Shown in pieces: positions 1-48,228 of a DNA stretch of 48,228 nt. Source of the stretch: a virus; IMG/VR virus record IMGVR_UViG_3300025117_000095, positions 1-48,228 of that record. One strand, 5' to 3'. The notes under the pieces are model-generated. The model saw only the letters and a list, made by a program, of their open reading frames with translations, had not been told where the DNA came from and did not search any database. The stretch's first letter is position 1; every line of letters begins with the position of its first letter. A program made the translations under genes and the position numbers.

Positions 1-6
1 AGGTTT

Positions 7-132
7 CAGGGCGTCCTGTTCGACCACAAGGCGAAGGCACGCGCTCCCTTTCGCGACGTTCCGGAAGTGCACTGCCGGGGGGTTGCCGAGAAACCTGGAA
101 AGTTCGGTGAGGTACGCGGCGAGGCGGTCGAC
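7..132. repeat. Terminal overlap, left copy
   Basis: Bases 7-132 are identical to 48103-48228 (126 bp, compared base by base). The first six bases of the window do not match the bases before the right copy, so they are probably an assembly tip. A gene reads in frame through the overlap when the ends are joined. That favours a circular or circularly permuted genome closed by an assembly overlap over a true short terminal repeat. Confidence 0.9.
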
Positions 133-195
133 CGGGAGAGTTTCCGGCTTCAAGGCATCAATTCGGAACTCAAGCTGATAGGCGCGTCGAGCCAT
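7..195 (-). CDS. PIN-partner protein, N-terminal part (continues at 48102)
   Basis: This is the 5' part of a 241-aa gene whose remainder is 47566-48228. The ATG at 195-193 follows a purine-rich ribosome site (AAAGGGGG) seven bases upstream. The protein starts MARRAYQLEFRIDAL and runs in frame through the overlap into the right-hand piece. Joined length is 726 nt, an exact multiple of three. It lies 51 bp downstream of the repressor-like gene and in the same direction, so the two are probably co-transcribed. I recognise no domain. Confidence 0.8.
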
Positions 196-246
196 GTTGC
201 CCCCTTTGGTGAACATCATAGCGTGGAGACGTACCAGAATCCGTTC

Positions 247-690
247 TCACCCTGTCTCCCTCTTTATTGCGGTCTCAACCCGGGAACGCGATGATCCGCA
301 CGCGGCCTCCACTGAGGGCCTGATCACGTCGAAAGCCATCGCTGCCATGTGAGGCAGGCAGGCGACGAAGCGCGCGGCGAGCTGACGGCGGTCGTCCTGC
401 TCGAGCCGCGTCATGTCTCGGAGCGCCAGGACGAGCGCCTTCTCGTCCTCGGCCAGCCCCGCCAGCTCGTCCCCCTCGCGGACGAGAACCAGGCGCGCGC
501 CGCAGGCGGTGGCCCATGCGGCCGCCTCTTCGAGCCTGATGCGCTGCTTATCCCTCTCGATCCGATTCACTGATTCCCGCGGGAAGGCCCCCTCGTCGTC
601 AGCCAGCCTTTCGGCGAGATCCTTCTGGTTCAAGCCGGAAGCTATCCGTAGGTCAATCAGCTCTTTCATGAGTGAGTGCATTTCTATCAC
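247..690 (-). CDS. XRE-family repressor-like protein (CI analogue)
   Basis: 147 aa with an N-terminal helix-turn-helix (about residues 8-62: LRIASGLNQKDLAERL, then ESVNRIERDKQRIRLEEAAAWA). A helical C-terminal half with no protease motif follows. The GTG start at 690 is chosen because AAGGGG sits five bases upstream; ATG codons at 681 and 669 are alternatives. It is divergent from the Cro-like gene at 751, with PR between them, the arrangement of a lambda-type switch. An operator-like site (676-690) overlaps its start codon, suggesting autoregulation. No RecA-cleavage site (Ala-Gly plus Ser/Lys) is evident, so induction may use the antirepressor at 8285-9328. The repressor role is inferred from position. 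Confidence 0.75.
   Translation of the reverse strand: MIEMHSLMKELIDLRIASGLNQKDLAERLADDEGAFPRESVNRIERDKQRIRLEEAAAWATACGARLVLVREGDELAGLAEDEKALVLALRDMTRLEQDDRRQLAARFVACLPHMAAMAFDVIRPSVEAACGSSRSRVETAIKRETG
676..690. promoter_or_regulatory. Operator-like site OR3
   Basis: 15-bp site GTGCATTTCTATCAC, one base off the GTGA-N7-TCAC pattern shared by the other sites. It overlaps the start codon of the repressor-like gene. Confidence 0.4.
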
Positions 691-699
691 TTATGCCCC

Positions 700-726
700 T
701 TGACAGCGGCCCGTTCCTGTGAGAAT
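700..726 (+). promoter_or_regulatory. Early rightward promoter PR
   Basis: A perfect -35 TTGACA (700-705) is followed by a 15-base spacer and GAGAAT (721-726), with TG one base before it (718-719) as in an extended -10. The same -35, CGGCCCG in the spacer, and the same downstream block occur at PL with identical spacing. That conservation is stronger evidence than the hexamers alone. Confidence 0.65.
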
Positions 727-733
727 CAGTCAC
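719..733. promoter_or_regulatory. Operator-like site OR1 in PR
   Basis: GTGAGAATCAGTCAC fits GTGA-N7-TCAC and covers the likely -10 of PR. The 20-bp block 719-738 differs at one base from minus-strand 46909-46890 at PL. Confidence 0.65.
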
Positions 734-735
734 TC

Positions 736-750
736 GTAAGGAGTCCTCAC
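736..750. promoter_or_regulatory. Operator-like site OR2
   Basis: GTAAGGAGTCCTCAC is one base off GTGA-N7-TCAC. It starts 17 bases after OR1 and covers the ribosome site of the Cro-like gene. Part of the match may simply be the Shine-Dalgarno sequence. Confidence 0.4.
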
Positions 751-975
751 ATGGATCAACTCAGAGAATGGCGAGAACGAGCGGGCAGAAGTCAGGCAGA
801 CCTGGCGGCGGCTCTCGGCATCGACCGGACGAGCTACCTGCGCATAGAGAGCGGCCAACGCCGCCTCTTGGCGTCCGAACTCGGCCTGATCTGCGACGCC
901 CTGTCCCTTTCCTCGGAGGAGCGCCTCGAGGCGCTGTCGCTGGTCGCGAGCGCCGGGAAGGTGGAGGCCGCATGA
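751..975 (+). CDS. Cro-like XRE HTH protein
   Basis: 74 aa, almost entirely one helix-turn-helix (MDQLREWRERAGRSQADLAAALGIDRTSYLRIESGQRR are residues 1-38). AAGGAG lies seven bases before the ATG, which fixes the start; an open frame extends upstream to 676 but has no good site. It is the first gene after PR and divergent from the repressor-like gene, the place of a Cro. Its stop overlaps the next start (ATGA at 972-975). It probably binds the same operators, but this is inferred. Confidence 0.8.
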   Translation: MDQLREWRERAGRSQADLAAALGIDRTSYLRIESGQRRLLASELGLICDALSLSSEERLEALSLVASAGKVEAA

Positions 976-1304
976 GCCACCCCTCCGATGCCCTTCACCA
1001 CCTCGCTCGCGCCATCGACAACGTGGCGGACGCGCTTCCGCGGGACGACGACCCTCTACGGACCCTACGGGCTTTCGAGAGAATCGCCGGGCCCCCTGAT
1101 GGCAGTACCATCGAAGAGGCCTTCGCCAAGTGGAACCGAAGGTTCGAATCGAACAAGCCACCCACCATCGGTAGCCACGAGAGTGCCACTGACGTTCTCC
1201 TTTCCAGTAGGGAAAGTGACCCCCTTCATGAGGAGGGGCAGGGCATCCTTGAAGTAGAACCAGCACGCTCGCGCGATGGCGGCTCGCATGTCGATGTCCC
1301 CTGA
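972..1304 (+). CDS. Small early protein of unknown function
   Basis: 110 aa starting at the ATGA overlap with the Cro-like gene and preceded by GGTGGAGG. The first half (SDALHHLARAIDNVADAL, then TIEEAFAKWNRRF) looks helical and natural. The last two thirds lie antisense to the minus-strand gene 1065-1379 and look like a shadow translation (HEEGQGILEVEPARSRDGG). Either both genes are real and overlap by 240 bp, or this gene's original 3' end was lost when the reverse gene was inserted. Confidence 0.45.
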   Translation: MSHPSDALHHLARAIDNVADALPRDDDPLRTLRAFERIAGPPDGSTIEEAFAKWNRRFESNKPPTIGSHESATDVLLSSRESDPLHEEGQGILEVEPARSRDGGSHVDVP

Positions 1305-1379
1305 TCGCGCGTACATGGCGCACGCCAGCGACCAGATCCGGTCGATGTCTGGCGAGTTCAGTTTCATTTCCTCGATCAT
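1065..1379 (-). CDS. Antisense small gene B, paralogue of 46159-46464
   Basis: 104 aa, start ATG at 1379 with GGGAGA five bases upstream. The core (SGDIDMRAAIARACWFYF, then VSGTLVATDGGWLVRF) aligns by eye with SGDLRAAFISAARDYF and VEGSVLFVEGRGFVIRL of the plus-strand gene at 46159-46464, at roughly one third identity. No domain recognised; soluble, one compact domain. It runs against the surrounding early operon. An extended -10 on its own strand (1442-1434) and an operator-like site 26 bases upstream suggest its own regulated promoter. Confidence 0.6.
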   Translation of the reverse strand: MIEEMKLNSPDIDRIWSLACAMYARSGDIDMRAAIARACWFYFKDALPLLMKGVTFPTGKENVSGTLVATDGGWLVRFEPSVPLGEGLFDGTAIRGPGDSLESP

Positions 1380-1433
1380 CTTGTTCTCCCGTCGTCAGCT
1401 CTGGTTTCGGCAGGTTGAGCTGGCGACGGGGGA

Positions 1434-1442
1434 ATTCTACCA
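1434..1442 (-). promoter_or_regulatory. Extended -10 promoter of gene B
   Basis: Read on the minus strand this is TGGTAGAAT: TG, one base, then TAGAAT (five of six to consensus). No -35 hexamer is visible at 16-18 bases. The operator-like site 1461-1475 is centred near -41 of the predicted start of transcription. Confidence 0.45.
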
Positions 1443-1460
1443 CTGCGCGCAGGTCGCGTA

Positions 1461-1475
1461 GTGACCTCCCTTCAC
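1461..1475. promoter_or_regulatory. Operator-like site upstream of gene B
   Basis: GTGACCTCCCTTCAC exactly fits GTGA-N7-TCAC, as at PR and PL, although the central seven bases differ. It sits between divergent genes: B (minus) and the Acb2-like gene (plus). The position near -41 of gene B is where an activating repressor would bind. Chance occurrence is possible. Confidence 0.4.
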
Positions 1476-1600
1476 CCTCTCCCGCATGGACACATCCTCC
1501 AGAAGTGGGAATCGGAAGAGGGAGCGGGGACGGTTTCATGGCGGCCTCCGTACGTCCTACGTGGTGGCCCCGACACAGTTTCAACGCCCGGAGTGACTCC

Positions 1601-2002
1601 ATGACACCTAAACAGATCGACAACTGGTTCACCTACCACGCCCCCACTGAGGAGACGGCGCCGAAGTACGCAGCCATCCGTGAAGCGGAGACCAGGGTGC
1701 GCAACATCCTGTTCGCGTGTATTGCTCATCCGAAAGACATCAAGGCGTGCTTCGATGCCATCAACGCCGCTTGCCGCAATCTCGCCGAGGTAATTGACGC
1801 CCAAGCACCTGACTGCGCCGACAAGACCGCCGCGATCCGGTGTGTCCGCCTCGCCCGCAACGCCGCCAACGAGGCGATCGCGACGATACATGGAGACGTC
1901 GCCATAGAGGAGATGATCAGCCTCTGCCTCCAGGAGTCCTTGGCCGAAGCGATGAAGGCTCGTTGGCAGGCCAACAGCGCCATCGCGTGTGACTGTCGAT
2001 GA
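1601..2002 (+). CDS. Acb2/Tad1-hairpin-like protein with insertion; candidate cyclic-nucleotide sponge
   Basis: 133 aa. Residues 4-29 (KQIDNWFTYHAPT, then KYAAIREAE) and 58-94 (CRNLAEVIDAQAPDCADKTAAIR, then ANEAIA) match the small phage family with FTYHxP, YxxIRxxA, PxxADxxAAIR and AxxANxAIA, which I associate with the Acb2 anti-CBASS sponge. Family members are about 65-90 aa. Here about 28 residues (30-57, with three Cys) are inserted between the two halves, and about 38 residues follow. Characterised Acb2 proteins sequester cyclic di- and trinucleotides and so block CBASS or Thoeris signalling. Start chosen at ATG 1601 with GGAG nine bases upstream. Early position fits a counter-defence role. 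Binding is not shown by sequence. Confidence 0.6.
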   Translation: MTPKQIDNWFTYHAPTEETAPKYAAIREAETRVRNILFACIAHPKDIKACFDAINAACRNLAEVIDAQAPDCADKTAAIRCVRLARNAANEAIATIHGDVAIEEMISLCLQESLAEAMKARWQANSAIACDCR

Positions 2003-2457
2003 CACCCGCCCAACGCCACCGCCGCGCCCTCCAGGAGCGCATCCTTGACGACGTCAAGGCCGCCTCGGGCGCCACCGATGCAGAGGTCGCCGGGTGGGCG
2101 TCTGTGGACCGCTCCGAGATCTCCCGCTGGCGCAACGGCGAGCGCCCCATCACGGCTGTCGAGCTGCTTGGCATCGTCCGGGGGCTCGGAGACGCCGTCC
2201 CTGTGCTCCGCCCCCTCGCCGAGGCGGGCGACTGCGACGTCGTTCACAGGTCGGGCGAGGCCACAGGCGATGTCGTGGGGCGGGCCCTGGGAGCGATGGC
2301 GGGCTCTGGCGCCCTGGTCCGCGAGCTCGCCGAGGCGCTGGCGGATGGTCGGGTCGACGACCCTGAGCGGGCGAAACTCCTCGAAGCGATCCGGAAGCAT
2401 CGGATCGCTGTAGAGCAACTCGAAACGGAGCTGCGGGCGCCACGGAGCGGCCGCTGA
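1999..2457 (+). CDS. CII-like HTH regulatory protein
   Basis: 152 aa. Starts at the ATGA overlap with the previous gene. The N-terminal third carries a helix-turn-helix (DAEVAGWASVDRSEISRWRNGERPITAVELLGIV is residues 27-60). A Gly/Ala-rich middle follows, then a C-terminal helical segment (about residues 117-145: ALADGRVDDPERAKLLEAIRKHRIAVEQLETEL). This plan resembles phage CII/CP76-type regulators. A role in the lysis-lysogeny decision is inferred from the family and early position. Confidence 0.65.
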   Translation: MTPAQRHRRALQERILDDVKAASGATDAEVAGWASVDRSEISRWRNGERPITAVELLGIVRGLGDAVPVLRPLAEAGDCDVVHRSGEATGDVVGRALGAMAGSGALVRELAEALADGRVDDPERAKLLEAIRKHRIAVEQLETELRAPRSGR

Positions 2458-3083
2458 TGGGCCCCGCCGTCCTCTCCCTCGACGACTATCGGAGGCGCGC
2501 ATGTGCCGAGCCTGCTGCCTTTCCTGCGAGTCCCTCGACTGCTCCGCCTGCCCGTGGTGCGATCGACCACCACCAGAGTCAACGGGCGAGGCAGGGCGCG
2601 AGGTGGGAGGCCCTGGTAGAGACGCGGCTGGCCTTCCTCGCGAGCCATCGACGCCTGGCGTGGATTCGGACCCCGCAGCCGCATCGAGTCATCGGCCACG
2701 CTCATGAGGGGGTCGTCGTCGTGTTCACGGGCGACGGCCCTCCGGACTACATCATCGCGACCGGCGGTGTCACCATCGCCGCGGACGCGAAGAGCACCAC
2801 GGCGGAGCGCTGGTCGCTCTCGCTCCTCGAAGACCACCAGGCGCGCTCGCTTGACGAGCTGGCGTCACACGGCGTCGTCGGCGCCATCTTCCTCCTCCTC
2901 TGTGGGGAGGCTTTCGTCCTGCCATGGCGAGCCCTGCGGGGTCGCTGGTGGACCTGGTACGCAACGCCCGGAAGGGCGGACAACGGGACGGCCTCGCTGT
3001 CGCCGGCGGATGTCGCCGCCATCGGGTGGCCGATGGACGCTGGCGGGCAGTGGCTCGACCAGTTGAAGGAGGGTGTGAAATGA
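2457..3083 (+). CDS. RecU-like Holliday junction resolvase
   Basis: 208 aa; start codon overlaps the previous stop (TGATG). After a Pro-rich linker (residues 20-36), the core reads GARWEALVETRLAFL, DYIIATGGVTIAADAKST, LLEDHQARSLDELASHGVVGAIFLLL. This matches the order of the RecU fold: a Glu in helix 1, an Asp, then D-x-K on a central strand, followed by H-Q-x-x-L. RecU-type enzymes resolve four-way DNA junctions in replication and recombination. It sits in the replication/recombination block with the helicase and initiator. Confidence 0.7.
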   Translation: MGPAVLSLDDYRRRACAEPAAFPASPSTAPPARGAIDHHQSQRARQGARWEALVETRLAFLASHRRLAWIRTPQPHRVIGHAHEGVVVVFTGDGPPDYIIATGGVTIAADAKSTTAERWSLSLLEDHQARSLDELASHGVVGAIFLLLCGEAFVLPWRALRGRWWTWYATPGRADNGTASLSPADVAAIGWPMDAGGQWLDQLKEGVK

Positions 3084-3403
3084 ATGTACCGCTTACAATG
3101 AGCAGGGTCGCCGGAGGCGAAGCAGAGCGCCGTTTCCAGCAGGCCATCACGGAAGTACGCGCTTCTCTGGCAGATCCAGAGACGGTGGGCACTACCGGCA
3201 AGATCACTGTCACATTCGTCGTCGAGTCCCTCGGGGAGACCACCTACAAGGTCGGCGTGGGCGACGTCAAGATCGCGAAGCCAGCCATGAAGGTACAGAG
3301 CCGGATGGCTTTCTACGACGATGAAGACCTCGTCTGCGACGATTCCGAACTCGATCCCGGCGAACAGGCCCGGATTCCATTCCAATTCAGGGAGAGCACG
3401 TAG
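3080..3403 (+). CDS. Conserved-looking small early protein, unknown
   Basis: 107 aa. ATG at 3080 with AAGGAGGG (3066-3073) ideally spaced; overlaps the previous stop by four bases. Sequence is mainly predicted beta strand (GKITVTFVVESLGETTYKVGVGDVKIAKP). It precedes the DUF2303-like gene directly (stop TAG then ATG), so the two are probably partners. No function known to me. Confidence 0.8.
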   Translation: MNVPLTMSRVAGGEAERRFQQAITEVRASLADPETVGTTGKITVTFVVESLGETTYKVGVGDVKIAKPAMKVQSRMAFYDDEDLVCDDSELDPGEQARIPFQFREST

Positions 3404-4279
3404 ATGGACGTAAACAGCATCAAAGAACTCTTCGTGCGGATCTTCGCACGCATCGACCAGGCATCCGCCGAGGCACATCCACACACTCTGGTCCCCAAGG
3501 GCAGAGATGAGATCCTTGTCCTCCGGGAAGGATTCAAGGTGGAGCGCCTGCCCGCAGGACCATCAGCCCGCCCCGTCCGCACGCACACCTTCGATGACAT
3601 CGAGAGCTTTTCCGCATTCGTGCGACGACACTGGCCGGAGGCAGAGAAGGCGGAAATTTTCATCGACGGCGACGGCACGATCCAGGCCACGAACGCGAAC
3701 GTCTGGAGCTTTGATCGGGTTGTCTGCAAGCTCGCTCCCGACCTCGCAGCGAAGTCGTGGGGGGCCCTGTGGGGCGTCCCCATGGAACAGAAGATCGCAT
3801 TTCGGGAGATCAACCGACGGCGCGAGAGCGTCAAGGGCTCCGAGCAGCTCCTGGCCGGGATCCGGATGATGGAGATCAAGGCAAACGGAAACTTCTCGGG
3901 ACATCTCAACGATCGGGGCGTCTATGAGTTCGTGGCGACCTCCAACGGCAAGGAGGTCGTCTCCTCGCTGCCCCTCGAAATCGTCATCGAGATCCCTATT
4001 TTCCGCGGGCAGACGGGCCGCTACAAGATCGAGGTTGAGGTAGGACTCAACGTCGAGCGGAACGACAAGCCGCCGATCATCACGCTCACACCGCGGAACC
4101 TCGCGGAGGTCACCCAGCAGGCGATCGAGGAGCGGGCAACCGCACTCGTGAAGCTGCTCAACGAGGACGGCCGCACCTACCAGGTATATCGGGGCGTTTT
4201 AAAATTCTCGGAGCCAGAGAGCGACAAGGGGCCGGCGCCGAGCGCGCCACCCGCGCCATCGAACCCTCCGAGGAGGTAG
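3404..4279 (+). CDS. DUF2303 family protein (YfdQ-like)
   Basis: 291 aa. The opening (TLVPKGRDEILVLREGFKVERLP, then RPVRTHTFDDIESFSAFVRRHW) has the pattern of DUF2303 proteins found in phage early regions beside recombination genes. The middle (VPMEQKIAFREINRRRESVKGSEQLLAGIRMMEIKA) is helical. The C-terminus is a disordered Pro/Ser tail. The molecular function of the family is unknown. Starts immediately after the previous stop and is translated from its ribosome site CAGGGAGAG. Confidence 0.7.
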   Translation: MDVNSIKELFVRIFARIDQASAEAHPHTLVPKGRDEILVLREGFKVERLPAGPSARPVRTHTFDDIESFSAFVRRHWPEAEKAEIFIDGDGTIQATNANVWSFDRVVCKLAPDLAAKSWGALWGVPMEQKIAFREINRRRESVKGSEQLLAGIRMMEIKANGNFSGHLNDRGVYEFVATSNGKEVVSSLPLEIVIEIPIFRGQTGRYKIEVEVGLNVERNDKPPIITLTPRNLAEVTQQAIEERATALVKLLNEDGRTYQVYRGVLKFSEPESDKGPAPSAPPAPSNPPRR

Positions 4280-4282
4280 CCC

Positions 4283-4555
4283 ATGCCCCCCGTCCGCTAC
4301 TCCATCATCCACGAATGCCGCGTTGTCCAGCTCGGTGGCGCCGCGCTCCTGATCCGCTTCCCCTCGGGTCGCGAGGAATGGATCGCGGACTCGTTGATCC
4401 ACGATGACTCGGAGGTCCACCGGGGCACACCAGGTGCTTCGGGCGACCTCATCCTTGCCTCGTGGAAAGTCGAGCAGCTCCAGCGGCAGGTGGGCAAGCC
4501 ACGGGTGGATATGCAGAACATGAAGCCCAGAAAGGGCAAGCGGAGGACATCGTGA
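4283..4555 (+). CDS. Small early protein, unknown
   Basis: 90 aa starting four bases after the previous stop, with GAGGAGGTAG as ribosome site. Beta-rich first half (IIHECRVVQLGGAALLIRFPSGREEWI) and a basic tail (KPRKGKRRTS). It overlaps the next gene by GTGA. No family recognised. Confidence 0.75.
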   Translation: MPPVRYSIIHECRVVQLGGAALLIRFPSGREEWIADSLIHDDSEVHRGTPGASGDLILASWKVEQLQRQVGKPRVDMQNMKPRKGKRRTS

Positions 4556-4680
4556 AAAAGTACCATAAACCCATGTTTCGCAATGTCACGGGCCTCGATT
4601 TCGTCCTGGCCGAAATTGAGAAAATCGCCACACACAACCACGGTTGCCGGCAGTGCTGTTCCTGCCACGGATGCAGGTAG
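4552..4680 (+). CDS. 42-aa Cys-rich mini-protein
   Basis: GTG start overlapping the previous stop (GTGA, 4552-4555). Ends with HGCRQCCSCHGCR, a six-residue Cys/His cluster that could bind one metal. The middle (VTGLDFVLAEIEKIATHNH) is a likely helix. Support comes from tight coupling to its neighbours and the clean cluster. Function unknown. Confidence 0.6.
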   Translation: MKKYHKPMFRNVTGLDFVLAEIEKIATHNHGCRQCCSCHGCR

Positions 4681-4686
4681 ACTTCA

Positions 4687-4974
4687 ATGACCAGACCGAT
4701 CGGGTATGAGCACACCCACGTCCGTAGGCATCGCTGCGTCCGGTGTGGAACATGCTGCACCCGCTCGACATGTGAGGTCGGCTCCTCCCATCTCACGGGG
4801 AAGTTGGAGTTTGAGCCCGGTCCATGCCCCTGGCTCCGCCGGGACGGCTCACGGGCCTCTTGCGGGCTACTGGTCGAACATCCGGAGGAATCCAAGCGGC
4901 TTCTCATCGGCCGAGGATGTGGCTATCGAGCGGGCCTCTCCAAGACAGAGAGCGCGGAGGCTGACGCCGCATGA
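4687..4974 (+). CDS. YkgJ-like Cys-cluster protein
   Basis: 95 aa. CVRCGTCCTRSTC near residues 17-29, then PCPWL and RASCGLL, and a final RGCGY, fit the Cys pattern of the YkgJ-type putative zinc- or iron-binding family (CxxCGxCC with later Cys). ATGA overlap with the helicase gene downstream. The family has no settled biochemical role. Confidence 0.65.
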   Translation: MTRPIGYEHTHVRRHRCVRCGTCCTRSTCEVGSSHLTGKLEFEPGPCPWLRRDGSRASCGLLVEHPEESKRLLIGRGCGYRAGLSKTESAEADAA

Positions 4975-6326
4975 CCCTCCCCGTCCTCGCCGGCGGCATC
5001 TACCTCCCTCCGGGCCACCCCCGGGAGGAGGAGATCCGTTGGCAGCTCCGCCTGCCCAATCCCGAGCGGGAGCGGGTGGCGAAGCTCCGCCGGCAGGGAC
5101 GGCGCATCCGACAGCCGGAGCCGTGGGTGGAGGCCTGCGTCGTCCTCCCCGAGGGTCACGCCTGGTACGGCGGCCTGGCCGTCCCCCGCCACGGCATCGA
5201 GCTCGACGTCGACGACCGTCGCACGGCGCCGGCGGCGACTCCTCTGCCCTTCTCCCCCATCCTCCGACCCTACCAGTCCGACGCCCTCCAGGCATGGCAG
5301 GCGGCGGGGGAGGAGGGTCTGGTAGAGGCGCCCTGCGGCAGCGGCAAGACCGTCATCGGCCTCGCCGCGGTCGCGTGCACGCCCACCCCTGCACTCGTTC
5401 TTGTGCACACCCACGACCTTTTGAACCAGTGGGCGGAGCGTGCACAGTCGGAGTGGTGGGATGTCGAAGTCATCGCCGATGGGTCCGGACCCAAGGACGG
5501 ACGCCTGGTAGTCGCGACCATCCAGACGCTGTACCAGTGGGACTTCTGGGAGCGGCACCGGTGGGCGCGTCAGTTCGGTCTGGTGGTTCAGGACGAGGCC
5601 CACCACGTTCCTGCTATGATGTTCAGCGAGGTCATGCTCACCTTGCCCGCCCGTCGCAGGCTCGCCCTCTCGGCGACTCCCGAGCGGTCGGACGGGCTCA
5701 CGCAGATCCTGCACTGGCACTGTGGCCCCACCGTGTACCAGGTAGAGCAGGAGGTCCTCGTCGACGCCGCGGTGGTCCTGGCGCCCGACGTGGAGCCCGT
5801 GCGCACGGGATGGGAGCCAGACGAGCGCATCGAATGGACGAAGATGATCAACCGAGCGACCCTCGACGAGCCCAGGAACGACCTGCTCCTCCGACGACTG
5901 CGACGAGAAACGGACAAGGGCGCCCGCATCCTCGTCTTGACCGAGCGACGAGAACACGCGGAGCTGATTGCCGGCCAGCTCCAGGATGCCTGGATCGGGG
6001 CGGTAGCCGTGCACTCGCGTCTCAAGGACCGCGACCGCAAGGCGCGCCTCGAAGCCGTCGCCTCGGACGATGCTCAGGTCCTCGTTGCTACCCAGCTCGC
6101 CGATGAAGGCCTCGACCTGCCGGCTCTGGACACCCTCGTCCTGACCTGCCCCCAGAAGGGCGGTGGGCGCCTGCGGCAGCGCGTGGGGCGCGTCAGCAGG
6201 ACCGCGGTGGGCAAGGGAGGGGCGAAGGTCCTCGACCTGGTGGACTCGGGGTGGCTCGCGAAGCTCTGGTACTCGAGGGAGCGGACGTACCGCGAACTCG
6301 GGTGTCGAGTGGGGAGGGCGGCGTGA
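4971..6326 (+). CDS. SF2 DEAH-box helicase (XPB/UvsW-like)
   Basis: 451 aa. Q-like motif LRPYQSDAL (about 98-106), Walker A APCGSGKT (120-127), motif Ia LVLVHTHDLLNQW, motif II DEAH (208-211), motif III SATPER, and motif VI QRVGRVSR (about 415) are all present. The N-terminal 90 residues are not recognised and may be a DNA-binding or recognition module. Close to bacterial XPB-like and phage UvsW-like branch-migrating helicases. It probably works with the RecU-like resolvase and initiator in DNA replication and repair. Start at the ATGA overlap. Confidence 0.9.
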   Translation: MTLPVLAGGIYLPPGHPREEEIRWQLRLPNPERERVAKLRRQGRRIRQPEPWVEACVVLPEGHAWYGGLAVPRHGIELDVDDRRTAPAATPLPFSPILRPYQSDALQAWQAAGEEGLVEAPCGSGKTVIGLAAVACTPTPALVLVHTHDLLNQWAERAQSEWWDVEVIADGSGPKDGRLVVATIQTLYQWDFWERHRWARQFGLVVQDEAHHVPAMMFSEVMLTLPARRRLALSATPERSDGLTQILHWHCGPTVYQVEQEVLVDAAVVLAPDVEPVRTGWEPDERIEWTKMINRATLDEPRNDLLLRRLRRETDKGARILVLTERREHAELIAGQLQDAWIGAVAVHSRLKDRDRKARLEAVASDDAQVLVATQLADEGLDLPALDTLVLTCPQKGGGRLRQRVGRVSRTAVGKGGAKVLDLVDSGWLAKLWYSRERTYRELGCRVGRAA

Positions 6327-6589
6327 AGAGATTCCTCTCCGTCGCTGCTCTCCGCCGGCGTGGACGCCTCCATGTCCTGGCCCCTCCACGTCCCGAGCCG
6401 GTCCCCGAGGTCGTGGAGATGGCAGAGCAGCTCGGTCGGTGGGCGACAGAGGGAGAGGCCGTGGCGCTGGGCATCGTGGTCGTCCACGCGGACGGGGCGG
6501 TGGGGACGGCGTTCCACCACGGGCGACGGTGGGCGGAGCTGCTCGCAGGCGCATCGTGTCTCCGGCGCAGGCTGGAGGACGTGACGTGA
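6323..6589 (+). CDS. Small early protein, unknown
   Basis: 88 aa from a GTG that overlaps the helicase stop (GTGA). The core (VEMAEQLGRWATEGEAVALGIVVVHADGAVGTAFHHG, then LLAGASCLRRRL) resembles a small conserved phage protein I have seen near replication genes, without known function. GTGA overlap with the initiator gene shows coupling. Confidence 0.7.
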   Translation: MKRFLSVAALRRRGRLHVLAPPRPEPVPEVVEMAEQLGRWATEGEAVALGIVVVHADGAVGTAFHHGRRWAELLAGASCLRRRLEDVT

Positions 6590-7824
6590 ACCCCCAGGAC
6601 CGCACACGACTGATCATGCGATCCGGCCTCGACACGGCGTCGAAGATGCTGCTCATCGCGATCGCGGATTGCATGGACGAGCAGGGTCGAGGCTCTTGGG
6701 TCTCGGTCGAGGCTGGTCTGCAACAGATGACGAGCGCCGATCAGCGTACGCTCCAGCGGCGCATCGTTCGCGGCGAGACAGAAGGCTGGCTGAAGCGGCT
6801 GGGTACCAATGGGCAGCGGAGACGCGAGTGGGTGATCTACTGGTCGAAGCTCAAACCGCCAAAATCCAATCACGGTGACGCAGGTACCCCCGTCACAGTG
6901 ACGCAGGTAGAAGATGTCACAGTGACGCAGGTAGGAGATTCCACCCCCGTCACAGTGACGCCTCACCCCCGTCAGGGTGACGCAGGTACCCCCGTCACAG
7001 TGACGCCTCACCCCCGTCAGGGTGACGCACGATCCGACCATGATCCGACCATTGATCCGACCATGATCCAAACCCCCCTCAGCCCCCCCGACGGGGGGGT
7101 CGTGTGTGTGACCGGTCCTGAGGTGATTCGATCCCTCCCGGATGCCGACTCCGATGCCCTGCTCGAGGAGCTTCGAGCCCTCGCAGGCGCATCCGACGAG
7201 GTGACACGCACAGCGAAGAGACGCCTGAAAACAGCGTTAGAGGCTTACTCTCCCGACCAACTACGCATTGCTGCGCACTGCGTAGCGGCTGGCGGGGTGT
7301 CCGGCCTGTCTGACGAGGCGATCGAGTGTCTCCGTGGTGGATGGAGCTGGTTGAAAGGGAAGAACCTGGCGCGGCTCATGGGCGCGAAACCGAGGACGAG
7401 GAGGGTAAACCCAGTGGTGGCCATGGAGCTATGCGGCCCTTCGGAGGAGGTGATTGACGAGCAGGTGCGGGAATTCGAGGCAGAGGTAGCCAAGATGGCG
7501 GGGCACCGGACCGAGGAGGTCCTCGTCGAGTACCCCGCGGACGACATGGAACCGGTGGAGGAACCGGTGGAGGAACCGGTGGAACCGTCCGGCGGGCCGA
7601 CAGTCGCCGACCCTGCGGAACCTGCCCTCCAGGTCATCGACGGTGGGTCTGCGCCATCGCAGTTTCCGACGGGGGCCATCGGGAGGCCCATGATTCGGGA
7701 GGTGAAGATCGAGGATCCGAAAGACAAATTGCGGAGGATCCGCGGAAAGGTGGACGATGCAATCTTCGCGAGGCTCGCCAGGCAGGCGGGCTACACGCTC
7801 GCGGACCTGGAGGCCGCCCCTTGA
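6586..7824 (+). CDS. Replication initiator-like HTH protein containing the origin
   Basis: 412 aa; GTG start overlaps the previous stop. Residues 1-85 form a helix-turn-helix domain typical of phage replication proteins (RSGLDTASKMLLIAIADCMDE, then LQRRIVRGETEGWLKRLG). Residues 95-160 are a low-complexity repeat linker (PVTVTPHPRQGDAG units) encoded by the iterons. A helical middle follows, then an EPVEEPVEEPVE repeat and a basic C-terminal helix. Initiator with origin inside the gene is the lambda O plan. A separate helicase loader is not seen, so the C-terminus may recruit the host helicase; that is inferred. Confidence 0.75.
   Translation: MNPQDRTRLIMRSGLDTASKMLLIAIADCMDEQGRGSWVSVEAGLQQMTSADQRTLQRRIVRGETEGWLKRLGTNGQRRREWVIYWSKLKPPKSNHGDAGTPVTVTQVEDVTVTQVGDSTPVTVTPHPRQGDAGTPVTVTPHPRQGDARSDHDPTIDPTMIQTPLSPPDGGVVCVTGPEVIRSLPDADSDALLEELRALAGASDEVTRTAKRRLKTALEAYSPDQLRIAAHCVAAGGVSGLSDEAIECLRGGWSWLKGKNLARLMGAKPRTRRVNPVVAMELCGPSEEVIDEQVREFEAEVAKMAGHRTEEVLVEYPADDMEPVEEPVEEPVEPSGGPTVADPAEPALQVIDGGSAPSQFPTGAIGRPMIREVKIEDPKDKLRRIRGKVDDAIFARLARQAGYTLADLEAAP
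6875..7075 (+). repeat. Iterons and probable replication origin
   Basis: GTGACGC occurs seven times, at 6875, 6898, 6922, 6955, 6977, 7000 and 7022. Spacing is 22-24 bp except one 33-bp gap, so copies lie on one DNA face. Four copies sit in the perfect palindrome GTCACAGTGAC (6892, 6916, 6949, 6994). Directly downstream, GATCCGACCAT is repeated at 7031, 7042 and 7054, with a partial copy at 7065. Iterons followed by a second short-repeat block inside an initiator gene is typical of a lambda-type origin. Confidence 0.7.
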
Positions 7825-8282
7825 CCACCTCCCACGATGCGTCCGCGCTCATCGACTACGCCGAGGCCGAGGCCTACCTGGCCCGCCAGGCGGAGCGGGG
7901 CAGCATCACCTTCCGGTCCGCCCGACAGGCGCTTCTGTGGGCGTTCGAGCAATCCACCATCCGAGATTGCCCGAGAGCCCCCATCCTCGACTGCCAGCGG
8001 GACTACTCCGATGTGAAGGCCTCCGTGCCCATCCACGCCGGGCGGAACCAGGACCCCGATGAGGCCATGGTGGTGCTCATCACCATCCAGCGAGCATTCA
8101 ACGTCTTTGCCCGGGTGCAGCCGCACAAGGCCCGGGCCGTCGAAATGCTCTACCGGGACGGCCTCACGCAGGAGGAGGTCGCCCGCCGGTCGAATGTCAA
8201 CCAGGGGACGATTTCCCGATGGGTCGGCGACTGCGAAGTCGAGGTCGCCGAGACCCTGTGGATGGCGGGGATCGTGACGTGA
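7821..8282 (+). CDS. Sigma-r4-like HTH protein, possible late regulator
   Basis: 153 aa from a TTG start that overlaps the initiator's stop (TTGA), with GGAGG seven bases upstream. The C-terminal third (KARAVEMLYRDGLTQEEVARRSNVNQGTISRWVGDCEVEVAETL) is a sigma-70 region-4-like helix-turn-helix. It is the last gene of the rightward early operon, where phages often place late-gene activators or antiterminators. That role is inferred. It converges with the antirepressor gene, with only two bases between stops and no visible terminator. Confidence 0.65.
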   Translation: MTTSHDASALIDYAEAEAYLARQAERGSITFRSARQALLWAFEQSTIRDCPRAPILDCQRDYSDVKASVPIHAGRNQDPDEAMVVLITIQRAFNVFARVQPHKARAVEMLYRDGLTQEEVARRSNVNQGTISRWVGDCEVEVAETLWMAGIVT

Positions 8283-8284
8283 AC

Positions 8285-9328
8285 CTACACCTCGGCCCCG
8301 AACGGGTGCTTCTCCAGGTCGGTGATCAAGACCTCCAGCACGTCCAGGCTGGCGCTCGTCACCGTCGGGATCTTGCGGATGATGTCGAAGGTCTGTCGGA
8401 GGAGACGGACCGTCCGCGGGCTCGTCGGGAGCGGCCTGGGCGGGGGCGGCGGACCCACGGGCACCGGCAGGAGCCGGTAGTTCACGGTATCCACCTCGAA
8501 GGTGTCGATGAACTGGTCGCGACCCGAGCGCATCCGTCGATACCAGGGCTCCGGGATGACCTGGAAGTCCACCTTCTGTCCGTTCATGACCTGGTCGCGC
8601 AGGACCATCTTCCCGGCCTGGCCGGCGAGTGCGCTGTAGAACCGACCCTCCTGGAGGGTGTACGTCAGCAGGCCGTTCTCCTTGGCGATCTCCTTGAGGT
8701 CGATCGGCTTGAAGCTCGGCGCGAACCCAGAGCCCTTCGCGAGGCTCTCGGCGGCCGCCTTCTCCCACACGGCCTTCCAGTCGTCCGCCTCGGCCGGGTC
8801 CACGGGGCGCGGTACCAGGGCCGTGGTCGGCGCCTTGCCCTTCGGACCGGCGATGGCCTTCGGGGTCGCCTTGGGCGGGAGGGGTGGAACCTCGGCCCCC
8901 GGGACGGTGTAGCTCCCCGTGGCGCGGAGCTTGGGGAGGACCTCCGTGTCGAGCAGGTCTCGCAGGCGGATTCCCGCCGGCTTGCCCGTGAGGATCAGGA
9001 CGCGCCAGAGACCGGCCTCGGTGAGGAGGTGGATGGATCTCGCTCGACTGCCTACCGATTCGGTAGGCAGTACTGCCTTCAGGATGGCGAGATCCTTGCC
9101 CTCGATCAGGATCGCGCGGTCGCCATGAAGCTCGGCCTTCCATTCGCCCGTGCACTTCGAGACCAGCCGGCCGCCCTTCGCGGCGTATCCGATGGCCTTC
9201 CCGATCTCCTGGGTGATGACATAGGGCTGGCCCTTCCAGGTGAGGGCCGTGATGGCGTGCCCTTCGAACTGGGTGGTGACGATGGCCGTGGACGTGGTAG
9301 GATCGTGTCCGTCGTGGGATGTGGTCAT
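8285..9328 (-). CDS. BRO-N domain antirepressor-like protein
   Basis: 347 aa on the minus strand; ATG with GGAGG four bases upstream. The BRO/KilA-type N domain (about residues 18-145) reads FEGHAITALTWKGQPYVITQEIGKAIGY and ends LTEAGLWRVLILTGKPAGIRLRDLLDTEVLPKLRATGSY. A Pro-rich linker follows. The C-terminal domain (about 185-347) is not clearly KilA-C or ANT and I do not recognise it. Antirepressors of this type bind and inactivate phage repressors. Because the repressor shows no cleavage motif, this gene may drive induction. It is divergent from the HTH-HATPase gene. Confidence 0.75.
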   Translation of the reverse strand: MTTSHDGHDPTTSTAIVTTQFEGHAITALTWKGQPYVITQEIGKAIGYAAKGGRLVSKCTGEWKAELHGDRAILIEGKDLAILKAVLPTESVGSRARSIHLLTEAGLWRVLILTGKPAGIRLRDLLDTEVLPKLRATGSYTVPGAEVPPLPPKATPKAIAGPKGKAPTTALVPRPVDPAEADDWKAVWEKAAAESLAKGSGFAPSFKPIDLKEIAKENGLLTYTLQEGRFYSALAGQAGKMVLRDQVMNGQKVDFQVIPEPWYRRMRSGRDQFIDTFEVDTVNYRLLPVPVGPPPPPRPLPTSPRTVRLLRQTFDIIRKIPTVTSASLDVLEVLITDLEKHPFGAEV

Positions 9329-9423
9329 TGAGCCTCCGTTCTGCGACAGGCCCTCCGGAGGTTGTGACTCTGGGGGGCCATCCTTTTCTGGGGTACCCCG
9401 AGGATTCGGGGGTGCGTTTTCGT

Positions 9424-9475
9424 CACGCTTAACGAGAATACCGGCACTGGCCGTTTACGTCAAGCGTGGTAGGTT
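9424..9475 (+). promoter_or_regulatory. Inverted repeat and extended -10 before the HATPase gene
   Basis: CACGCTT (9424-9430) and AAGCGTG (9462-9468) are a perfect 7-bp inverted repeat 31 bases apart. TG-G-TAGGTT (9467-9475) is an extended -10 whose expected start of transcription is the A of the ATG at 9482, so the mRNA may be leaderless, as for lambda cI from PRM. No canonical -35 is visible. The only SD-like bases are AGG at 9471-9473. The repeat could be an operator for the encoded HTH. Confidence 0.45.
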
Positions 9476-9481
9476 CATCTT

Positions 9482-10576
9482 ATGGCACGTCCCCCGAACC
9501 GACCGAAGACCGCCCTGGGTGAAGCCCTCCAGCTTCGTCGTGGGAATTCGACTCAACCCGAGGCTGCCGCAGAGGTCGGGGTGTCGGCCGTGACCTTCTC
9601 CTACCTGGAACGAGGCCTTCACCGACCCACCGCCGACACCGCCCTCAAGCTCGCACGGTGGCTCGGGTGGAGCGTCGAACGGGTGATGGAAGCTGCGATA
9701 CAGGATTCTTCACCGACCGACACGGCAGCCCCATCGGCAGGTTTCTCGTTCACGACGCCCATCCAGCCCGGACTGGACGAAGACGCGGTGTGGAGGCAAC
9801 GGCTCGATGCAGTTCTTGGGGATCTCCCTCGCAACGTGCTCGACATCCTGCGCTACGGCTTCACGGAGATGTTCAACAACGCCGTTGAGCATTCCGGCGG
9901 AACAACGGTGACTGTCAGCATGATGAGAAAGGAAGGCCAGGTTCACCTGAACATTCGGGACGACGGTGTCGGCATCTTCCATCGCATCCGCGAGGCCTTC
10001 AACCTCGAGGATGACCATCACACGATCCTGGAGCTGTCCAAGGGGAAGCTCACGACGCGGCCTGAGAATCACACGGGGCAAGGCATTTTCTTCACCTCGC
10101 GGATGATGGATTTCTTCGCGATCCTGTCGGGCCGCACTTCCTTCGCCCGCCGCCGCGGGGGGAGGGACATCTGCCTGTTCGACCAGGACGAGGATGTGGC
10201 AGGAACGGCGATCTCGATGCGCCTCTCTGTGCATGCTGCACACACTTCGAAGGAAGTGTTCGACGAGTACAGCGACATTCACGGCGAGGAATATGGCTTC
10301 ATCAAGACCTACCTGCTCGTGGAGATCTGCCGTTACGGAGACCACGATCCTGTGTCGCGCTCGGAAGCGAAGCGGCTGGTCGCCAGACTGGAGGACTTCA
10401 GGAATGTGGTCCTCGACTTCTCGGGCATCTCGTGGATCGGTCAAGCTTTTGCCGACGAGGTCTTCCGGGTCTTCGTCTCTCGTCATCCCGATGTGGCTCT
10501 ACACGTTCTCGGCGCAAGCGCTGATGTCGTCAGGATGATTCGCGGAACTCGATGGGCGGGATTGATCGAGGATTAG
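9482..10576 (+). CDS. XRE HTH - HATPase - STAS-like (DUF4325) fusion regulator
   Basis: 364 aa. Residues 1-72 are an XRE helix-turn-helix ending in ARWLGWSVERVMEAA. Residues about 95-255 are a GHKL ATPase: N box E129/N132/N133/H137 (EMFNNAVEH), G1 DDGVGI (160-165) and G2 GQGIF (199-203). Residues about 285-364 read EAKRLVARLEDFRNVVLDFSG, then FADEVFRVF, like the DUF4325 STAS-like domain. HATPase plus STAS-like resembles an anti-sigma kinase joined to its own antagonist. Here a DNA-binding domain may be switched by ATP or phosphorylation. The HTH is paralogous to the gene at 29320-29565. Probably a lysogenic or stress-sensing regulator; target unknown. Confidence 0.8.
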   Translation: MARPPNRPKTALGEALQLRRGNSTQPEAAAEVGVSAVTFSYLERGLHRPTADTALKLARWLGWSVERVMEAAIQDSSPTDTAAPSAGFSFTTPIQPGLDEDAVWRQRLDAVLGDLPRNVLDILRYGFTEMFNNAVEHSGGTTVTVSMMRKEGQVHLNIRDDGVGIFHRIREAFNLEDDHHTILELSKGKLTTRPENHTGQGIFFTSRMMDFFAILSGRTSFARRRGGRDICLFDQDEDVAGTAISMRLSVHAAHTSKEVFDEYSDIHGEEYGFIKTYLLVEICRYGDHDPVSRSEAKRLVARLEDFRNVVLDFSGISWIGQAFADEVFRVFVSRHPDVALHVLGASADVVRMIRGTRWAGLIED

Positions 10577-10577
10577 C

Positions 10578-10655
10578 CGCTGGCTCGGGTGGTCGGTCGA
10601 ACGGATCATTGAGGCGGCGAGCGAACCAGCCCCTTCCCAAGAGGCGGGGGACTGA
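10578..10655 (+). pseudogene. Remnant 3' end of a second HTH gene
   Basis: Directly after the HATPase gene's stop, one frame reads RWLGWSVERIIEAAS and ends EAGD-stop. This is nearly identical to RWLGWSVERVMEAA at residues 59-72 of that gene and to RWLGWTMEQVVEAAA in 29320-29565. It has no start of its own. It looks like the original 3' end of an HTH gene, left when the HATPase-STAS segment was joined in. Confidence 0.7.
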
Positions 10656-10686
10656 GGTAGCCTCCCGAGTTCAACGGAGGCCTGCC

Positions 10687-10956
10687 ATGTTTCTGCCCCT
10701 TTTCCTCGTTGGCTGCATGTCGTTCCACCAGGTGGACGTCCAGCACGGTCATTCGCCGGACGACCCGCAGGACGAGATCTACCTTCAGGTCCAAACGAAG
10801 CTGGGTCCACTGACCATCTCGGAATGGCTGGTTTACTGTCGGCAGTTTTCTCCGGGACACCAGGAGGGATTCATGTGCTACCGCGTCATCAACTTGAACG
10901 ACGCTTGGCAGTTGAACCAGGACGGCGAGGTCGTAGACGAAATCCCGAGGCAGTAA
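10687..10956 (+). CDS. Small predicted lipoprotein
   Basis: 89 aa; GGAGG six bases before ATG 10687. The start MFLPLFLVGCMSF is a very short signal with lipobox L-V-G-C at 7-10, so a mature protein of about 80 residues would be lipidated at Cys10. The signal lacks the usual positive N-terminus, which lowers certainty. The mature part is hydrophilic, with QVDVQHGHSPDDPQDEIYL, then an aromatic middle (ISEWLVYCRQF). Placed between a regulator and the late operon, it may be a lysogenic conversion or superinfection-exclusion lipoprotein. Function inferred. Confidence 0.6.
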   Translation: MFLPLFLVGCMSFHQVDVQHGHSPDDPQDEIYLQVQTKLGPLTISEWLVYCRQFSPGHQEGFMCYRVINLNDAWQLNQDGEVVDEIPRQ

Positions 10957-11145
10957 CGCGCGAACCAGCCCGTCAGCCGACCGGGCATTTACAGCGCCAT
11001 CGCCGAGGTATCGGAGGACCATGCCATGGGTGTCAGGCACTCGACGGGTTCGGTGACCTCGACCACGCCGACCGTGCCCATGTCGCCCTCCACGCCGACT
11101 GTAGCACGGCGCGGGAGGCCGGACTGACGCCCCTCGAATCCTTCC

Positions 11146-11174
11146 TTGACGGCCATGCATAAAACCTGTAGGAT
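11146..11174 (+). promoter_or_regulatory. Late promoter upstream of terminase
   Basis: TTGACG (11146-11151), a 17-base spacer and TAGGAT (11169-11174) make a good sigma-70-type promoter reading into the terminase and the whole structural operon. Confidence 0.6.
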
Positions 11175-11214
11175 TTCCTTAACTTGGATAGTTGCGCACG
11201 AAGGTCCAAGCGCT

Positions 11215-11230
11215 CCCGGAATCTTCCGGG
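11215..11230 (+). promoter_or_regulatory. Leader hairpin 1
   Basis: CCCGGAA and TTCCGGG form a perfect 7-bp stem with a two-base loop, about 35 bases after the late start of transcription. It could be an antitermination or stability element. Confidence 0.35.
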
Positions 11231-11255
11231 CCTCATTGAAGAGACAGGTGCGCAG

Positions 11256-11277
11256 AGGGCCCCCGAACCGGGGCCCT
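11256..11277 (+). terminator. Leader hairpin 2, possible attenuator
   Basis: AGGGCCCC, a six-base loop and GGGGCCCT form a perfect 8-bp GC stem, followed by TTGGTGCTT rather than a clean T run. A weak terminator between the late promoter and terminase would suit control by the sigma-r4-like protein; this is inferred. Confidence 0.4.
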
Positions 11278-11308
11278 TGGTGCTTCAGGAGGTGCCGAGG
11301 AGGCCCCC

Positions 11309-11809
11309 ATGGCCAGCCCACCCTCGATGCGCGAGGCGGTCCTGGCCTGGATGCGGGAGACCGGGGCCACGGTGGCCGAGGCCGCCGAGAAGTTCGGGCA
11401 GAAGGCCTCTACGATCCGGCAGTGGCAGACACGAGACCGGCGGAATGCGACAAGCGGAAGCGACAACACTGTCACGCCTGTCGCGTCGCGTGTCGCGCCT
11501 CGCGCCCGCGGCAAGCCCTCTCTCGCCGACGTCCGACCGAATGACCGCGCGCGGATCCTCGGGTTCAAGGATCGGGTTTTAGATCACATTGATTCCGAGG
11601 ATGTGCTCAAGGACACCCGCAAGGTCCGCGACCTGGTGAGTGCCCTCGTCCAGCTCTCCAGCGCCATCTCCGACCTCCTCACCTTGGATGAACGCATGAA
11701 GGCCGTGGAGGCCGCCAGTGAACCTGGAACTGGCCCGGACGGTGGCGAAGATGCCGACCGGCGACTTCAAGAGGCGTTGGAAGGCGGCGACCCCCCAAGT
11801 CCGGAATGA
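11309..11809 (+). CDS. Terminase small subunit
   Basis: 166 aa with GAGGAGG before the ATG. The N-terminal helix-turn-helix (MREAVLAWMRETGATVAEAAEKFGQKASTIRQWQTRD, residues 7-43) fits packaging-site recognition. A flexible linker and a helical C-terminus (KVRDLVSALVQLSSAISDLLTLDERM) for oligomerisation follow. It overlaps the large-subunit gene by 92 bp. Call rests on the HTH plus position. Confidence 0.75.
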   Translation: MASPPSMREAVLAWMRETGATVAEAAEKFGQKASTIRQWQTRDRRNATSGSDNTVTPVASRVAPRARGKPSLADVRPNDRARILGFKDRVLDHIDSEDVLKDTRKVRDLVSALVQLSSAISDLLTLDERMKAVEAASEPGTGPDGGEDADRRLQEALEGGDPPSPE

Positions 11810-13331
11810 CCTCCTGCGTGCCCGTTTCCGTTTCGACCTGATGAGCTTCGCCCGGTATTGCTGGCCCGACCTGTTCGACCTCCCCTGGAACCCCTTCCAT
11901 CGCCAGGTCCTCGGAGAGCCCGATCCGCCAGCCAGGGAGCGTAGAGGTCGAATCATCCAGCGGGCCATCGCGGCTCCTCGTGGCATCGCGAAGACCACGA
12001 CGGCGAAGGCTCGCCTGGTGCATGCCCTGGTCTACGGCATCGACCGGGTTTCCATGGTGCTCTCGGCATCCCAGCCGCTGGCCCTCCAGATCTCCGACCA
12101 CATCCGCTCGATGTTCGCAGACACCGAGTCCCCTCTTGCACGGCTCTTCGGGCCCTTCGACATCGTGGGCGGCGTCGAGGCCTGGCGCGTTCGCCTCCCA
12201 GGCGGGCGTCTTGCAGGGCTGTTCGCACAGTCCTTCGGTACCCAGGTTCGAGGCACCAACCTCAACGGGAAGCGCCCCACCCGCATCCTCATCGACGATG
12301 GCGAGCGTCCGGACCGCGTCAGGAATCCCGAGCAGCGGGCGATCTGGCACCGGTTCCTGACCGACGACGTGCAGAAGGCCGGCCCCCGCGAGGGAGGCCT
12401 GGTCATCGAGTGGCTCGGCACGGTCCTCCACCCGGACGCCGTGCTCGCGCGGCTCCTGGTCAACCCCGCATGGGACGGCCAGAAGTGGCAGGCAATGGTT
12501 CGGTGGCCGTTCCACCAGGACCTCTGGGAGCAATGCCGGGAGATATGGGCGGATCTCACCCTGGGCAACGTCGAGGCTCGCCGTGAGGCGGCGCTCGCGT
12601 TCTACGCCGAGCACCAGGCGGAGATGGACGAAGGCGCCGAGGTCCTCGACCCCGTCGCTGAACCGCTGTTCAGGCTCTATGAGTACATCTGGAGTGATGG
12701 TTTAGGCTCGTTTCTTCGCGAAAAGCAGAACGAGCCCCGGGATCCGTCCGCCGCCATCTTCGACTCGTCGAAGTTCGCTCGATGCCGAGTCGAGCGACGC
12801 GGCGCCGAAGTCACCATCCACAACGCGAACGGGAATCAAGTCCGCCTCGCCGACTGCCGCGTCTTCGCCCGGTGGGACCCCGCCCTTGGCATTCCGGACG
12901 GCGACTTCGCGGCCATCGCTGTGCTGGCCCGGGACAGGGAGAGGTACACCTACGTCCTCGCCGTCTTGATGCGCAAGGTCAAGCCGAGCCTCCAGCTCCA
13001 ATCTCTCTGGACCTTAAGCGAGGCCTGGGGATTCAAGAGAGCCTCCCTGGAGTCCAACGGCTTCCAGGCGATGATCGACGACGAGTTCCGCAGGCAACGG
13101 GCCGAGCGGGAGAAGGCCGGGAAGTTTTACCAGCTCCAGGTCGATCTGGACGCGTCCACGGCGGACAAGGAAGAGCGCATCGCCGCCTTGGAGCCCCAGA
13201 TCACGAACCGATGGCTCCAGTTCGCCGATGACATTCCATCCGAAGTCTTCGGCCAGTTCGATTCCTTCCCCTCTGGGGACCATGACGACGGTCCGGACGC
13301 CATTGAGGGCGCCTTCGTGCGACTGAGGTAG
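11718..13331 (+). CDS. Terminase large subunit
   Basis: 537 aa from GTG 11718, inside the small-subunit gene. Walker A is APRGIAKT (86-93) and Walker B with the catalytic Glu is RILIDDGE. The C-terminal RNase H-like nuclease has an Asp in FARWDPALGIPDGDFAAIAVL, a middle acid in ASLESN, and final Asp residues in DHDDGPDAIEGA. It pumps DNA into the prohead and cuts concatemers. Circular permutation of the assembled genome would suit headful packaging. Confidence 0.92.
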   Translation: MNLELARTVAKMPTGDFKRRWKAATPQVRNDLLRARFRFDLMSFARYCWPDLFDLPWNPFHRQVLGEPDPPARERRGRIIQRAIAAPRGIAKTTTAKARLVHALVYGIDRVSMVLSASQPLALQISDHIRSMFADTESPLARLFGPFDIVGGVEAWRVRLPGGRLAGLFAQSFGTQVRGTNLNGKRPTRILIDDGERPDRVRNPEQRAIWHRFLTDDVQKAGPREGGLVIEWLGTVLHPDAVLARLLVNPAWDGQKWQAMVRWPFHQDLWEQCREIWADLTLGNVEARREAALAFYAEHQAEMDEGAEVLDPVAEPLFRLYEYIWSDGLGSFLREKQNEPRDPSAAIFDSSKFARCRVERRGAEVTIHNANGNQVRLADCRVFARWDPALGIPDGDFAAIAVLARDRERYTYVLAVLMRKVKPSLQLQSLWTLSEAWGFKRASLESNGFQAMIDDEFRRQRAEREKAGKFYQLQVDLDASTADKEERIAALEPQITNRWLQFADDIPSEVFGQFDSFPSGDHDDGPDAIEGAFVRLR

Positions 13332-13333
13332 AA

Positions 13334-14791
13334 GTGAAGGTCAAGCTCCTCAACCAGCGCCGCCCGGGCCACGACATCGAGCGCCTCGAGCGCCTCGACG
13401 CCTTGTGCGAGGGCGGGCCCGATTGGCATGAGAAGCAGGCCGAGTGGTTCCCTCAACGCGCCGTGGAGCCCGACGACGTCTACATCGAGCGCCTCGCCCT
13501 CCTGACCTACCAGCCACACGCGGGCTCGGTGGTCTCCCTCCTCTCCGCCCTCCTGTTCTCCGAGGCTCCCCAGGTCGAAGGCCTGGATGGGGACTACTAC
13601 GCCGCCCTGCTCAACGACTGCGACGGCGCGGGGACGCCCTGGCGGCGCTGGTGGCGGGACGCCCTCACGGATGCCCAGGTGGGTCGCGTCGCCTATGCCT
13701 GGGTCAACCTCCCCGCCCGGTCTCCCGACCTCGCCATCGCATCCCGAGGCGAGGAGGAACGGGCCGGTCTTCTGGACGCCTACCTCGTCCCCATCGAAGC
13801 CTGCCACGTGCTCGACTGGGAGGAGGACTCCCGAGGCAACCTCCGCTGGATGCTCTGGCGGGACACGGTCTCCGAGCGGCCGTCCCCCGATTCCCCCCGG
13901 CAGGTGACCTGGCGCTGGACGGCGGTGGATGCGACGAGCATCCGACGGTGGACATGGACCGCCACCGAGCAGAAGATCGTCCCGGTCGACGAGGATGAGG
14001 CTACCGAGCAGCCCGCCATCGCGCATGGTATCGGGCGCATCCCCGTCGTGCGGCTCCAACTCCCCGAAGATCTATGGACGATGTCCTTCCTCGAGGACGC
14101 GGCCATCGCCGCCACCCGGGCACGCAACGAGCACTCGTGGGCGCTACACCAGTCCGCCAGCGAACTGCTCGTCCTCAAGTCGAAGTGGGAAGACACCAAG
14201 CCAGTTCTTGGGCATGCCCACTACCTGCAGATCGGGCGGGACAAGGATGGCGAGGACTCTGCCCAGTACATCGGCCCCTCCGGCGTCGCCCTCCAGTTCC
14301 TCGAGAACGACGTCAAGGCGACTCGCGAGGAGTTGTTCCGCCTGGTCCGCCAGATGGCGCTTGCGGCCGACAGCGACGCCACGGCATCCCGGCTCTCAGG
14401 TGCGTCCAAGTCGAAGGACTGGATGGCGCTGGAGATTATCCTCTCCAGCTACCAGGACCTCGCCCTGCAGGCGATGACCGAGACCCTACGGCTCATCGCC
14501 TCCATTCGAAACGACGACCCCGCCGACGTCCACGTCGCCGGACTCGACGCCTGGCAGACCGAGGACCTCGACGTCGCGCTCAACAACGCGACCCTGGCTC
14601 AAGGCCTGGGCATCCAGTCGCCGACCCTCCAACGCTCCCTGCACAAGCGCCTCGCCCTGCGCCTGGTGCCCGACGCCACCGAGGACGAGAAGGCGGCCAT
14701 CGCCGGCGAGCTGGACGACGCCGACTACGACGCGCCCGTCTACCAACCCCCTCCACCGCCCTTCACGGGCGACAAGCCTCCCGCGGCGTAA
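13334..14791 (+). CDS. Portal protein
   Basis: 485 aa, GTG start three bases after the terminase stop. YIERLALLTYQPHAGSVVSLLSALLF, the stem-like middle (DVKATREELFRLVRQMALAADSDA) and the C-terminal helices fit a DUF4055-like portal; the size is typical. The tail is Pro-rich (PPPPPF). It forms the dodecameric DNA channel at one capsid vertex. Assignment rests on order between terminase and scaffold and on the overall fold pattern. Confidence 0.8.
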   Translation: MKVKLLNQRRPGHDIERLERLDALCEGGPDWHEKQAEWFPQRAVEPDDVYIERLALLTYQPHAGSVVSLLSALLFSEAPQVEGLDGDYYAALLNDCDGAGTPWRRWWRDALTDAQVGRVAYAWVNLPARSPDLAIASRGEEERAGLLDAYLVPIEACHVLDWEEDSRGNLRWMLWRDTVSERPSPDSPRQVTWRWTAVDATSIRRWTWTATEQKIVPVDEDEATEQPAIAHGIGRIPVVRLQLPEDLWTMSFLEDAAIAATRARNEHSWALHQSASELLVLKSKWEDTKPVLGHAHYLQIGRDKDGEDSAQYIGPSGVALQFLENDVKATREELFRLVRQMALAADSDATASRLSGASKSKDWMALEIILSSYQDLALQAMTETLRLIASIRNDDPADVHVAGLDAWQTEDLDVALNNATLAQGLGIQSPTLQRSLHKRLALRLVPDATEDEKAAIAGELDDADYDAPVYQPPPPPFTGDKPPAA

Positions 14792-14803
14792 CCGGAGTTT
14801 CCC

Positions 14804-15487
14804 ATGGCCCTCGACAAGGCCGATCTCGACAAGATCACCGAGATGATCAACGGCTCGCTCACGGGCGACGCCTTCACCCGCACCATCGGCGAGGCGGTGT
14901 CCGCAGGCCTCAAGCCGGCCCTGGCGAAGATCGACGAGACCATCGCCACCAAGGTCACCGAGGCCACCAAGGACCTCAAGAAGCCTGATGGCGACGGCCG
15001 CGGAGCGGACGGCAAGTTCAAGCCCGACGCCAAGGACGACGCCAACGCGCGCCTCCAGGCCGTCGAGAAGCAGCTCGTCGACGCAAACAAGGCCCGCGAG
15101 GAGTCCGAGAACGCCCGCAGGCGCGACCAGCTCCACGCCGCGGCGAAGGATGCCCTGGCGAAGGCTGGTGTACCGACCGAGCGCATCCGCCACGCCATGG
15201 CGGTGCTCCAGCAGGATGGTGTCCTCGACTTCGCCGCGGACGGCTCGCCCGGCTTCAAGGGCAAGGACAAGTACGGCCAGCCCGCGGTCCTCCCCCTCGA
15301 GGAGGGCGCCACCGCCTGGATCAAGACCGATGATGGCAAGGCGTTCCTCCCGCCCACCAATGTCCAGGGCACGGGGGACGGCGCCGGATCCCGCCCGATC
15401 GTGCGTGGCGCGGACGGCAAGGTCGATGTCGCGTCCCTCCGAGGGCGCATCGGCGCCGCCGTCATGGGCGCGAACGTTTCCGAGTAG
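14804..15487 (+). CDS. Head scaffolding protein
   Basis: 227 aa; GGAG-like site before the ATG. A highly charged helical middle (NARLQAVEKQLVDANKAREESENARRRDQL) and Lys/Asp-rich linkers are typical of scaffolds placed between portal and capsid. The C-terminal domain (about 130-227) is compact. No protease motif is seen. Confidence 0.75.
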   Translation: MALDKADLDKITEMINGSLTGDAFTRTIGEAVSAGLKPALAKIDETIATKVTEATKDLKKPDGDGRGADGKFKPDAKDDANARLQAVEKQLVDANKAREESENARRRDQLHAAAKDALAKAGVPTERIRHAMAVLQQDGVLDFAADGSPGFKGKDKYGQPAVLPLEEGATAWIKTDDGKAFLPPTNVQGTGDGAGSRPIVRGADGKVDVASLRGRIGAAVMGANVSE

Positions 15488-15555
15488 GGCGCGAGCCCTG
15501 ATCCTGGGCGAAAGCCCGTCACCCACGGCCACCCGGCCGCACATACGAGGTAGAA

Positions 15556-16629
15556 ATGGCCGCCCTCACGCTGGCAACCATCTCGGCCGTCCTCTCGACC
15601 GTCTACGCGGACCCGATGGCCAACAACATCAACCGGCAGGTTGTCCTGCCCAATCTGCTCGCGGTCGAGAACGACCGGAACAGTTCGTGCCTGTGGACCG
15701 CGAAGTTCACGGGCCGCTCCACAGCGGGCGCCAAGGCCGAGGGCTTCGATGCGGTCGACGGCGACTTCTCGACGAACGCCCGGGCGCAGGCCTCCCTCAC
15801 CTGGGCCGAGTACTTCGCCTTCGCGAAGGTGAGCGGCCTCTCCCAGGCCATCGGCGTCCAGAACGCCACGCCGGGCATGAGCAACGATCCCCTCGCCGAG
15901 GAGATCAACGACGCCATCGACGAGCTCGCCCTCGTTCTCTCCGGCCACACCTACTCCGGCAGCGTCGTCGCCTCCCCCGTCCAGATCGAAGGACTCGCCC
16001 GGGCTGTCACGGCGACGGGAGTCTATGCGGGCGTCGACCAGGGAACCTACAGCGAATGGGCCGCCGGCGTCCAGACACTGGCCACCGCCTCCCTCTCGAT
16101 CGCGAACCTCCGGACCAAGCTCCATCGTCCCTTCAAGGACAACTGCGGCATGTGGCCCGAGTTCGTGACCTGCCCGGGTACGGTGTTCGATGCGGTCTGC
16201 GCCCTGTTCACCGACCAGACTCGGATCATGATCGACCAGGTGACCACGCAGGCCAGGGGCACGGTCAACCTCAAGGCCGCCGGCGGCTTCCGGGCCGTAG
16301 AGGTGGACGGCATCCCCTACATCGAAGACAGGCACTGCACGGCGGCCACCTTCCACGCCCTGCACAGCTCCACCCTTTCGTACCGCCAGGTCCCCCCGGC
16401 ATCGTCGCAGGTGTCGCCGGAGGTCCTGCGGGCCGCCATCAAGCAGCTCACCGGCGTCAACCTCCAGATCGACGAGGTGGCCGCCATGCTGGTGCGTGGC
16501 TCCAGCCGCCTGCAGCCCTACATCGAGGCGCTCGCCAAGACCGGCGACAGCCAGAAGATGATGGTGAAGTGGTACGGCCAGCTCCGCCTGAAGCACCGCA
16601 ACCGGGCGAGCAAGCTCACCCTCACCTGA
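15556..16629 (+). CDS. Major capsid protein
   Basis: 357 aa, ATG preceded by GAGGTAGAA. Position directly after the scaffold, size, and a sequence rich in Ala/Thr strands without enzymatic motifs fit an HK97-fold capsid subunit. The N-terminus (STVYADPMANNINRQVVLPNLLAVENDRNSS) has the N-arm character of this group. Not matched to a named family by motif. Confidence 0.8.
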   Translation: MAALTLATISAVLSTVYADPMANNINRQVVLPNLLAVENDRNSSCLWTAKFTGRSTAGAKAEGFDAVDGDFSTNARAQASLTWAEYFAFAKVSGLSQAIGVQNATPGMSNDPLAEEINDAIDELALVLSGHTYSGSVVASPVQIEGLARAVTATGVYAGVDQGTYSEWAAGVQTLATASLSIANLRTKLHRPFKDNCGMWPEFVTCPGTVFDAVCALFTDQTRIMIDQVTTQARGTVNLKAAGGFRAVEVDGIPYIEDRHCTAATFHALHSSTLSYRQVPPASSQVSPEVLRAAIKQLTGVNLQIDEVAAMLVRGSSRLQPYIEALAKTGDSQKMMVKWYGQLRLKHRNRASKLTLT

Positions 16630-16779
16630 TCCTGACCCTCCCGGGGCCGGATGAGCCAGAACGGGCGCGGCCCGTACCTTTCCGGTCCCATCGTTTCGCC
16701 ACTGGCCGCGGAAGTCGCGTCAGCGCCCGCGGGCCAGCCTCTCTTTCATGGGCCTCACGCCCGCTTTCAAGGAGTCACC

Positions 16780-19065
16780 ATGGGAACCCAACGCAAGACC
16801 GGCGGCCGTGAGGAGCTCGACGCCCTGTGGGCGCAGGTCGAGGCCATCCTCGCCGACTACACCTCCGGACTCACCGGCACCGTCGCGGCCATCCGCCGCG
16901 TGAACACCGCCCTGCTCGATCGGCAGAAGCTCGGCGCCATCATCGTCGACCTCGGAGTCCTCCGGACGCCCGTGGTTGCGCTCATCACCGACTACACCGC
17001 GGGTCGGGCCGAGGTGGTCAAGCTCGTCACCGACATCACCAGCCTCCTTGCCCGATTCAACGCGGGCCTGGTCGCCCGGGCGCCGCACGCGGCCCTCATC
17101 GCCGATGTCACGGCCGTCCGGACGAAGCTCCTGACCGCAGGCGCCGACCTCGCGGCGCTGCGCTCCCCGCTCATGGCTGCGCTGCGTCGGGTGAACACCC
17201 AGCCCCTCGCCCGGTCCCCCCTGGCGGCCATCGTCACCGACCTCACGGACCTCCGCACGAAGCTCGCGGCCGCGGTGGTCGACCTCGGCAACTATCGGAC
17301 CCAGCACGGAAACACCGTGACGGACCTGACGGCCCTCATCCAGCGGGCGAACCTTGGCGCCACGACGAGCGCGGACATCGCCGCCGGAACGACCAACGGG
17401 AAGATCAAGTCGCAGCGCGACGTCCACTACAAGGCATTTGGGATCTCCTACGCCAAGGTTGCCACCGACGACCTCTTCGATCTCTCGGGTCTCCTGCCCA
17501 ACGTCGCGGCGGACCGGCATCGGGCCGTGTGGCTGCTCTTGGACTATGCGGGGACGGCGACCGTGTCGCAAGGGACGGATGCGCTCGATGAGGACGCCGC
17601 CCTCGCCGCCCTCCCCGCCCTCGGCGGAGCGTTGGCCCCGATCGGTGTGTTCCTCGCAGGGCACAACTGCAACTTCGCCAACGCGCTCGGCGGCCAGGGT
17701 GACTTCATCAACGGCTGGCCCAACGGAATCACCGGCCTGGCGTCCCAGCCCGCCATCACCGCCACGGCGCCGGCGACGCTCTCCACCACGGCCAACCTCG
17801 GTCTAGCGGACGGCGCCGCCGCCGGAAAGATCAAGACCCGCGCCGACCAGGAGTACATCATCGGCGGGCGGATCTACACCAAGGCGGCCACCGACAACCT
17901 GTGGGACCTCTCGGCCGAGGTCGATACCGACGCCACGCACTACAGGGCCTATTGGCTCTACCTGGACTCGGCCGGTACCGCGACGTTCGTGGCGGGTGCC
18001 GACACCGAGACGAGCGAGGACCTGGCCATCGCGGCGCTGCCCGCCGAGGTCTCCACGAAGTGTCCCATTGGCGTCTACGTCGCGGGGCCCTCCACGGACT
18101 TCGACAACATCCTCGGGCTCGACAACTACGGGACCTACTACGACGGTCGCCCGACCGCCGCGGCCGATCCCGCGGCCCTCACCTACGCCGACCCTGCGGC
18201 CATCAGCGCCACGGCCAACCTCGGCATCGCGAACGGCGGCACGGATGGCTTCCTCAAGACCCAGGCCGACAGCGAGTTCGCCATCGCGGGGTCCCACTAC
18301 CGCAAGGCCGCGGCCGACGACGTCTGGGACCTCCACTCCGAGGTCGACACGGATGGCACCCACTACCGCGCCTACTGGCTGTACGTGAACGCCGCCGGAA
18401 CGGCGAGCTTCGCGGCCGGTACCGACGAGACCAGCGCCGAAGCCGCAGTGGCCGCCCTCCCCACCCTCGATGCCGCAAAGGCCGTTCTGGGTGTCTACGC
18501 CGCCGGACCCTCGACGGACTTCAACGGCGTCGCCGGTCTTGCGGCCCAGGGCACCCTCTACGACGGCTACCCCGCCGCCCTCGCCAAGACCGCCAGTGCT
18601 CCCGCGGCCGTCACCGCGGCGACGCCCGCCGCCATCTCGACGGACACCACCCTCGCCATCGGCAACGGCGGCACCGCCGGTCGTCTCCGGACCAACGCCG
18701 ACCTCGAGTACATGATCTCCGGGGTCGTGTACCGGAAGGCGGCCACCGACAACTTGTGGAACCTCGCCGGCGAGACGGACACGACGGGCGCTCAGTACAG
18801 GGCCTACTGGCTCTACCTGGACGCCGGAGGCAACGCCTCGTTCGCCGCGGGCACGAACGCCGCGTCGGGTGCTGGCGCCATCGCCGCCCTCCCAGCGGAG
18901 ACGTCCACGAAGTGCCCGGTGGGCTGCTTCGTCGCCTCGCCGTCCTGCGACTTCGACGCCGGCGGCGGACTCGCCGCCCAGGGCACCCTCTACGACGGGC
19001 GCCCCGTCGCGGCCTCCGACCCCAGCGCCATCACGGCGACCTCGACCACCCTCATCCACGCCTGA
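16780..19065 (+). CDS. Repeat-built capsid-associated or decoration/fibre protein
   Basis: 761 aa; ATG 16780 is fixed by AAGGAG seven bases upstream. Residues about 10-195 are helical heptad-like repeats (ILADYTSGLTGTVAAIRRVN; ITDYTAGRAEVVKLVTDI; LIADVTAVRTKLLTAGADL). Then come four tandem units of about 115-140 residues sharing GKIKT-type, YTKAATDNLWDLS, YRAYWLYLDSAGTATF, IAALPAE and FDxxxGLxxxGTLYDGRP elements. Located right after the capsid gene, it may be a head decoration or fibre with a trimeric coiled stalk. No family recognised. Confidence 0.65.
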   Translation: MGTQRKTGGREELDALWAQVEAILADYTSGLTGTVAAIRRVNTALLDRQKLGAIIVDLGVLRTPVVALITDYTAGRAEVVKLVTDITSLLARFNAGLVARAPHAALIADVTAVRTKLLTAGADLAALRSPLMAALRRVNTQPLARSPLAAIVTDLTDLRTKLAAAVVDLGNYRTQHGNTVTDLTALIQRANLGATTSADIAAGTTNGKIKSQRDVHYKAFGISYAKVATDDLFDLSGLLPNVAADRHRAVWLLLDYAGTATVSQGTDALDEDAALAALPALGGALAPIGVFLAGHNCNFANALGGQGDFINGWPNGITGLASQPAITATAPATLSTTANLGLADGAAAGKIKTRADQEYIIGGRIYTKAATDNLWDLSAEVDTDATHYRAYWLYLDSAGTATFVAGADTETSEDLAIAALPAEVSTKCPIGVYVAGPSTDFDNILGLDNYGTYYDGRPTAAADPAALTYADPAAISATANLGIANGGTDGFLKTQADSEFAIAGSHYRKAAADDVWDLHSEVDTDGTHYRAYWLYVNAAGTASFAAGTDETSAEAAVAALPTLDAAKAVLGVYAAGPSTDFNGVAGLAAQGTLYDGYPAALAKTASAPAAVTAATPAAISTDTTLAIGNGGTAGRLRTNADLEYMISGVVYRKAATDNLWNLAGETDTTGAQYRAYWLYLDAGGNASFAAGTNAASGAGAIAALPAETSTKCPVGCFVASPSCDFDAGGGLAAQGTLYDGRPVAASDPSAITATSTTLIHA

Positions 19066-19076
19066 TCGGGTGATCT

Positions 19077-19439
19077 GTGGCTCTCTCCAACGCGAACAAG
19101 GCCGCCGTGAGGCGGTTCCTGGGTTTCCCCGACGTGAACCGCCAGGGGCACTACGCGCTGGAGGGAGCCCTGATCTCCCTGTCCGCCGATGGCGAAACCA
19201 TCGTGACGGGTCTGCTCACCCAGCTCGCCACCATCCAGACGGCTCTGACGTCCTCGTGGAGCCGCCAGAAGGTCCTCGTCGCAGAGGAGATCACCCTTGC
19301 TGGCCCTGGTGAGATCCAGGCGCTTCGCGCCGAGGGTCGGCGCCTCGCCGGCGAGCTCGCCGGGACCCTCGACATCGAGATCCACCGGGACGTGTTCTCG
19401 TCGGGCAATGGCGCCGCCGGCGTTTGCCGTCGTGGGTAG
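19077..19439 (+). CDS. Head-tail connector protein
   Basis: 120 aa from GTG 19077. Mostly helical (ANKAAVRRFLGFPDVNRQGHYALEGALISL, then EIQALRAEGRRLAGELAGTLDIEI). Size, helical content and place after the head genes suit a gp6-like adaptor. Assignment by position. Confidence 0.6.
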   Translation: MALSNANKAAVRRFLGFPDVNRQGHYALEGALISLSADGETIVTGLLTQLATIQTALTSSWSRQKVLVAEEITLAGPGEIQALRAEGRRLAGELAGTLDIEIHRDVFSSGNGAAGVCRRG

Positions 19440-19442
19440 CCC

Positions 19443-19853
19443 ATGACCCTCCGAGACGACCTCATCCCCACCGTGGACGAAGCCCGAGGCCTGGTCGACG
19501 AGCTCGGGTTCCGGATGCACGCCGTGGTGGTCCGCAAGACCACCTGGTCGGGCGGAGAAGTAGGCAAGGGCACCGCGTCCCATGTCGACGTCACCCTCTC
19601 CCCCAAGCCCAAGGTGGCGAGTCCCCCGCCCCACCATGTCTTTGCCGCGCCCGGCAAGTACCAGGACGGCGACCTGACTGTCTCGCGGATCTCCGCCCTC
19701 TACACCGAGTCCCAGCTCACCGGTGGGACCCTGACGGTTGGGCAGGAGGTCGTCTGGCTGATCGACGGGGAACGCTACCTCCTCGTCGGCAAGCCGGATA
19801 GGAAGCCCCTCGAGTGGCGGGTGCAGCTCCGCAAGCGAGTTGCCCGCACCTGA
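19443..19853 (+). CDS. Head closure/neck protein
   Basis: 136 aa. Beta-rich (MHAVVVRKTTWSGGEVGKGT, then LTVGQEVVWLIDGERYLLVGKPDR, then WRVQLRKRV), like the small beta-barrel head-closure proteins at this position. Starts three bases after the previous gene. Confidence 0.6.
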   Translation: MTLRDDLIPTVDEARGLVDELGFRMHAVVVRKTTWSGGEVGKGTASHVDVTLSPKPKVASPPPHHVFAAPGKYQDGDLTVSRISALYTESQLTGGTLTVGQEVVWLIDGERYLLVGKPDRKPLEWRVQLRKRVART

Positions 19854-19863
19854 GAGGGCAGCC

Positions 19864-20052
19864 ATGGAAAAGAAGATCGGCCTCGACAGCATGTGGGATG
19901 ACGACGAGGACATCGACGACGAGGACTTCGACCCCGACGGCGACGGAGAACCCGCTCCGTTGCCCACCCGCCTGATGGTGGAGCAGCCCGAGAATGGCCA
20001 TCGTCATCCGGAAGCCCGGCCAGATCGGCGCCCTGCTAAGAAGACAGCTTGA
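19864..20052 (+). CDS. Small acidic protein in the neck cluster
   Basis: 62 aa; AGAGGG site before ATG 19864. The first half is strongly acidic (MWDDDEDIDDEDFDPDGDGE); the last part, overlapping the next gene by 59 bp, is basic. The acidic segment could be a DNA mimic or assembly clamp. Function unknown. Confidence 0.5.
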   Translation: MEKKIGLDSMWDDDEDIDDEDFDPDGDGEPAPLPTRLMVEQPENGHRHPEARPDRRPAKKTA

Positions 20053-20485
20053 GCGGGACCGCGATCTCGTCGCGAGGGTAGCCCTCGAGACCGCGCAACG
20101 AGGGCTGGCGAAGGCCATCGCCGAGACGGACCGCCAGGGCCTCGTGGACCGTGGGACCTTCAAGCTCTCCTGGAAGGCCGAACGGGTTCCGGGCGGCGCC
20201 GAGCTGCGCAACGATGCACCCTACGCGGCCGTCATCGAGTACGGCCGGCGTCCGGGTCGCCCGGGGCCTCCCCTCGCACCGATCCTGGCCTGGGTTCATC
20301 GCAAGTTGGTGGCCAACGGCCAGGTGCAGGAGAAGGACGCCGAGGAAGCCGCCCGCGACATCCGCGACAAGATCCACTTCGCCGGCTCCCCCCCCCACCA
20401 CATCCTGACCGACCTGGTCCCCGACCTGCGCCGGTGGTTCAAGACGGAAGCGCTCCGGAGGCTCAAGCGGCGCCATGGCAACTGA
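19994..20485 (+). CDS. HK97 gp10-like neck/tail-completion protein
   Basis: 163 aa. Basic helical start (LLRRQLERDRDLVARVALETAQRGLAKAIAETD), then GTFKLSWKAE and ELRNDAPYAAVIEYGRRPG, the familiar HK97-gp10 pattern of AxYAxxxExGxxP. Overlaps the next gene by 11 bp. Confidence 0.75.
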   Translation: MAIVIRKPGQIGALLRRQLERDRDLVARVALETAQRGLAKAIAETDRQGLVDRGTFKLSWKAERVPGGAELRNDAPYAAVIEYGRRPGRPGPPLAPILAWVHRKLVANGQVQEKDAEEAARDIRDKIHFAGSPPHHILTDLVPDLRRWFKTEALRRLKRRHGN

Positions 20486-21062
20486 ATCCGCCGTCGCCGC
20501 GCTGGACGCCCTCGTCACCTACTTCCAGTCCGCCCTCGGCTCATCGTTCCGGGTGCGCCGGGGCTGGCCGGAACCCGGAGTTGACCTCGACCTCCAGACC
20601 GGCCCGGTCCTGACCCTCTTCACCTCCGGCGAAGGCGACCACGAGTCCGTCTCGCCCTACCAGGTGGATGCGGCCACGGTCTCCGAGAGCATCACAGTCA
20701 CCTACAAGACCGCCAACCTCAAGTTCCGGGCACAGCTCGACCTCTGGGCGCAGTACCGCTACGCGCGTGACCAGGCAGCCACATCGGTCGGCGCCGTTCT
20801 GCACAATGACCTGCCCTTCACGACAGGCCTGGTCCTGACAACCACCCCGGGTCGCCCTGTGCACGCGGTCGCCCGGGCCCTGAACTTCCCCGACGATGGC
20901 GAATCCGTCGCCGCCGGCGAGTGGCGCCGTACGTGGATGCTCGATGTCCAGACCGACGAGGTCGGCACCGTCGCGTGGACGCCCGCGGCCACCATCGCCA
21001 TCGAGCTCGACGCCGAGTCGCAAGGCTCCACGAGCAGCGCCTCCATCGAAATCACGACCTGA
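20475..21062 (+). CDS. Tail completion/terminator protein
   Basis: 195 aa. Helix start (AVAALDALVTYFQSALG) followed by beta strands (ESITVTYKTANLKFRAQLDLWAQYRYARDQA). It lies just before the sheath gene, the usual place of the tail terminator. Assignment by fold pattern and position. Confidence 0.6.
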   Translation: MATESAVAALDALVTYFQSALGSSFRVRRGWPEPGVDLDLQTGPVLTLFTSGEGDHESVSPYQVDAATVSESITVTYKTANLKFRAQLDLWAQYRYARDQAATSVGAVLHNDLPFTTGLVLTTTPGRPVHAVARALNFPDDGESVAAGEWRRTWMLDVQTDEVGTVAWTPAATIAIELDAESQGSTSSASIEITT

Positions 21063-21089
21063 CGGCCCTCTGGGCCGAGGAGCAGCATC

Positions 21090-22583
21090 ATGGGTGGATC
21101 CCTCGTCCGCAAGGTGACCGGCGCCAGCGGCATCGGCTACGGCGTCAACCTCTGGGAGGTCTCGCCTCCCCGCTCGGTGACCGGCGAAGCCCTCAACGTC
21201 ATCGGCATGGTCGCGGAGCTGCCTTGGGGGGATGTGGATGTCATCACCACGGTGACCAATCCCGCCGAGTTCTTCGCGACGTTCTACCCCAACGAGTTCG
21301 ACGCGGCGGTGAAGGACTACACGACCTACCGGGCCATCCTGGCACTCCTCAACAAGCCCATCTTCACGAAGGGCGGCCTCAAGATCGTCCGCGTCGGGGC
21401 CACCAGCCAGGTCAAGGCCTTCAAGACCGATACCGGCACGGGTACCGTCACCTGCACGGCGAAATGCTTCGGAGCGCTCGGCAACCAGATCAAGCGCCAG
21501 TGGACGGCCGCCACCGACCTGGATGCGCTCAAGCGGAACCTGGTCATCACCATCGGCAGCCAGTACTCGGCGACCTACGAAAACCTCACCGTGGCCAACG
21601 TCGATCAGGTGGACGACCCCTTCGTCACCGTGACGAAGAACACGCTCACGGTGTTCCCCGTGGCGGGTTCGGCCGAGGCCCTCGCAACGGGGTCCGATGG
21701 GGCCGCGGTGGCCGGCGACTACGTCGGGTCGGGCGGTTCGGAGAAGGGCATCCAGCTCTTCTACGGCGAGTCCGTAAAGGTCTCGGTGCTCTTCGTCGCC
21801 GAGTGCCCCTCCGCCCTGCTAAACGCGGTCAACGCGGGTCTCGAGGCCTACGTCCAGGCCTGCGACAAGGGCCTCGTGGTGCTTTGCACGGTGGACGGCC
21901 AGACCTCGGCCAACGCGATCACCTACGTCGCCGACTACCCCGACGACCGCCTCGTGTACGTCTGGCCGCGGGTAAAGACCACCAACTTCTTCGATCCGAA
22001 CGTCGCGGAGATCGAGGTGGACGGCAACGCCTTCGCCGCGGCAGCCATCGCCAACGTGGACGCCTGGCTCTCCCCGGGTGGCGCCGGCGGCGCGAAGTTC
22101 CTCACCGGCATCACCGGCCTGGAGACCGAGGCCACGTCCCGGACCACGATGGACGCCCTCTCCACCGCGGGCGTGGTGCCTTGGTTCATGTCCACCGCCA
22201 TGGGCGGCGCCATCCTCTACCGTGGCCGCACCACCGCGGTGGACGGCACCCGCATCTTCCGCCGGCGGATGACCGACTACCTCATGGACGCGATCGGCGG
22301 GTTCGCGGAACACTACGTCGAGACCCAGTTGGATCTCGTCCTCTCGGACCAGGTCCTCGGCCCCAACACCGGCGGGTTCATCGCCGCCGTGCAGCGGTTC
22401 CTCGGCAACGAGAGGTCCCAGACCCACCTCCAGTCCTTCTCGGTCGACCCCTGGTCGCAGAACACCCAGGAGGACATCGACGGCGGACGGTGGACCACCT
22501 ACCTCGCAGTCAAGTTGTATTCGATGGCGGAAGAAATCGTGCTGAAGGCCGAAATCGGGGAAACGGTCACCATCAGCGAGTAG
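21090..22583 (+). CDS. Tail sheath protein
   Basis: 497 aa; GAGGAG before the ATG. The C-terminal domain has the sheath hallmarks: RRMTDYLMDAIGGFAEHYVETQ, a short insertion, then FLGNERSQTHLQSFSVDP and a final strand set (GGRWTTYLAVKLYSMAEEIVLKAEIGETVTIS). The N-terminal domain is receptor-like and Gly/Thr-rich. The sheath makes this a contractile-tail phage. Confidence 0.9.
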   Translation: MGGSLVRKVTGASGIGYGVNLWEVSPPRSVTGEALNVIGMVAELPWGDVDVITTVTNPAEFFATFYPNEFDAAVKDYTTYRAILALLNKPIFTKGGLKIVRVGATSQVKAFKTDTGTGTVTCTAKCFGALGNQIKRQWTAATDLDALKRNLVITIGSQYSATYENLTVANVDQVDDPFVTVTKNTLTVFPVAGSAEALATGSDGAAVAGDYVGSGGSEKGIQLFYGESVKVSVLFVAECPSALLNAVNAGLEAYVQACDKGLVVLCTVDGQTSANAITYVADYPDDRLVYVWPRVKTTNFFDPNVAEIEVDGNAFAAAAIANVDAWLSPGGAGGAKFLTGITGLETEATSRTTMDALSTAGVVPWFMSTAMGGAILYRGRTTAVDGTRIFRRRMTDYLMDAIGGFAEHYVETQLDLVLSDQVLGPNTGGFIAAVQRFLGNERSQTHLQSFSVDPWSQNTQEDIDGGRWTTYLAVKLYSMAEEIVLKAEIGETVTISE

Positions 22584-22647
22584 TCGTCTCCGGCCGAGCG
22601 CGACGCATCCGTCTTCACCTGGTCCACGCGACCCGTAGGAGCATCCC

Positions 22648-23079
22648 ATGCCTGATACCAGTCTCGCGGTCGAGGGAAAGGACACCTCGATCGTCATCAC
22701 CTACGACGGCATCGTCATTCAGGCCTACGAAAGCGTGGGCTTCAAGGCGGAGCCCATCATCGGCGTCACCCGGACCAAACCGCTCGGAACCACCACGGTT
22801 TTCATCGACACCGTGCCCGAGGGGTGGAAGGTCCAGATCGACATCGAGACCTCCAAGAAGGCCGTCGACGAGTTGATGGACGTGATCATCTCCGCGGAGA
22901 CGCTCCGCCTCCCCGGCGTCCTCGCCGTGCAGGAGACCACCCGCTACCGCGACCTCACGTCGAAGTCCTACCTCTACGTCGACCTCAAGGTCACCGGCGC
23001 CCCGCGCGAAGCGAAGCGGGGGCAGGCGACCACCTACCAGCTCCAGATGGAGACTGGGATCAATCGCATCGCCGTCTGA
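22648..23079 (+). CDS. Tail tube protein
   Basis: 143 aa, beta-rich (TSIVITYDGIVIQAYESVGFKAEP, then WKVQIDIETSKKAVDELMDVIISAE, then SYLYVDLKVTG), immediately after the sheath as in most myoviruses. Size is typical. Confidence 0.8.
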   Translation: MPDTSLAVEGKDTSIVITYDGIVIQAYESVGFKAEPIIGVTRTKPLGTTTVFIDTVPEGWKVQIDIETSKKAVDELMDVIISAETLRLPGVLAVQETTRYRDLTSKSYLYVDLKVTGAPREAKRGQATTYQLQMETGINRIAV

Positions 23080-23089
23080 CGGGAGCCCC

Positions 23090-23797
23090 ATGCGCAAGGC
23101 CTTCGAATGCTCGATTCCCGGCGGTCCCACCGTCGTGATAGCCGAGCTGACCCCCTCCGAGGTCCTGACCGCCATGCGCGGCGCGGGACGGGGCGCCTCT
23201 GCCTTCGCCGCTCGCCTCGAGTGTGTGCGACATGCCCTCCGCCAGGTGGACGGGCACGACGTCCGCTACCTGGACGTCACCGGGGAGCGGCTACGCGCCT
23301 TGGTGCCCCGCACCCGGCACCAGTTCGCCCTCTCCATCGCCTGGGGTCGCATCCACGAGCCCAACGACGAAACTGTCGAGCGGATGCACGGCACGTTGAG
23401 CCCGGAGATCGGCCCCGATGGTGAGAGATGGACGGCTACCCTCCCGGATGGGCGCCGCGTCGTGCTCGCCGAGCAGTCCCCCGAGACGGTGGCCGAGGCC
23501 CTGACGCGGGCACAGCGGACCAACAAGGGGGAGGCCCTCCAGTTCTTCGCAGGCCTGCTCGATTCCGTCCGCATCTCCCTCGTGGAGGTGGACGGTCGGA
23601 CCGTGAGCCAGGCAGAGCTTGCCGGCAAGGGCTGGGACCAGCGCTTCTCGGTCGCAGAGACCTTCCTCCTCGGCGCTGCATGGAACGAGATCCATGTCTC
23701 CGGAGGCGCCGACCTCGTGGGGGAATTGAAGCCCGTACTTGGGACGCCATCGCCTACGCCTGCAGGTACGGGCACCAACGACTCGAAGACGTCCTGA
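23090..23797 (+). CDS. Tail assembly chaperone, short form
   Basis: 235 aa. Two copies of a domain of about 80 residues occur in tandem: residues 14-96 (IAELTPSEVLTAMRGAGRG, then FALSIAWGRIHE) and 124-210 (LAEQSPETVAEALTRAQRT, then FLLGAAWNEIHV). It lies between tube and tape measure. A -1 frameshift at 23717-23725 would give a longer form. It ends in a Thr/Pro tail when not shifted. Chaperones of this kind coat the tape measure during tail assembly. Confidence 0.8.
   Translation: MRKAFECSIPGGPTVVIAELTPSEVLTAMRGAGRGASAFAARLECVRHALRQVDGHDVRYLDVTGERLRALVPRTRHQFALSIAWGRIHEPNDETVERMHGTLSPEIGPDGERWTATLPDGRRVVLAEQSPETVAEALTRAQRTNKGEALQFFAGLLDSVRISLVEVDGRTVSQAELAGKGWDQRFSVAETFLLGAAWNEIHVSGGADLVGELKPVLGTPSPTPAGTGTNDSKTS
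23717..23725 (+). other. Probable -1 ribosomal frameshift site
   Basis: In-frame codons GTG GGG GAA contain five G in a row (23719-23723). After GGG, slipping back one base reads GGA and continues in the -1 frame. That frame is open to 23892 and encodes a natural-looking domain. This is the G/GT arrangement of tail chaperones. It is not a perfect XXXYYYZ heptamer. Confidence 0.6.
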
Positions 23798-23892
23798 CCT
23801 GGCCGTTGCGACAGCTCAACGCCTTCAACGACGCCCTGGGGCGCATCGTCCAGGACGAGAACGGACGCAACGGAGACGACGATGGCCGATGA
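23722..23892 (+). CDS. Tail assembly chaperone, frameshift extension
   Basis: 56 codons plus stop, in the -1 frame relative to 23090-23797: EARTWDAIAYACRYGHQRLEDVLTWPLRQLNAFNDALGRIVQDEN. It has no start of its own and ends within the tape-measure start, as T extensions do. The full product would be about 267 aa. Confidence 0.7.
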   Translation, partial: GIEARTWDAIAYACRYGHQRLEDVLTWPLRQLNAFNDALGRIVQDENGRNGDDDGR

Positions 23893-25609
23893 CTACCAGA
23901 TCGTCGCACGCATCGTCGCCGAGGATGCGACAGGGGCCGGCGCGTCGGGCGCGGAACGCCACCTCGACGGGGTGCAGGAGCACGCACGGCGCACGGGCGC
24001 AAACATCACCAGCATCCTCTCCCGCGCCTTCGCCATCGTCGGCGGCGCCGCGGGGGTCGGGATGGCGGTGAAGGGCATCGTGGGTCTTCACGCCACCGCG
24101 CAGGACGCGACCAACGGCATTGCCGCGCTGCTCAACGTGCAGACGGGCGCGCCCATCAACACGACCCTGGCGCGAGCCCGGGAGCTGGTCCAGGGCCTCA
24201 AGCAGGACGCCGCGGCGGGCGTCGGCGAGCTGAACGACTACACACAGGGCTTCCAGCGCCTGCTGTCCCCGGGCCTCGGCGCGGGGGGCTCCCTCGACCA
24301 GATCAAGGAGCTGAACAAGCTGGCAATCGCCGGCGCCGGAGCATTGTACGGCGCCGAAGGGACGGCCCTGGGGCCTGCCGACGTCGCCCAGGCCATCCTC
24401 CAGGGGGCCAACCCCACCGAGACGCCCGTCGTCATGCAGGCCCTATCAGCATCAGGGGTCACACAGAAGAAGTTCAACGCCATGAGCCAATCCGATCGGC
24501 TCACCACCCTTCTGGCCGCGTTCGGAAAGTTCGGACCCGCTATCGAGCTCATGGGCAAGTCCTGGAACGCCCAGATGAGCACCTTCCAGGACAGCGTAAA
24601 GAGCGTCATCGCGGACGTGACCCGGCCCTTGTTCGACAAGTGGACCGAACAGCTCCGCGACGTGAACGACTGGTTCAAGGAGCACCAGGTCCAGATCAAG
24701 AACATCACCGACACCTGGGGCCCCAAGCTCGTCGCCCTCTGGGACCACCTGGTCAAGCAGGCCGGGACCTACGCCGCGCTCGTGGGGGCGGCGGCGGTCG
24801 CCCAGGTCATTCCCCTTGGCGGCGCCGCCGCAAGGGTCGGGGCGGGCGTGGCCGCCAGCGGCATGCCGTACCTCACGCGGGAGCTCGCTGTGGTGGGTGG
24901 GGTCGTCAAGGCCGGTGGAGGTGGCGGCGTCCTGGCTGCTCTCGGCGGCTCGTTGAGCGGAATCATGGGCAGCTTGAGCGCCCTGGCGGGCCCGCTCCTC
25001 ATCGTGGCAGGTGCGTTCCTGGCCGTGAAGGGTGCGATCGGGGAGTTCCCGGGGCTCCTCATTTGGCTCGGCGACGAGGCCCGGCAGTTCATGGCCGCTA
25101 TCGGCGACCTGGGATCGGCCTTCGGAATGCTCACCGCGCGCGGAAGCGCCCTCAACATCGTCGGCGCCGCCATCGTGGGCGTCATCGGCGGCATCATTGG
25201 GACGATGACCGACATGGTCAAGGTCTCGGCGACTGTCGTGACCGCGTTCGGCCTGCTATTCCGCGTCCTGGGATTCATCGGGAAGGCCATCGTGGCCATC
25301 TTCCACGGCGACATCGGCGTGCTCGACACGTTGAAGACCGACATCACAGGCGCCGCCGCGGACGCCTGGGCGTTGACGAAGGATATGTGGGTGCCCAAAG
25401 AGGTCGATACCCCTGCGGAATGGCAGGGTCCCAAGCAAGACCTCCCCACCACGAAACCCCCCGTCGTGAACATTGGCCAGGTCACGATCAACCAGCGCAT
25501 CGAGGCCAACGACGATCCCGTCCGGATCGTTCGCGCTTTCGACTCGGCCATCGAGCACGTCGAGAAGTACCGCCGTCAGTCGCGTCGTCGGTTCGCCCCC
25601 GCTCTGTAG
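23882..25609 (+). CDS. Tape measure protein
   Basis: 575 aa; overlaps the chaperone extension. Helical N-terminal half, then a long hydrophobic Gly/Ala region (about 300-490, for example VAGAFLAVKGAIGEFPGLLIWLG and IVGAAIVGVIGGIIGTM), typical of tape measures that later insert into membrane. At about 0.15 nm per residue a tail near 85 nm is expected. Confidence 0.85.
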   Translation: MADDYQIVARIVAEDATGAGASGAERHLDGVQEHARRTGANITSILSRAFAIVGGAAGVGMAVKGIVGLHATAQDATNGIAALLNVQTGAPINTTLARARELVQGLKQDAAAGVGELNDYTQGFQRLLSPGLGAGGSLDQIKELNKLAIAGAGALYGAEGTALGPADVAQAILQGANPTETPVVMQALSASGVTQKKFNAMSQSDRLTTLLAAFGKFGPAIELMGKSWNAQMSTFQDSVKSVIADVTRPLFDKWTEQLRDVNDWFKEHQVQIKNITDTWGPKLVALWDHLVKQAGTYAALVGAAAVAQVIPLGGAAARVGAGVAASGMPYLTRELAVVGGVVKAGGGGGVLAALGGSLSGIMGSLSALAGPLLIVAGAFLAVKGAIGEFPGLLIWLGDEARQFMAAIGDLGSAFGMLTARGSALNIVGAAIVGVIGGIIGTMTDMVKVSATVVTAFGLLFRVLGFIGKAIVAIFHGDIGVLDTLKTDITGAAADAWALTKDMWVPKEVDTPAEWQGPKQDLPTTKPPVVNIGQVTINQRIEANDDPVRIVRAFDSAIEHVEKYRRQSRRRFAPAL

Positions 25610-25618
25610 GAATCCCCA

Positions 25619-26173
25619 ATGTCCGGCTCCGCTGATGGACGGCCCGTCACCATCCGCGAGCTGGAGGGAGACCTGCGCTCGGTCACCCTGGAAGGTCCGG
25701 ATCTTCCGGATCAAGGAGTAGAGGCACCCGTCTCGATGCGGATGGTCCGGACCCGCTACCCGGGTTCGTCGGGCGTCTCGACGCAGATCCTCGGCATTGA
25801 GGAGGGCGACATCGAGCTGCGGTGCTTCTTCAACGACGCCCTCACGCTGCTCGACGAAGGCGCCATCGGCCAGGTGGAGACCCTCCGCGGCCTGGTCCAG
25901 GGCGGTGCCTGGTGTGAGCTGGCCTGGGGGACCCTCCTCGTCCGCCGGGGCTACGTCACCAAGGTCGTCCCCAGCTACCACCGGGAGTCGATGATCGGCT
26001 GCATAATCACGTTCGCCCCAGACGAAGCGGACGAGGTCTTCTACCTGGCGATCCAGCAGCCGAAGGTCTCCCTCGAACAGATCATGGCCGCCAGCGACGC
26101 CGCCCTTCGCCTGCTCGACCTGCTCGACGACGCCATCGCCATCGCCAACCTGGCGTCCATGGTGATCTCGTGA
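25619..26173 (+). CDS. Tail/baseplate protein, unknown type
   Basis: 184 aa. Beta-rich first two thirds (SVTLEGPDLPDQGVEAPVSMRMVRTRYPG, then CELAWGTLLVRRGYVTKVVPSYH) and a helical Ala/Leu tail (ALRLLDLLDDAIAIANLASMV). Lies between tape measure and LysM protein, a usual place for a baseplate hub partner. Confidence 0.6.
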   Translation: MSGSADGRPVTIRELEGDLRSVTLEGPDLPDQGVEAPVSMRMVRTRYPGSSGVSTQILGIEEGDIELRCFFNDALTLLDEGAIGQVETLRGLVQGGAWCELAWGTLLVRRGYVTKVVPSYHRESMIGCIITFAPDEADEVFYLAIQQPKVSLEQIMAASDAALRLLDLLDDAIAIANLASMVIS

Positions 26174-26670
26174 GAACCGTCGCCGCGTTCAACGCCGACG
26201 CCGGTGCCATCTCCGCGGGCGTCCGCACGGCCATCGCGAGCGTCGATACGCTCCTCCGGCAGGGCAAGGCGACGGCACAGACCATCCGCCACCTCCGCGC
26301 CGAGGTGCAGGGCTACCTGGACGACATCCGGACCCTCCGGACGAACCTCGACCTCGTGGACGTCGAGGATCTCCAGACGGCGGACCGCGCGGACGACACC
26401 CTCGCCCTGTGGCGCTGGGAGCGGGAGGTCCGCCACACGATGGGCTCCGCCGGCTACCAGCTCCGCCGGCTCTGGGAGCTGCTCCGGGACTTCGAACAGG
26501 GGTCCACGCGGACGCTCCACACCGTGCGCTCCGGAGATACCCTCCAGCGCCTCGCCGCCCGCTACCTCGGCGACTGGCGCGAGTGGCCGAGGCTCCTCGA
26601 CGCCAACCCCGGCCTCGAGGCCGGTCCGCTCACCTCCGGGCAGGTGCTGACCATCCCGTCGAAGGCGTAG
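26170..26670 (+). CDS. LysM-domain baseplate protein
   Basis: 166 aa from GTG overlapping the previous stop (GTGA). The C-terminus (about 115-166) is a LysM domain: LHTVRSGDTLQRLAARYLGDWREWPRLLDANPGL, then SGQVLTIPS. LysM modules bind peptidoglycan, and LysM baseplate proteins join tail tube and hub in many contractile phages. The first 110 residues are helical. Confidence 0.85.
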   Translation: MRTVAAFNADAGAISAGVRTAIASVDTLLRQGKATAQTIRHLRAEVQGYLDDIRTLRTNLDLVDVEDLQTADRADDTLALWRWEREVRHTMGSAGYQLRRLWELLRDFEQGSTRTLHTVRSGDTLQRLAARYLGDWREWPRLLDANPGLEAGPLTSGQVLTIPSKA

Positions 26671-26673
26671 TCC

Positions 26674-28194
26674 ATGCCCGCTCGCTTCCGCATCCGGGAC
26701 CTCCTGGATCGGCAGGGCGCTGCCCTGGATCGGCTCTCCGACCGGGACGCCCGGGCGTTCCTGCGCGCCTATGAGGACGCCCGCCGGGAGCTGCGTGAGC
26801 AGCTCGACGTGATGGTCCGGACCGGCGCGGACCGCAAGACCCCCTTCTCGGCGGCCTACCTCCGCTCGACGATGGCGCAGGTCGAGGGGGGCATCCGCAG
26901 CCTCGAGCGACGCCTGGGGACCGTCCTCGACGCCGCCACGCGCCGTCAGCGGGACCAGGCGCTCGAGGACCTCCTCGCAGTCGTCGGACGGGCGGAACGA
27001 GACCAGTTCACGGAACTGTCCACCCGCATCGAGACGCAGGCCCTCCAGCGGTTCGTCCAGCAGGACGGGCTCCTCCTCCACCAGCACAGCATTCAGCGCT
27101 ACGGTCGCGACCTGGTCTCCAAGATCCAGGCGGAGCTGGTGGGCGGGGTCGTTCGCCAGCTCACCCTCGACCAGGTGGTCGACCGGATCGTCGGCACGGA
27201 TCAGTCCGTCTTCGCCGGCATGCGCCACCGGGCGGAACTCATCGCCCGGATGGAGATGTCGCGGGCCTACAACGAGGGCCACCAGGCGTCCCTGGAAGAG
27301 GCCTCCAACGTCCTCGACGCCGACGAGCCCGACCGCCCCGACCCCTTGGTGAAGCGCGCGGACGAGTACCTCGACAAGCGGAACCACCCCTTCTCACGGG
27401 CCCTGGACGGGAAGATCGCCCCCATCACCGTCCAGGTGGGTGACAAGCACGTTCCCGGCGAGTGGGAGGTTCCTGACTCGGAGGTCCAGGCCGCGGCGAA
27501 GGCCATCGGCAAGCGCGCCAGCGGCATCGTCTGGAGGAAGGAGGGGTCTACCTGGAAGGGGTCGATGCACCCCGCCCACTACAACGATCGTGGGCGCATG
27601 ACGCCCTGGAGGTCGAGCTGGGAGGAGATGGACCGGACGCCGGTTGAGAGGCCGAAGTGGAGGCCGAAGGCGCGTCGTGGGCGGCCGGCGGAGACGGATG
27701 AGGAACCAGTGAAGGTGCGAGAGGCGGCGCCAAGGACGGGAGGGGCAAGAATCCCCGAGGCTCCAACAGGGCTGACCGTGCCATCGAGGCAACCAGATCC
27801 AAATGCGAGGCCTGGCGGCATCCCCAGGAAGATCCGTAAGGATTCCGATAGCGCCCGAAGCGACAGACGTGAGAATGAAGCCGCCATCATGGTGGCACAG
27901 GCAGGCTTCGACATCATGCAGCTTCCAGAGAAGAAGGACCAAAAGAACCCAGATTATGGGATCGAGGGTCGGATCTTCGACTGCTATTCCCCGAAGCCCG
28001 GGCATCTGAACACCGTTCGACGGACTTTCGACGGGAAGATCAAAGCCCAGCAAGCCAGACGCTTCATTCTCAACCTCACGGATGCACCAAATCTTTCCGT
28101 AGAGGACATCACTCGACATTTCCAGGAAGATCCTCTCGAAGGTCTCATGGAAGTACTGGCGGTAGTTGACGGCAGGGTCCTTCGGATTCTATGA
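26674..28194 (+). CDS. MuF-type head protein with C-terminal CdiA-type RNase toxin
   Basis: 506 aa. Residues about 1-335 are a phage Mu F-like minor head domain: AELIARMEMSRAYNEGHQASLEEAS, then HPFSRALDGKIAP and HPAHYNDRGRMTPW. A disordered Arg/Pro/Glu linker (about 335-400) follows. Residues 401-506 start NEAAIMVAQAGFDIMQLPE and continue NPDYGIEGRIFDCYSP, GQA-like KAQQARRFILNLTD and GLMEVLAVVDGRVLRI, the plan of CdiA C-terminal tRNase domains (BECR fold). Base composition falls visibly in the last 420 bp. MuF polymorphic toxins of temperate phages are known. Location among tail genes is unusual for a MuF gene. Confidence 0.8.
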   Translation: MPARFRIRDLLDRQGAALDRLSDRDARAFLRAYEDARRELREQLDVMVRTGADRKTPFSAAYLRSTMAQVEGGIRSLERRLGTVLDAATRRQRDQALEDLLAVVGRAERDQFTELSTRIETQALQRFVQQDGLLLHQHSIQRYGRDLVSKIQAELVGGVVRQLTLDQVVDRIVGTDQSVFAGMRHRAELIARMEMSRAYNEGHQASLEEASNVLDADEPDRPDPLVKRADEYLDKRNHPFSRALDGKIAPITVQVGDKHVPGEWEVPDSEVQAAAKAIGKRASGIVWRKEGSTWKGSMHPAHYNDRGRMTPWRSSWEEMDRTPVERPKWRPKARRGRPAETDEEPVKVREAAPRTGGARIPEAPTGLTVPSRQPDPNARPGGIPRKIRKDSDSARSDRRENEAAIMVAQAGFDIMQLPEKKDQKNPDYGIEGRIFDCYSPKPGHLNTVRRTFDGKIKAQQARRFILNLTDAPNLSVEDITRHFQEDPLEGLMEVLAVVDGRVLRIL

Positions 28195-28201
28195 TTGGAC
28201 C

Positions 28202-28570
28202 ATGCATTTCTTCACCCTCATCAAACGCCAGGACTTCAAAGAACCAGTGGACCGGGTGGCCAGCGCCAACCAGGGTCTCCTGTATGCCCATGGCACGCCG
28301 CTCAGGCCTTCGGATTCCGAGGAATTGAGGAAGATCTACAACATCAACGCGGACTTTGATGTGTTCATCGAAGAAATGTGCGGGGGCAGCTCCGAACTTA
28401 TGGTCAAGGCCATCATCAACGCCATGAAGGCTCTGCTCCAGGCTGGCACAGGGGATCTGGTCCTCCTCCACAACGGCGAGACCGAATGGCTCAGACGCCA
28501 GAACGGAGTGATCTCGTTCTCCGGCAGCCAGTGGTGGCAACGTCGCGCGAAGAAGGCCTTGTCCGCCTGA
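28202..28570 (+). CDS. Candidate immunity protein for the MuF toxin
   Basis: 122 aa starting eight bases after the toxin stop; a TTG at 28166 inside the toxin gene is an alternative start. Single soluble domain (HFFTLIKRQDFKEPVDRVAS, then ELRKIYNINADFDVFIEEMCGGSSELMVKAIINAMKALLQ). Low GC like the toxin domain, unlike the flanking tail genes. No family recognised. Immunity role inferred from position, size and shared composition. The ribosome site is weak. Confidence 0.6.
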   Translation: MHFFTLIKRQDFKEPVDRVASANQGLLYAHGTPLRPSDSEELRKIYNINADFDVFIEEMCGGSSELMVKAIINAMKALLQAGTGDLVLLHNGETEWLRRQNGVISFSGSQWWQRRAKKALSA

Positions 28571-28684
28571 CTCTACCCAGCCCGCCGGGTTTCCCGCCCA
28601 GTCGCCGTGGAGCCACGCATGACCGAGATCCTGAAGTCGTGCGGCTTCGAGACGCGGCGGACCTGATTCCCCGAGGACATCAAC

Positions 28685-28954
28685 ATGAGCGACGTCGAGT
28701 ACTTCATGGGCCTGGGACTGAACCGCGAAGAGGCGGAAACCATGGTTCCCCTGTACCAGAAGCTCCGGGACACGAGTCCGGCCCGAGAGCCGGCCACGCG
28801 CTCGATAGAGGACCTCCAGGACAAGTTCAAGAAGCTGAACAGATACCTCGAGTTCAACTACCCGAGTCTTCCGGTCGTCCTCTTCCTGCTCTATGACGAA
28901 CTGCGTGAGAACCTCGGCCTGGAGAGACTTGGACCCACGATAATCAGGAACTGA
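28685..28954 (+). CDS. Small island protein, unknown
   Basis: 89 aa; ATG with CGAGGACA upstream. Helical and amphipathic (EAETMVPLYQKLRDTSP, DLQDKFKKLNRYLEF, PSLPVVLFLLYDELRENLG). Follows the candidate immunity gene by 114 bp. It could be a second immunity gene or unrelated cargo. It overlaps the opposing gene by 11 bp. Confidence 0.55.
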   Translation: MSDVEYFMGLGLNREEAETMVPLYQKLRDTSPAREPATRSIEDLQDKFKKLNRYLEFNYPSLPVVLFLLYDELRENLGLERLGPTIIRN

Positions 28955-29246
28955 CTGGTTCTTTCCGCGTCTCGGTCCTCGACTCGATGTGTCCTTCTGA
29001 AAGGCGGATGACCATGAAGGTGGTCTCCGTCCACCGGGCGACTGTGTCACCGATCTGCCTCGGCCTGCTTTCGCCCTTGACTTCCCACCCCTCGGCGGCG
29101 CTGCGGATCTCGTCCATCGCCTTCTCGATGGCGCCCGTGAGGGACAGACCCCTGTTCGTCATGTAGATGAAGGCGAGCCTCCAGATCAGGTCTTCGTTCG
29201 CGACGGTCGAGAAGTCGCTTTTCTCGATGACTTCCTGTTTTCCCAT
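28944..29246 (-). CDS. Small island protein, unknown (minus strand)
   Basis: 100 aa; GGGAGG eight bases before the ATG. Helical N-terminal part (NEDLIWRLAFIYMTNRGLSLTGAIEKAMDEIRSAAEGW), then a strand-rich tail. Opposite to the late operon, so it probably has its own promoter and is expressed outside the lytic cycle. Downstream of the HTH gene at 29565 on the same strand, so the two may form an operon. Confidence 0.6.
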   Translation of the reverse strand: MGKQEVIEKSDFSTVANEDLIWRLAFIYMTNRGLSLTGAIEKAMDEIRSAAEGWEVKGESRPRQIGDTVARWTETTFMVIRLSEGHIESRTETRKEPVSS

Positions 29247-29319
29247 CTTCGATTCCTCCCGCGCCAGGCGCCCACGGGTTCAGACATGGAAGGGCGCTGC
29301 GCGGGGGATTCCTACCTCG

Positions 29320-29565
29320 TCAGGTCGGGTCCGGAGGTGTGGTGGGGGCGGCCGCCGCCTCCACCACCTGCTCCATCGTCCACCCGAGCCAGCGGGCCAG
29401 CTTGAGTGCCGTCGAGGCCGTGGGGGAGTGGTCGCCTCGTTCAAGTCGGTAGAGTGTCACCTTGGAGATTCCGAGCTGTTCGGCGGTCGCTTCACCCGTC
29501 GTGTCGCGTCGGGCACGGATGGCGGCTCCAAGAGCGGTCTTCGGTGGATTCGGTTTCCTGCTCAT
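29320..29565 (-). CDS. XRE HTH protein, paralogue of the HATPase-fusion HTH
   Basis: 81 aa, a single helix-turn-helix. PPKTALGAAIRARR, LYRLERGDHSPTASTALKLARWLGWTMEQVVEAA parallels RPKTALGEALQLRR, FSYLERGLHRPTADTALKLARWLGWSVERVMEAA at 9482. No Shine-Dalgarno is seen. A -10-like TAGGCT lies 11 bases before the ATG, implying a nearly leaderless message, as at 9482. It probably controls the small minus-strand island gene and itself. Confidence 0.75.
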   Translation of the reverse strand: MSRKPNPPKTALGAAIRARRDTTGEATAEQLGISKVTLYRLERGDHSPTASTALKLARWLGWTMEQVVEAAAAPTTPPDPT

Positions 29566-29651
29566 GGGCAGAAGGTAGCCTAGCTATTTCTTGGTCTCCC
29601 AGGCGACCTCGAACGAACCCTCCGTTCAGTGTCCAGTGAGGTTCTACCACG

Positions 29652-30992
29652 ATGCCCCGTCACGCGACCTACCCCCGCTGCCGGGTCGTCCTGACGATCC
29701 TGCTCGAGGACTTCGCCGACGGGTCGGGCGAAGTCATCCCCCCGGCGTTCCCGGTGATCCCCCGCTCGGTCGAGATCGAGCGCAACGGCTACCGCCAGGC
29801 GGACACGTTCTCTCTCGAGCTCGATCATCGCGACTTTCCCATCGACCCGAGGATGATCCGCTCCGTCCTGGTCGGCATCTACCTGGGGGACGTGGGCGAC
29901 CCGACCACGGAGATCTCCCTCGACGACGAGAGCTTCCGCGCGTTCCTCGGGTACGTGGACGAGCCGGAGACCAGCCTCGAGGAGTCGGGGGAGGTCGTCA
30001 GGTTCCGCGGCCGCGACTACACGAGCCTCTTCCTCGACAGGCCGTGGACGGGTGGCGCCATCGACGTCGATCGACGTCTCGGCGATGTCCTCCTCGAGAT
30101 CGTGATGAGCGTGCCCGGGACGGATGGTTTCAAGTCCCTGGAGGCCAGCCCCGACGCGGACATGGACCTGGTCCTCGCCGACATCATCGGCCGGAAGGTC
30201 TACGCTCCCCAGGCCAACGACGACGTCTGGACGATCCTCGTCGACCTGTGCGGTCGGGTGGGGTTCATCCCCGTCATCGAGCTCGACAGGCTGTTGGTTC
30301 TCACCCCCGACAACTTCTCCACGAAGCCCCTCTGGGAGGCCGACGGCCTCTCCCGGGCGTTCGGAGGGCGGAAGGCCTCGTTCCTCTACGGCGAGAACGT
30401 CGCGAAGCTGTCCTACAAGCGCGACTTCAAGGATCCTCGGAGCATCCAGGTGGAGATCCGCTGCTGGGACGAGGTCAACCGAGCCCTCCTGACGGCCCGC
30501 TACCCCGCAACCCCGGTCGTCATCCGGAAGAAGGTCTCCACGACGGGGAAGGCCTCCACCGACTCCGCCCCCATCGTCCCCCTCTTCGTCCAGGGCTGCT
30601 ACACCCAGGCCCACCTCGAGTACATGGCCTACGCGGCCTGGGAGGAGATGGCCCGGAGCCAGGTCGAGGGGGAGCTCGAAACGAAGGAAATGGTCGACCT
30701 CTCAGGACAGGTGGACCTCCCCACCCTCGCCAACGGCGACACGTTGACGGTTGTGCTCGGGTCGACGCTCCAGACATCCATCGCCGGCATGTCGTCGTCG
30801 GAGGCCATCGTGCACCTGACGAGCCCGCCCCGGGCCTTCGACATCGCCATCGCCACCGCCCTGGTGACGAGCTGGAAGCAGGCGCAGGAACTCGCCGCGG
30901 AGTTCTACGTCGCCTCGGCGCGGCACCGGTGGACTCGGGACGAGGGCTATACCCTCACCGTCGCGTTCATCAACTACATCGGGGTGGTCTGA
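29652..30992 (+). CDS. Baseplate hub protein (gpD/gp44-like)
   Basis: 446 aa. Order and pattern match phage late-control D or Mu gp44: an N-terminal barrel (FPVIPRSVEIERNGYRQADTFSLEL), GYVDEPETSLEESGEVVRFRGRDYTSLFLD, a domain with ILVDLCGRVGFIPVI, and a C-terminal LPTLANGDTLTVVLGS. It would form the central hub under the tube. It precedes the gpV-like spike gene, overlapping by one base. Confidence 0.75.
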   Translation: MPRHATYPRCRVVLTILLEDFADGSGEVIPPAFPVIPRSVEIERNGYRQADTFSLELDHRDFPIDPRMIRSVLVGIYLGDVGDPTTEISLDDESFRAFLGYVDEPETSLEESGEVVRFRGRDYTSLFLDRPWTGGAIDVDRRLGDVLLEIVMSVPGTDGFKSLEASPDADMDLVLADIIGRKVYAPQANDDVWTILVDLCGRVGFIPVIELDRLLVLTPDNFSTKPLWEADGLSRAFGGRKASFLYGENVAKLSYKRDFKDPRSIQVEIRCWDEVNRALLTARYPATPVVIRKKVSTTGKASTDSAPIVPLFVQGCYTQAHLEYMAYAAWEEMARSQVEGELETKEMVDLSGQVDLPTLANGDTLTVVLGSTLQTSIAGMSSSEAIVHLTSPPRAFDIAIATALVTSWKQAQELAAEFYVASARHRWTRDEGYTLTVAFINYIGVV

Positions 30993-31528
30993 TGGGCGGC
31001 ATCGAGCGAAGCCTCCAGGGCATCACGGGCGATGGCCGCGTCTGGTTCACCCTCGGCCAGGTCACCAAGGTGGAGACCTCCACCACGTGGGGACTCCTCC
31101 TCACGGTCCTGGTCCCCAGCCTCAACGTGGAGCTCCAGGCGCGCCCGGCCTGGCTCATCGGCGGCGCCACGGGCGAGGGGATGTGGGTACCCGTCGCTGT
31201 CGATGACGAGGTGCTGCTGTTCATGCCCGACGGCGATCCCAATCGGGCCGTCGCGCTCGCCGGCGTCACGTCGAAGCTGAATCTCCCCCCCTCGGGGTGG
31301 AACAATGACCGAGTCTCGGTCGTCCAGGTCAACGGCATGGAGGTCCGGACCTCTCCGGCGGCCGTCGTCGAGGCCGTGGTGCTGGAGTCCCTCCTCACTG
31401 ACATGCAGGCCGCGCTCACCGAGGTGCAGGCAGCCCTGGCTGCCCTCGGGTTGCCGACTACCAACCTTGCCGCACTCATCGCCAACCTGCCCACACTCTA
31501 TCGCGCCGCCGCGCTCCGCTCGGAGTAG
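30992..31528 (+). CDS. Baseplate spike/assembly protein V-like
   Basis: 178 aa; ATG overlaps the previous stop. An OB-like beta domain (LGQVTKVETSTTWGLLLTVLVPSLN, then GEGMWVPVAVDDEVLLFMPDGDPNRAVALAG) is typical of gpV/gp45 spikes. The C-terminus is helical (LLTDMQAALTEVQAALAALGL), not the usual beta-helix needle. Confidence 0.7.
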   Translation: MGGIERSLQGITGDGRVWFTLGQVTKVETSTTWGLLLTVLVPSLNVELQARPAWLIGGATGEGMWVPVAVDDEVLLFMPDGDPNRAVALAGVTSKLNLPPSGWNNDRVSVVQVNGMEVRTSPAAVVEAVVLESLLTDMQAALTEVQAALAALGLPTTNLAALIANLPTLYRAAALRSE

Positions 31529-31531
31529 CCC

Positions 31532-32182
31532 GTGCCCACCTCGGAAGAGATCCGCGATTACCTGGACACCCAGGCCAAGGAAGTTCTCGGCGATGCCTAT
31601 GAGGCGCAGTCGGACGCCTTCAAGGCCGGCCTGTTCGAGGTCATCGGCCGCGGCATCGAGTACGGCACCGCCGGGGGTGCCGGGGGTGTCAACTGGCGCG
31701 GCGCCTGGTCGGCCGCCGAGACCTACCTTGTGGACGATGCCGTGAGCCACGAGGGCTCCAGCTACGTCGCCATTGCCGAGAACACCAACTCCGAGCCTCC
31801 CTCGGCCGAATGGGAGCTACTGGCGGAGGGCGGGGATGATGGCGCCATCGGACCCGCAGGGCCGGTTGGACCCCAAGGTCCCGCAGGCGCGGTGGGACCA
31901 CAGGGCATCGAGGGACCGGGAGGGCCGCAAGGCATCCAGGGTCCCGAGGGGCCGGCCGGGCCGGCCCATGTGACGACGGCCGGCGACGTCGAGTACCACG
32001 ACAGCACCTCCCCGACGCGGCTGCCGGTTGGGAGCCACGGCCAGGTGCTGACCGTCGATGCGAGCTTACCGGGGAAGCTCGTGTGGGCAACGCTGGCGGG
32101 GATGCTCGTCGTCTTCGACCTCGATGTCCAGGCCATTGAATACTCATCCGCCGACGTCATCTCCGACGTCACCTGGAGCTGA
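31532..32182 (+). CDS. Collagen-like tail fibre protein
   Basis: 216 aa from GTG. Residues about 53-100 ([33 protein letters not shown]) form a small carbohydrate-binding-like module common on phage fibres. Residues about 105-145 are Gly-X-Y collagen repeats ([13 protein letters not shown] units). A trimerising C-terminus follows. Probably a receptor-binding or linker fibre on the baseplate. Confidence 0.75.
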
Positions 32183-32183
32183 C

Positions 32184-33155
32184 ATGGCGCTCGCAGATCT
32201 GACATGGCGCCGCCTCCCCGACCAAATTCCGGCCGATAATGCCGCCTCGACCGTCCTGACATCAATCAAGACCGCCTTTGAGTCCGTAGTCGACTTCCAC
32301 GGCGCCGCTCGGACGCCGGGAACAGGGCGCGCGTGGTCTGTGGGACTCACCGAGGGAACGCCGCTGGAGGCCTTCTCCCTCCATCCGCCATCCGGATCCG
32401 GATGTAATGCCGTCGTGGTTGTCGCCGGCTACAACGGCGCCAAGACTCCGCAGATGGCAAGTCCGGATACCTGGCTTGCGAATGCCATCCTGGCCCTCGT
32501 CAGCTCAAACGGAGGCACTCTCGCGACTTGGGATGGCGTGACACCGCTCGGAGCCAGCGCGCGCATCACGAAATTCACGAGAATTTCCGCCGCAACGACG
32601 GGCGGAACGATGGGCGAGGTCCGGTGCTATGAGTGCACCGAGGCCATCGCAATCATCCTTCAGATTGGCACTTCCTACTACGGGGTCATCATCGGTGCCC
32701 TGTGGGATCCGATGTCTGCAGACGCCCTTGATGCGGAGGCCGATGGAAGACTGTATGGATTCATCACCTCCTCGTCTTCGGCCATCCTTGCGACCTTCGA
32801 CTCCACCGCCTCCGCGGGCACCTTCTCGGCGACTTATTCGCCATCCGTAGGATATGGGCATATAAACTACCTATCTCCAGGTACGTCTACCCTACTGACG
32901 GCCCATCGAGCGCATAACCGTCGAGCGGGCACGGTTGCTACCAGCTACAAAAAGCCATCGGGCAAATGGTCGCGGGCGCCTATCTGGTATCTGGAGGCCG
33001 TGACTGATGACGATATTGGAGAATTGCGCGGGATCCGACGGGGCCCCCAATCCCGGCTCGGTCGGACGATCTACACCGGCGGCGCGATATCGGCCCATGC
33101 CGTCGGCGGCTCCGACTCGGCGGACTGCGACTGTCTGCAATTGAGGTACGTGTAA
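32184..33155 (+). CDS. Probable fibre or appendage protein
   Basis: 323 aa; the GAC before ATG 32184 follows the previous stop. Mainly beta-rich, Ser/Thr/Gly-rich sequence ([21 protein letters not shown], then [24 protein letters not shown]). GC looks lower than in the baseplate genes on both sides, suggesting recent replacement, as expected for host-range genes. No family recognised. Confidence 0.55.
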
Positions 33156-33157
33156 CC

Positions 33158-33580
33158 ATGGCCCTCTCTGCCGACATCGCCCGCTTCGGGACCGACCTGC
33201 GCCTCTCCGAGACCGAGGACGAGATCCTCCAGGTGACTGCCTCGGGGGATATCCCCAGCCAGTCCGGCCGCGAGAACCTCCGGTCAGCCATCCGCCGACG
33301 GATCCTGACGGCCCCCGGAGAACTCGTTCACCGACCCGAGTACGGGTGCGGCCTGCTGCTCTACCTCGAGCGACCGCTCACACCTGCCGTCCGCTCCCAG
33401 CTCGCCAATGCCATCCGTTCCAACATCCTCCGGGATTCCCGTGTCCGGGACGTCAAGGTGGCCGTCGTTGCGGGCCTTCCGGATGACCCGACGGCAAGCC
33501 AGGCGGTCACCGTGACCCTCAGCTATCGTCCAGCGGATGACATCGAGACCGACACCATGACTGTGGAGTACGCCGCATGA
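33158..33580 (+). CDS. Baseplate wedge protein gp25/gpW-like
   Basis: 140 aa. SGRENLRSAIRRRILTAPGELVHRPEYGCGLLLYLERPL, then RSNILRDSRVRDVKVAVV is the gp25-like lysozyme-fold pattern (L.T..GE......GCGL). Stop overlaps the next start. Confidence 0.88.
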   Translation: MALSADIARFGTDLRLSETEDEILQVTASGDIPSQSGRENLRSAIRRRILTAPGELVHRPEYGCGLLLYLERPLTPAVRSQLANAIRSNILRDSRVRDVKVAVVAGLPDDPTASQAVTVTLSYRPADDIETDTMTVEYAA

Positions 33581-34710
33581 CTCTCGCCGTGCCCACCTTC
33601 GCGGAGTTGTACCAGGCCGCCCGGGAGGAGATCCAGTCGAGGAACCCGAACCTCACGGACTTCAACGAGGGGTCGAATCTCGACGCCATGGCTGGCGCAG
33701 CAGCCATCCTGGCCGACGAGGTGATCCGGATCGGCATTTCGCAGTTCAACGCCCAGTTCGTGGACACCGCCACGGGCGCCGACCTCGATGCCCTGGCCTT
33801 GGACCGCTTCGGGCTCACGCGAAAGGCGGCACAGGCCTCCATCGGCAAGCTCACCTTCATCCGCGGAGGATCTACGGGCACCCTTACGGTCCCCGCCGGG
33901 ACCACTGTGGAGGGCACCGGCACCGATGGGCAGAAGGTGCAGGTCACCACGGACGTGGACGCGGAGATGGCTGCCCTTGCGAACACCATCACCGTGCGCG
34001 CCACGTGCACTCGGACGGGCACCACAGGGAACCTGGCGGACGGGACTCTCACCACGATCGTGGACACCATTCCCGGTGACTCTACGGCGACGGTGACCAA
34101 CGCCGAGCGGTTCGTCGGCGGGCGTGTAGCCGAGTCGGACGATCGCTTCCGGGTGCGCATCCGGAGATACTTCCAGACACTCCGGAAGGGTACCGTGGAG
34201 GCCCTCGTTACGGGCGCCACGACGGTCCCAGGCGTCGAATATGCCACGGTGGACGAGGACTTCATCCTCCCGGCCGATGGAGGGTACGTGGCCGTCTACG
34301 TAGGCGACCCGGACGGCCGAGCCAACACCGCCCTGGTGGACGACGTCGAGGTGGAGCTGGAAAATTGGCGCGCCGCGGGTGTCTGGGTGCAGGCCTTTGC
34401 CTCGGAGCGGGAGGAGATCTCCCTCGTCTTGACCGTGATCGTGCGAGTGGGTGCGGACGAAGAGACCCTCCGGGCGGCCATCCGGACGGCGACGCTCGCC
34501 GTCACCGATGGCCTGGCGCCCAACTGTACGCTGTACTTCTCCCAGATCAACCATGCCGCCATGTCGGTTTCCGACGACATCGTGGACATAGCCGTTTGTC
34601 TCATGACTCCGTGGTCGCCCCTGGCAAGATATCGGTCACCCACCCTGCCCCAGAACGCTATTCGGGTGAACCCCGAGGATCTGACGATCTCCATTGTCGA
34701 GGAGAGCTGA
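33577..34710 (+). CDS. Baseplate J-like protein
   Basis: 377 aa; ATGA overlap. FNEGSNLDAMAGAAAILADEV, ATGADLDALALDRFGLTRKAA, the GTLTVPAGTTVEGTGTDG barrel and PGVEYATVDEDF with GGYVAVYV are clear gpJ/gp47 signatures. It assembles with the gp25-like protein into the baseplate wedge. Confidence 0.9.
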   Translation: MTLAVPTFAELYQAAREEIQSRNPNLTDFNEGSNLDAMAGAAAILADEVIRIGISQFNAQFVDTATGADLDALALDRFGLTRKAAQASIGKLTFIRGGSTGTLTVPAGTTVEGTGTDGQKVQVTTDVDAEMAALANTITVRATCTRTGTTGNLADGTLTTIVDTIPGDSTATVTNAERFVGGRVAESDDRFRVRIRRYFQTLRKGTVEALVTGATTVPGVEYATVDEDFILPADGGYVAVYVGDPDGRANTALVDDVEVELENWRAAGVWVQAFASEREEISLVLTVIVRVGADEETLRAAIRTATLAVTDGLAPNCTLYFSQINHAAMSVSDDIVDIAVCLMTPWSPLARYRSPTLPQNAIRVNPEDLTISIVEES

Positions 34711-34711
34711 C

Positions 34712-35305
34712 GTGTCCATCGCGGTACTCGTCGCACAGATTGAGCGGTTCCTGCCGCCGGGGTTCTCGGCATCCCGAGAGATCCTCGCCGGCGTCGCCGC
34801 CGCCCTCGATCGGGCACGCCAGGTCAATGAGGACCTCGCCCTTGCCTCGACCATCGGTGGCGCCGAGGGGAAATGGCTCACACTCATGGCTCGCGGATAC
34901 GGCCTCTCCCGGGCCACCCACGAGACCGACGTCTCGGTGCGCCGGCGACTCCGCAACGTCGAGGATCGGCTCACCTGTCAGGCGATCCTGGACGCCGTCA
35001 ACCGACTCCTGGAGCCCTACACCGCCACAGAAGCGGTCCTGTATGAGTGGTTCGACGAGGATGGGGCCTTCTGGCTCGACTTCGACTTTCTCGACGACCA
35101 GCGCATCCTGGGCGAGTGGAACACCTTCTATCTGTTCGTTCCCCTGCTGGGCGAGGCCGCCTGGGGGGACGCCTTCCTCGACGACGCCTTCCTCGACGAC
35201 GCCTTCCTGGGCGCCGGTCCCGAGCATCCCGTTTACCCGGCCATCGTGGCCGAGGTCGAACGTCTCCGAGCCGCGGGGGTCCGCTGGCTCATGATCCTGG
35301 AGTAG
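34712..35305 (+). CDS. Baseplate protein I/gp48-like (DUF2313-like)
   Basis: 197 aa; GTG 34712 with GAGGAG upstream. Place after gpJ and the start (RFLPPGFSASREILAGVAAALDRARQVNEDL, then LMARGYGLSRATHETDVSVRRRLR) fit the gpI/gp48 wedge protein. A short acidic tandem repeat (AFLDDAFLDDAFL) lies near residue 155. Confidence 0.7.
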   Translation: MSIAVLVAQIERFLPPGFSASREILAGVAAALDRARQVNEDLALASTIGGAEGKWLTLMARGYGLSRATHETDVSVRRRLRNVEDRLTCQAILDAVNRLLEPYTATEAVLYEWFDEDGAFWLDFDFLDDQRILGEWNTFYLFVPLLGEAAWGDAFLDDAFLDDAFLGAGPEHPVYPAIVAEVERLRAAGVRWLMILE

Positions 35306-35308
35306 TCC

Positions 35309-36748
35309 ATGGCCAACACGCGCGCGCAACCCGGTGGGATCCGCCTGTTCAACGAGGGGGAGCGCCTCCAGTACAGCGACCTGAACAATCTCGGACTCAT
35401 CGCCGATCGTTCGGCCCTCCACCTGCTGGCCGAGGTGATCTGGGATTCCATCTCCCACGCGCCCGCATCGGGGTTCTTCGGCAGTTCCTGCCTCGTGAGC
35501 GTATCCGCGGGACTCACGATGGGGATCGCCCGGGGACTCGGGTTCTACTACGACCCGGCCGCGAGCGACAAGTTCGACACCCATCTGAAACCCATCGCCA
35601 TTCCGCTCGCGACGACGACGACGCTGGACGCCCATGATGCCGATCCCCGAATCGACATCATCTGCGTTGCGTCGGCGACCGCCGACGACGAATCCGTATC
35701 GGATGCCATCCGGGACCCGAGCACGGGCACGGTGACGACGCAGACCATCGACACCCGGCGGGCCTGGTACTACACGCTTCAGGTCGTGAAGGGGACGCCG
35801 GCGGCCTCTCCCGCGATCCCCAGTACGCCGGCCGGCTACATCAAGATCGCCGAGTGTCGCGTGCCGGCGACCGCGGGCGCCGTCGGCGTCGTGGATACAC
35901 GGCCGAGACTTTATCTCTCCCAGCAGCTCCTCCGCGGAGTGCCGGAGGGGTGGTTCCAGGACTTCATCCCAGGCACCGACGAGCTGCTCATCGAGGCGAA
36001 CGGCTCGGCGATGGAGGTCTACATCGACGTCGGGAACGATGGAGATGCCGTCATCAACGGGTCCGCCTACTGGTACAAGGCGCAGAGACTCACAATCACG
36101 ACCGCCCCCGTTGCGCCCAACAAGCGCAAGGACAGGGTGGTCGCCACAAATGATGGAACGGTCGTGGTCGTGCCGGGTACACCTGGCATCTTCCCAGTAC
36201 CGCCAGCGACCCCTTCAGGCGCAATCGTGTTGGCGGAGGTGTACGTCAACAGCGGAGTGGTCACCATCGATCCCGGGGACGTGACCGATTACCGGATCCG
36301 GACGCCCATCAAGGCGGATGATGTGGGGTCGTCCCAGATCCTCGACGAGGCCATCACCAACGAGAAGCTGGCGGACGCCATCAAACCGATCCGGCCCGCC
36401 ATCAGCGTGGAACCGACGATGGCCACCTGCACGATCGTCGCCGAGGATCTCGATGGAGTCCCCGTCACGGGAAACAGGGACTTCTTCGTCGAGCTCCGCA
36501 GTGACGCCATGGACAGGAATGATGCCATCGTCCATTTTCAGGGCGCTATATCCAAAGGCACGTTCATCACCGTCGGCGCGACGGGAGATCCAACCGACGC
36601 CATCATCCGAAGCGATGCAGATGGGGAGATCGTGTTCCAGATTCACGTTCCGGGCGCGATCAGCGGCGATCAGTTCGTCGTGAAGGCCGTGGAAATTGGC
36701 TCCCGACCCGCAGCCCCCAGCTACCTCCTGTGGACCTACACACCATGA
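35309..36748 (+). CDS. Tail fibre/baseplate appendage protein
   Basis: 479 aa. N-terminal NEGERLQYSDLNNLGLIADRSALHLL and LDAHDADPRIDIICV, and then YTLQVVKGTPAASPAIPSTPAGYIKIAECRVPATAG, resemble the attachment domains of tail fibres placed after gpI. C-terminal part is beta sandwich-like. It probably carries host contact or links fibres to the baseplate. Confidence 0.65.
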   Translation: MANTRAQPGGIRLFNEGERLQYSDLNNLGLIADRSALHLLAEVIWDSISHAPASGFFGSSCLVSVSAGLTMGIARGLGFYYDPAASDKFDTHLKPIAIPLATTTTLDAHDADPRIDIICVASATADDESVSDAIRDPSTGTVTTQTIDTRRAWYYTLQVVKGTPAASPAIPSTPAGYIKIAECRVPATAGAVGVVDTRPRLYLSQQLLRGVPEGWFQDFIPGTDELLIEANGSAMEVYIDVGNDGDAVINGSAYWYKAQRLTITTAPVAPNKRKDRVVATNDGTVVVVPGTPGIFPVPPATPSGAIVLAEVYVNSGVVTIDPGDVTDYRIRTPIKADDVGSSQILDEAITNEKLADAIKPIRPAISVEPTMATCTIVAEDLDGVPVTGNRDFFVELRSDAMDRNDAIVHFQGAISKGTFITVGATGDPTDAIIRSDADGEIVFQIHVPGAISGDQFVVKAVEIGSRPAAPSYLLWTYTP

Positions 36749-36758
36749 GGGACGCCTG

Positions 36759-37148
36759 ATGTCGCGACTCGCCCCCCTCCTCCGTATCCGCTTCCTTCTC
36801 CTCCTCGGCATGGCCCTGCTCATGGGCGTCGGGACGTCCGCGCAGGCGGACGAACCCGCCCTGGCGGCGACCTCCAGCTCATGGGAGGCCCAGGTGGCAC
36901 TCGCCCTCCTCGACAAAGGAGGCGTGCCGGGGGCCATCCTCGCCGGGCTCATCGCGGGCGCTGTCATCCTCGGCAAGATCCGGATCCCTGCTGTCCCCGT
37001 TCGCCTCGACGGCCCTGTGCAGGTCGTCCTCCTCCGCCGGCGGCAGGCCTGGGACGGCGCGGAGAGGAGGGGGTCCGAGCAGACTGACGAGTATGAGACC
37101 GTCGAACTCGCCATTGCCGCCACTCCATCGCAGGGGCCCATCCGATGA
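36759..37148 (+). CDS. Holin-like membrane protein
   Basis: 129 aa. An N-terminal hydrophobic segment (about 8-28: RIRFLLLLGMALLMGVG) resembles a signal sequence with possible cleavage at AQA-DE. A second membrane segment (about 55-72: VPGAILAGLIAGAVIL) is followed by a basic then acidic tail. Directly upstream of and overlapping the endolysin gene, it is the best holin candidate. Confidence 0.7.
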   Translation: MSRLAPLLRIRFLLLLGMALLMGVGTSAQADEPALAATSSSWEAQVALALLDKGGVPGAILAGLIAGAVILGKIRIPAVPVRLDGPVQVVLLRRRQAWDGAERRGSEQTDEYETVELAIAATPSQGPIR

Positions 37149-37672
37149 TTACCCTCTCCCTCCTCCTCGCCGTCATGCCCCACTGCCCCCGCGCCTGGGC
37201 GGAGTTGTTCCTGCCCCACCTCCAGTGGGCATCAGCCGAGGCCGGCATCACGACTCCCGAGCGCGAGGCCGCGTGGCTTGCCCAGCTCGCGCATGAGTCC
37301 GGGGAGCTGCGCTACATGGAGGAGATCGCCTCCGGGGCGGCTTACGAGGGCCGGCTGGACCTTGGAAATACCCAGCCGGGGGACGGCCGCCGGTACAAGG
37401 GCCGCGGGCCCATCCAGCTCACGGGGCGGAAGAACTACCGGCTCGCTGGCGCCGCCCTGGGCCTCGCACTCGAGACGAATCCCGACCAGGTGGCGCGACC
37501 CGACGTCGGCTTCCGCACCGCGGCCTGGTACTGGCGGATGCATGGGTGCAACGAGCTGGCGGATCGGCTCGACTTCGAGGGCTTGACCAGGGCCATCAAT
37601 GGCGGCCTCAACGGCCTGGCGGAGCGGGACCGGTACTGGGCGGTCGCGCGGAAGGCCCTGGGGCTCTGGTGA
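37145..37672 (+). CDS. GH19 endolysin
   Basis: 175 aa; ATGA overlap. The start (LSLLLAVMPHCPRAWAELF) is the normal GH19 opening rather than a signal peptide. AWLAQLAHESGELRYMEEIASG carries the catalytic Glu of the HES motif, and GDGRRYKGRGPIQLTGRKNY is the family hallmark. It cleaves the peptidoglycan glycan chain once the holin opens the inner membrane. Confidence 0.92.
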   Translation: MITLSLLLAVMPHCPRAWAELFLPHLQWASAEAGITTPEREAAWLAQLAHESGELRYMEEIASGAAYEGRLDLGNTQPGDGRRYKGRGPIQLTGRKNYRLAGAALGLALETNPDQVARPDVGFRTAAWYWRMHGCNELADRLDFEGLTRAINGGLNGLAERDRYWAVARKALGLW

Positions 37673-37875
37673 GGACCCGACTCTGCCTGGTCGGCGCGAC
37701 GCTCCTCCTGATCGCGATCGCCTTCGTCGGCGGCCGCTGCTCCGCGCCTCCCTGCCCCGATCCGGACCCTTGCCCTCCCTGCCCGGACTGCCGCCTCGTC
37801 CAGGCCGCGGCGGATCCCACGGTGCCCCTGGCGCCGCTCGTGGAGGAGCGATGGTCGCAGCCCTGCTCGCCCTGA
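37669..37875 (+). CDS. Small Cys/Pro-rich membrane protein, spanin-like
   Basis: 68 aa from GTG overlapping the endolysin stop (GTGA). One N-terminal membrane segment (LVGATLLLIAIAFVGG) and then a Cys/Pro cluster (CPDPDPCPPCPDC). Position in the lysis cassette suggests an inner-membrane spanin subunit or disulfide-linked accessory. It overlaps the next gene by 25 bp, as i-/o-spanin pairs often do. Confidence 0.6.
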   Translation: MRTRLCLVGATLLLIAIAFVGGRCSAPPCPDPDPCPPCPDCRLVQAAADPTVPLAPLVEERWSQPCSP

Positions 37876-38198
37876 CAGCCGCCCTGGCGGCGCCGCCTCC
37901 CCCGCCGGCGCCCTTCCCGCCGGCTCCGGAGGAGTGCCCCGTCGCCGACATCCAGCGCGACCAGGCATTGCCTCCCGAGCTCGCCGGCGACGTCGCCAGG
38001 TGCGACGGCGTGCTCCTGCCGCGAGCCTACCTCCTCAACTACGAACAGGCGGCGCAGGATGCCGAGCTGCTCCGCGCGACCTGGCCCCCCGACCCAGAAC
38101 TGCCCCGGTGGTGGGACCGTCCGGGATGGGCCCGCGTCGAGGGTGGAGCCGTGGTCCTGGTCGTTGTCGGGATGGTCGCGTTCGCGCTCGGAGGCTGA
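37851..38198 (+). CDS. Second lysis-cassette membrane protein, spanin-like
   Basis: 115 aa; GGAGGAG before the ATG. N-terminal signal (MVAALLALTAALAAP), Pro-rich segment, a periplasmic middle and a C-terminal membrane anchor (about 97-115: GAVVLVVVGMVAFALGG). Two terminal hydrophobic segments suit a protein crossing the periplasm. It lacks the lipobox expected of an o-spanin. Confidence 0.6.
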   Translation: MVAALLALTAALAAPPPPPAPFPPAPEECPVADIQRDQALPPELAGDVARCDGVLLPRAYLLNYEQAAQDAELLRATWPPDPELPRWWDRPGWARVEGGAVVLVVVGMVAFALGG

Positions 38199-38207
38199 AC
38201 GCGAACG
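38179..38207 (+). other. Hairpin at the end of the late operon
   Basis: CGTTCGCG (38179-38186) and CGCGAACG (38200-38207) form a perfect 8-bp stem over the last gene's stop codon. A second stem follows at 38211-38217/38228-38234 (CGCCCCG/CGGGGCG). Neither has a T run; they may stabilise the mRNA 3' end. Confidence 0.45.
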
Positions 38208-38242
38208 AAGCGCCCCGGAATGACCATCGGGGCGTATTACAG

Positions 38243-38286
38243 GGTGTCACCACGGCACCCCCCTGGTGTCACCACGGCACCCCCCT
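38243..38286 (+). repeat. Two tandem 22-bp repeats
   Basis: Bases 38243-38264 are repeated exactly at 38265-38286, and the next bases begin a third copy. Each unit holds a short GGTG/CACC stem. They lie between the last lysis gene and the terminator. Confidence 0.8.
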
Positions 38287-38289
38287 GGT

Positions 38290-38330
38290 GCCCTTTCCTC
38301 CCCCTCGCGGGGTGGGAGAGGGGCTTTTTT
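38290..38330 (+). terminator. Late-operon terminator
   Basis: GCCC, TCC and CCCC pair with GGGG, GGA and GGGC around a TCGC loop, with two small internal loops, followed by TTTTTT (38325-38330). It ends the rightward late transcript before the integrase, which converges from the other strand. Confidence 0.8.
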
Positions 38331-38335
38331 GTGCT

Positions 38336-39664
38336 TCAGGCGACCCCTCGACTATGGACGTCACTATGGACACATCCCCCGAAATCGGTGCATATCGACA
38401 GGACATCCAGAATCGTGAAACGGCATTTCAAGCACGTCTTTAAATGTTCGATGACAGCCGCTTCCTGCTTTGGGAGCAGGTGGTCGCCGGTTCGAATCCG
38501 GCCACCCCGATCTTGGAAATCAGACGTTTCAAGGGCTCCTTCATCGGAGCCCTTGTTGCATTCCGGGCTCGGGTATGGACGCGGACTATGGACATCTCGC
38601 TCCAGGACCTGGTCCACCGCGAGCGCTGCGCCGGCCACCCGGGCGATGGTGGTGGACATGTACCGCTGGGTCGTTGCCAGGTCGGCGTGACCCAGAGCTG
38701 CCTGAGCGGCCGCCGCATCCCCCGTTCCCTGGGCGGCCCACGTGGCATGGCAGTGGCGCAGGTCACGAAGGGTGACCGATGGAAGCCCGACCGTTTTTGC
38801 GGCAGCGATGAAGGCTCGGTGGTGCATGCCAGGCAAAAGGGGTTCATCCCAGCCTCGCTCCTGCCGAGCCGCCTCGAGGATCTCGAGTACCCGCGGTGTC
38901 AACCCGAGTACTCGTTCCGTTCGCGTCTTGGCGGCCTCGGCGGGGACCCGCAGGACGGCAGGGACGCCGGCGCCCTGGGGAGCCGCTTCGACCCATCGCC
39001 AGGTCAATCGACGGACCTCCTCGGCGCGGAGACCCGTCCGGATGACTACCTCCGCCTGGGCCCGGGCCCCCTTCGCGCGAGGGTCCCGCTCAAGCACCTC
39101 GAGCCATCGCAGGAGCTGCTCATCGTCGTGCAAGTGACCTCGCTGGTATGCTCGCGGCGGGTCGGAACGGATGGGAGGAACCTCGGGCAATTCGGCCAGC
39201 CATCCCCGTCGGCGGGCGATCCGGAGTCCCCGCACAAGAGCCTGGACCTCCTTCCGGATGGACTGGCCTCTCGCGCCCGCACGCCGGCGGGTTGCGATGT
39301 AGGTCTCCAGGGTGTCGAAGGTCACTGTTTTCGGATCGGTTTGCGCTCCGAGCACATCCACGACGTGTCCCCAACAGGCCTCGATCGACTCCTTCTGGCG
39401 CTCCCCTACCCCGCCCGCGGCGGCTCGTTCGGCGTCGAGTCCGCCGAGCTCGGCGAGGTCGTGTCCTTCCCCCCGCCCAGGGCGACCAGCCGAGGTGAGG
39501 ACGGCCTCTCGGAGGCGGAGCGCCGCTGCCTCAGCCGCATCGCGGTCTCGTTCGCCAGTGCTGACCCGGTGGCGCTTCCCCCCGACGCGGAAGTAGGTCC
39601 ACCAGACGGCGGAGCCGGGCTGTTGGTAGAGGGAGACGGCTGCACGGTGGGTCTTGGTGGGCAT
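38336..39664 (-). CDS. int: Tyrosine integrase
   Basis: 442 aa. Catalytic R213 (TGLRAEEVRRLTW), K246 (AAKTRTER), R303-H304 (LRDLRHCHATW, with Arg instead of His at the first position), H326 (LGHADLATTQRY) and Y335 are in order. An N-terminal arm-binding region and core-binding domain precede. Residues 385-401 (RGGRIRTGDHLLPKQEA) are the antisense reading of the tRNA-Pro half, so the last 41 residues would be replaced on integration. ATG 39664 has GGAG eight bases upstream and lies inside the excisionase frame. Confidence 0.9.
   Translation of the reverse strand: MPTKTHRAAVSLYQQPGSAVWWTYFRVGGKRHRVSTGERDRDAAEAAALRLREAVLTSAGRPGRGEGHDLAELGGLDAERAAAGGVGERQKESIEACWGHVVDVLGAQTDPKTVTFDTLETYIATRRRAGARGQSIRKEVQALVRGLRIARRRGWLAELPEVPPIRSDPPRAYQRGHLHDDEQLLRWLEVLERDPRAKGARAQAEVVIRTGLRAEEVRRLTWRWVEAAPQGAGVPAVLRVPAEAAKTRTERVLGLTPRVLEILEAARQERGWDEPLLPGMHHRAFIAAAKTVGLPSVTLRDLRHCHATWAAQGTGDAAAAQAALGHADLATTQRYMSTTIARVAGAALAVDQVLERDVHSPRPYPSPECNKGSDEGALETSDFQDRGGRIRTGDHLLPKQEAAVIEHLKTCLKCRFTILDVLSICTDFGGCVHSDVHSRGVA
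38464..38510 (+). other. attP core: 3' half of tRNA-Pro(UGG)
   Basis: CCTGC-TTTGGGA-GCAGG is an anticodon arm with anticodon TGG. It is followed by a variable loop, the T arm GCCGG-TTCGAAT-CCGGC, the 3' acceptor strand CACCCCG and discriminator A. The 5' half of a tRNA is absent. This is the usual attachment core of tyrosine integrases and restores a host tRNA-Pro gene on integration. It overlaps the end of the integrase gene. Confidence 0.85.
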
Positions 39665-39840
39665 TCGGAGGTCTCCAGGGAACGGAGCCAGGCATCGAGC
39701 GAGGAGCGGAAGTAACGCGGGTCGCGTCCGACCTTCACGTAGGGTGGTCCCCCTCGTCCGGGGGTGTGGCGTGCGAGCCAGGACGGCTCGACACCGAGAT
39801 AGGCCGCGGCCTCGGAACGAGTGAGCAGATCAGGGGGCAT
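39406..39840 (-). CDS. Excisionase-like HTH protein
   Basis: 144 aa frame. Residues 1-55 (LLTRSEAAAYLGVEPSWLARHTPGRGGPPYVKVGRDPRYFRSSLDAWLRS) are a MerR/excisionase-type winged helix. The rest overlaps the integrase start by 259 bp in another frame and is low-complexity Ser/Pro, so it may be a by-product. The functional domain ends near residue 58. Directs integrase towards excision; position upstream of int is standard. Confidence 0.75.
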   Translation of the reverse strand: MPPDLLTRSEAAAYLGVEPSWLARHTPGRGGPPYVKVGRDPRYFRSSLDAWLRSLETSECPPRPTVQPSPSTNSPAPPSGGPTSASGGSATGSALANETAMRLRQRRSASERPSSPRLVALGGGKDTTSPSSADSTPNEPPRAG

Positions 39841-40624
39841 TGGTCTCGCCCTCCGGCGACGTGTCGCCTCCTGGAGTGAGCGACCGCTCGTTGTAGATGG
39901 CCCAGGCTCGCAAGAACCCGCCGGACCCTGGATAGAGGTCGTCGAGCTGGTCTCCCGGGCGGGCTCCCAGGAGCTGGAAGATCCAGGCGATGTAGGGGGC
40001 TGGCTTCGCGCCAGTCACGCGGTTGGGGTCGGAGAGGCGGGCTCTCGCGGGGTAGATCAGGACGTCGCAACCTGGTTCGGACGACACGACCGACCGGGCG
40101 GGGACGTAGACGACCGCCTCCCATCCATGGAGGGGCGCGGTCGCCTTGTTGGGGCGCACCCCGCGCACCCACACGGCGATGCGTACCCGTAGGTCCTGCG
40201 CGACGCAGAGCGCCAGGAGCCCGGGGAGGGCATCGGACGAGGTACAAAGGACCCACCCGTCATAGGCCGACAGGCGCAAAAGCAGGGCGATGTGGTCGAC
40301 CTCGCCCGCAAAGTCAGGGTGGGACCCGTAGTACCTCCGAGAGAGCCCTGGGTACGGAGGATCGGCAACGGCCAGGCGAAGGGGCCGCGCGGCGCGCGTC
40401 GCTTCCTGGATGGAGCGACCGAACCGCCAGGCGGCCTGTCGGTGGCTCTTGCAGCAGTAGAGCGAGTCGCGGCGAGCCGTCGGCTTGAGCAGCTTGCGAC
40501 ACCACCGACAACGCAGGACCTCCGGAGATGCGTCCATGGACGCGTCGGACGGCGCCGACATGAACGCGTCGCGGGAGTACTCCGACGACGTGTCGCGGAC
40601 GGCCGAGGGGGACGGGTCAGGCAT
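39830..40624 (-). CDS. DNA adenine methyltransferase-like protein
   Basis: 264 aa. A Cys4-type zinc element (CRWCRKLLKPTARRDSLYCC, about 39-58) is followed by LRLAVADPPYPGLSRRYYG, carrying the DPPY catalytic motif. Near the C-terminus, DLYPGSGGFLRAW resembles the FxGxG SAM motif, so this is a permuted MT-A70/beta-type order. It probably methylates phage DNA against host restriction. The zinc finger fused in front is unusual. ATG overlaps the upstream gene's stop region. Confidence 0.7.
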   Translation of the reverse strand: MPDPSPSAVRDTSSEYSRDAFMSAPSDASMDASPEVLRCRWCRKLLKPTARRDSLYCCKSHRQAAWRFGRSIQEATRAARPLRLAVADPPYPGLSRRYYGSHPDFAGEVDHIALLLRLSAYDGWVLCTSSDALPGLLALCVAQDLRVRIAVWVRGVRPNKATAPLHGWEAVVYVPARSVVSSEPGCDVLIYPARARLSDPNRVTGAKPAPYIAWIFQLLGARPGDQLDDLYPGSGGFLRAWAIYNERSLTPGGDTSPEGETNAP

Positions 40625-40922
40625 CGACCCTCCCTTCCACCATCGCGGTGGTTGTGGATACCCAGCGGCACCATTTCGGCAGGATGCCCCTCAGGCGTTT
40701 CAATGCGGCGCCAATCTCCGTCGGCGTCGCCTCCCGTCCGAGGAGTCGGCAGTACCCGGAGCCGTCCCGACAGGGGCGAGGCTCGCCGTCGTGTCGCTCG
40801 GTGTGGCCGACCAGCGGGGGCTGGGTGGCGCTGCATCGCCGACAGGCTCGGAGTACCGTCGGGGGCCCGGGTGGCTCCGCTTGCCAGGCGTCGATGTCGG
40901 CCTGGGTGAGGGGTGGCTTCAT
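40617..40922 (-). CDS. Small Cys-rich protein, unknown
   Basis: 101 aa; GAGGAGG before ATG 40922. PPLTQADIDAWQAEPPGP, then CRRCSATQPPLVGHTERHDGEPRPC gives a possible zinc site. Overlaps the methyltransferase gene by eight bases and the upstream gene by four. Confidence 0.7.
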   Translation of the reverse strand: MKPPLTQADIDAWQAEPPGPPTVLRACRRCSATQPPLVGHTERHDGEPRPCRDGSGYCRLLGREATPTEIGAALKRLRGILPKWCRWVSTTTAMVEGRVDA

Positions 40923-41335
40923 GCTGCCCTCCTCGACAGCTCGGGCTCGAATTGCGCGCGCACCACGGCCTCCACGAGGTCGGGGGGTACGGAGTTGCCG
41001 ATTCGTCCTACCTGTTCCGCCTTCGTCCCGGTCAGCATGTAGGAGTCCGGGAAGTCGCCCATCGATGTCACGAACACCCTGCGGCGCTCTCCACTGCGGA
41101 GGCGGGGCATCTTGCGGATCCGGGCCTCCATGTCGGCTGCGTAGTCGTAGAGGACCTCGCCTGTCCACCGCCCGTCCGGGGTGACGACACCGTCCGGGTA
41201 GCAACCCATGGCGACGAGACGGCGCGCCATCCTCGCCGCATAGCAGTGGTCGCACCCAGCTCCCACCGGTGAACAACCGTAGATGCCGGGGTTCAGGGTC
41301 AACCCGTGATCTCCGAGCCACGCGATTTTACCCAT
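40919..41335 (-). CDS. DUF5131-like / C5-methyltransferase tail chimera
   Basis: 138 aa; ATG 41335 follows a GGGCGG-type site. Residues 1-100 (GLTLNPGIYGCSPVGAGCDHCYAARMA, then RVFVTSMGDF) match the start of phage Gp37/Gp68 (DUF5131) proteins, normally about 250 aa. The remainder (MLTGTKAEQVGRIGNSVPPDLVEAVVRAQF) is the C-terminal motif X region of a DNA cytosine-5 methyltransferase. An in-frame deletion between two neighbouring ancestral genes would explain this. Probably inactive for both functions. Confidence 0.65.
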   Translation of the reverse strand: MGKIAWLGDHGLTLNPGIYGCSPVGAGCDHCYAARMARRLVAMGCYPDGVVTPDGRWTGEVLYDYAADMEARIRKMPRLRSGERRRVFVTSMGDFPDSYMLTGTKAEQVGRIGNSVPPDLVEAVVRAQFEPELSRRAA

Positions 41336-41672
41336 TGGAGCCGCCCTTGCATCCTGCCGGACACTTCTGTTCTCCGTCGATCGTGATGCGCGACCCTCCA
41401 CAGGTGTCCACCACGGGAATGTCGTGATCGGGCGACGACCACCATCCTCCAGCAACCGCCACCATGCGGAGGTGGCCGTCAAAGCTCCCTCCCGGTCCGT
41501 ACTTGTGCTTCGTGTTCGGTTTCCAGTTGCCCGTCTCCTTGTCGAGCTTCAGTCCGAGTCGCCCCGGGCGCCCGATGTGGAGCTGCACCCGGCCATCCCC
41601 GAGAGGGATCGAGCGGATCACGACGCCGGACAGACCGTAGAGGTAGATATCGAGGATTGGCAGGTCAGCCAT
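41328..41672 (-). CDS. Small protein, unknown
   Basis: 114 aa. Beta-rich (YLYGLSGVVIRSIPLGDGRVQLHIGRPGRLGLKLD), then GGWWSSPDHDIPVVDTCGG and a Cys pair (CPAGC). Overlaps both neighbours by eight bases, indicating a coupled operon. No family recognised. Confidence 0.7.
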   Translation of the reverse strand: MADLPILDIYLYGLSGVVIRSIPLGDGRVQLHIGRPGRLGLKLDKETGNWKPNTKHKYGPGGSFDGHLRMVAVAGGWWSSPDHDIPVVDTCGGSRITIDGEQKCPAGCKGGSNG

Positions 41673-42030
41673 TGGAGTCTCCCGTCATCGGAACGGTCTC
41701 GCCGGGGGCGAGGTCGGTGAGGAGGACCTGGAAGCCATCTTCACCGTCGTCCGCTGGCTGGACCTCGAACTGGCACGATGTGCAGAGCCCCTCGGCCACC
41801 CATCCACACGGCGGGTCGCAGGGGTTGTTCTTGGTGCAACCGCACACCCGGCAGTAGTCGCCGGCCTCGATGTCGAGGTTCCCGCCGATGATGTCTATAT
41901 GCTCCAGGAGGGCGAGCATCTCGCCGGAGGTGACGGTGACGTGTGTCTCCGACGCGGCCAGATCGCCGAGCTCGAAGAGCCACAGTTGGGAGACCAGGCG
42001 TCGCTTGGACGTGTCAGAACTCGACATCAT
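41665..42030 (-). CDS. Cys-rich zinc-like protein
   Basis: 121 aa. A helical N-terminus (LWLFELGDLAASETHVTVTSGEMLALLEHIDIIGG) and a Cys cluster CRVCGCTKNNPCDPPCGWVAEGLCTSC (seven Cys), a pattern I have seen in conserved phage hypothetical proteins. Function unknown. Confidence 0.7.
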   Translation of the reverse strand: MMSSSDTSKRRLVSQLWLFELGDLAASETHVTVTSGEMLALLEHIDIIGGNLDIEAGDYCRVCGCTKNNPCDPPCGWVAEGLCTSCQFEVQPADDGEDGFQVLLTDLAPGETVPMTGDSNG

Positions 42031-43186
42031 CAGACACCTCTACAGGCGCGGTCACGACGGGCCGGACGGGCGCAGGCTCCTCGCACCCCTGCCACACGAT
42101 GCCCTCCAGGGTTGTCCGCATGGCGGTGTCGAGCTGGAAAACAAGGTCGTCGGGGAGGTAGACGTGCCTCTCCAGGATGGGATGAGTCTGGCCGTAGCCG
42201 TGGTTGCGCCAGGCCTCCAGCTCCTGGAGCATCTCCCAGGCGGCGAAGCGGCGCTCCAGGGAGGCTCGGGAGAGGTCGGCGTCGCGGTCGCGCCTCACGG
42301 TGGCGAGCTCGCCGCGCGCGTCCTCCAGCTCGCGGCGGAGTCGGGCGGTCTCCTCCTCCGCGTCGACCACCGCGGTACGCGCCGCCTCCACCTGGCGTCT
42401 GAGCTCCGCGCACTCCGCGCTGTCCATGAGCTGCTCCGCGGAATTGAGCCGCTCCTCGAATACGTGTCGCCGTCCGGTCTCCTCCTGGAGCTGCTGCTCC
42501 AGCTCGACGATCCGCGCGAGATGAACGTCCGCCTCCGCGATCAGGGCGGGAGCGCGAGACCGGAGATCCGCGAGCTCGGCATCCTGCCGGCGGATGTGCT
42601 CCAGGGCCGCCTTCTTGCCCGCCTCCAGGTCCTCGACGAGGGGGCGGAGCTCCCCGATCTCCAGCCGGAGCGGGATGGTCACGTCGCGTTCCGCGTGCAG
42701 CTCAGCCACGACGCGGCGGGCGACTTCGGCGAGGGGGAGGTCGTCCTCGACCACGACCGCGGCGGAGAGGATAGTCCGGACCTCGGCAAGGCCCTCCTGG
42801 TAGGCAGCGAGCTCGTCGACATCGGCGGTGGGTTCCGGCGCGGATCGCAGGCGAGCATTGACGCCCTTCACCGCTCGATCGTGTGGTGTCATGGCCGACA
42901 GGGCGACCTCGTCGAGGCGCTTGGCGTTCTTCGCCGCGCTGTAGTGCTTTCCGCACAGCCCACGAGCAGAGGGAGAATCGTCACACCCCTCGATGCGGCA
43001 GCGGGAGGGATCGGTCGGGTCGGAACGGAGATGCAGGGGTTTCATGGATTCCTCGGTTTGCAGGTATTCTCTGTAGTGTTTGGGGCAGAAGGTGCCGTCC
43101 GTCGCGACCCTGGGGCATCCATCCACCTCGCAGTGGAGAATGCGGGGGACCAGGACGGCGCCGGGGAGGGAGCGGGGTTCGGTCAC
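42014..43186 (-). CDS. Coiled-coil protein with two zinc-finger-like modules
   Basis: 390 aa; GTG 43186 overlaps the 33-aa gene's stop (GTGA) and has GCGGGA upstream. Two CxxxxC-x(8)-C-x2-HY modules (CEVDGCPRVATDGTFCPKHY; CRIEGCDDSPSARGLCGKHY) lie near residues 18-37 and 63-82. A coiled coil follows from about 170 to 345 (RIVELEQQLQEETGRRHVFEERL; ARLRRELEDARGELATVRRDRD). The C-terminus is acidic. Possibly a DNA-bridging or scaffold protein; function unknown. Confidence 0.7.
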   Translation of the reverse strand: MTEPRSLPGAVLVPRILHCEVDGCPRVATDGTFCPKHYREYLQTEESMKPLHLRSDPTDPSRCRIEGCDDSPSARGLCGKHYSAAKNAKRLDEVALSAMTPHDRAVKGVNARLRSAPEPTADVDELAAYQEGLAEVRTILSAAVVVEDDLPLAEVARRVVAELHAERDVTIPLRLEIGELRPLVEDLEAGKKAALEHIRRQDAELADLRSRAPALIAEADVHLARIVELEQQLQEETGRRHVFEERLNSAEQLMDSAECAELRRQVEAARTAVVDAEEETARLRRELEDARGELATVRRDRDADLSRASLERRFAAWEMLQELEAWRNHGYGQTHPILERHVYLPDDLVFQLDTAMRTTLEGIVWQGCEEPAPVRPVVTAPVEVSDDVEF

Positions 43187-43284
43187 GGTTTTCCCGCCGG
43201 CGGATGGCGACTGCGATACCAGCAGCCGGCAGGGCCTTCGCTGGTGTGATGCCCACAGACGGGGCAATAGCAAAGCGATGTCAT
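43183..43284 (-). CDS. 33-aa Cys/His mini-protein
   Basis: ATG 43284 overlaps the ASCH gene's stop (ATGA), and its own stop overlaps the next start (GTGA). LCYCPVCGHHTSEGPAGCWYRSRH has a zinc-ribbon-like Cys/His set. Tight coupling on both sides is the main evidence that it is real. Confidence 0.6.
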   Translation of the reverse strand: MTSLCYCPVCGHHTSEGPAGCWYRSRHPPAGKP

Positions 43285-43778
43285 GCGACCTCCCGGAGCT
43301 GCTCTCGCACCGCGGCCTCGACGTCTGCCGGCACGTCCCAGAGACCGGGCATCCCCCGGCACGGGACCGGCCTGTCCAGTGGCCGGACGTCCGCGATCAT
43401 CCAATGCCACGAACCCGGCACGGCCCATCCGGACCGGGCGCTCTGGGCACACGACGCGATCCGCATTGTCGCGACGATGGCGCCACGGGTGACGTGCGAC
43501 GGTCGGAGCTCCACGACCTGGTCACCGCGGCGAAGGATGGGGTGGCCCAGGGCGGGAAGCGAGTAGTCCCATCCAGCGTAGGAGGCCATCCGAGCGACGC
43601 ACCGAAGCGCCGCCAGGTCGCGCCTGTCGCGGGCGTCCCCGTCGAGATGGCCGCCGGCATGGAGGAGGATGGGGCGGCCGAGGATGGCGCGGGGGCAGGC
43701 CCAGTCTCGGTTCTCGACATCCTTGCCGAGTCGCAGGATGGCGAGGCACCACTCGGGGTACAGGGTGAGCGCCTTCAC
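43281..43778 (-). CDS. ASCH-domain protein
   Basis: 165 aa. Opens MKALTLYPEWCLAILRLGKDVENRDW, then GRPILLHAGGHL, the typical ASCH start (MKALTLxxPWAxxIxxGxKxxExRxW, then L.IHA). ASCH proteins are a beta-barrel fold linked to RNA or modified-nucleotide binding. ATGA overlap with the recombinase gene. Confidence 0.75.
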   Translation of the reverse strand: MKALTLYPEWCLAILRLGKDVENRDWACPRAILGRPILLHAGGHLDGDARDRRDLAALRCVARMASYAGWDYSLPALGHPILRRGDQVVELRPSHVTRGAIVATMRIASCAQSARSGWAVPGSWHWMIADVRPLDRPVPCRGMPGLWDVPADVEAAVREQLREVA

Positions 43779-45055
43779 GCCGTGCCTCGCATCCCCAGAA
43801 CATCCTGGATGGCGAGCGCGAAGTCGGCGTCCGACGTCGCACGGATGGCGGCGTAGATGCGGCCGGCATCGAGCTCGGACAACTCGGACATTTTCCGGCC
43901 GCCGGAAAAATGCTTGAAAATCTTCAGCTTCTGTTCGGCTTTCACCCCAACGCCGCAGGTTTTCACCCGCTGGGAGAGCTCGTTCTGGAGCACTGAGAGG
44001 GGCACGGCGGGGGGTTGGCTGGGAGCCTGACTGGCCGGTGGCTCGGGGGCCTGCGGCGCGGGCTCCGCCGGTGGGGGGCGGAGGAGGAACAGCACTTGCT
44101 CCTCTTCAGCCTCCTTGAGCCACTTGATGGCCTCGCGAGCCTGCCCGTCCGTCAGCTCCTTCGGCGTTTTCCCGTTTTTGGCGCAGACTGCGACCGCGAA
44201 GCGGGAGAACAGGGCCCGGTCCTCCGTCCTGTCTGGGGCGATCCGCTTGAACGCCGTCCAGATCGCCGCCCGAAGGTCTTCCTGGGGCGTTCGCTGGGTT
44301 GCACCGTTCGCCTGTGTCGCAGGCTTGGGGGTCGGAGCGGTTGGCGCCACCGGAGCGCCGTCGAGCCACTCGAGAAGGGTCTTGGCGAAGGGTGCACCGG
44401 GCTTCTGAATGACGGCGTCCGCGACGGCGGAGCAACGGGACTTGGTCACCACGCCCTGATGGTCCGTGTCCAAATCCATCGTCACCGTGAATTCGTATTC
44501 GATACCGGCCTTCTGTTCAGGGGCGAGTCCGATCTTCTGGTACGTCTTCTTTCCCCTCGCCGATTCACCGACTTCCCACACTGTCTTGACGCGCATCGTG
44601 GCGATGACGTGGCCTGGGTATTGGAGCATGGCGTCCAACATGGCCTTTTCCTGGGGACGGGCATCAGCCCATCCAGCCCAGGTGTTGCCTGCCTTGCGGG
44701 CGGCACCTTTGTCGGCCTCAGCCTTCACGCCCTCCCAGGCGTGGGTGATGGAGTCGAGGACGAGCACTTCGTAACCGCCATCAGCGGCCTCGCGGATGGA
44801 GCGGACGAAGGTGGCGGGGGTGTAGTCGGCAGGCTCGGAGACGTCGAACTCGAACGCGACACGATCGTCGGGGTCGAACTGTCCGGCATACAGAGACGCG
44901 CTCCCGCGCTCGGTGTCGAGAACGGCGACGCGGCCATTGGGTCCGGCCAGCGCCATCGCGAGGCGCAGGGCGGTGTAGGATTTTCCGGATCCGGAGGGTC
45001 CGCAGAGGGCCAGCCGCAGCTTGGCTTTGGTTCTGACGGCCTTTTGGAATGCCAT
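43775..45055 (-). CDS. Sak4-like RecA-fold recombination ATPase
   Basis: 426 aa; AAGGAG before ATG 45055. Walker A GPSGSGKS (19-26), an early Walker-like strand RVAVLDTERGSAS, Walker B VLVLDSITHAWEG, and a sensor segment VIATMRVK fit the AAA_24/Sak4 phage recombinase family (usually 200-280 aa). A C-terminal extension of about 190 residues contains a Pro/Ala linker and a small helical domain. Probably promotes ssDNA annealing or strand exchange, without an obvious SSB gene beside it. Confidence 0.75.
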   Translation of the reverse strand: MAFQKAVRTKAKLRLALCGPSGSGKSYTALRLAMALAGPNGRVAVLDTERGSASLYAGQFDPDDRVAFEFDVSEPADYTPATFVRSIREAADGGYEVLVLDSITHAWEGVKAEADKGAARKAGNTWAGWADARPQEKAMLDAMLQYPGHVIATMRVKTVWEVGESARGKKTYQKIGLAPEQKAGIEYEFTVTMDLDTDHQGVVTKSRCSAVADAVIQKPGAPFAKTLLEWLDGAPVAPTAPTPKPATQANGATQRTPQEDLRAAIWTAFKRIAPDRTEDRALFSRFAVAVCAKNGKTPKELTDGQAREAIKWLKEAEEEQVLFLLRPPPAEPAPQAPEPPASQAPSQPPAVPLSVLQNELSQRVKTCGVGVKAEQKLKIFKHFSGGRKMSELSELDAGRIYAAIRATSDADFALAIQDVLGMRGTA

Positions 45056-45077
45056 GGTGATACTCCTTTGTGTTGAA

Positions 45078-45572
45078 TCAGCCGATCCGAACGGTCGTTC
45101 GTTCGGTCCCCATCCTGATCTCTGCGTTCTCGTTGTCGCTCCTCGGCACCGGCACGATCCGGTATCGAGCTGATTTCCTTGGCAACTCGATCGCCGCGCT
45201 CCGGATGTCGCCGGCGAGGACCTCCAGCTCGCTGGCCACCGCGCGCCACCGGGCGGGGCTTGCGCTCGCTACGGTCTGGTCCAGCTCGGCACGGATGGCA
45301 TCGACGCGGGCGAGGATCCAGGAGTGGTCGGGGTGGCGCCGCTGCTCCTCGCGCGCCACGGCGACGGCATTGACGTAGTCCTCGGAGGCTTTGTCCCACG
45401 CTGTCAGCGCCGCGAACTGCGCCTCGTTGGCAGGCTTCCAGCCCTCGAAGAAGATGGCGATGGGCGCGAGCTTGCCGCGCCAGTCGCGCCGGACCCATGG
45501 GACTCCGAGTTCCTCGAGTCGCCCGAGGGATGCCTCGAGGGCGAGGGCCGCGTCATGGATGGTGGACGTCAT
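45078..45572 (-). CDS. Early protein, unknown
   Basis: 164 aa from ATG 45572. Helical (TIHDAALALEASLGRLEELGVPWVRRDWRGK, NAVAVAREEQRRHPDHSWILARVDAIRAEL), then basic strands. Immediately upstream of the Sak4-like gene. Some phages have a host-nuclease inhibitor or accessory here; I see no motif that decides it. Confidence 0.65.
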   Translation of the reverse strand: MTSTIHDAALALEASLGRLEELGVPWVRRDWRGKLAPIAIFFEGWKPANEAQFAALTAWDKASEDYVNAVAVAREEQRRHPDHSWILARVDAIRAELDQTVASASPARWRAVASELEVLAGDIRSAAIELPRKSARYRIVPVPRSDNENAEIRMGTERTTVRIG

Positions 45573-45792
45573 CGCGCACCGTCCAGCCGGACGAGCAGCT
45601 CGGCGACGGCTCGATGTGGTTGGTAGGATTGGAGACGTAGATGCAGCCGACGCCCGGGGAGCATCGCCGGCGTCCATGCTCGGGACAGCGCCGACAGCGG
45701 TCGTAGACGCCGTTGGGATCGTCGTAGCGTCGCTCCTCGAGCTTGAGGAAGAGCCCGCCGACGAGCCAGCGGATGAGGCGGAAAGGGCTCAC
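45553..45792 (-). CDS. Cys-rich small protein, unknown
   Basis: 79 aa from GTG overlapping the previous stop. N-terminal hydrophobic turn (FRLIRWLVGGLFLKLEERRYDD), then CRRCPEHGRRRCSPGVGC, a possible zinc site. Overlaps the next gene by 20 bases. Confidence 0.6.
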   Translation of the reverse strand: MSPFRLIRWLVGGLFLKLEERRYDDPNGVYDRCRRCPEHGRRRCSPGVGCIYVSNPTNHIEPSPSCSSGWTVRDDVHHP

Positions 45793-45992
45793 GAGCGCAC
45801 CGCGGCGATCTTGAAGGCCTCCAGCTCGATGAGGGCGATGGACAACTCGCGCATGAGCCAGCGGGCTTCGTCCGGTGTCAGGAGACGCCGCGGGAGATCG
45901 ACCGCAACGGCGGACGGGAGAAGCACCTGGCGGAGGTACCCCCCGGGCGCGGCTTCGACGCGAAAGGAGGGCTCGGTGGGGTGGGTTGGCAT
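45789..45992 (-). CDS. Small early protein, unknown
   Basis: 67 aa; ATG 45992 chosen because GAGGA lies six bases upstream (GTG 46004 has no site). One strand region and one helix (LTPDEARWLMRELSIALIELEAFKIA). No family recognised. Confidence 0.65.
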   Translation of the reverse strand: MPTHPTEPSFRVEAAPGGYLRQVLLPSAVAVDLPRRLLTPDEARWLMRELSIALIELEAFKIAAVRS

Positions 45993-46158
45993 GGGATTCC
46001 TCACGGTGAGAAGGTCCCGGTCATCCGCCGCGATGGGAACGTGAGGCGGAAACCAGTGCGGCGGAGACCAGGAAAAGGGTGACGGTTAGAGGGAGGGAAT
46101 CCCGGTCCCGCCGCCGCCGGGAGGAAGTGTGAAACGTCGGCGGCAGGAGACCGGGAAA

Positions 46159-46464
46159 ATGGAAATCTTTGAAATGAGAATTGGAGACAACGAGATGGGC
46201 TGGCTGATGAGCCTGGCGACAGCCCGCCTGGCCGAACATTCAGGGGACCTGCGTGCCGCGTTCATCTCGGCCGCCCGCGACTACTTCGGGATGCTGCAAA
46301 CCTTCTGCGCCGAACCGGGCATCTTCGCCCTTCAAACGCCCAGCGGGGGCGTCGTCGAGGGTTCCGTGCTCTTCGTGGAGGGGCGAGGATTCGTGATTCG
46401 TCTCCGGATGGGTCCCGACGTTCCCCTTCCCCTCTGGGTGGGAGCCGTATCGATCGAGTCGTGA
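46159..46464 (+). CDS. Antisense small gene A, paralogue of 1065-1379
   Basis: 101 aa; ATG 46159 with AGGAGA nine bases upstream (a GTG at 46129 is possible). Core SGDLRAAFISAARDYF, VEGSVLFVEGRGFVIRL aligns by eye with gene B. It reads against the leftward early operon and is antisense to the 3' half of 46240-46872. I see no clear promoter in the 150 bp upstream, which hold GC-rich repeats. Function unknown. Confidence 0.6.
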   Translation: MEIFEMRIGDNEMGWLMSLATARLAEHSGDLRAAFISAARDYFGMLQTFCAEPGIFALQTPSGGVVEGSVLFVEGRGFVIRLRMGPDVPLPLWVGAVSIES

Positions 46465-46872
46465 CGTGCGCCAGACCGAAAGACCAGCCGCCCACGAGTC
46501 AATGCATTCGGAGCAGAGTCGCACCTTGCCTCCCATCTGCATGGCTTCGACTTCGTTGCAGGACTTGCCGCAGGCCATGCAGGGGCCGTTCAGGTAGCGG
46601 TTCGTTTCGTCGACCGCCTGGTCGAAGGCGCGCGTGATGTGCGTGGGGTCCGCAGGCAGATCTCCGCACAGGGCCTCGTTGAGTCCGCGTCGGACGTCCG
46701 CCAGCGTCTTGCGCGCCGGTCGCACCTCGACCTCCAGGAGGAGGTGGGCGCCGAGCGCGCGGATCGCCTCCGGAGAGCCGGCCAGGATGGCGACCGGGCC
46801 GTCCGGGACCGAGATGTGCGAGAAGCGCCCGATGGCGAACAGGGTGAGCGTGATGGGGTCGGTTGAGGTCAT
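46240..46872 (-). CDS. First gene of the leftward early operon, zinc-like
   Basis: 210 aa frame. The first 140 residues look natural (ITLTLFAIGRFSHISVPDGPVAILAG, then TLADVRRGLNEAL, then CMACGKSCNEVEAMQMGGKVRLCSECID with four Cys as a zinc ribbon). The rest is antisense to gene A and looks like shadow translation, the same situation as 972-1304 against gene B. Directly after PL. The true protein may once have ended near residue 150. Confidence 0.6.
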   Translation of the reverse strand: MTSTDPITLTLFAIGRFSHISVPDGPVAILAGSPEAIRALGAHLLLEVEVRPARKTLADVRRGLNEALCGDLPADPTHITRAFDQAVDETNRYLNGPCMACGKSCNEVEAMQMGGKVRLCSECIDSWAAGLSVWRTSRLDRYGSHPEGKGNVGTHPETNHESSPLHEEHGTLDDAPAGRLKGEDARFGAEGLQHPEVVAGGRDERGTQVP

Positions 46873-46894
46873 GTTCGGTGGCTCCGGGGTACGA

Positions 46895-46909
46895 GTGACA
46901 GATTCTCAC
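46895..46909. promoter_or_regulatory. Operator-like site OL1 in PL
   Basis: GTGACAGATTCTCAC fits GTGA-N7-TCAC. Read on the minus strand, it lies within the 20-bp block shared with PR (one difference) and covers the likely -10. Confidence 0.65.
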
Positions 46910-46928
46910 GTACCGGGCCGGGAGTCAA
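46902..46928 (-). promoter_or_regulatory. Early leftward promoter PL
   Basis: On the minus strand: TTGACT (46928-46923), 15 bases, GAGAAT (46907-46902). The -35, the CGGCCCG spacer element and the downstream block are placed exactly as at PR, so the two promoters share ancestry or control. Confidence 0.65.
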
Positions 46929-46932
46929 CCGC

Positions 46933-46947
46933 GTGATGGTTCCTCAC
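46933..46947. promoter_or_regulatory. Operator-like site OL2
   Basis: GTGATGGTTCCTCAC fits GTGA-N7-TCAC exactly. It lies just upstream of the PL -35, 38 bp from OL1 centre to centre. Confidence 0.55.
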
Positions 46948-47050
46948 ACGCCTCTTTACATTCTCTTGACAATTCGGGCCGCAAGGGCCGCCGACGCCTC
47001 CGGTCCGGGCTGTCGTGCGCCCGGGCCGAAGTCCCGTCAGGTCCGCGGGC

Positions 47051-47563
47051 CTACTGCTCGTCGGAAGGAATCAGATCGAGGAGACTGGTCTGCTTCGCGT
47101 CTTCCGGCAGGGGGATCTCATCCGGGTGAACGACCTGGATTCGGCTTCCTTCGCAGATGCCCCGAAGATGCGGATCGGCGGAGTAGATGGTCACCGCGCC
47201 CTCAACGGCCGCGATGGCGACGATCTGCCTGTCGAACTTGTATTTCTCCCAAGGAGACTTCGCGCCGCCCTTCTTGTCGCCGGGCTTGCGGGCGGAACGG
47301 ATCTGGAGCGCCCACTCGATTGCCGCGCGCTGATCGAACGGCGCGATCTCCATGACGCGCGTCTGCTTCAGCTCGTCCAGGATCTCTTGATCCCGGCTGC
47401 CCGGCTTGGAGAGTAGCTCCGCCAGGACCGGGCAGGGGCAGACGATGGTGGTCTTCTCTCTCGCGAGCTTGTCGACGAGCCCCTTCAAGCGAAGCCGCCG
47501 CTCCTCAGTCGCTCGCGTCGATAGGAAGTCGATGAAGACATTCGCGTCGAAAACGACCTTCAT
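47051..47563 (-). CDS. PIN-domain nuclease (VapC-like)
   Basis: 170 aa. It opens with MKVVFDANVFIDFL, the first beta strand and first acidic residue (D6) of a PIN domain. E49 (in VLAELL), D111 (in KFDRQIVAIA) and D130 (in YSADPHL) fit the other three metal-binding acids of the family. PIN proteins are Mg-dependent ribonucleases, often toxins. Helix 4 is preceded by a basic insertion (about residues 90-107, KPGDKKGGAKSPWEK). The start follows the partner gene's stop by two bases; a longer reading frame exists upstream but overlaps the partner. It is the last gene of the leftward repressor operon, so lysogenic expression is likely. It could act as a toxin, a superinfection-exclusion nuclease or an RNA-processing regulator. 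Confidence 0.85.
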   Translation of the reverse strand: MKVVFDANVFIDFLSTRATEERRLRLKGLVDKLAREKTTIVCPCPVLAELLSKPGSRDQEILDELKQTRVMEIAPFDQRAAIEWALQIRSARKPGDKKGGAKSPWEKYKFDRQIVAIAAVEGAVTIYSADPHLRGICEGSRIQVVHPDEIPLPEDAKQTSLLDLIPSDEQ

Positions 47564-47565
47564 CC

Positions 47566-48228
47566 TCACCCTCGCATTCGTTGCCACTCCGCGATGGGGT
47601 CTTCGTGGACATCCCACGCGGAAGCGATGGCCTCGCCGATCCCCTTCATGGTCTCTGCAAGCGGCTTGTCGCCCCTCTCCACGATCTCGAGGATGCGAAA
47701 CGACTCCTGAATCCACCCGTCGCCATCAATCCTGCGCCACCGCCCATTCCCGGAGACGCACACGTCTTCGAGGTAGTGTTTCGATAGTTTCTTCGCGATC
47801 TTCTCCCGGGCGGTGCACTTGAGGATCACGCCGCGGTGATCTCGCAGCCAGACGGGGATGGTGGCGTCCTTCCCGCCCAGCCGGACCAGGCGCCCCCGGA
47901 TTTCGGCGGCTTCATGGATGACGATGTCGCCATGCAGATGGGCCTTTCGACCGGGAAAGAGAATTACCTTTCCCGCGGGGAAGCTCCTGAGGCGGCCCGA
48001 GGCGTTGTCCTCCCGGAGCATCCGATTCAGCTTCTGACGGGCATTTTCCGCGTCAGGTCGGATCTCGTTTTCAACAAGGCGCAGGCGTTCAACCACCTCG
48101 GGCAGGGCGTCCTGTTCGACCACAAGGCGAAGGCACGCGCTCCCTTTCGCGACGTTCCGGAAGTGCACTGCCGGGGGGTTGCCGAGAAACCTGGAAAGTT
48201 CGGTGAGGTACGCGGCGAGGCGGTCGAC
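47566..48228 (-). CDS. PIN-partner protein, C-terminal part; unknown function
   Basis: This is the 3' part of the 241-aa protein that starts at base 195 across the joint. It is soluble and mixed in charge, with no signal or membrane segment. An acidic/basic middle (EIRPDAENARQKLNRML) resembles a helical linker, and a later stretch (GDIVIHEAAEIRGRLVRLGG) looks like beta strands. The stop is two bases before the start of the PIN-domain gene, so the pair is translationally coupled. The layout resembles two-gene PIN modules in which the upstream protein is antitoxin or partner, but the protein is about three times the size of a usual VapB. The partner role is inferred from context only. Confidence 0.75.
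   Translation of the reverse strand, partial: VDRLAAYLTELSRFLGNPPAVHFRNVAKGSACLRLVVEQDALPEVVERLRLVENEIRPDAENARQKLNRMLREDNASGRLRSFPAGKVILFPGRKAHLHGDIVIHEAAEIRGRLVRLGGKDATIPVWLRDHRGVILKCTAREKIAKKLSKHYLEDVCVSGNGRWRRIDGDGWIQESFRILEIVERGDKPLAETMKGIGEAIASAWDVHEDPIAEWQRMRG
48103..48228. repeat. Terminal overlap, right copy
   Basis: Exact copy of bases 7-132. Joining the two copies gives a circle of about 48,096 bp and restores one continuous minus-strand gene (start 195, end 47566). Confidence 0.9.

Follow-up and report, generated by a model that had tools for sequence, protein, structure and literature searches.

A long form of the Acb2/Tad1 hairpin family with a predicted hairpin-in-hairpin architecture, encoded in a viral genome: a candidate cyclic oligonucleotide sponge

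The hairpin gene and its surroundings

The window analysed in this study, a viral record of 48,228 bases, carries terminase, portal, tail sheath, repressor and CII-like genes. Close to its beginning lies an open frame with an ATG start and 133 codons, which encodes a protein of 133 amino acids. The following features were located in this region:

247..690, minus strand: divergent phage repressor-like HTH protein (phrog_3, E=1e-6)
1590..1593, plus strand: GGAG, a likely ribosome binding site, 7 nt upstream of the ATG of the hairpin gene
1601..2002, plus strand: gene of the enlarged Acb2/Tad1-hairpin protein, read as a nested-hairpin form (PF24729, canonical-family HMM, full-length relatives)
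1999..2457, plus strand: CII-like transcriptional activator (phrog_101, E=9e-12), the start of which overlaps the stop of the hairpin gene

A purine-rich stretch also precedes the start codons of most of the long relatives described below. Codon comparison of 1601-2002 with eight relatives gave a pN/pS of 0.47-0.74, with pS near saturation, and the frame is therefore coding. Two further frames were noted in the window: 1065-1379 on the minus strand, a frame of 104 amino acids between the regulators and the hairpin gene, matched no PHROGs or Pfam family, and 4687-4974 on the plus strand, a Cys-rich frame of 95 amino acids (HRCVRCGTCC...) upstream of a helicase gene, matched no Pfam family.

The preliminary description of this DNA assigned the protein to the Acb2/Tad1 hairpin family, and profile searches bore this out. 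The protein matched PF24729 (Acb2/Tad1 hairpin) in two stretches with E=6e-6 and 26.8 bits, just under the curated cut-off of 27 bits, and the cut-off itself was reached by four of its long relatives (L121, L006, L052 and L100; 27.0-31.4 bits). Residues 1-66 taken alone matched positions 1-30 of PF24729, and the last 90 residues matched positions 14-57. Moreover, an HMM built from 73 distinct short relatives, hereafter the canonical profile, gave 79.4 bits for the protein. By these profile matches, the open reading frame is a member of the PF24729 family. NCBIfam and PADLOC gave no meaningful match for it, and sequence searches of the PDB, whether the query was the single protein or the long-form alignment, returned chance matches only.

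A predicted hairpin within a hairpin

The protein was also described as nearly twice the normal length, and it is indeed about 1.8 times as long as its short relatives, which are mostly 67-89 amino acids. The short PF24729 phage proteins, such as Gordonia phage ScarletRaider gp23, Paenibacillus phage Bob BOB_74 and L056, share with the long form the FTYHAP motif, helix 2, the P.SAD turn, helix 3 and the AN.AIA end, and both are encoded by small accessory genes. In contrast to the long form, the short proteins have one hairpin and about half the length, and they lack C81 and the ARNA.NE and ARW signatures.

The additional length had been explained as a 28-residue insertion between the two conserved halves of the family, followed by a 38-residue tail. 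On this explanation, a normal Acb2 hairpin, its helix 2 interrupted by the insertion and its C-terminus extended by the tail, would bind a different nucleotide. A single global alignment against short relatives does give one 28-residue gap with about 38 residues left over; the 28 extra residues between the conserved parts and the roughly 38 after them are thus real. However, the inserted stretch contains a second match to helix 2, the supposed tail closes with the family C-terminal motif in all ten long members, and the predicted model has four separate helices and not an extended helix 2. An insertion with an added tail was thus judged very unlikely.

The order of the profile matches suggested another anatomy. 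The canonical profile matched long members three times in order, at its positions 2-45, then 21-68 and then approximately 50-70, which correspond to helix 1 with helix 2, to the whole of helix 2, turn and helix 3, and to the end of helix 3. All long members with an examined alignment, L130 included, showed this order. In the window protein, positions 2-37 fell at helix A (up to position 45 in relatives) and positions 21-68 at residues 48-95. Profile-profile comparison with the canonical profile gave E values, each for a single comparison, of approximately 5e-5 for helix A, 1e-12 for the B-C hairpin and 1e-6 for the C-terminal block.

The third, C-terminal match is weak in individual proteins yet specific. 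The C-terminal segment of the window protein alone scored 8.1 bits against the canonical profile, and this score was reached by none of 500 shuffles. Among nine members, five gave 0/500 and eight gave at most 4/500, the weakest being L098 with 22/500, and the match of L130 was reached by 0 of 1000 shuffles. Furthermore, in 970 control C-termini, scores above 6.0 bits occurred only in true family members, T4 Acb2 among them, and the best unrelated control stood at 6.0 bits. Because this match is specific, the 38 C-terminal residues are the displaced second half of an outer hairpin.

An AlphaFold2 model made with nine long members as input (mean pLDDT 94.9, pTM 0.88) consists of a short helix and four separate helices, without any beta-strand. 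The family layout, a short helix followed by antiparallel helices, is thus preserved with four helices in place of two; the predicted model of a short relative has helices at 4-10, 21-40 and 46-67. The elements of the window protein are as follows:

1607..1627, plus strand: short helix 1, residues 3-9 (AlphaFold2 model, DSSP)
1628..1648, plus strand: N-terminal motif FTYHAPT, residues 10-16, with Y12 corresponding to Y8 of T4 Acb2 (register through PF24729)
1658..1726, plus strand: helix A, residues 20-42, assigned as helix 2 of the outer hairpin (AlphaFold2, canonical HMM, block profile)
1739..1804, plus strand: helix B, residues 47-68, assigned as helix 2 of the inner hairpin (AlphaFold2, B-C block against the canonical profile)
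1817..1888, plus strand: helix C, residues 73-96, assigned as helix 3 of the inner hairpin, with the long-form signature (AlphaFold2, canonical HMM, invariants)
1907..1987, plus strand: helix D, residues 103-129, assigned as helix 3 of the outer hairpin (AlphaFold2, C-terminal block against the canonical profile)
1958..1990, plus strand: family C-terminal motif ARWQANSAIAC, residues 120-130, matching canonical ..MTANAAIAC (HMM 56-69)

The profile order 2-2-3-3 points to a nested hairpin and not to a tandem repeat; a simple tandem duplication, which has the helix order 2-3-2-3, was rejected on this ground. The architecture is very probably that of one hairpin set into the turn of another within a single chain, as judged from the profile order and the predicted model, in which the pairing of the helices would follow from short loops and homology. 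The nested hairpin probably arose by internal duplication, although two separate duplications of helices would look alike. The sites of length variation also support the nested reading, as members differ in length chiefly at the A-B and C-D turns. L104 has, in addition, one insertion in its B-C turn. In T4 Acb2 (vs.4, L124:18079-18345), 77 residues span the 58-position hairpin profile, so the length of the arms already varies in the family. The open-access papers searched gave no account of an Acb2 hairpin that is duplicated or nested.

Fold searches with Foldseek against the PDB returned generic four-helix bundles for the long model, with no Acb2 among the matches listed, which is a weak test for such small helical folds. 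The same search with a short relative returned T4 Vs.4 at E=7.9 and a TM-score of 0.56, and the profile of short relatives weakly matched 'Acb2 homolog 43' (9ptq, E 2.8e-4). The long-form profile weakly matched the start of T4 Vs.4 (AIKDAEVRL against AIREAETRV).

Long-form relatives

At least ten distinct proteins have this long form, namely the window protein, L121, L095, L006, L096, L052, L098, L100, L104 and L130. The identity of eight aligned relatives to the window protein was 43-59%, with L121, from a bacterial MAG, at 59%. A single scan of IMG/VR with the window protein as the sole query found no relatives, and recovering them took alignment queries and motif patterns: a scan with a small family alignment gave many short relatives and one full-length protein, L006, and further scans and motif patterns gave L052, L095, L096, L098/L099, L100-L103, L104 and L121. 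L130 was found by a later genome search in the same MAG as L121; it was absent from the building of every model and therefore served as an unseen member. Among 379 genomes of the phylum of this MAG, full-length members were found solely in that one MAG. No relatives were found on plasmids, and the named phage collection gave weak matches to short relatives only, L006 having no match there.

The signatures C[IV]R[LI]ARNA.NE and ARW.A are common to all ten long members, and the enlarged form is therefore an established, distinct subfamily, the long form of the Acb2/Tad1 hairpin family. The nine further homologues with the same enlargement, which the preliminary description had proposed to look for, also show that the long frame is not a sequencing or frame artefact. 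In a viral structure library, the long-form model returned one match, A0A6J5S3V7, an unannotated protein of 128 amino acids from an uncultured Caudovirales phage (BFVD). This was a full-length fold match (E 2.6e-6, TM-scores 0.73/0.75) with 40% identity, and the protein is probably another long-form member.

Other enlarged proteins were also encountered. In L119 (1520-2119), a short-type hairpin is fused to an extra C-terminal region of approximately 130 residues, which represents another route to enlargement. Mycobacterium phage Phabba gp146 (L004/L043) has 142 amino acids, with a single normal hairpin and a long tail rich in Ala and Pro; in contrast to the nested form, the C-terminal motif of this protein keeps its place.

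The neighbours of the long members vary and include regulators in the window, a terminase gene in L099 and an exonuclease-like gene in L103. Across the contigs of long members, no shared gene neighbourhood or operon partner was found, save one weak resolvase match. These unrelated surroundings and, in the window, the location next to a CII-like gene are compatible with an early accessory gene. The MAG with L121 and L130 also encodes a CBASS-type oligonucleotide cyclase (L125, G001:C152, 349-2820; PADLOC PDLC00791, E 5e-119), the gene of which adjoins an HNH protein and a WYL/WCX regulator; the region may represent a CBASS locus, whether intact or partial.

Conserved residues and proposed function

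Acb2 is a hexameric sponge for cyclic di- and trinucleotides (PMC12043709, PMC10419184). In T4 Acb2, the Y8A substitution disrupts the binding of cyclic dinucleotides, and Phe82 makes a stacking contact with the ligand (PMC12657218). Acb2 proteins of phage T4 (Vs.4, PDB 7uq2) and of Pseudomonas phages (e.g. PDB 8H2J) are anti-CBASS sponges, which take up cyclic oligonucleotides and rescue phage growth on CBASS cells. With them the long form shares the PF24729 domain, the Tyr8 equivalent Y12, helix 1 with a hairpin and a similar end of the C-terminal helix. They differ from it in having 88-94 amino acids, a single hairpin and a hexameric assembly, which in Acb2 has three dinucleotide and two trinucleotide sites, and the overall sequence similarity is very low. 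Alignment supported the retention of the nucleotide-binding residues of the family in part: Y12 was invariant in 9/9 aligned long members and also present in L130, and the equivalent Tyr was found in all 73 short members, whereas the position of Phe82 is Ala in the window protein, as it is in 70/73 short members, and varies within the Pfam family. The Asn of helix 3 that is invariant in the family (column 63) corresponds to N90 in helix C, where it was kept in 9/9 members; in helix D it was kept in 4/9 and replaced by Cys or Ser in 5/9. The outer pocket may therefore differ from that of the family.

The long form has invariants of its own, which include C81, N87, E91, R121 and W122, and its signature in helix C comprises C81, R83, A85-A88, N90 and E91. 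Only C81, which lies outside the insertion, is an invariant cysteine. The three cysteines of the insertion, to which the preliminary description had drawn attention, did not prove meaningful, since none of C40, C50 and C58 is conserved in the relatives; for the same reason, the cluster was rejected as a metal or disulfide site.

On the basis of these observations, the following mechanism is proposed. An existing Acb2-like hairpin would have received in its turn a complete helix 2-helix 3 hairpin, probably a duplicate, and the single chain would form a bundle of one short helix and four helices. The conserved N-terminal FTYHAPT loop would come close to AN.AIAC, the C-terminal end of helix 3, where the outer hairpin has its base. 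By homology, the two would bind a cyclic oligonucleotide that a host defence such as CBASS produces, so that the effector would be deprived of its signal. The inner hairpin, which has no N-terminal motif, might take the place of an adjacent protomer in the Acb2 oligomer. The assembly would then consist of fewer chains, perhaps three, and its pockets would possibly be asymmetric. We assign a probability of roughly 0.6 to this explanation as a whole, a long nested-hairpin subfamily acting as a cyclic oligonucleotide sponge. As judged by homology, the protein probably sequesters cyclic oligonucleotides to counter CBASS-type defence, which is its most likely function. The presence of a CBASS-type cyclase gene in the MAG with two long members was counted for the sponge reading and may be a coincidence. 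Counted against it were the fold-search results, the varying outer-hairpin Asn, the Ala at the Phe82 position and the standing of the closest short relatives, which are themselves putative sponges linked to solved Acb2 only through PF24729 and the weak 9ptq profile match.

It is also conceivable, though clearly less probable, that the nested fold was kept while nucleotide binding was lost, the protein having been recruited elsewhere, for example to bind a host or phage protein. Such a role is consistent with the incomplete conservation of the outer-hairpin Asn, with the lack of an operon partner common to the phages and with strong long-form invariants, such as C81, N87 and W122, which were not seen in short members. 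However, residues 1-23, with the N-terminal motif and the Tyr8 equivalent, are among the best conserved parts of the protein (mean identity 62%), which argues against a loss of binding.

Within the sponge reading, it is plausible that the pocket, the oligomer or the ligand is altered in the long form, as had been suggested. A stronger version, in which nested duplication gave a single-chain two-hairpin unit that assembles from fewer chains, has two non-equivalent pockets and captures one or more signals that ordinary Acb2 cannot, would be speculative and is doubtful. A different immune signal from that of Acb2, such as a larger cyclic oligonucleotide or gcADPR as in Tad1, bound in pockets rebuilt within one chain, seems improbable. 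The long-form invariants located towards the ends of both helix C and helix D would suit it, and the Tad1 hairpin supports other ligands (PMC12043709). Tad1 (Thoeris anti-defence 1; PDB 7uav, 8smd, 8kbb) has a C-terminal two-helix hairpin with the same Pfam domain as the long form. However, in Tad1 an N-terminal beta-sheet precedes two long helices; this sheet is absent from the long form, which is predicted to be all-helical with a second hairpin as its extra mass.

In conclusion, the long form is, on the strength of its sequence, a genuine and recurrent variant of a known counter-defence family, and its role as a sponge is suggested by homology. For annotation, it gives a warning: Pfam scores the long form near threshold, PADLOC and NCBIfam have no useful match, and plain alignment misreads its anatomy. 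Acb2 and Tad1 are among the main phage sponges that disarm cyclic-nucleotide immunity, and hexameric symmetry sets the number of their pockets. A hairpin-in-hairpin subfamily would show how such sponges escape hexameric symmetry and diversify their ligands.
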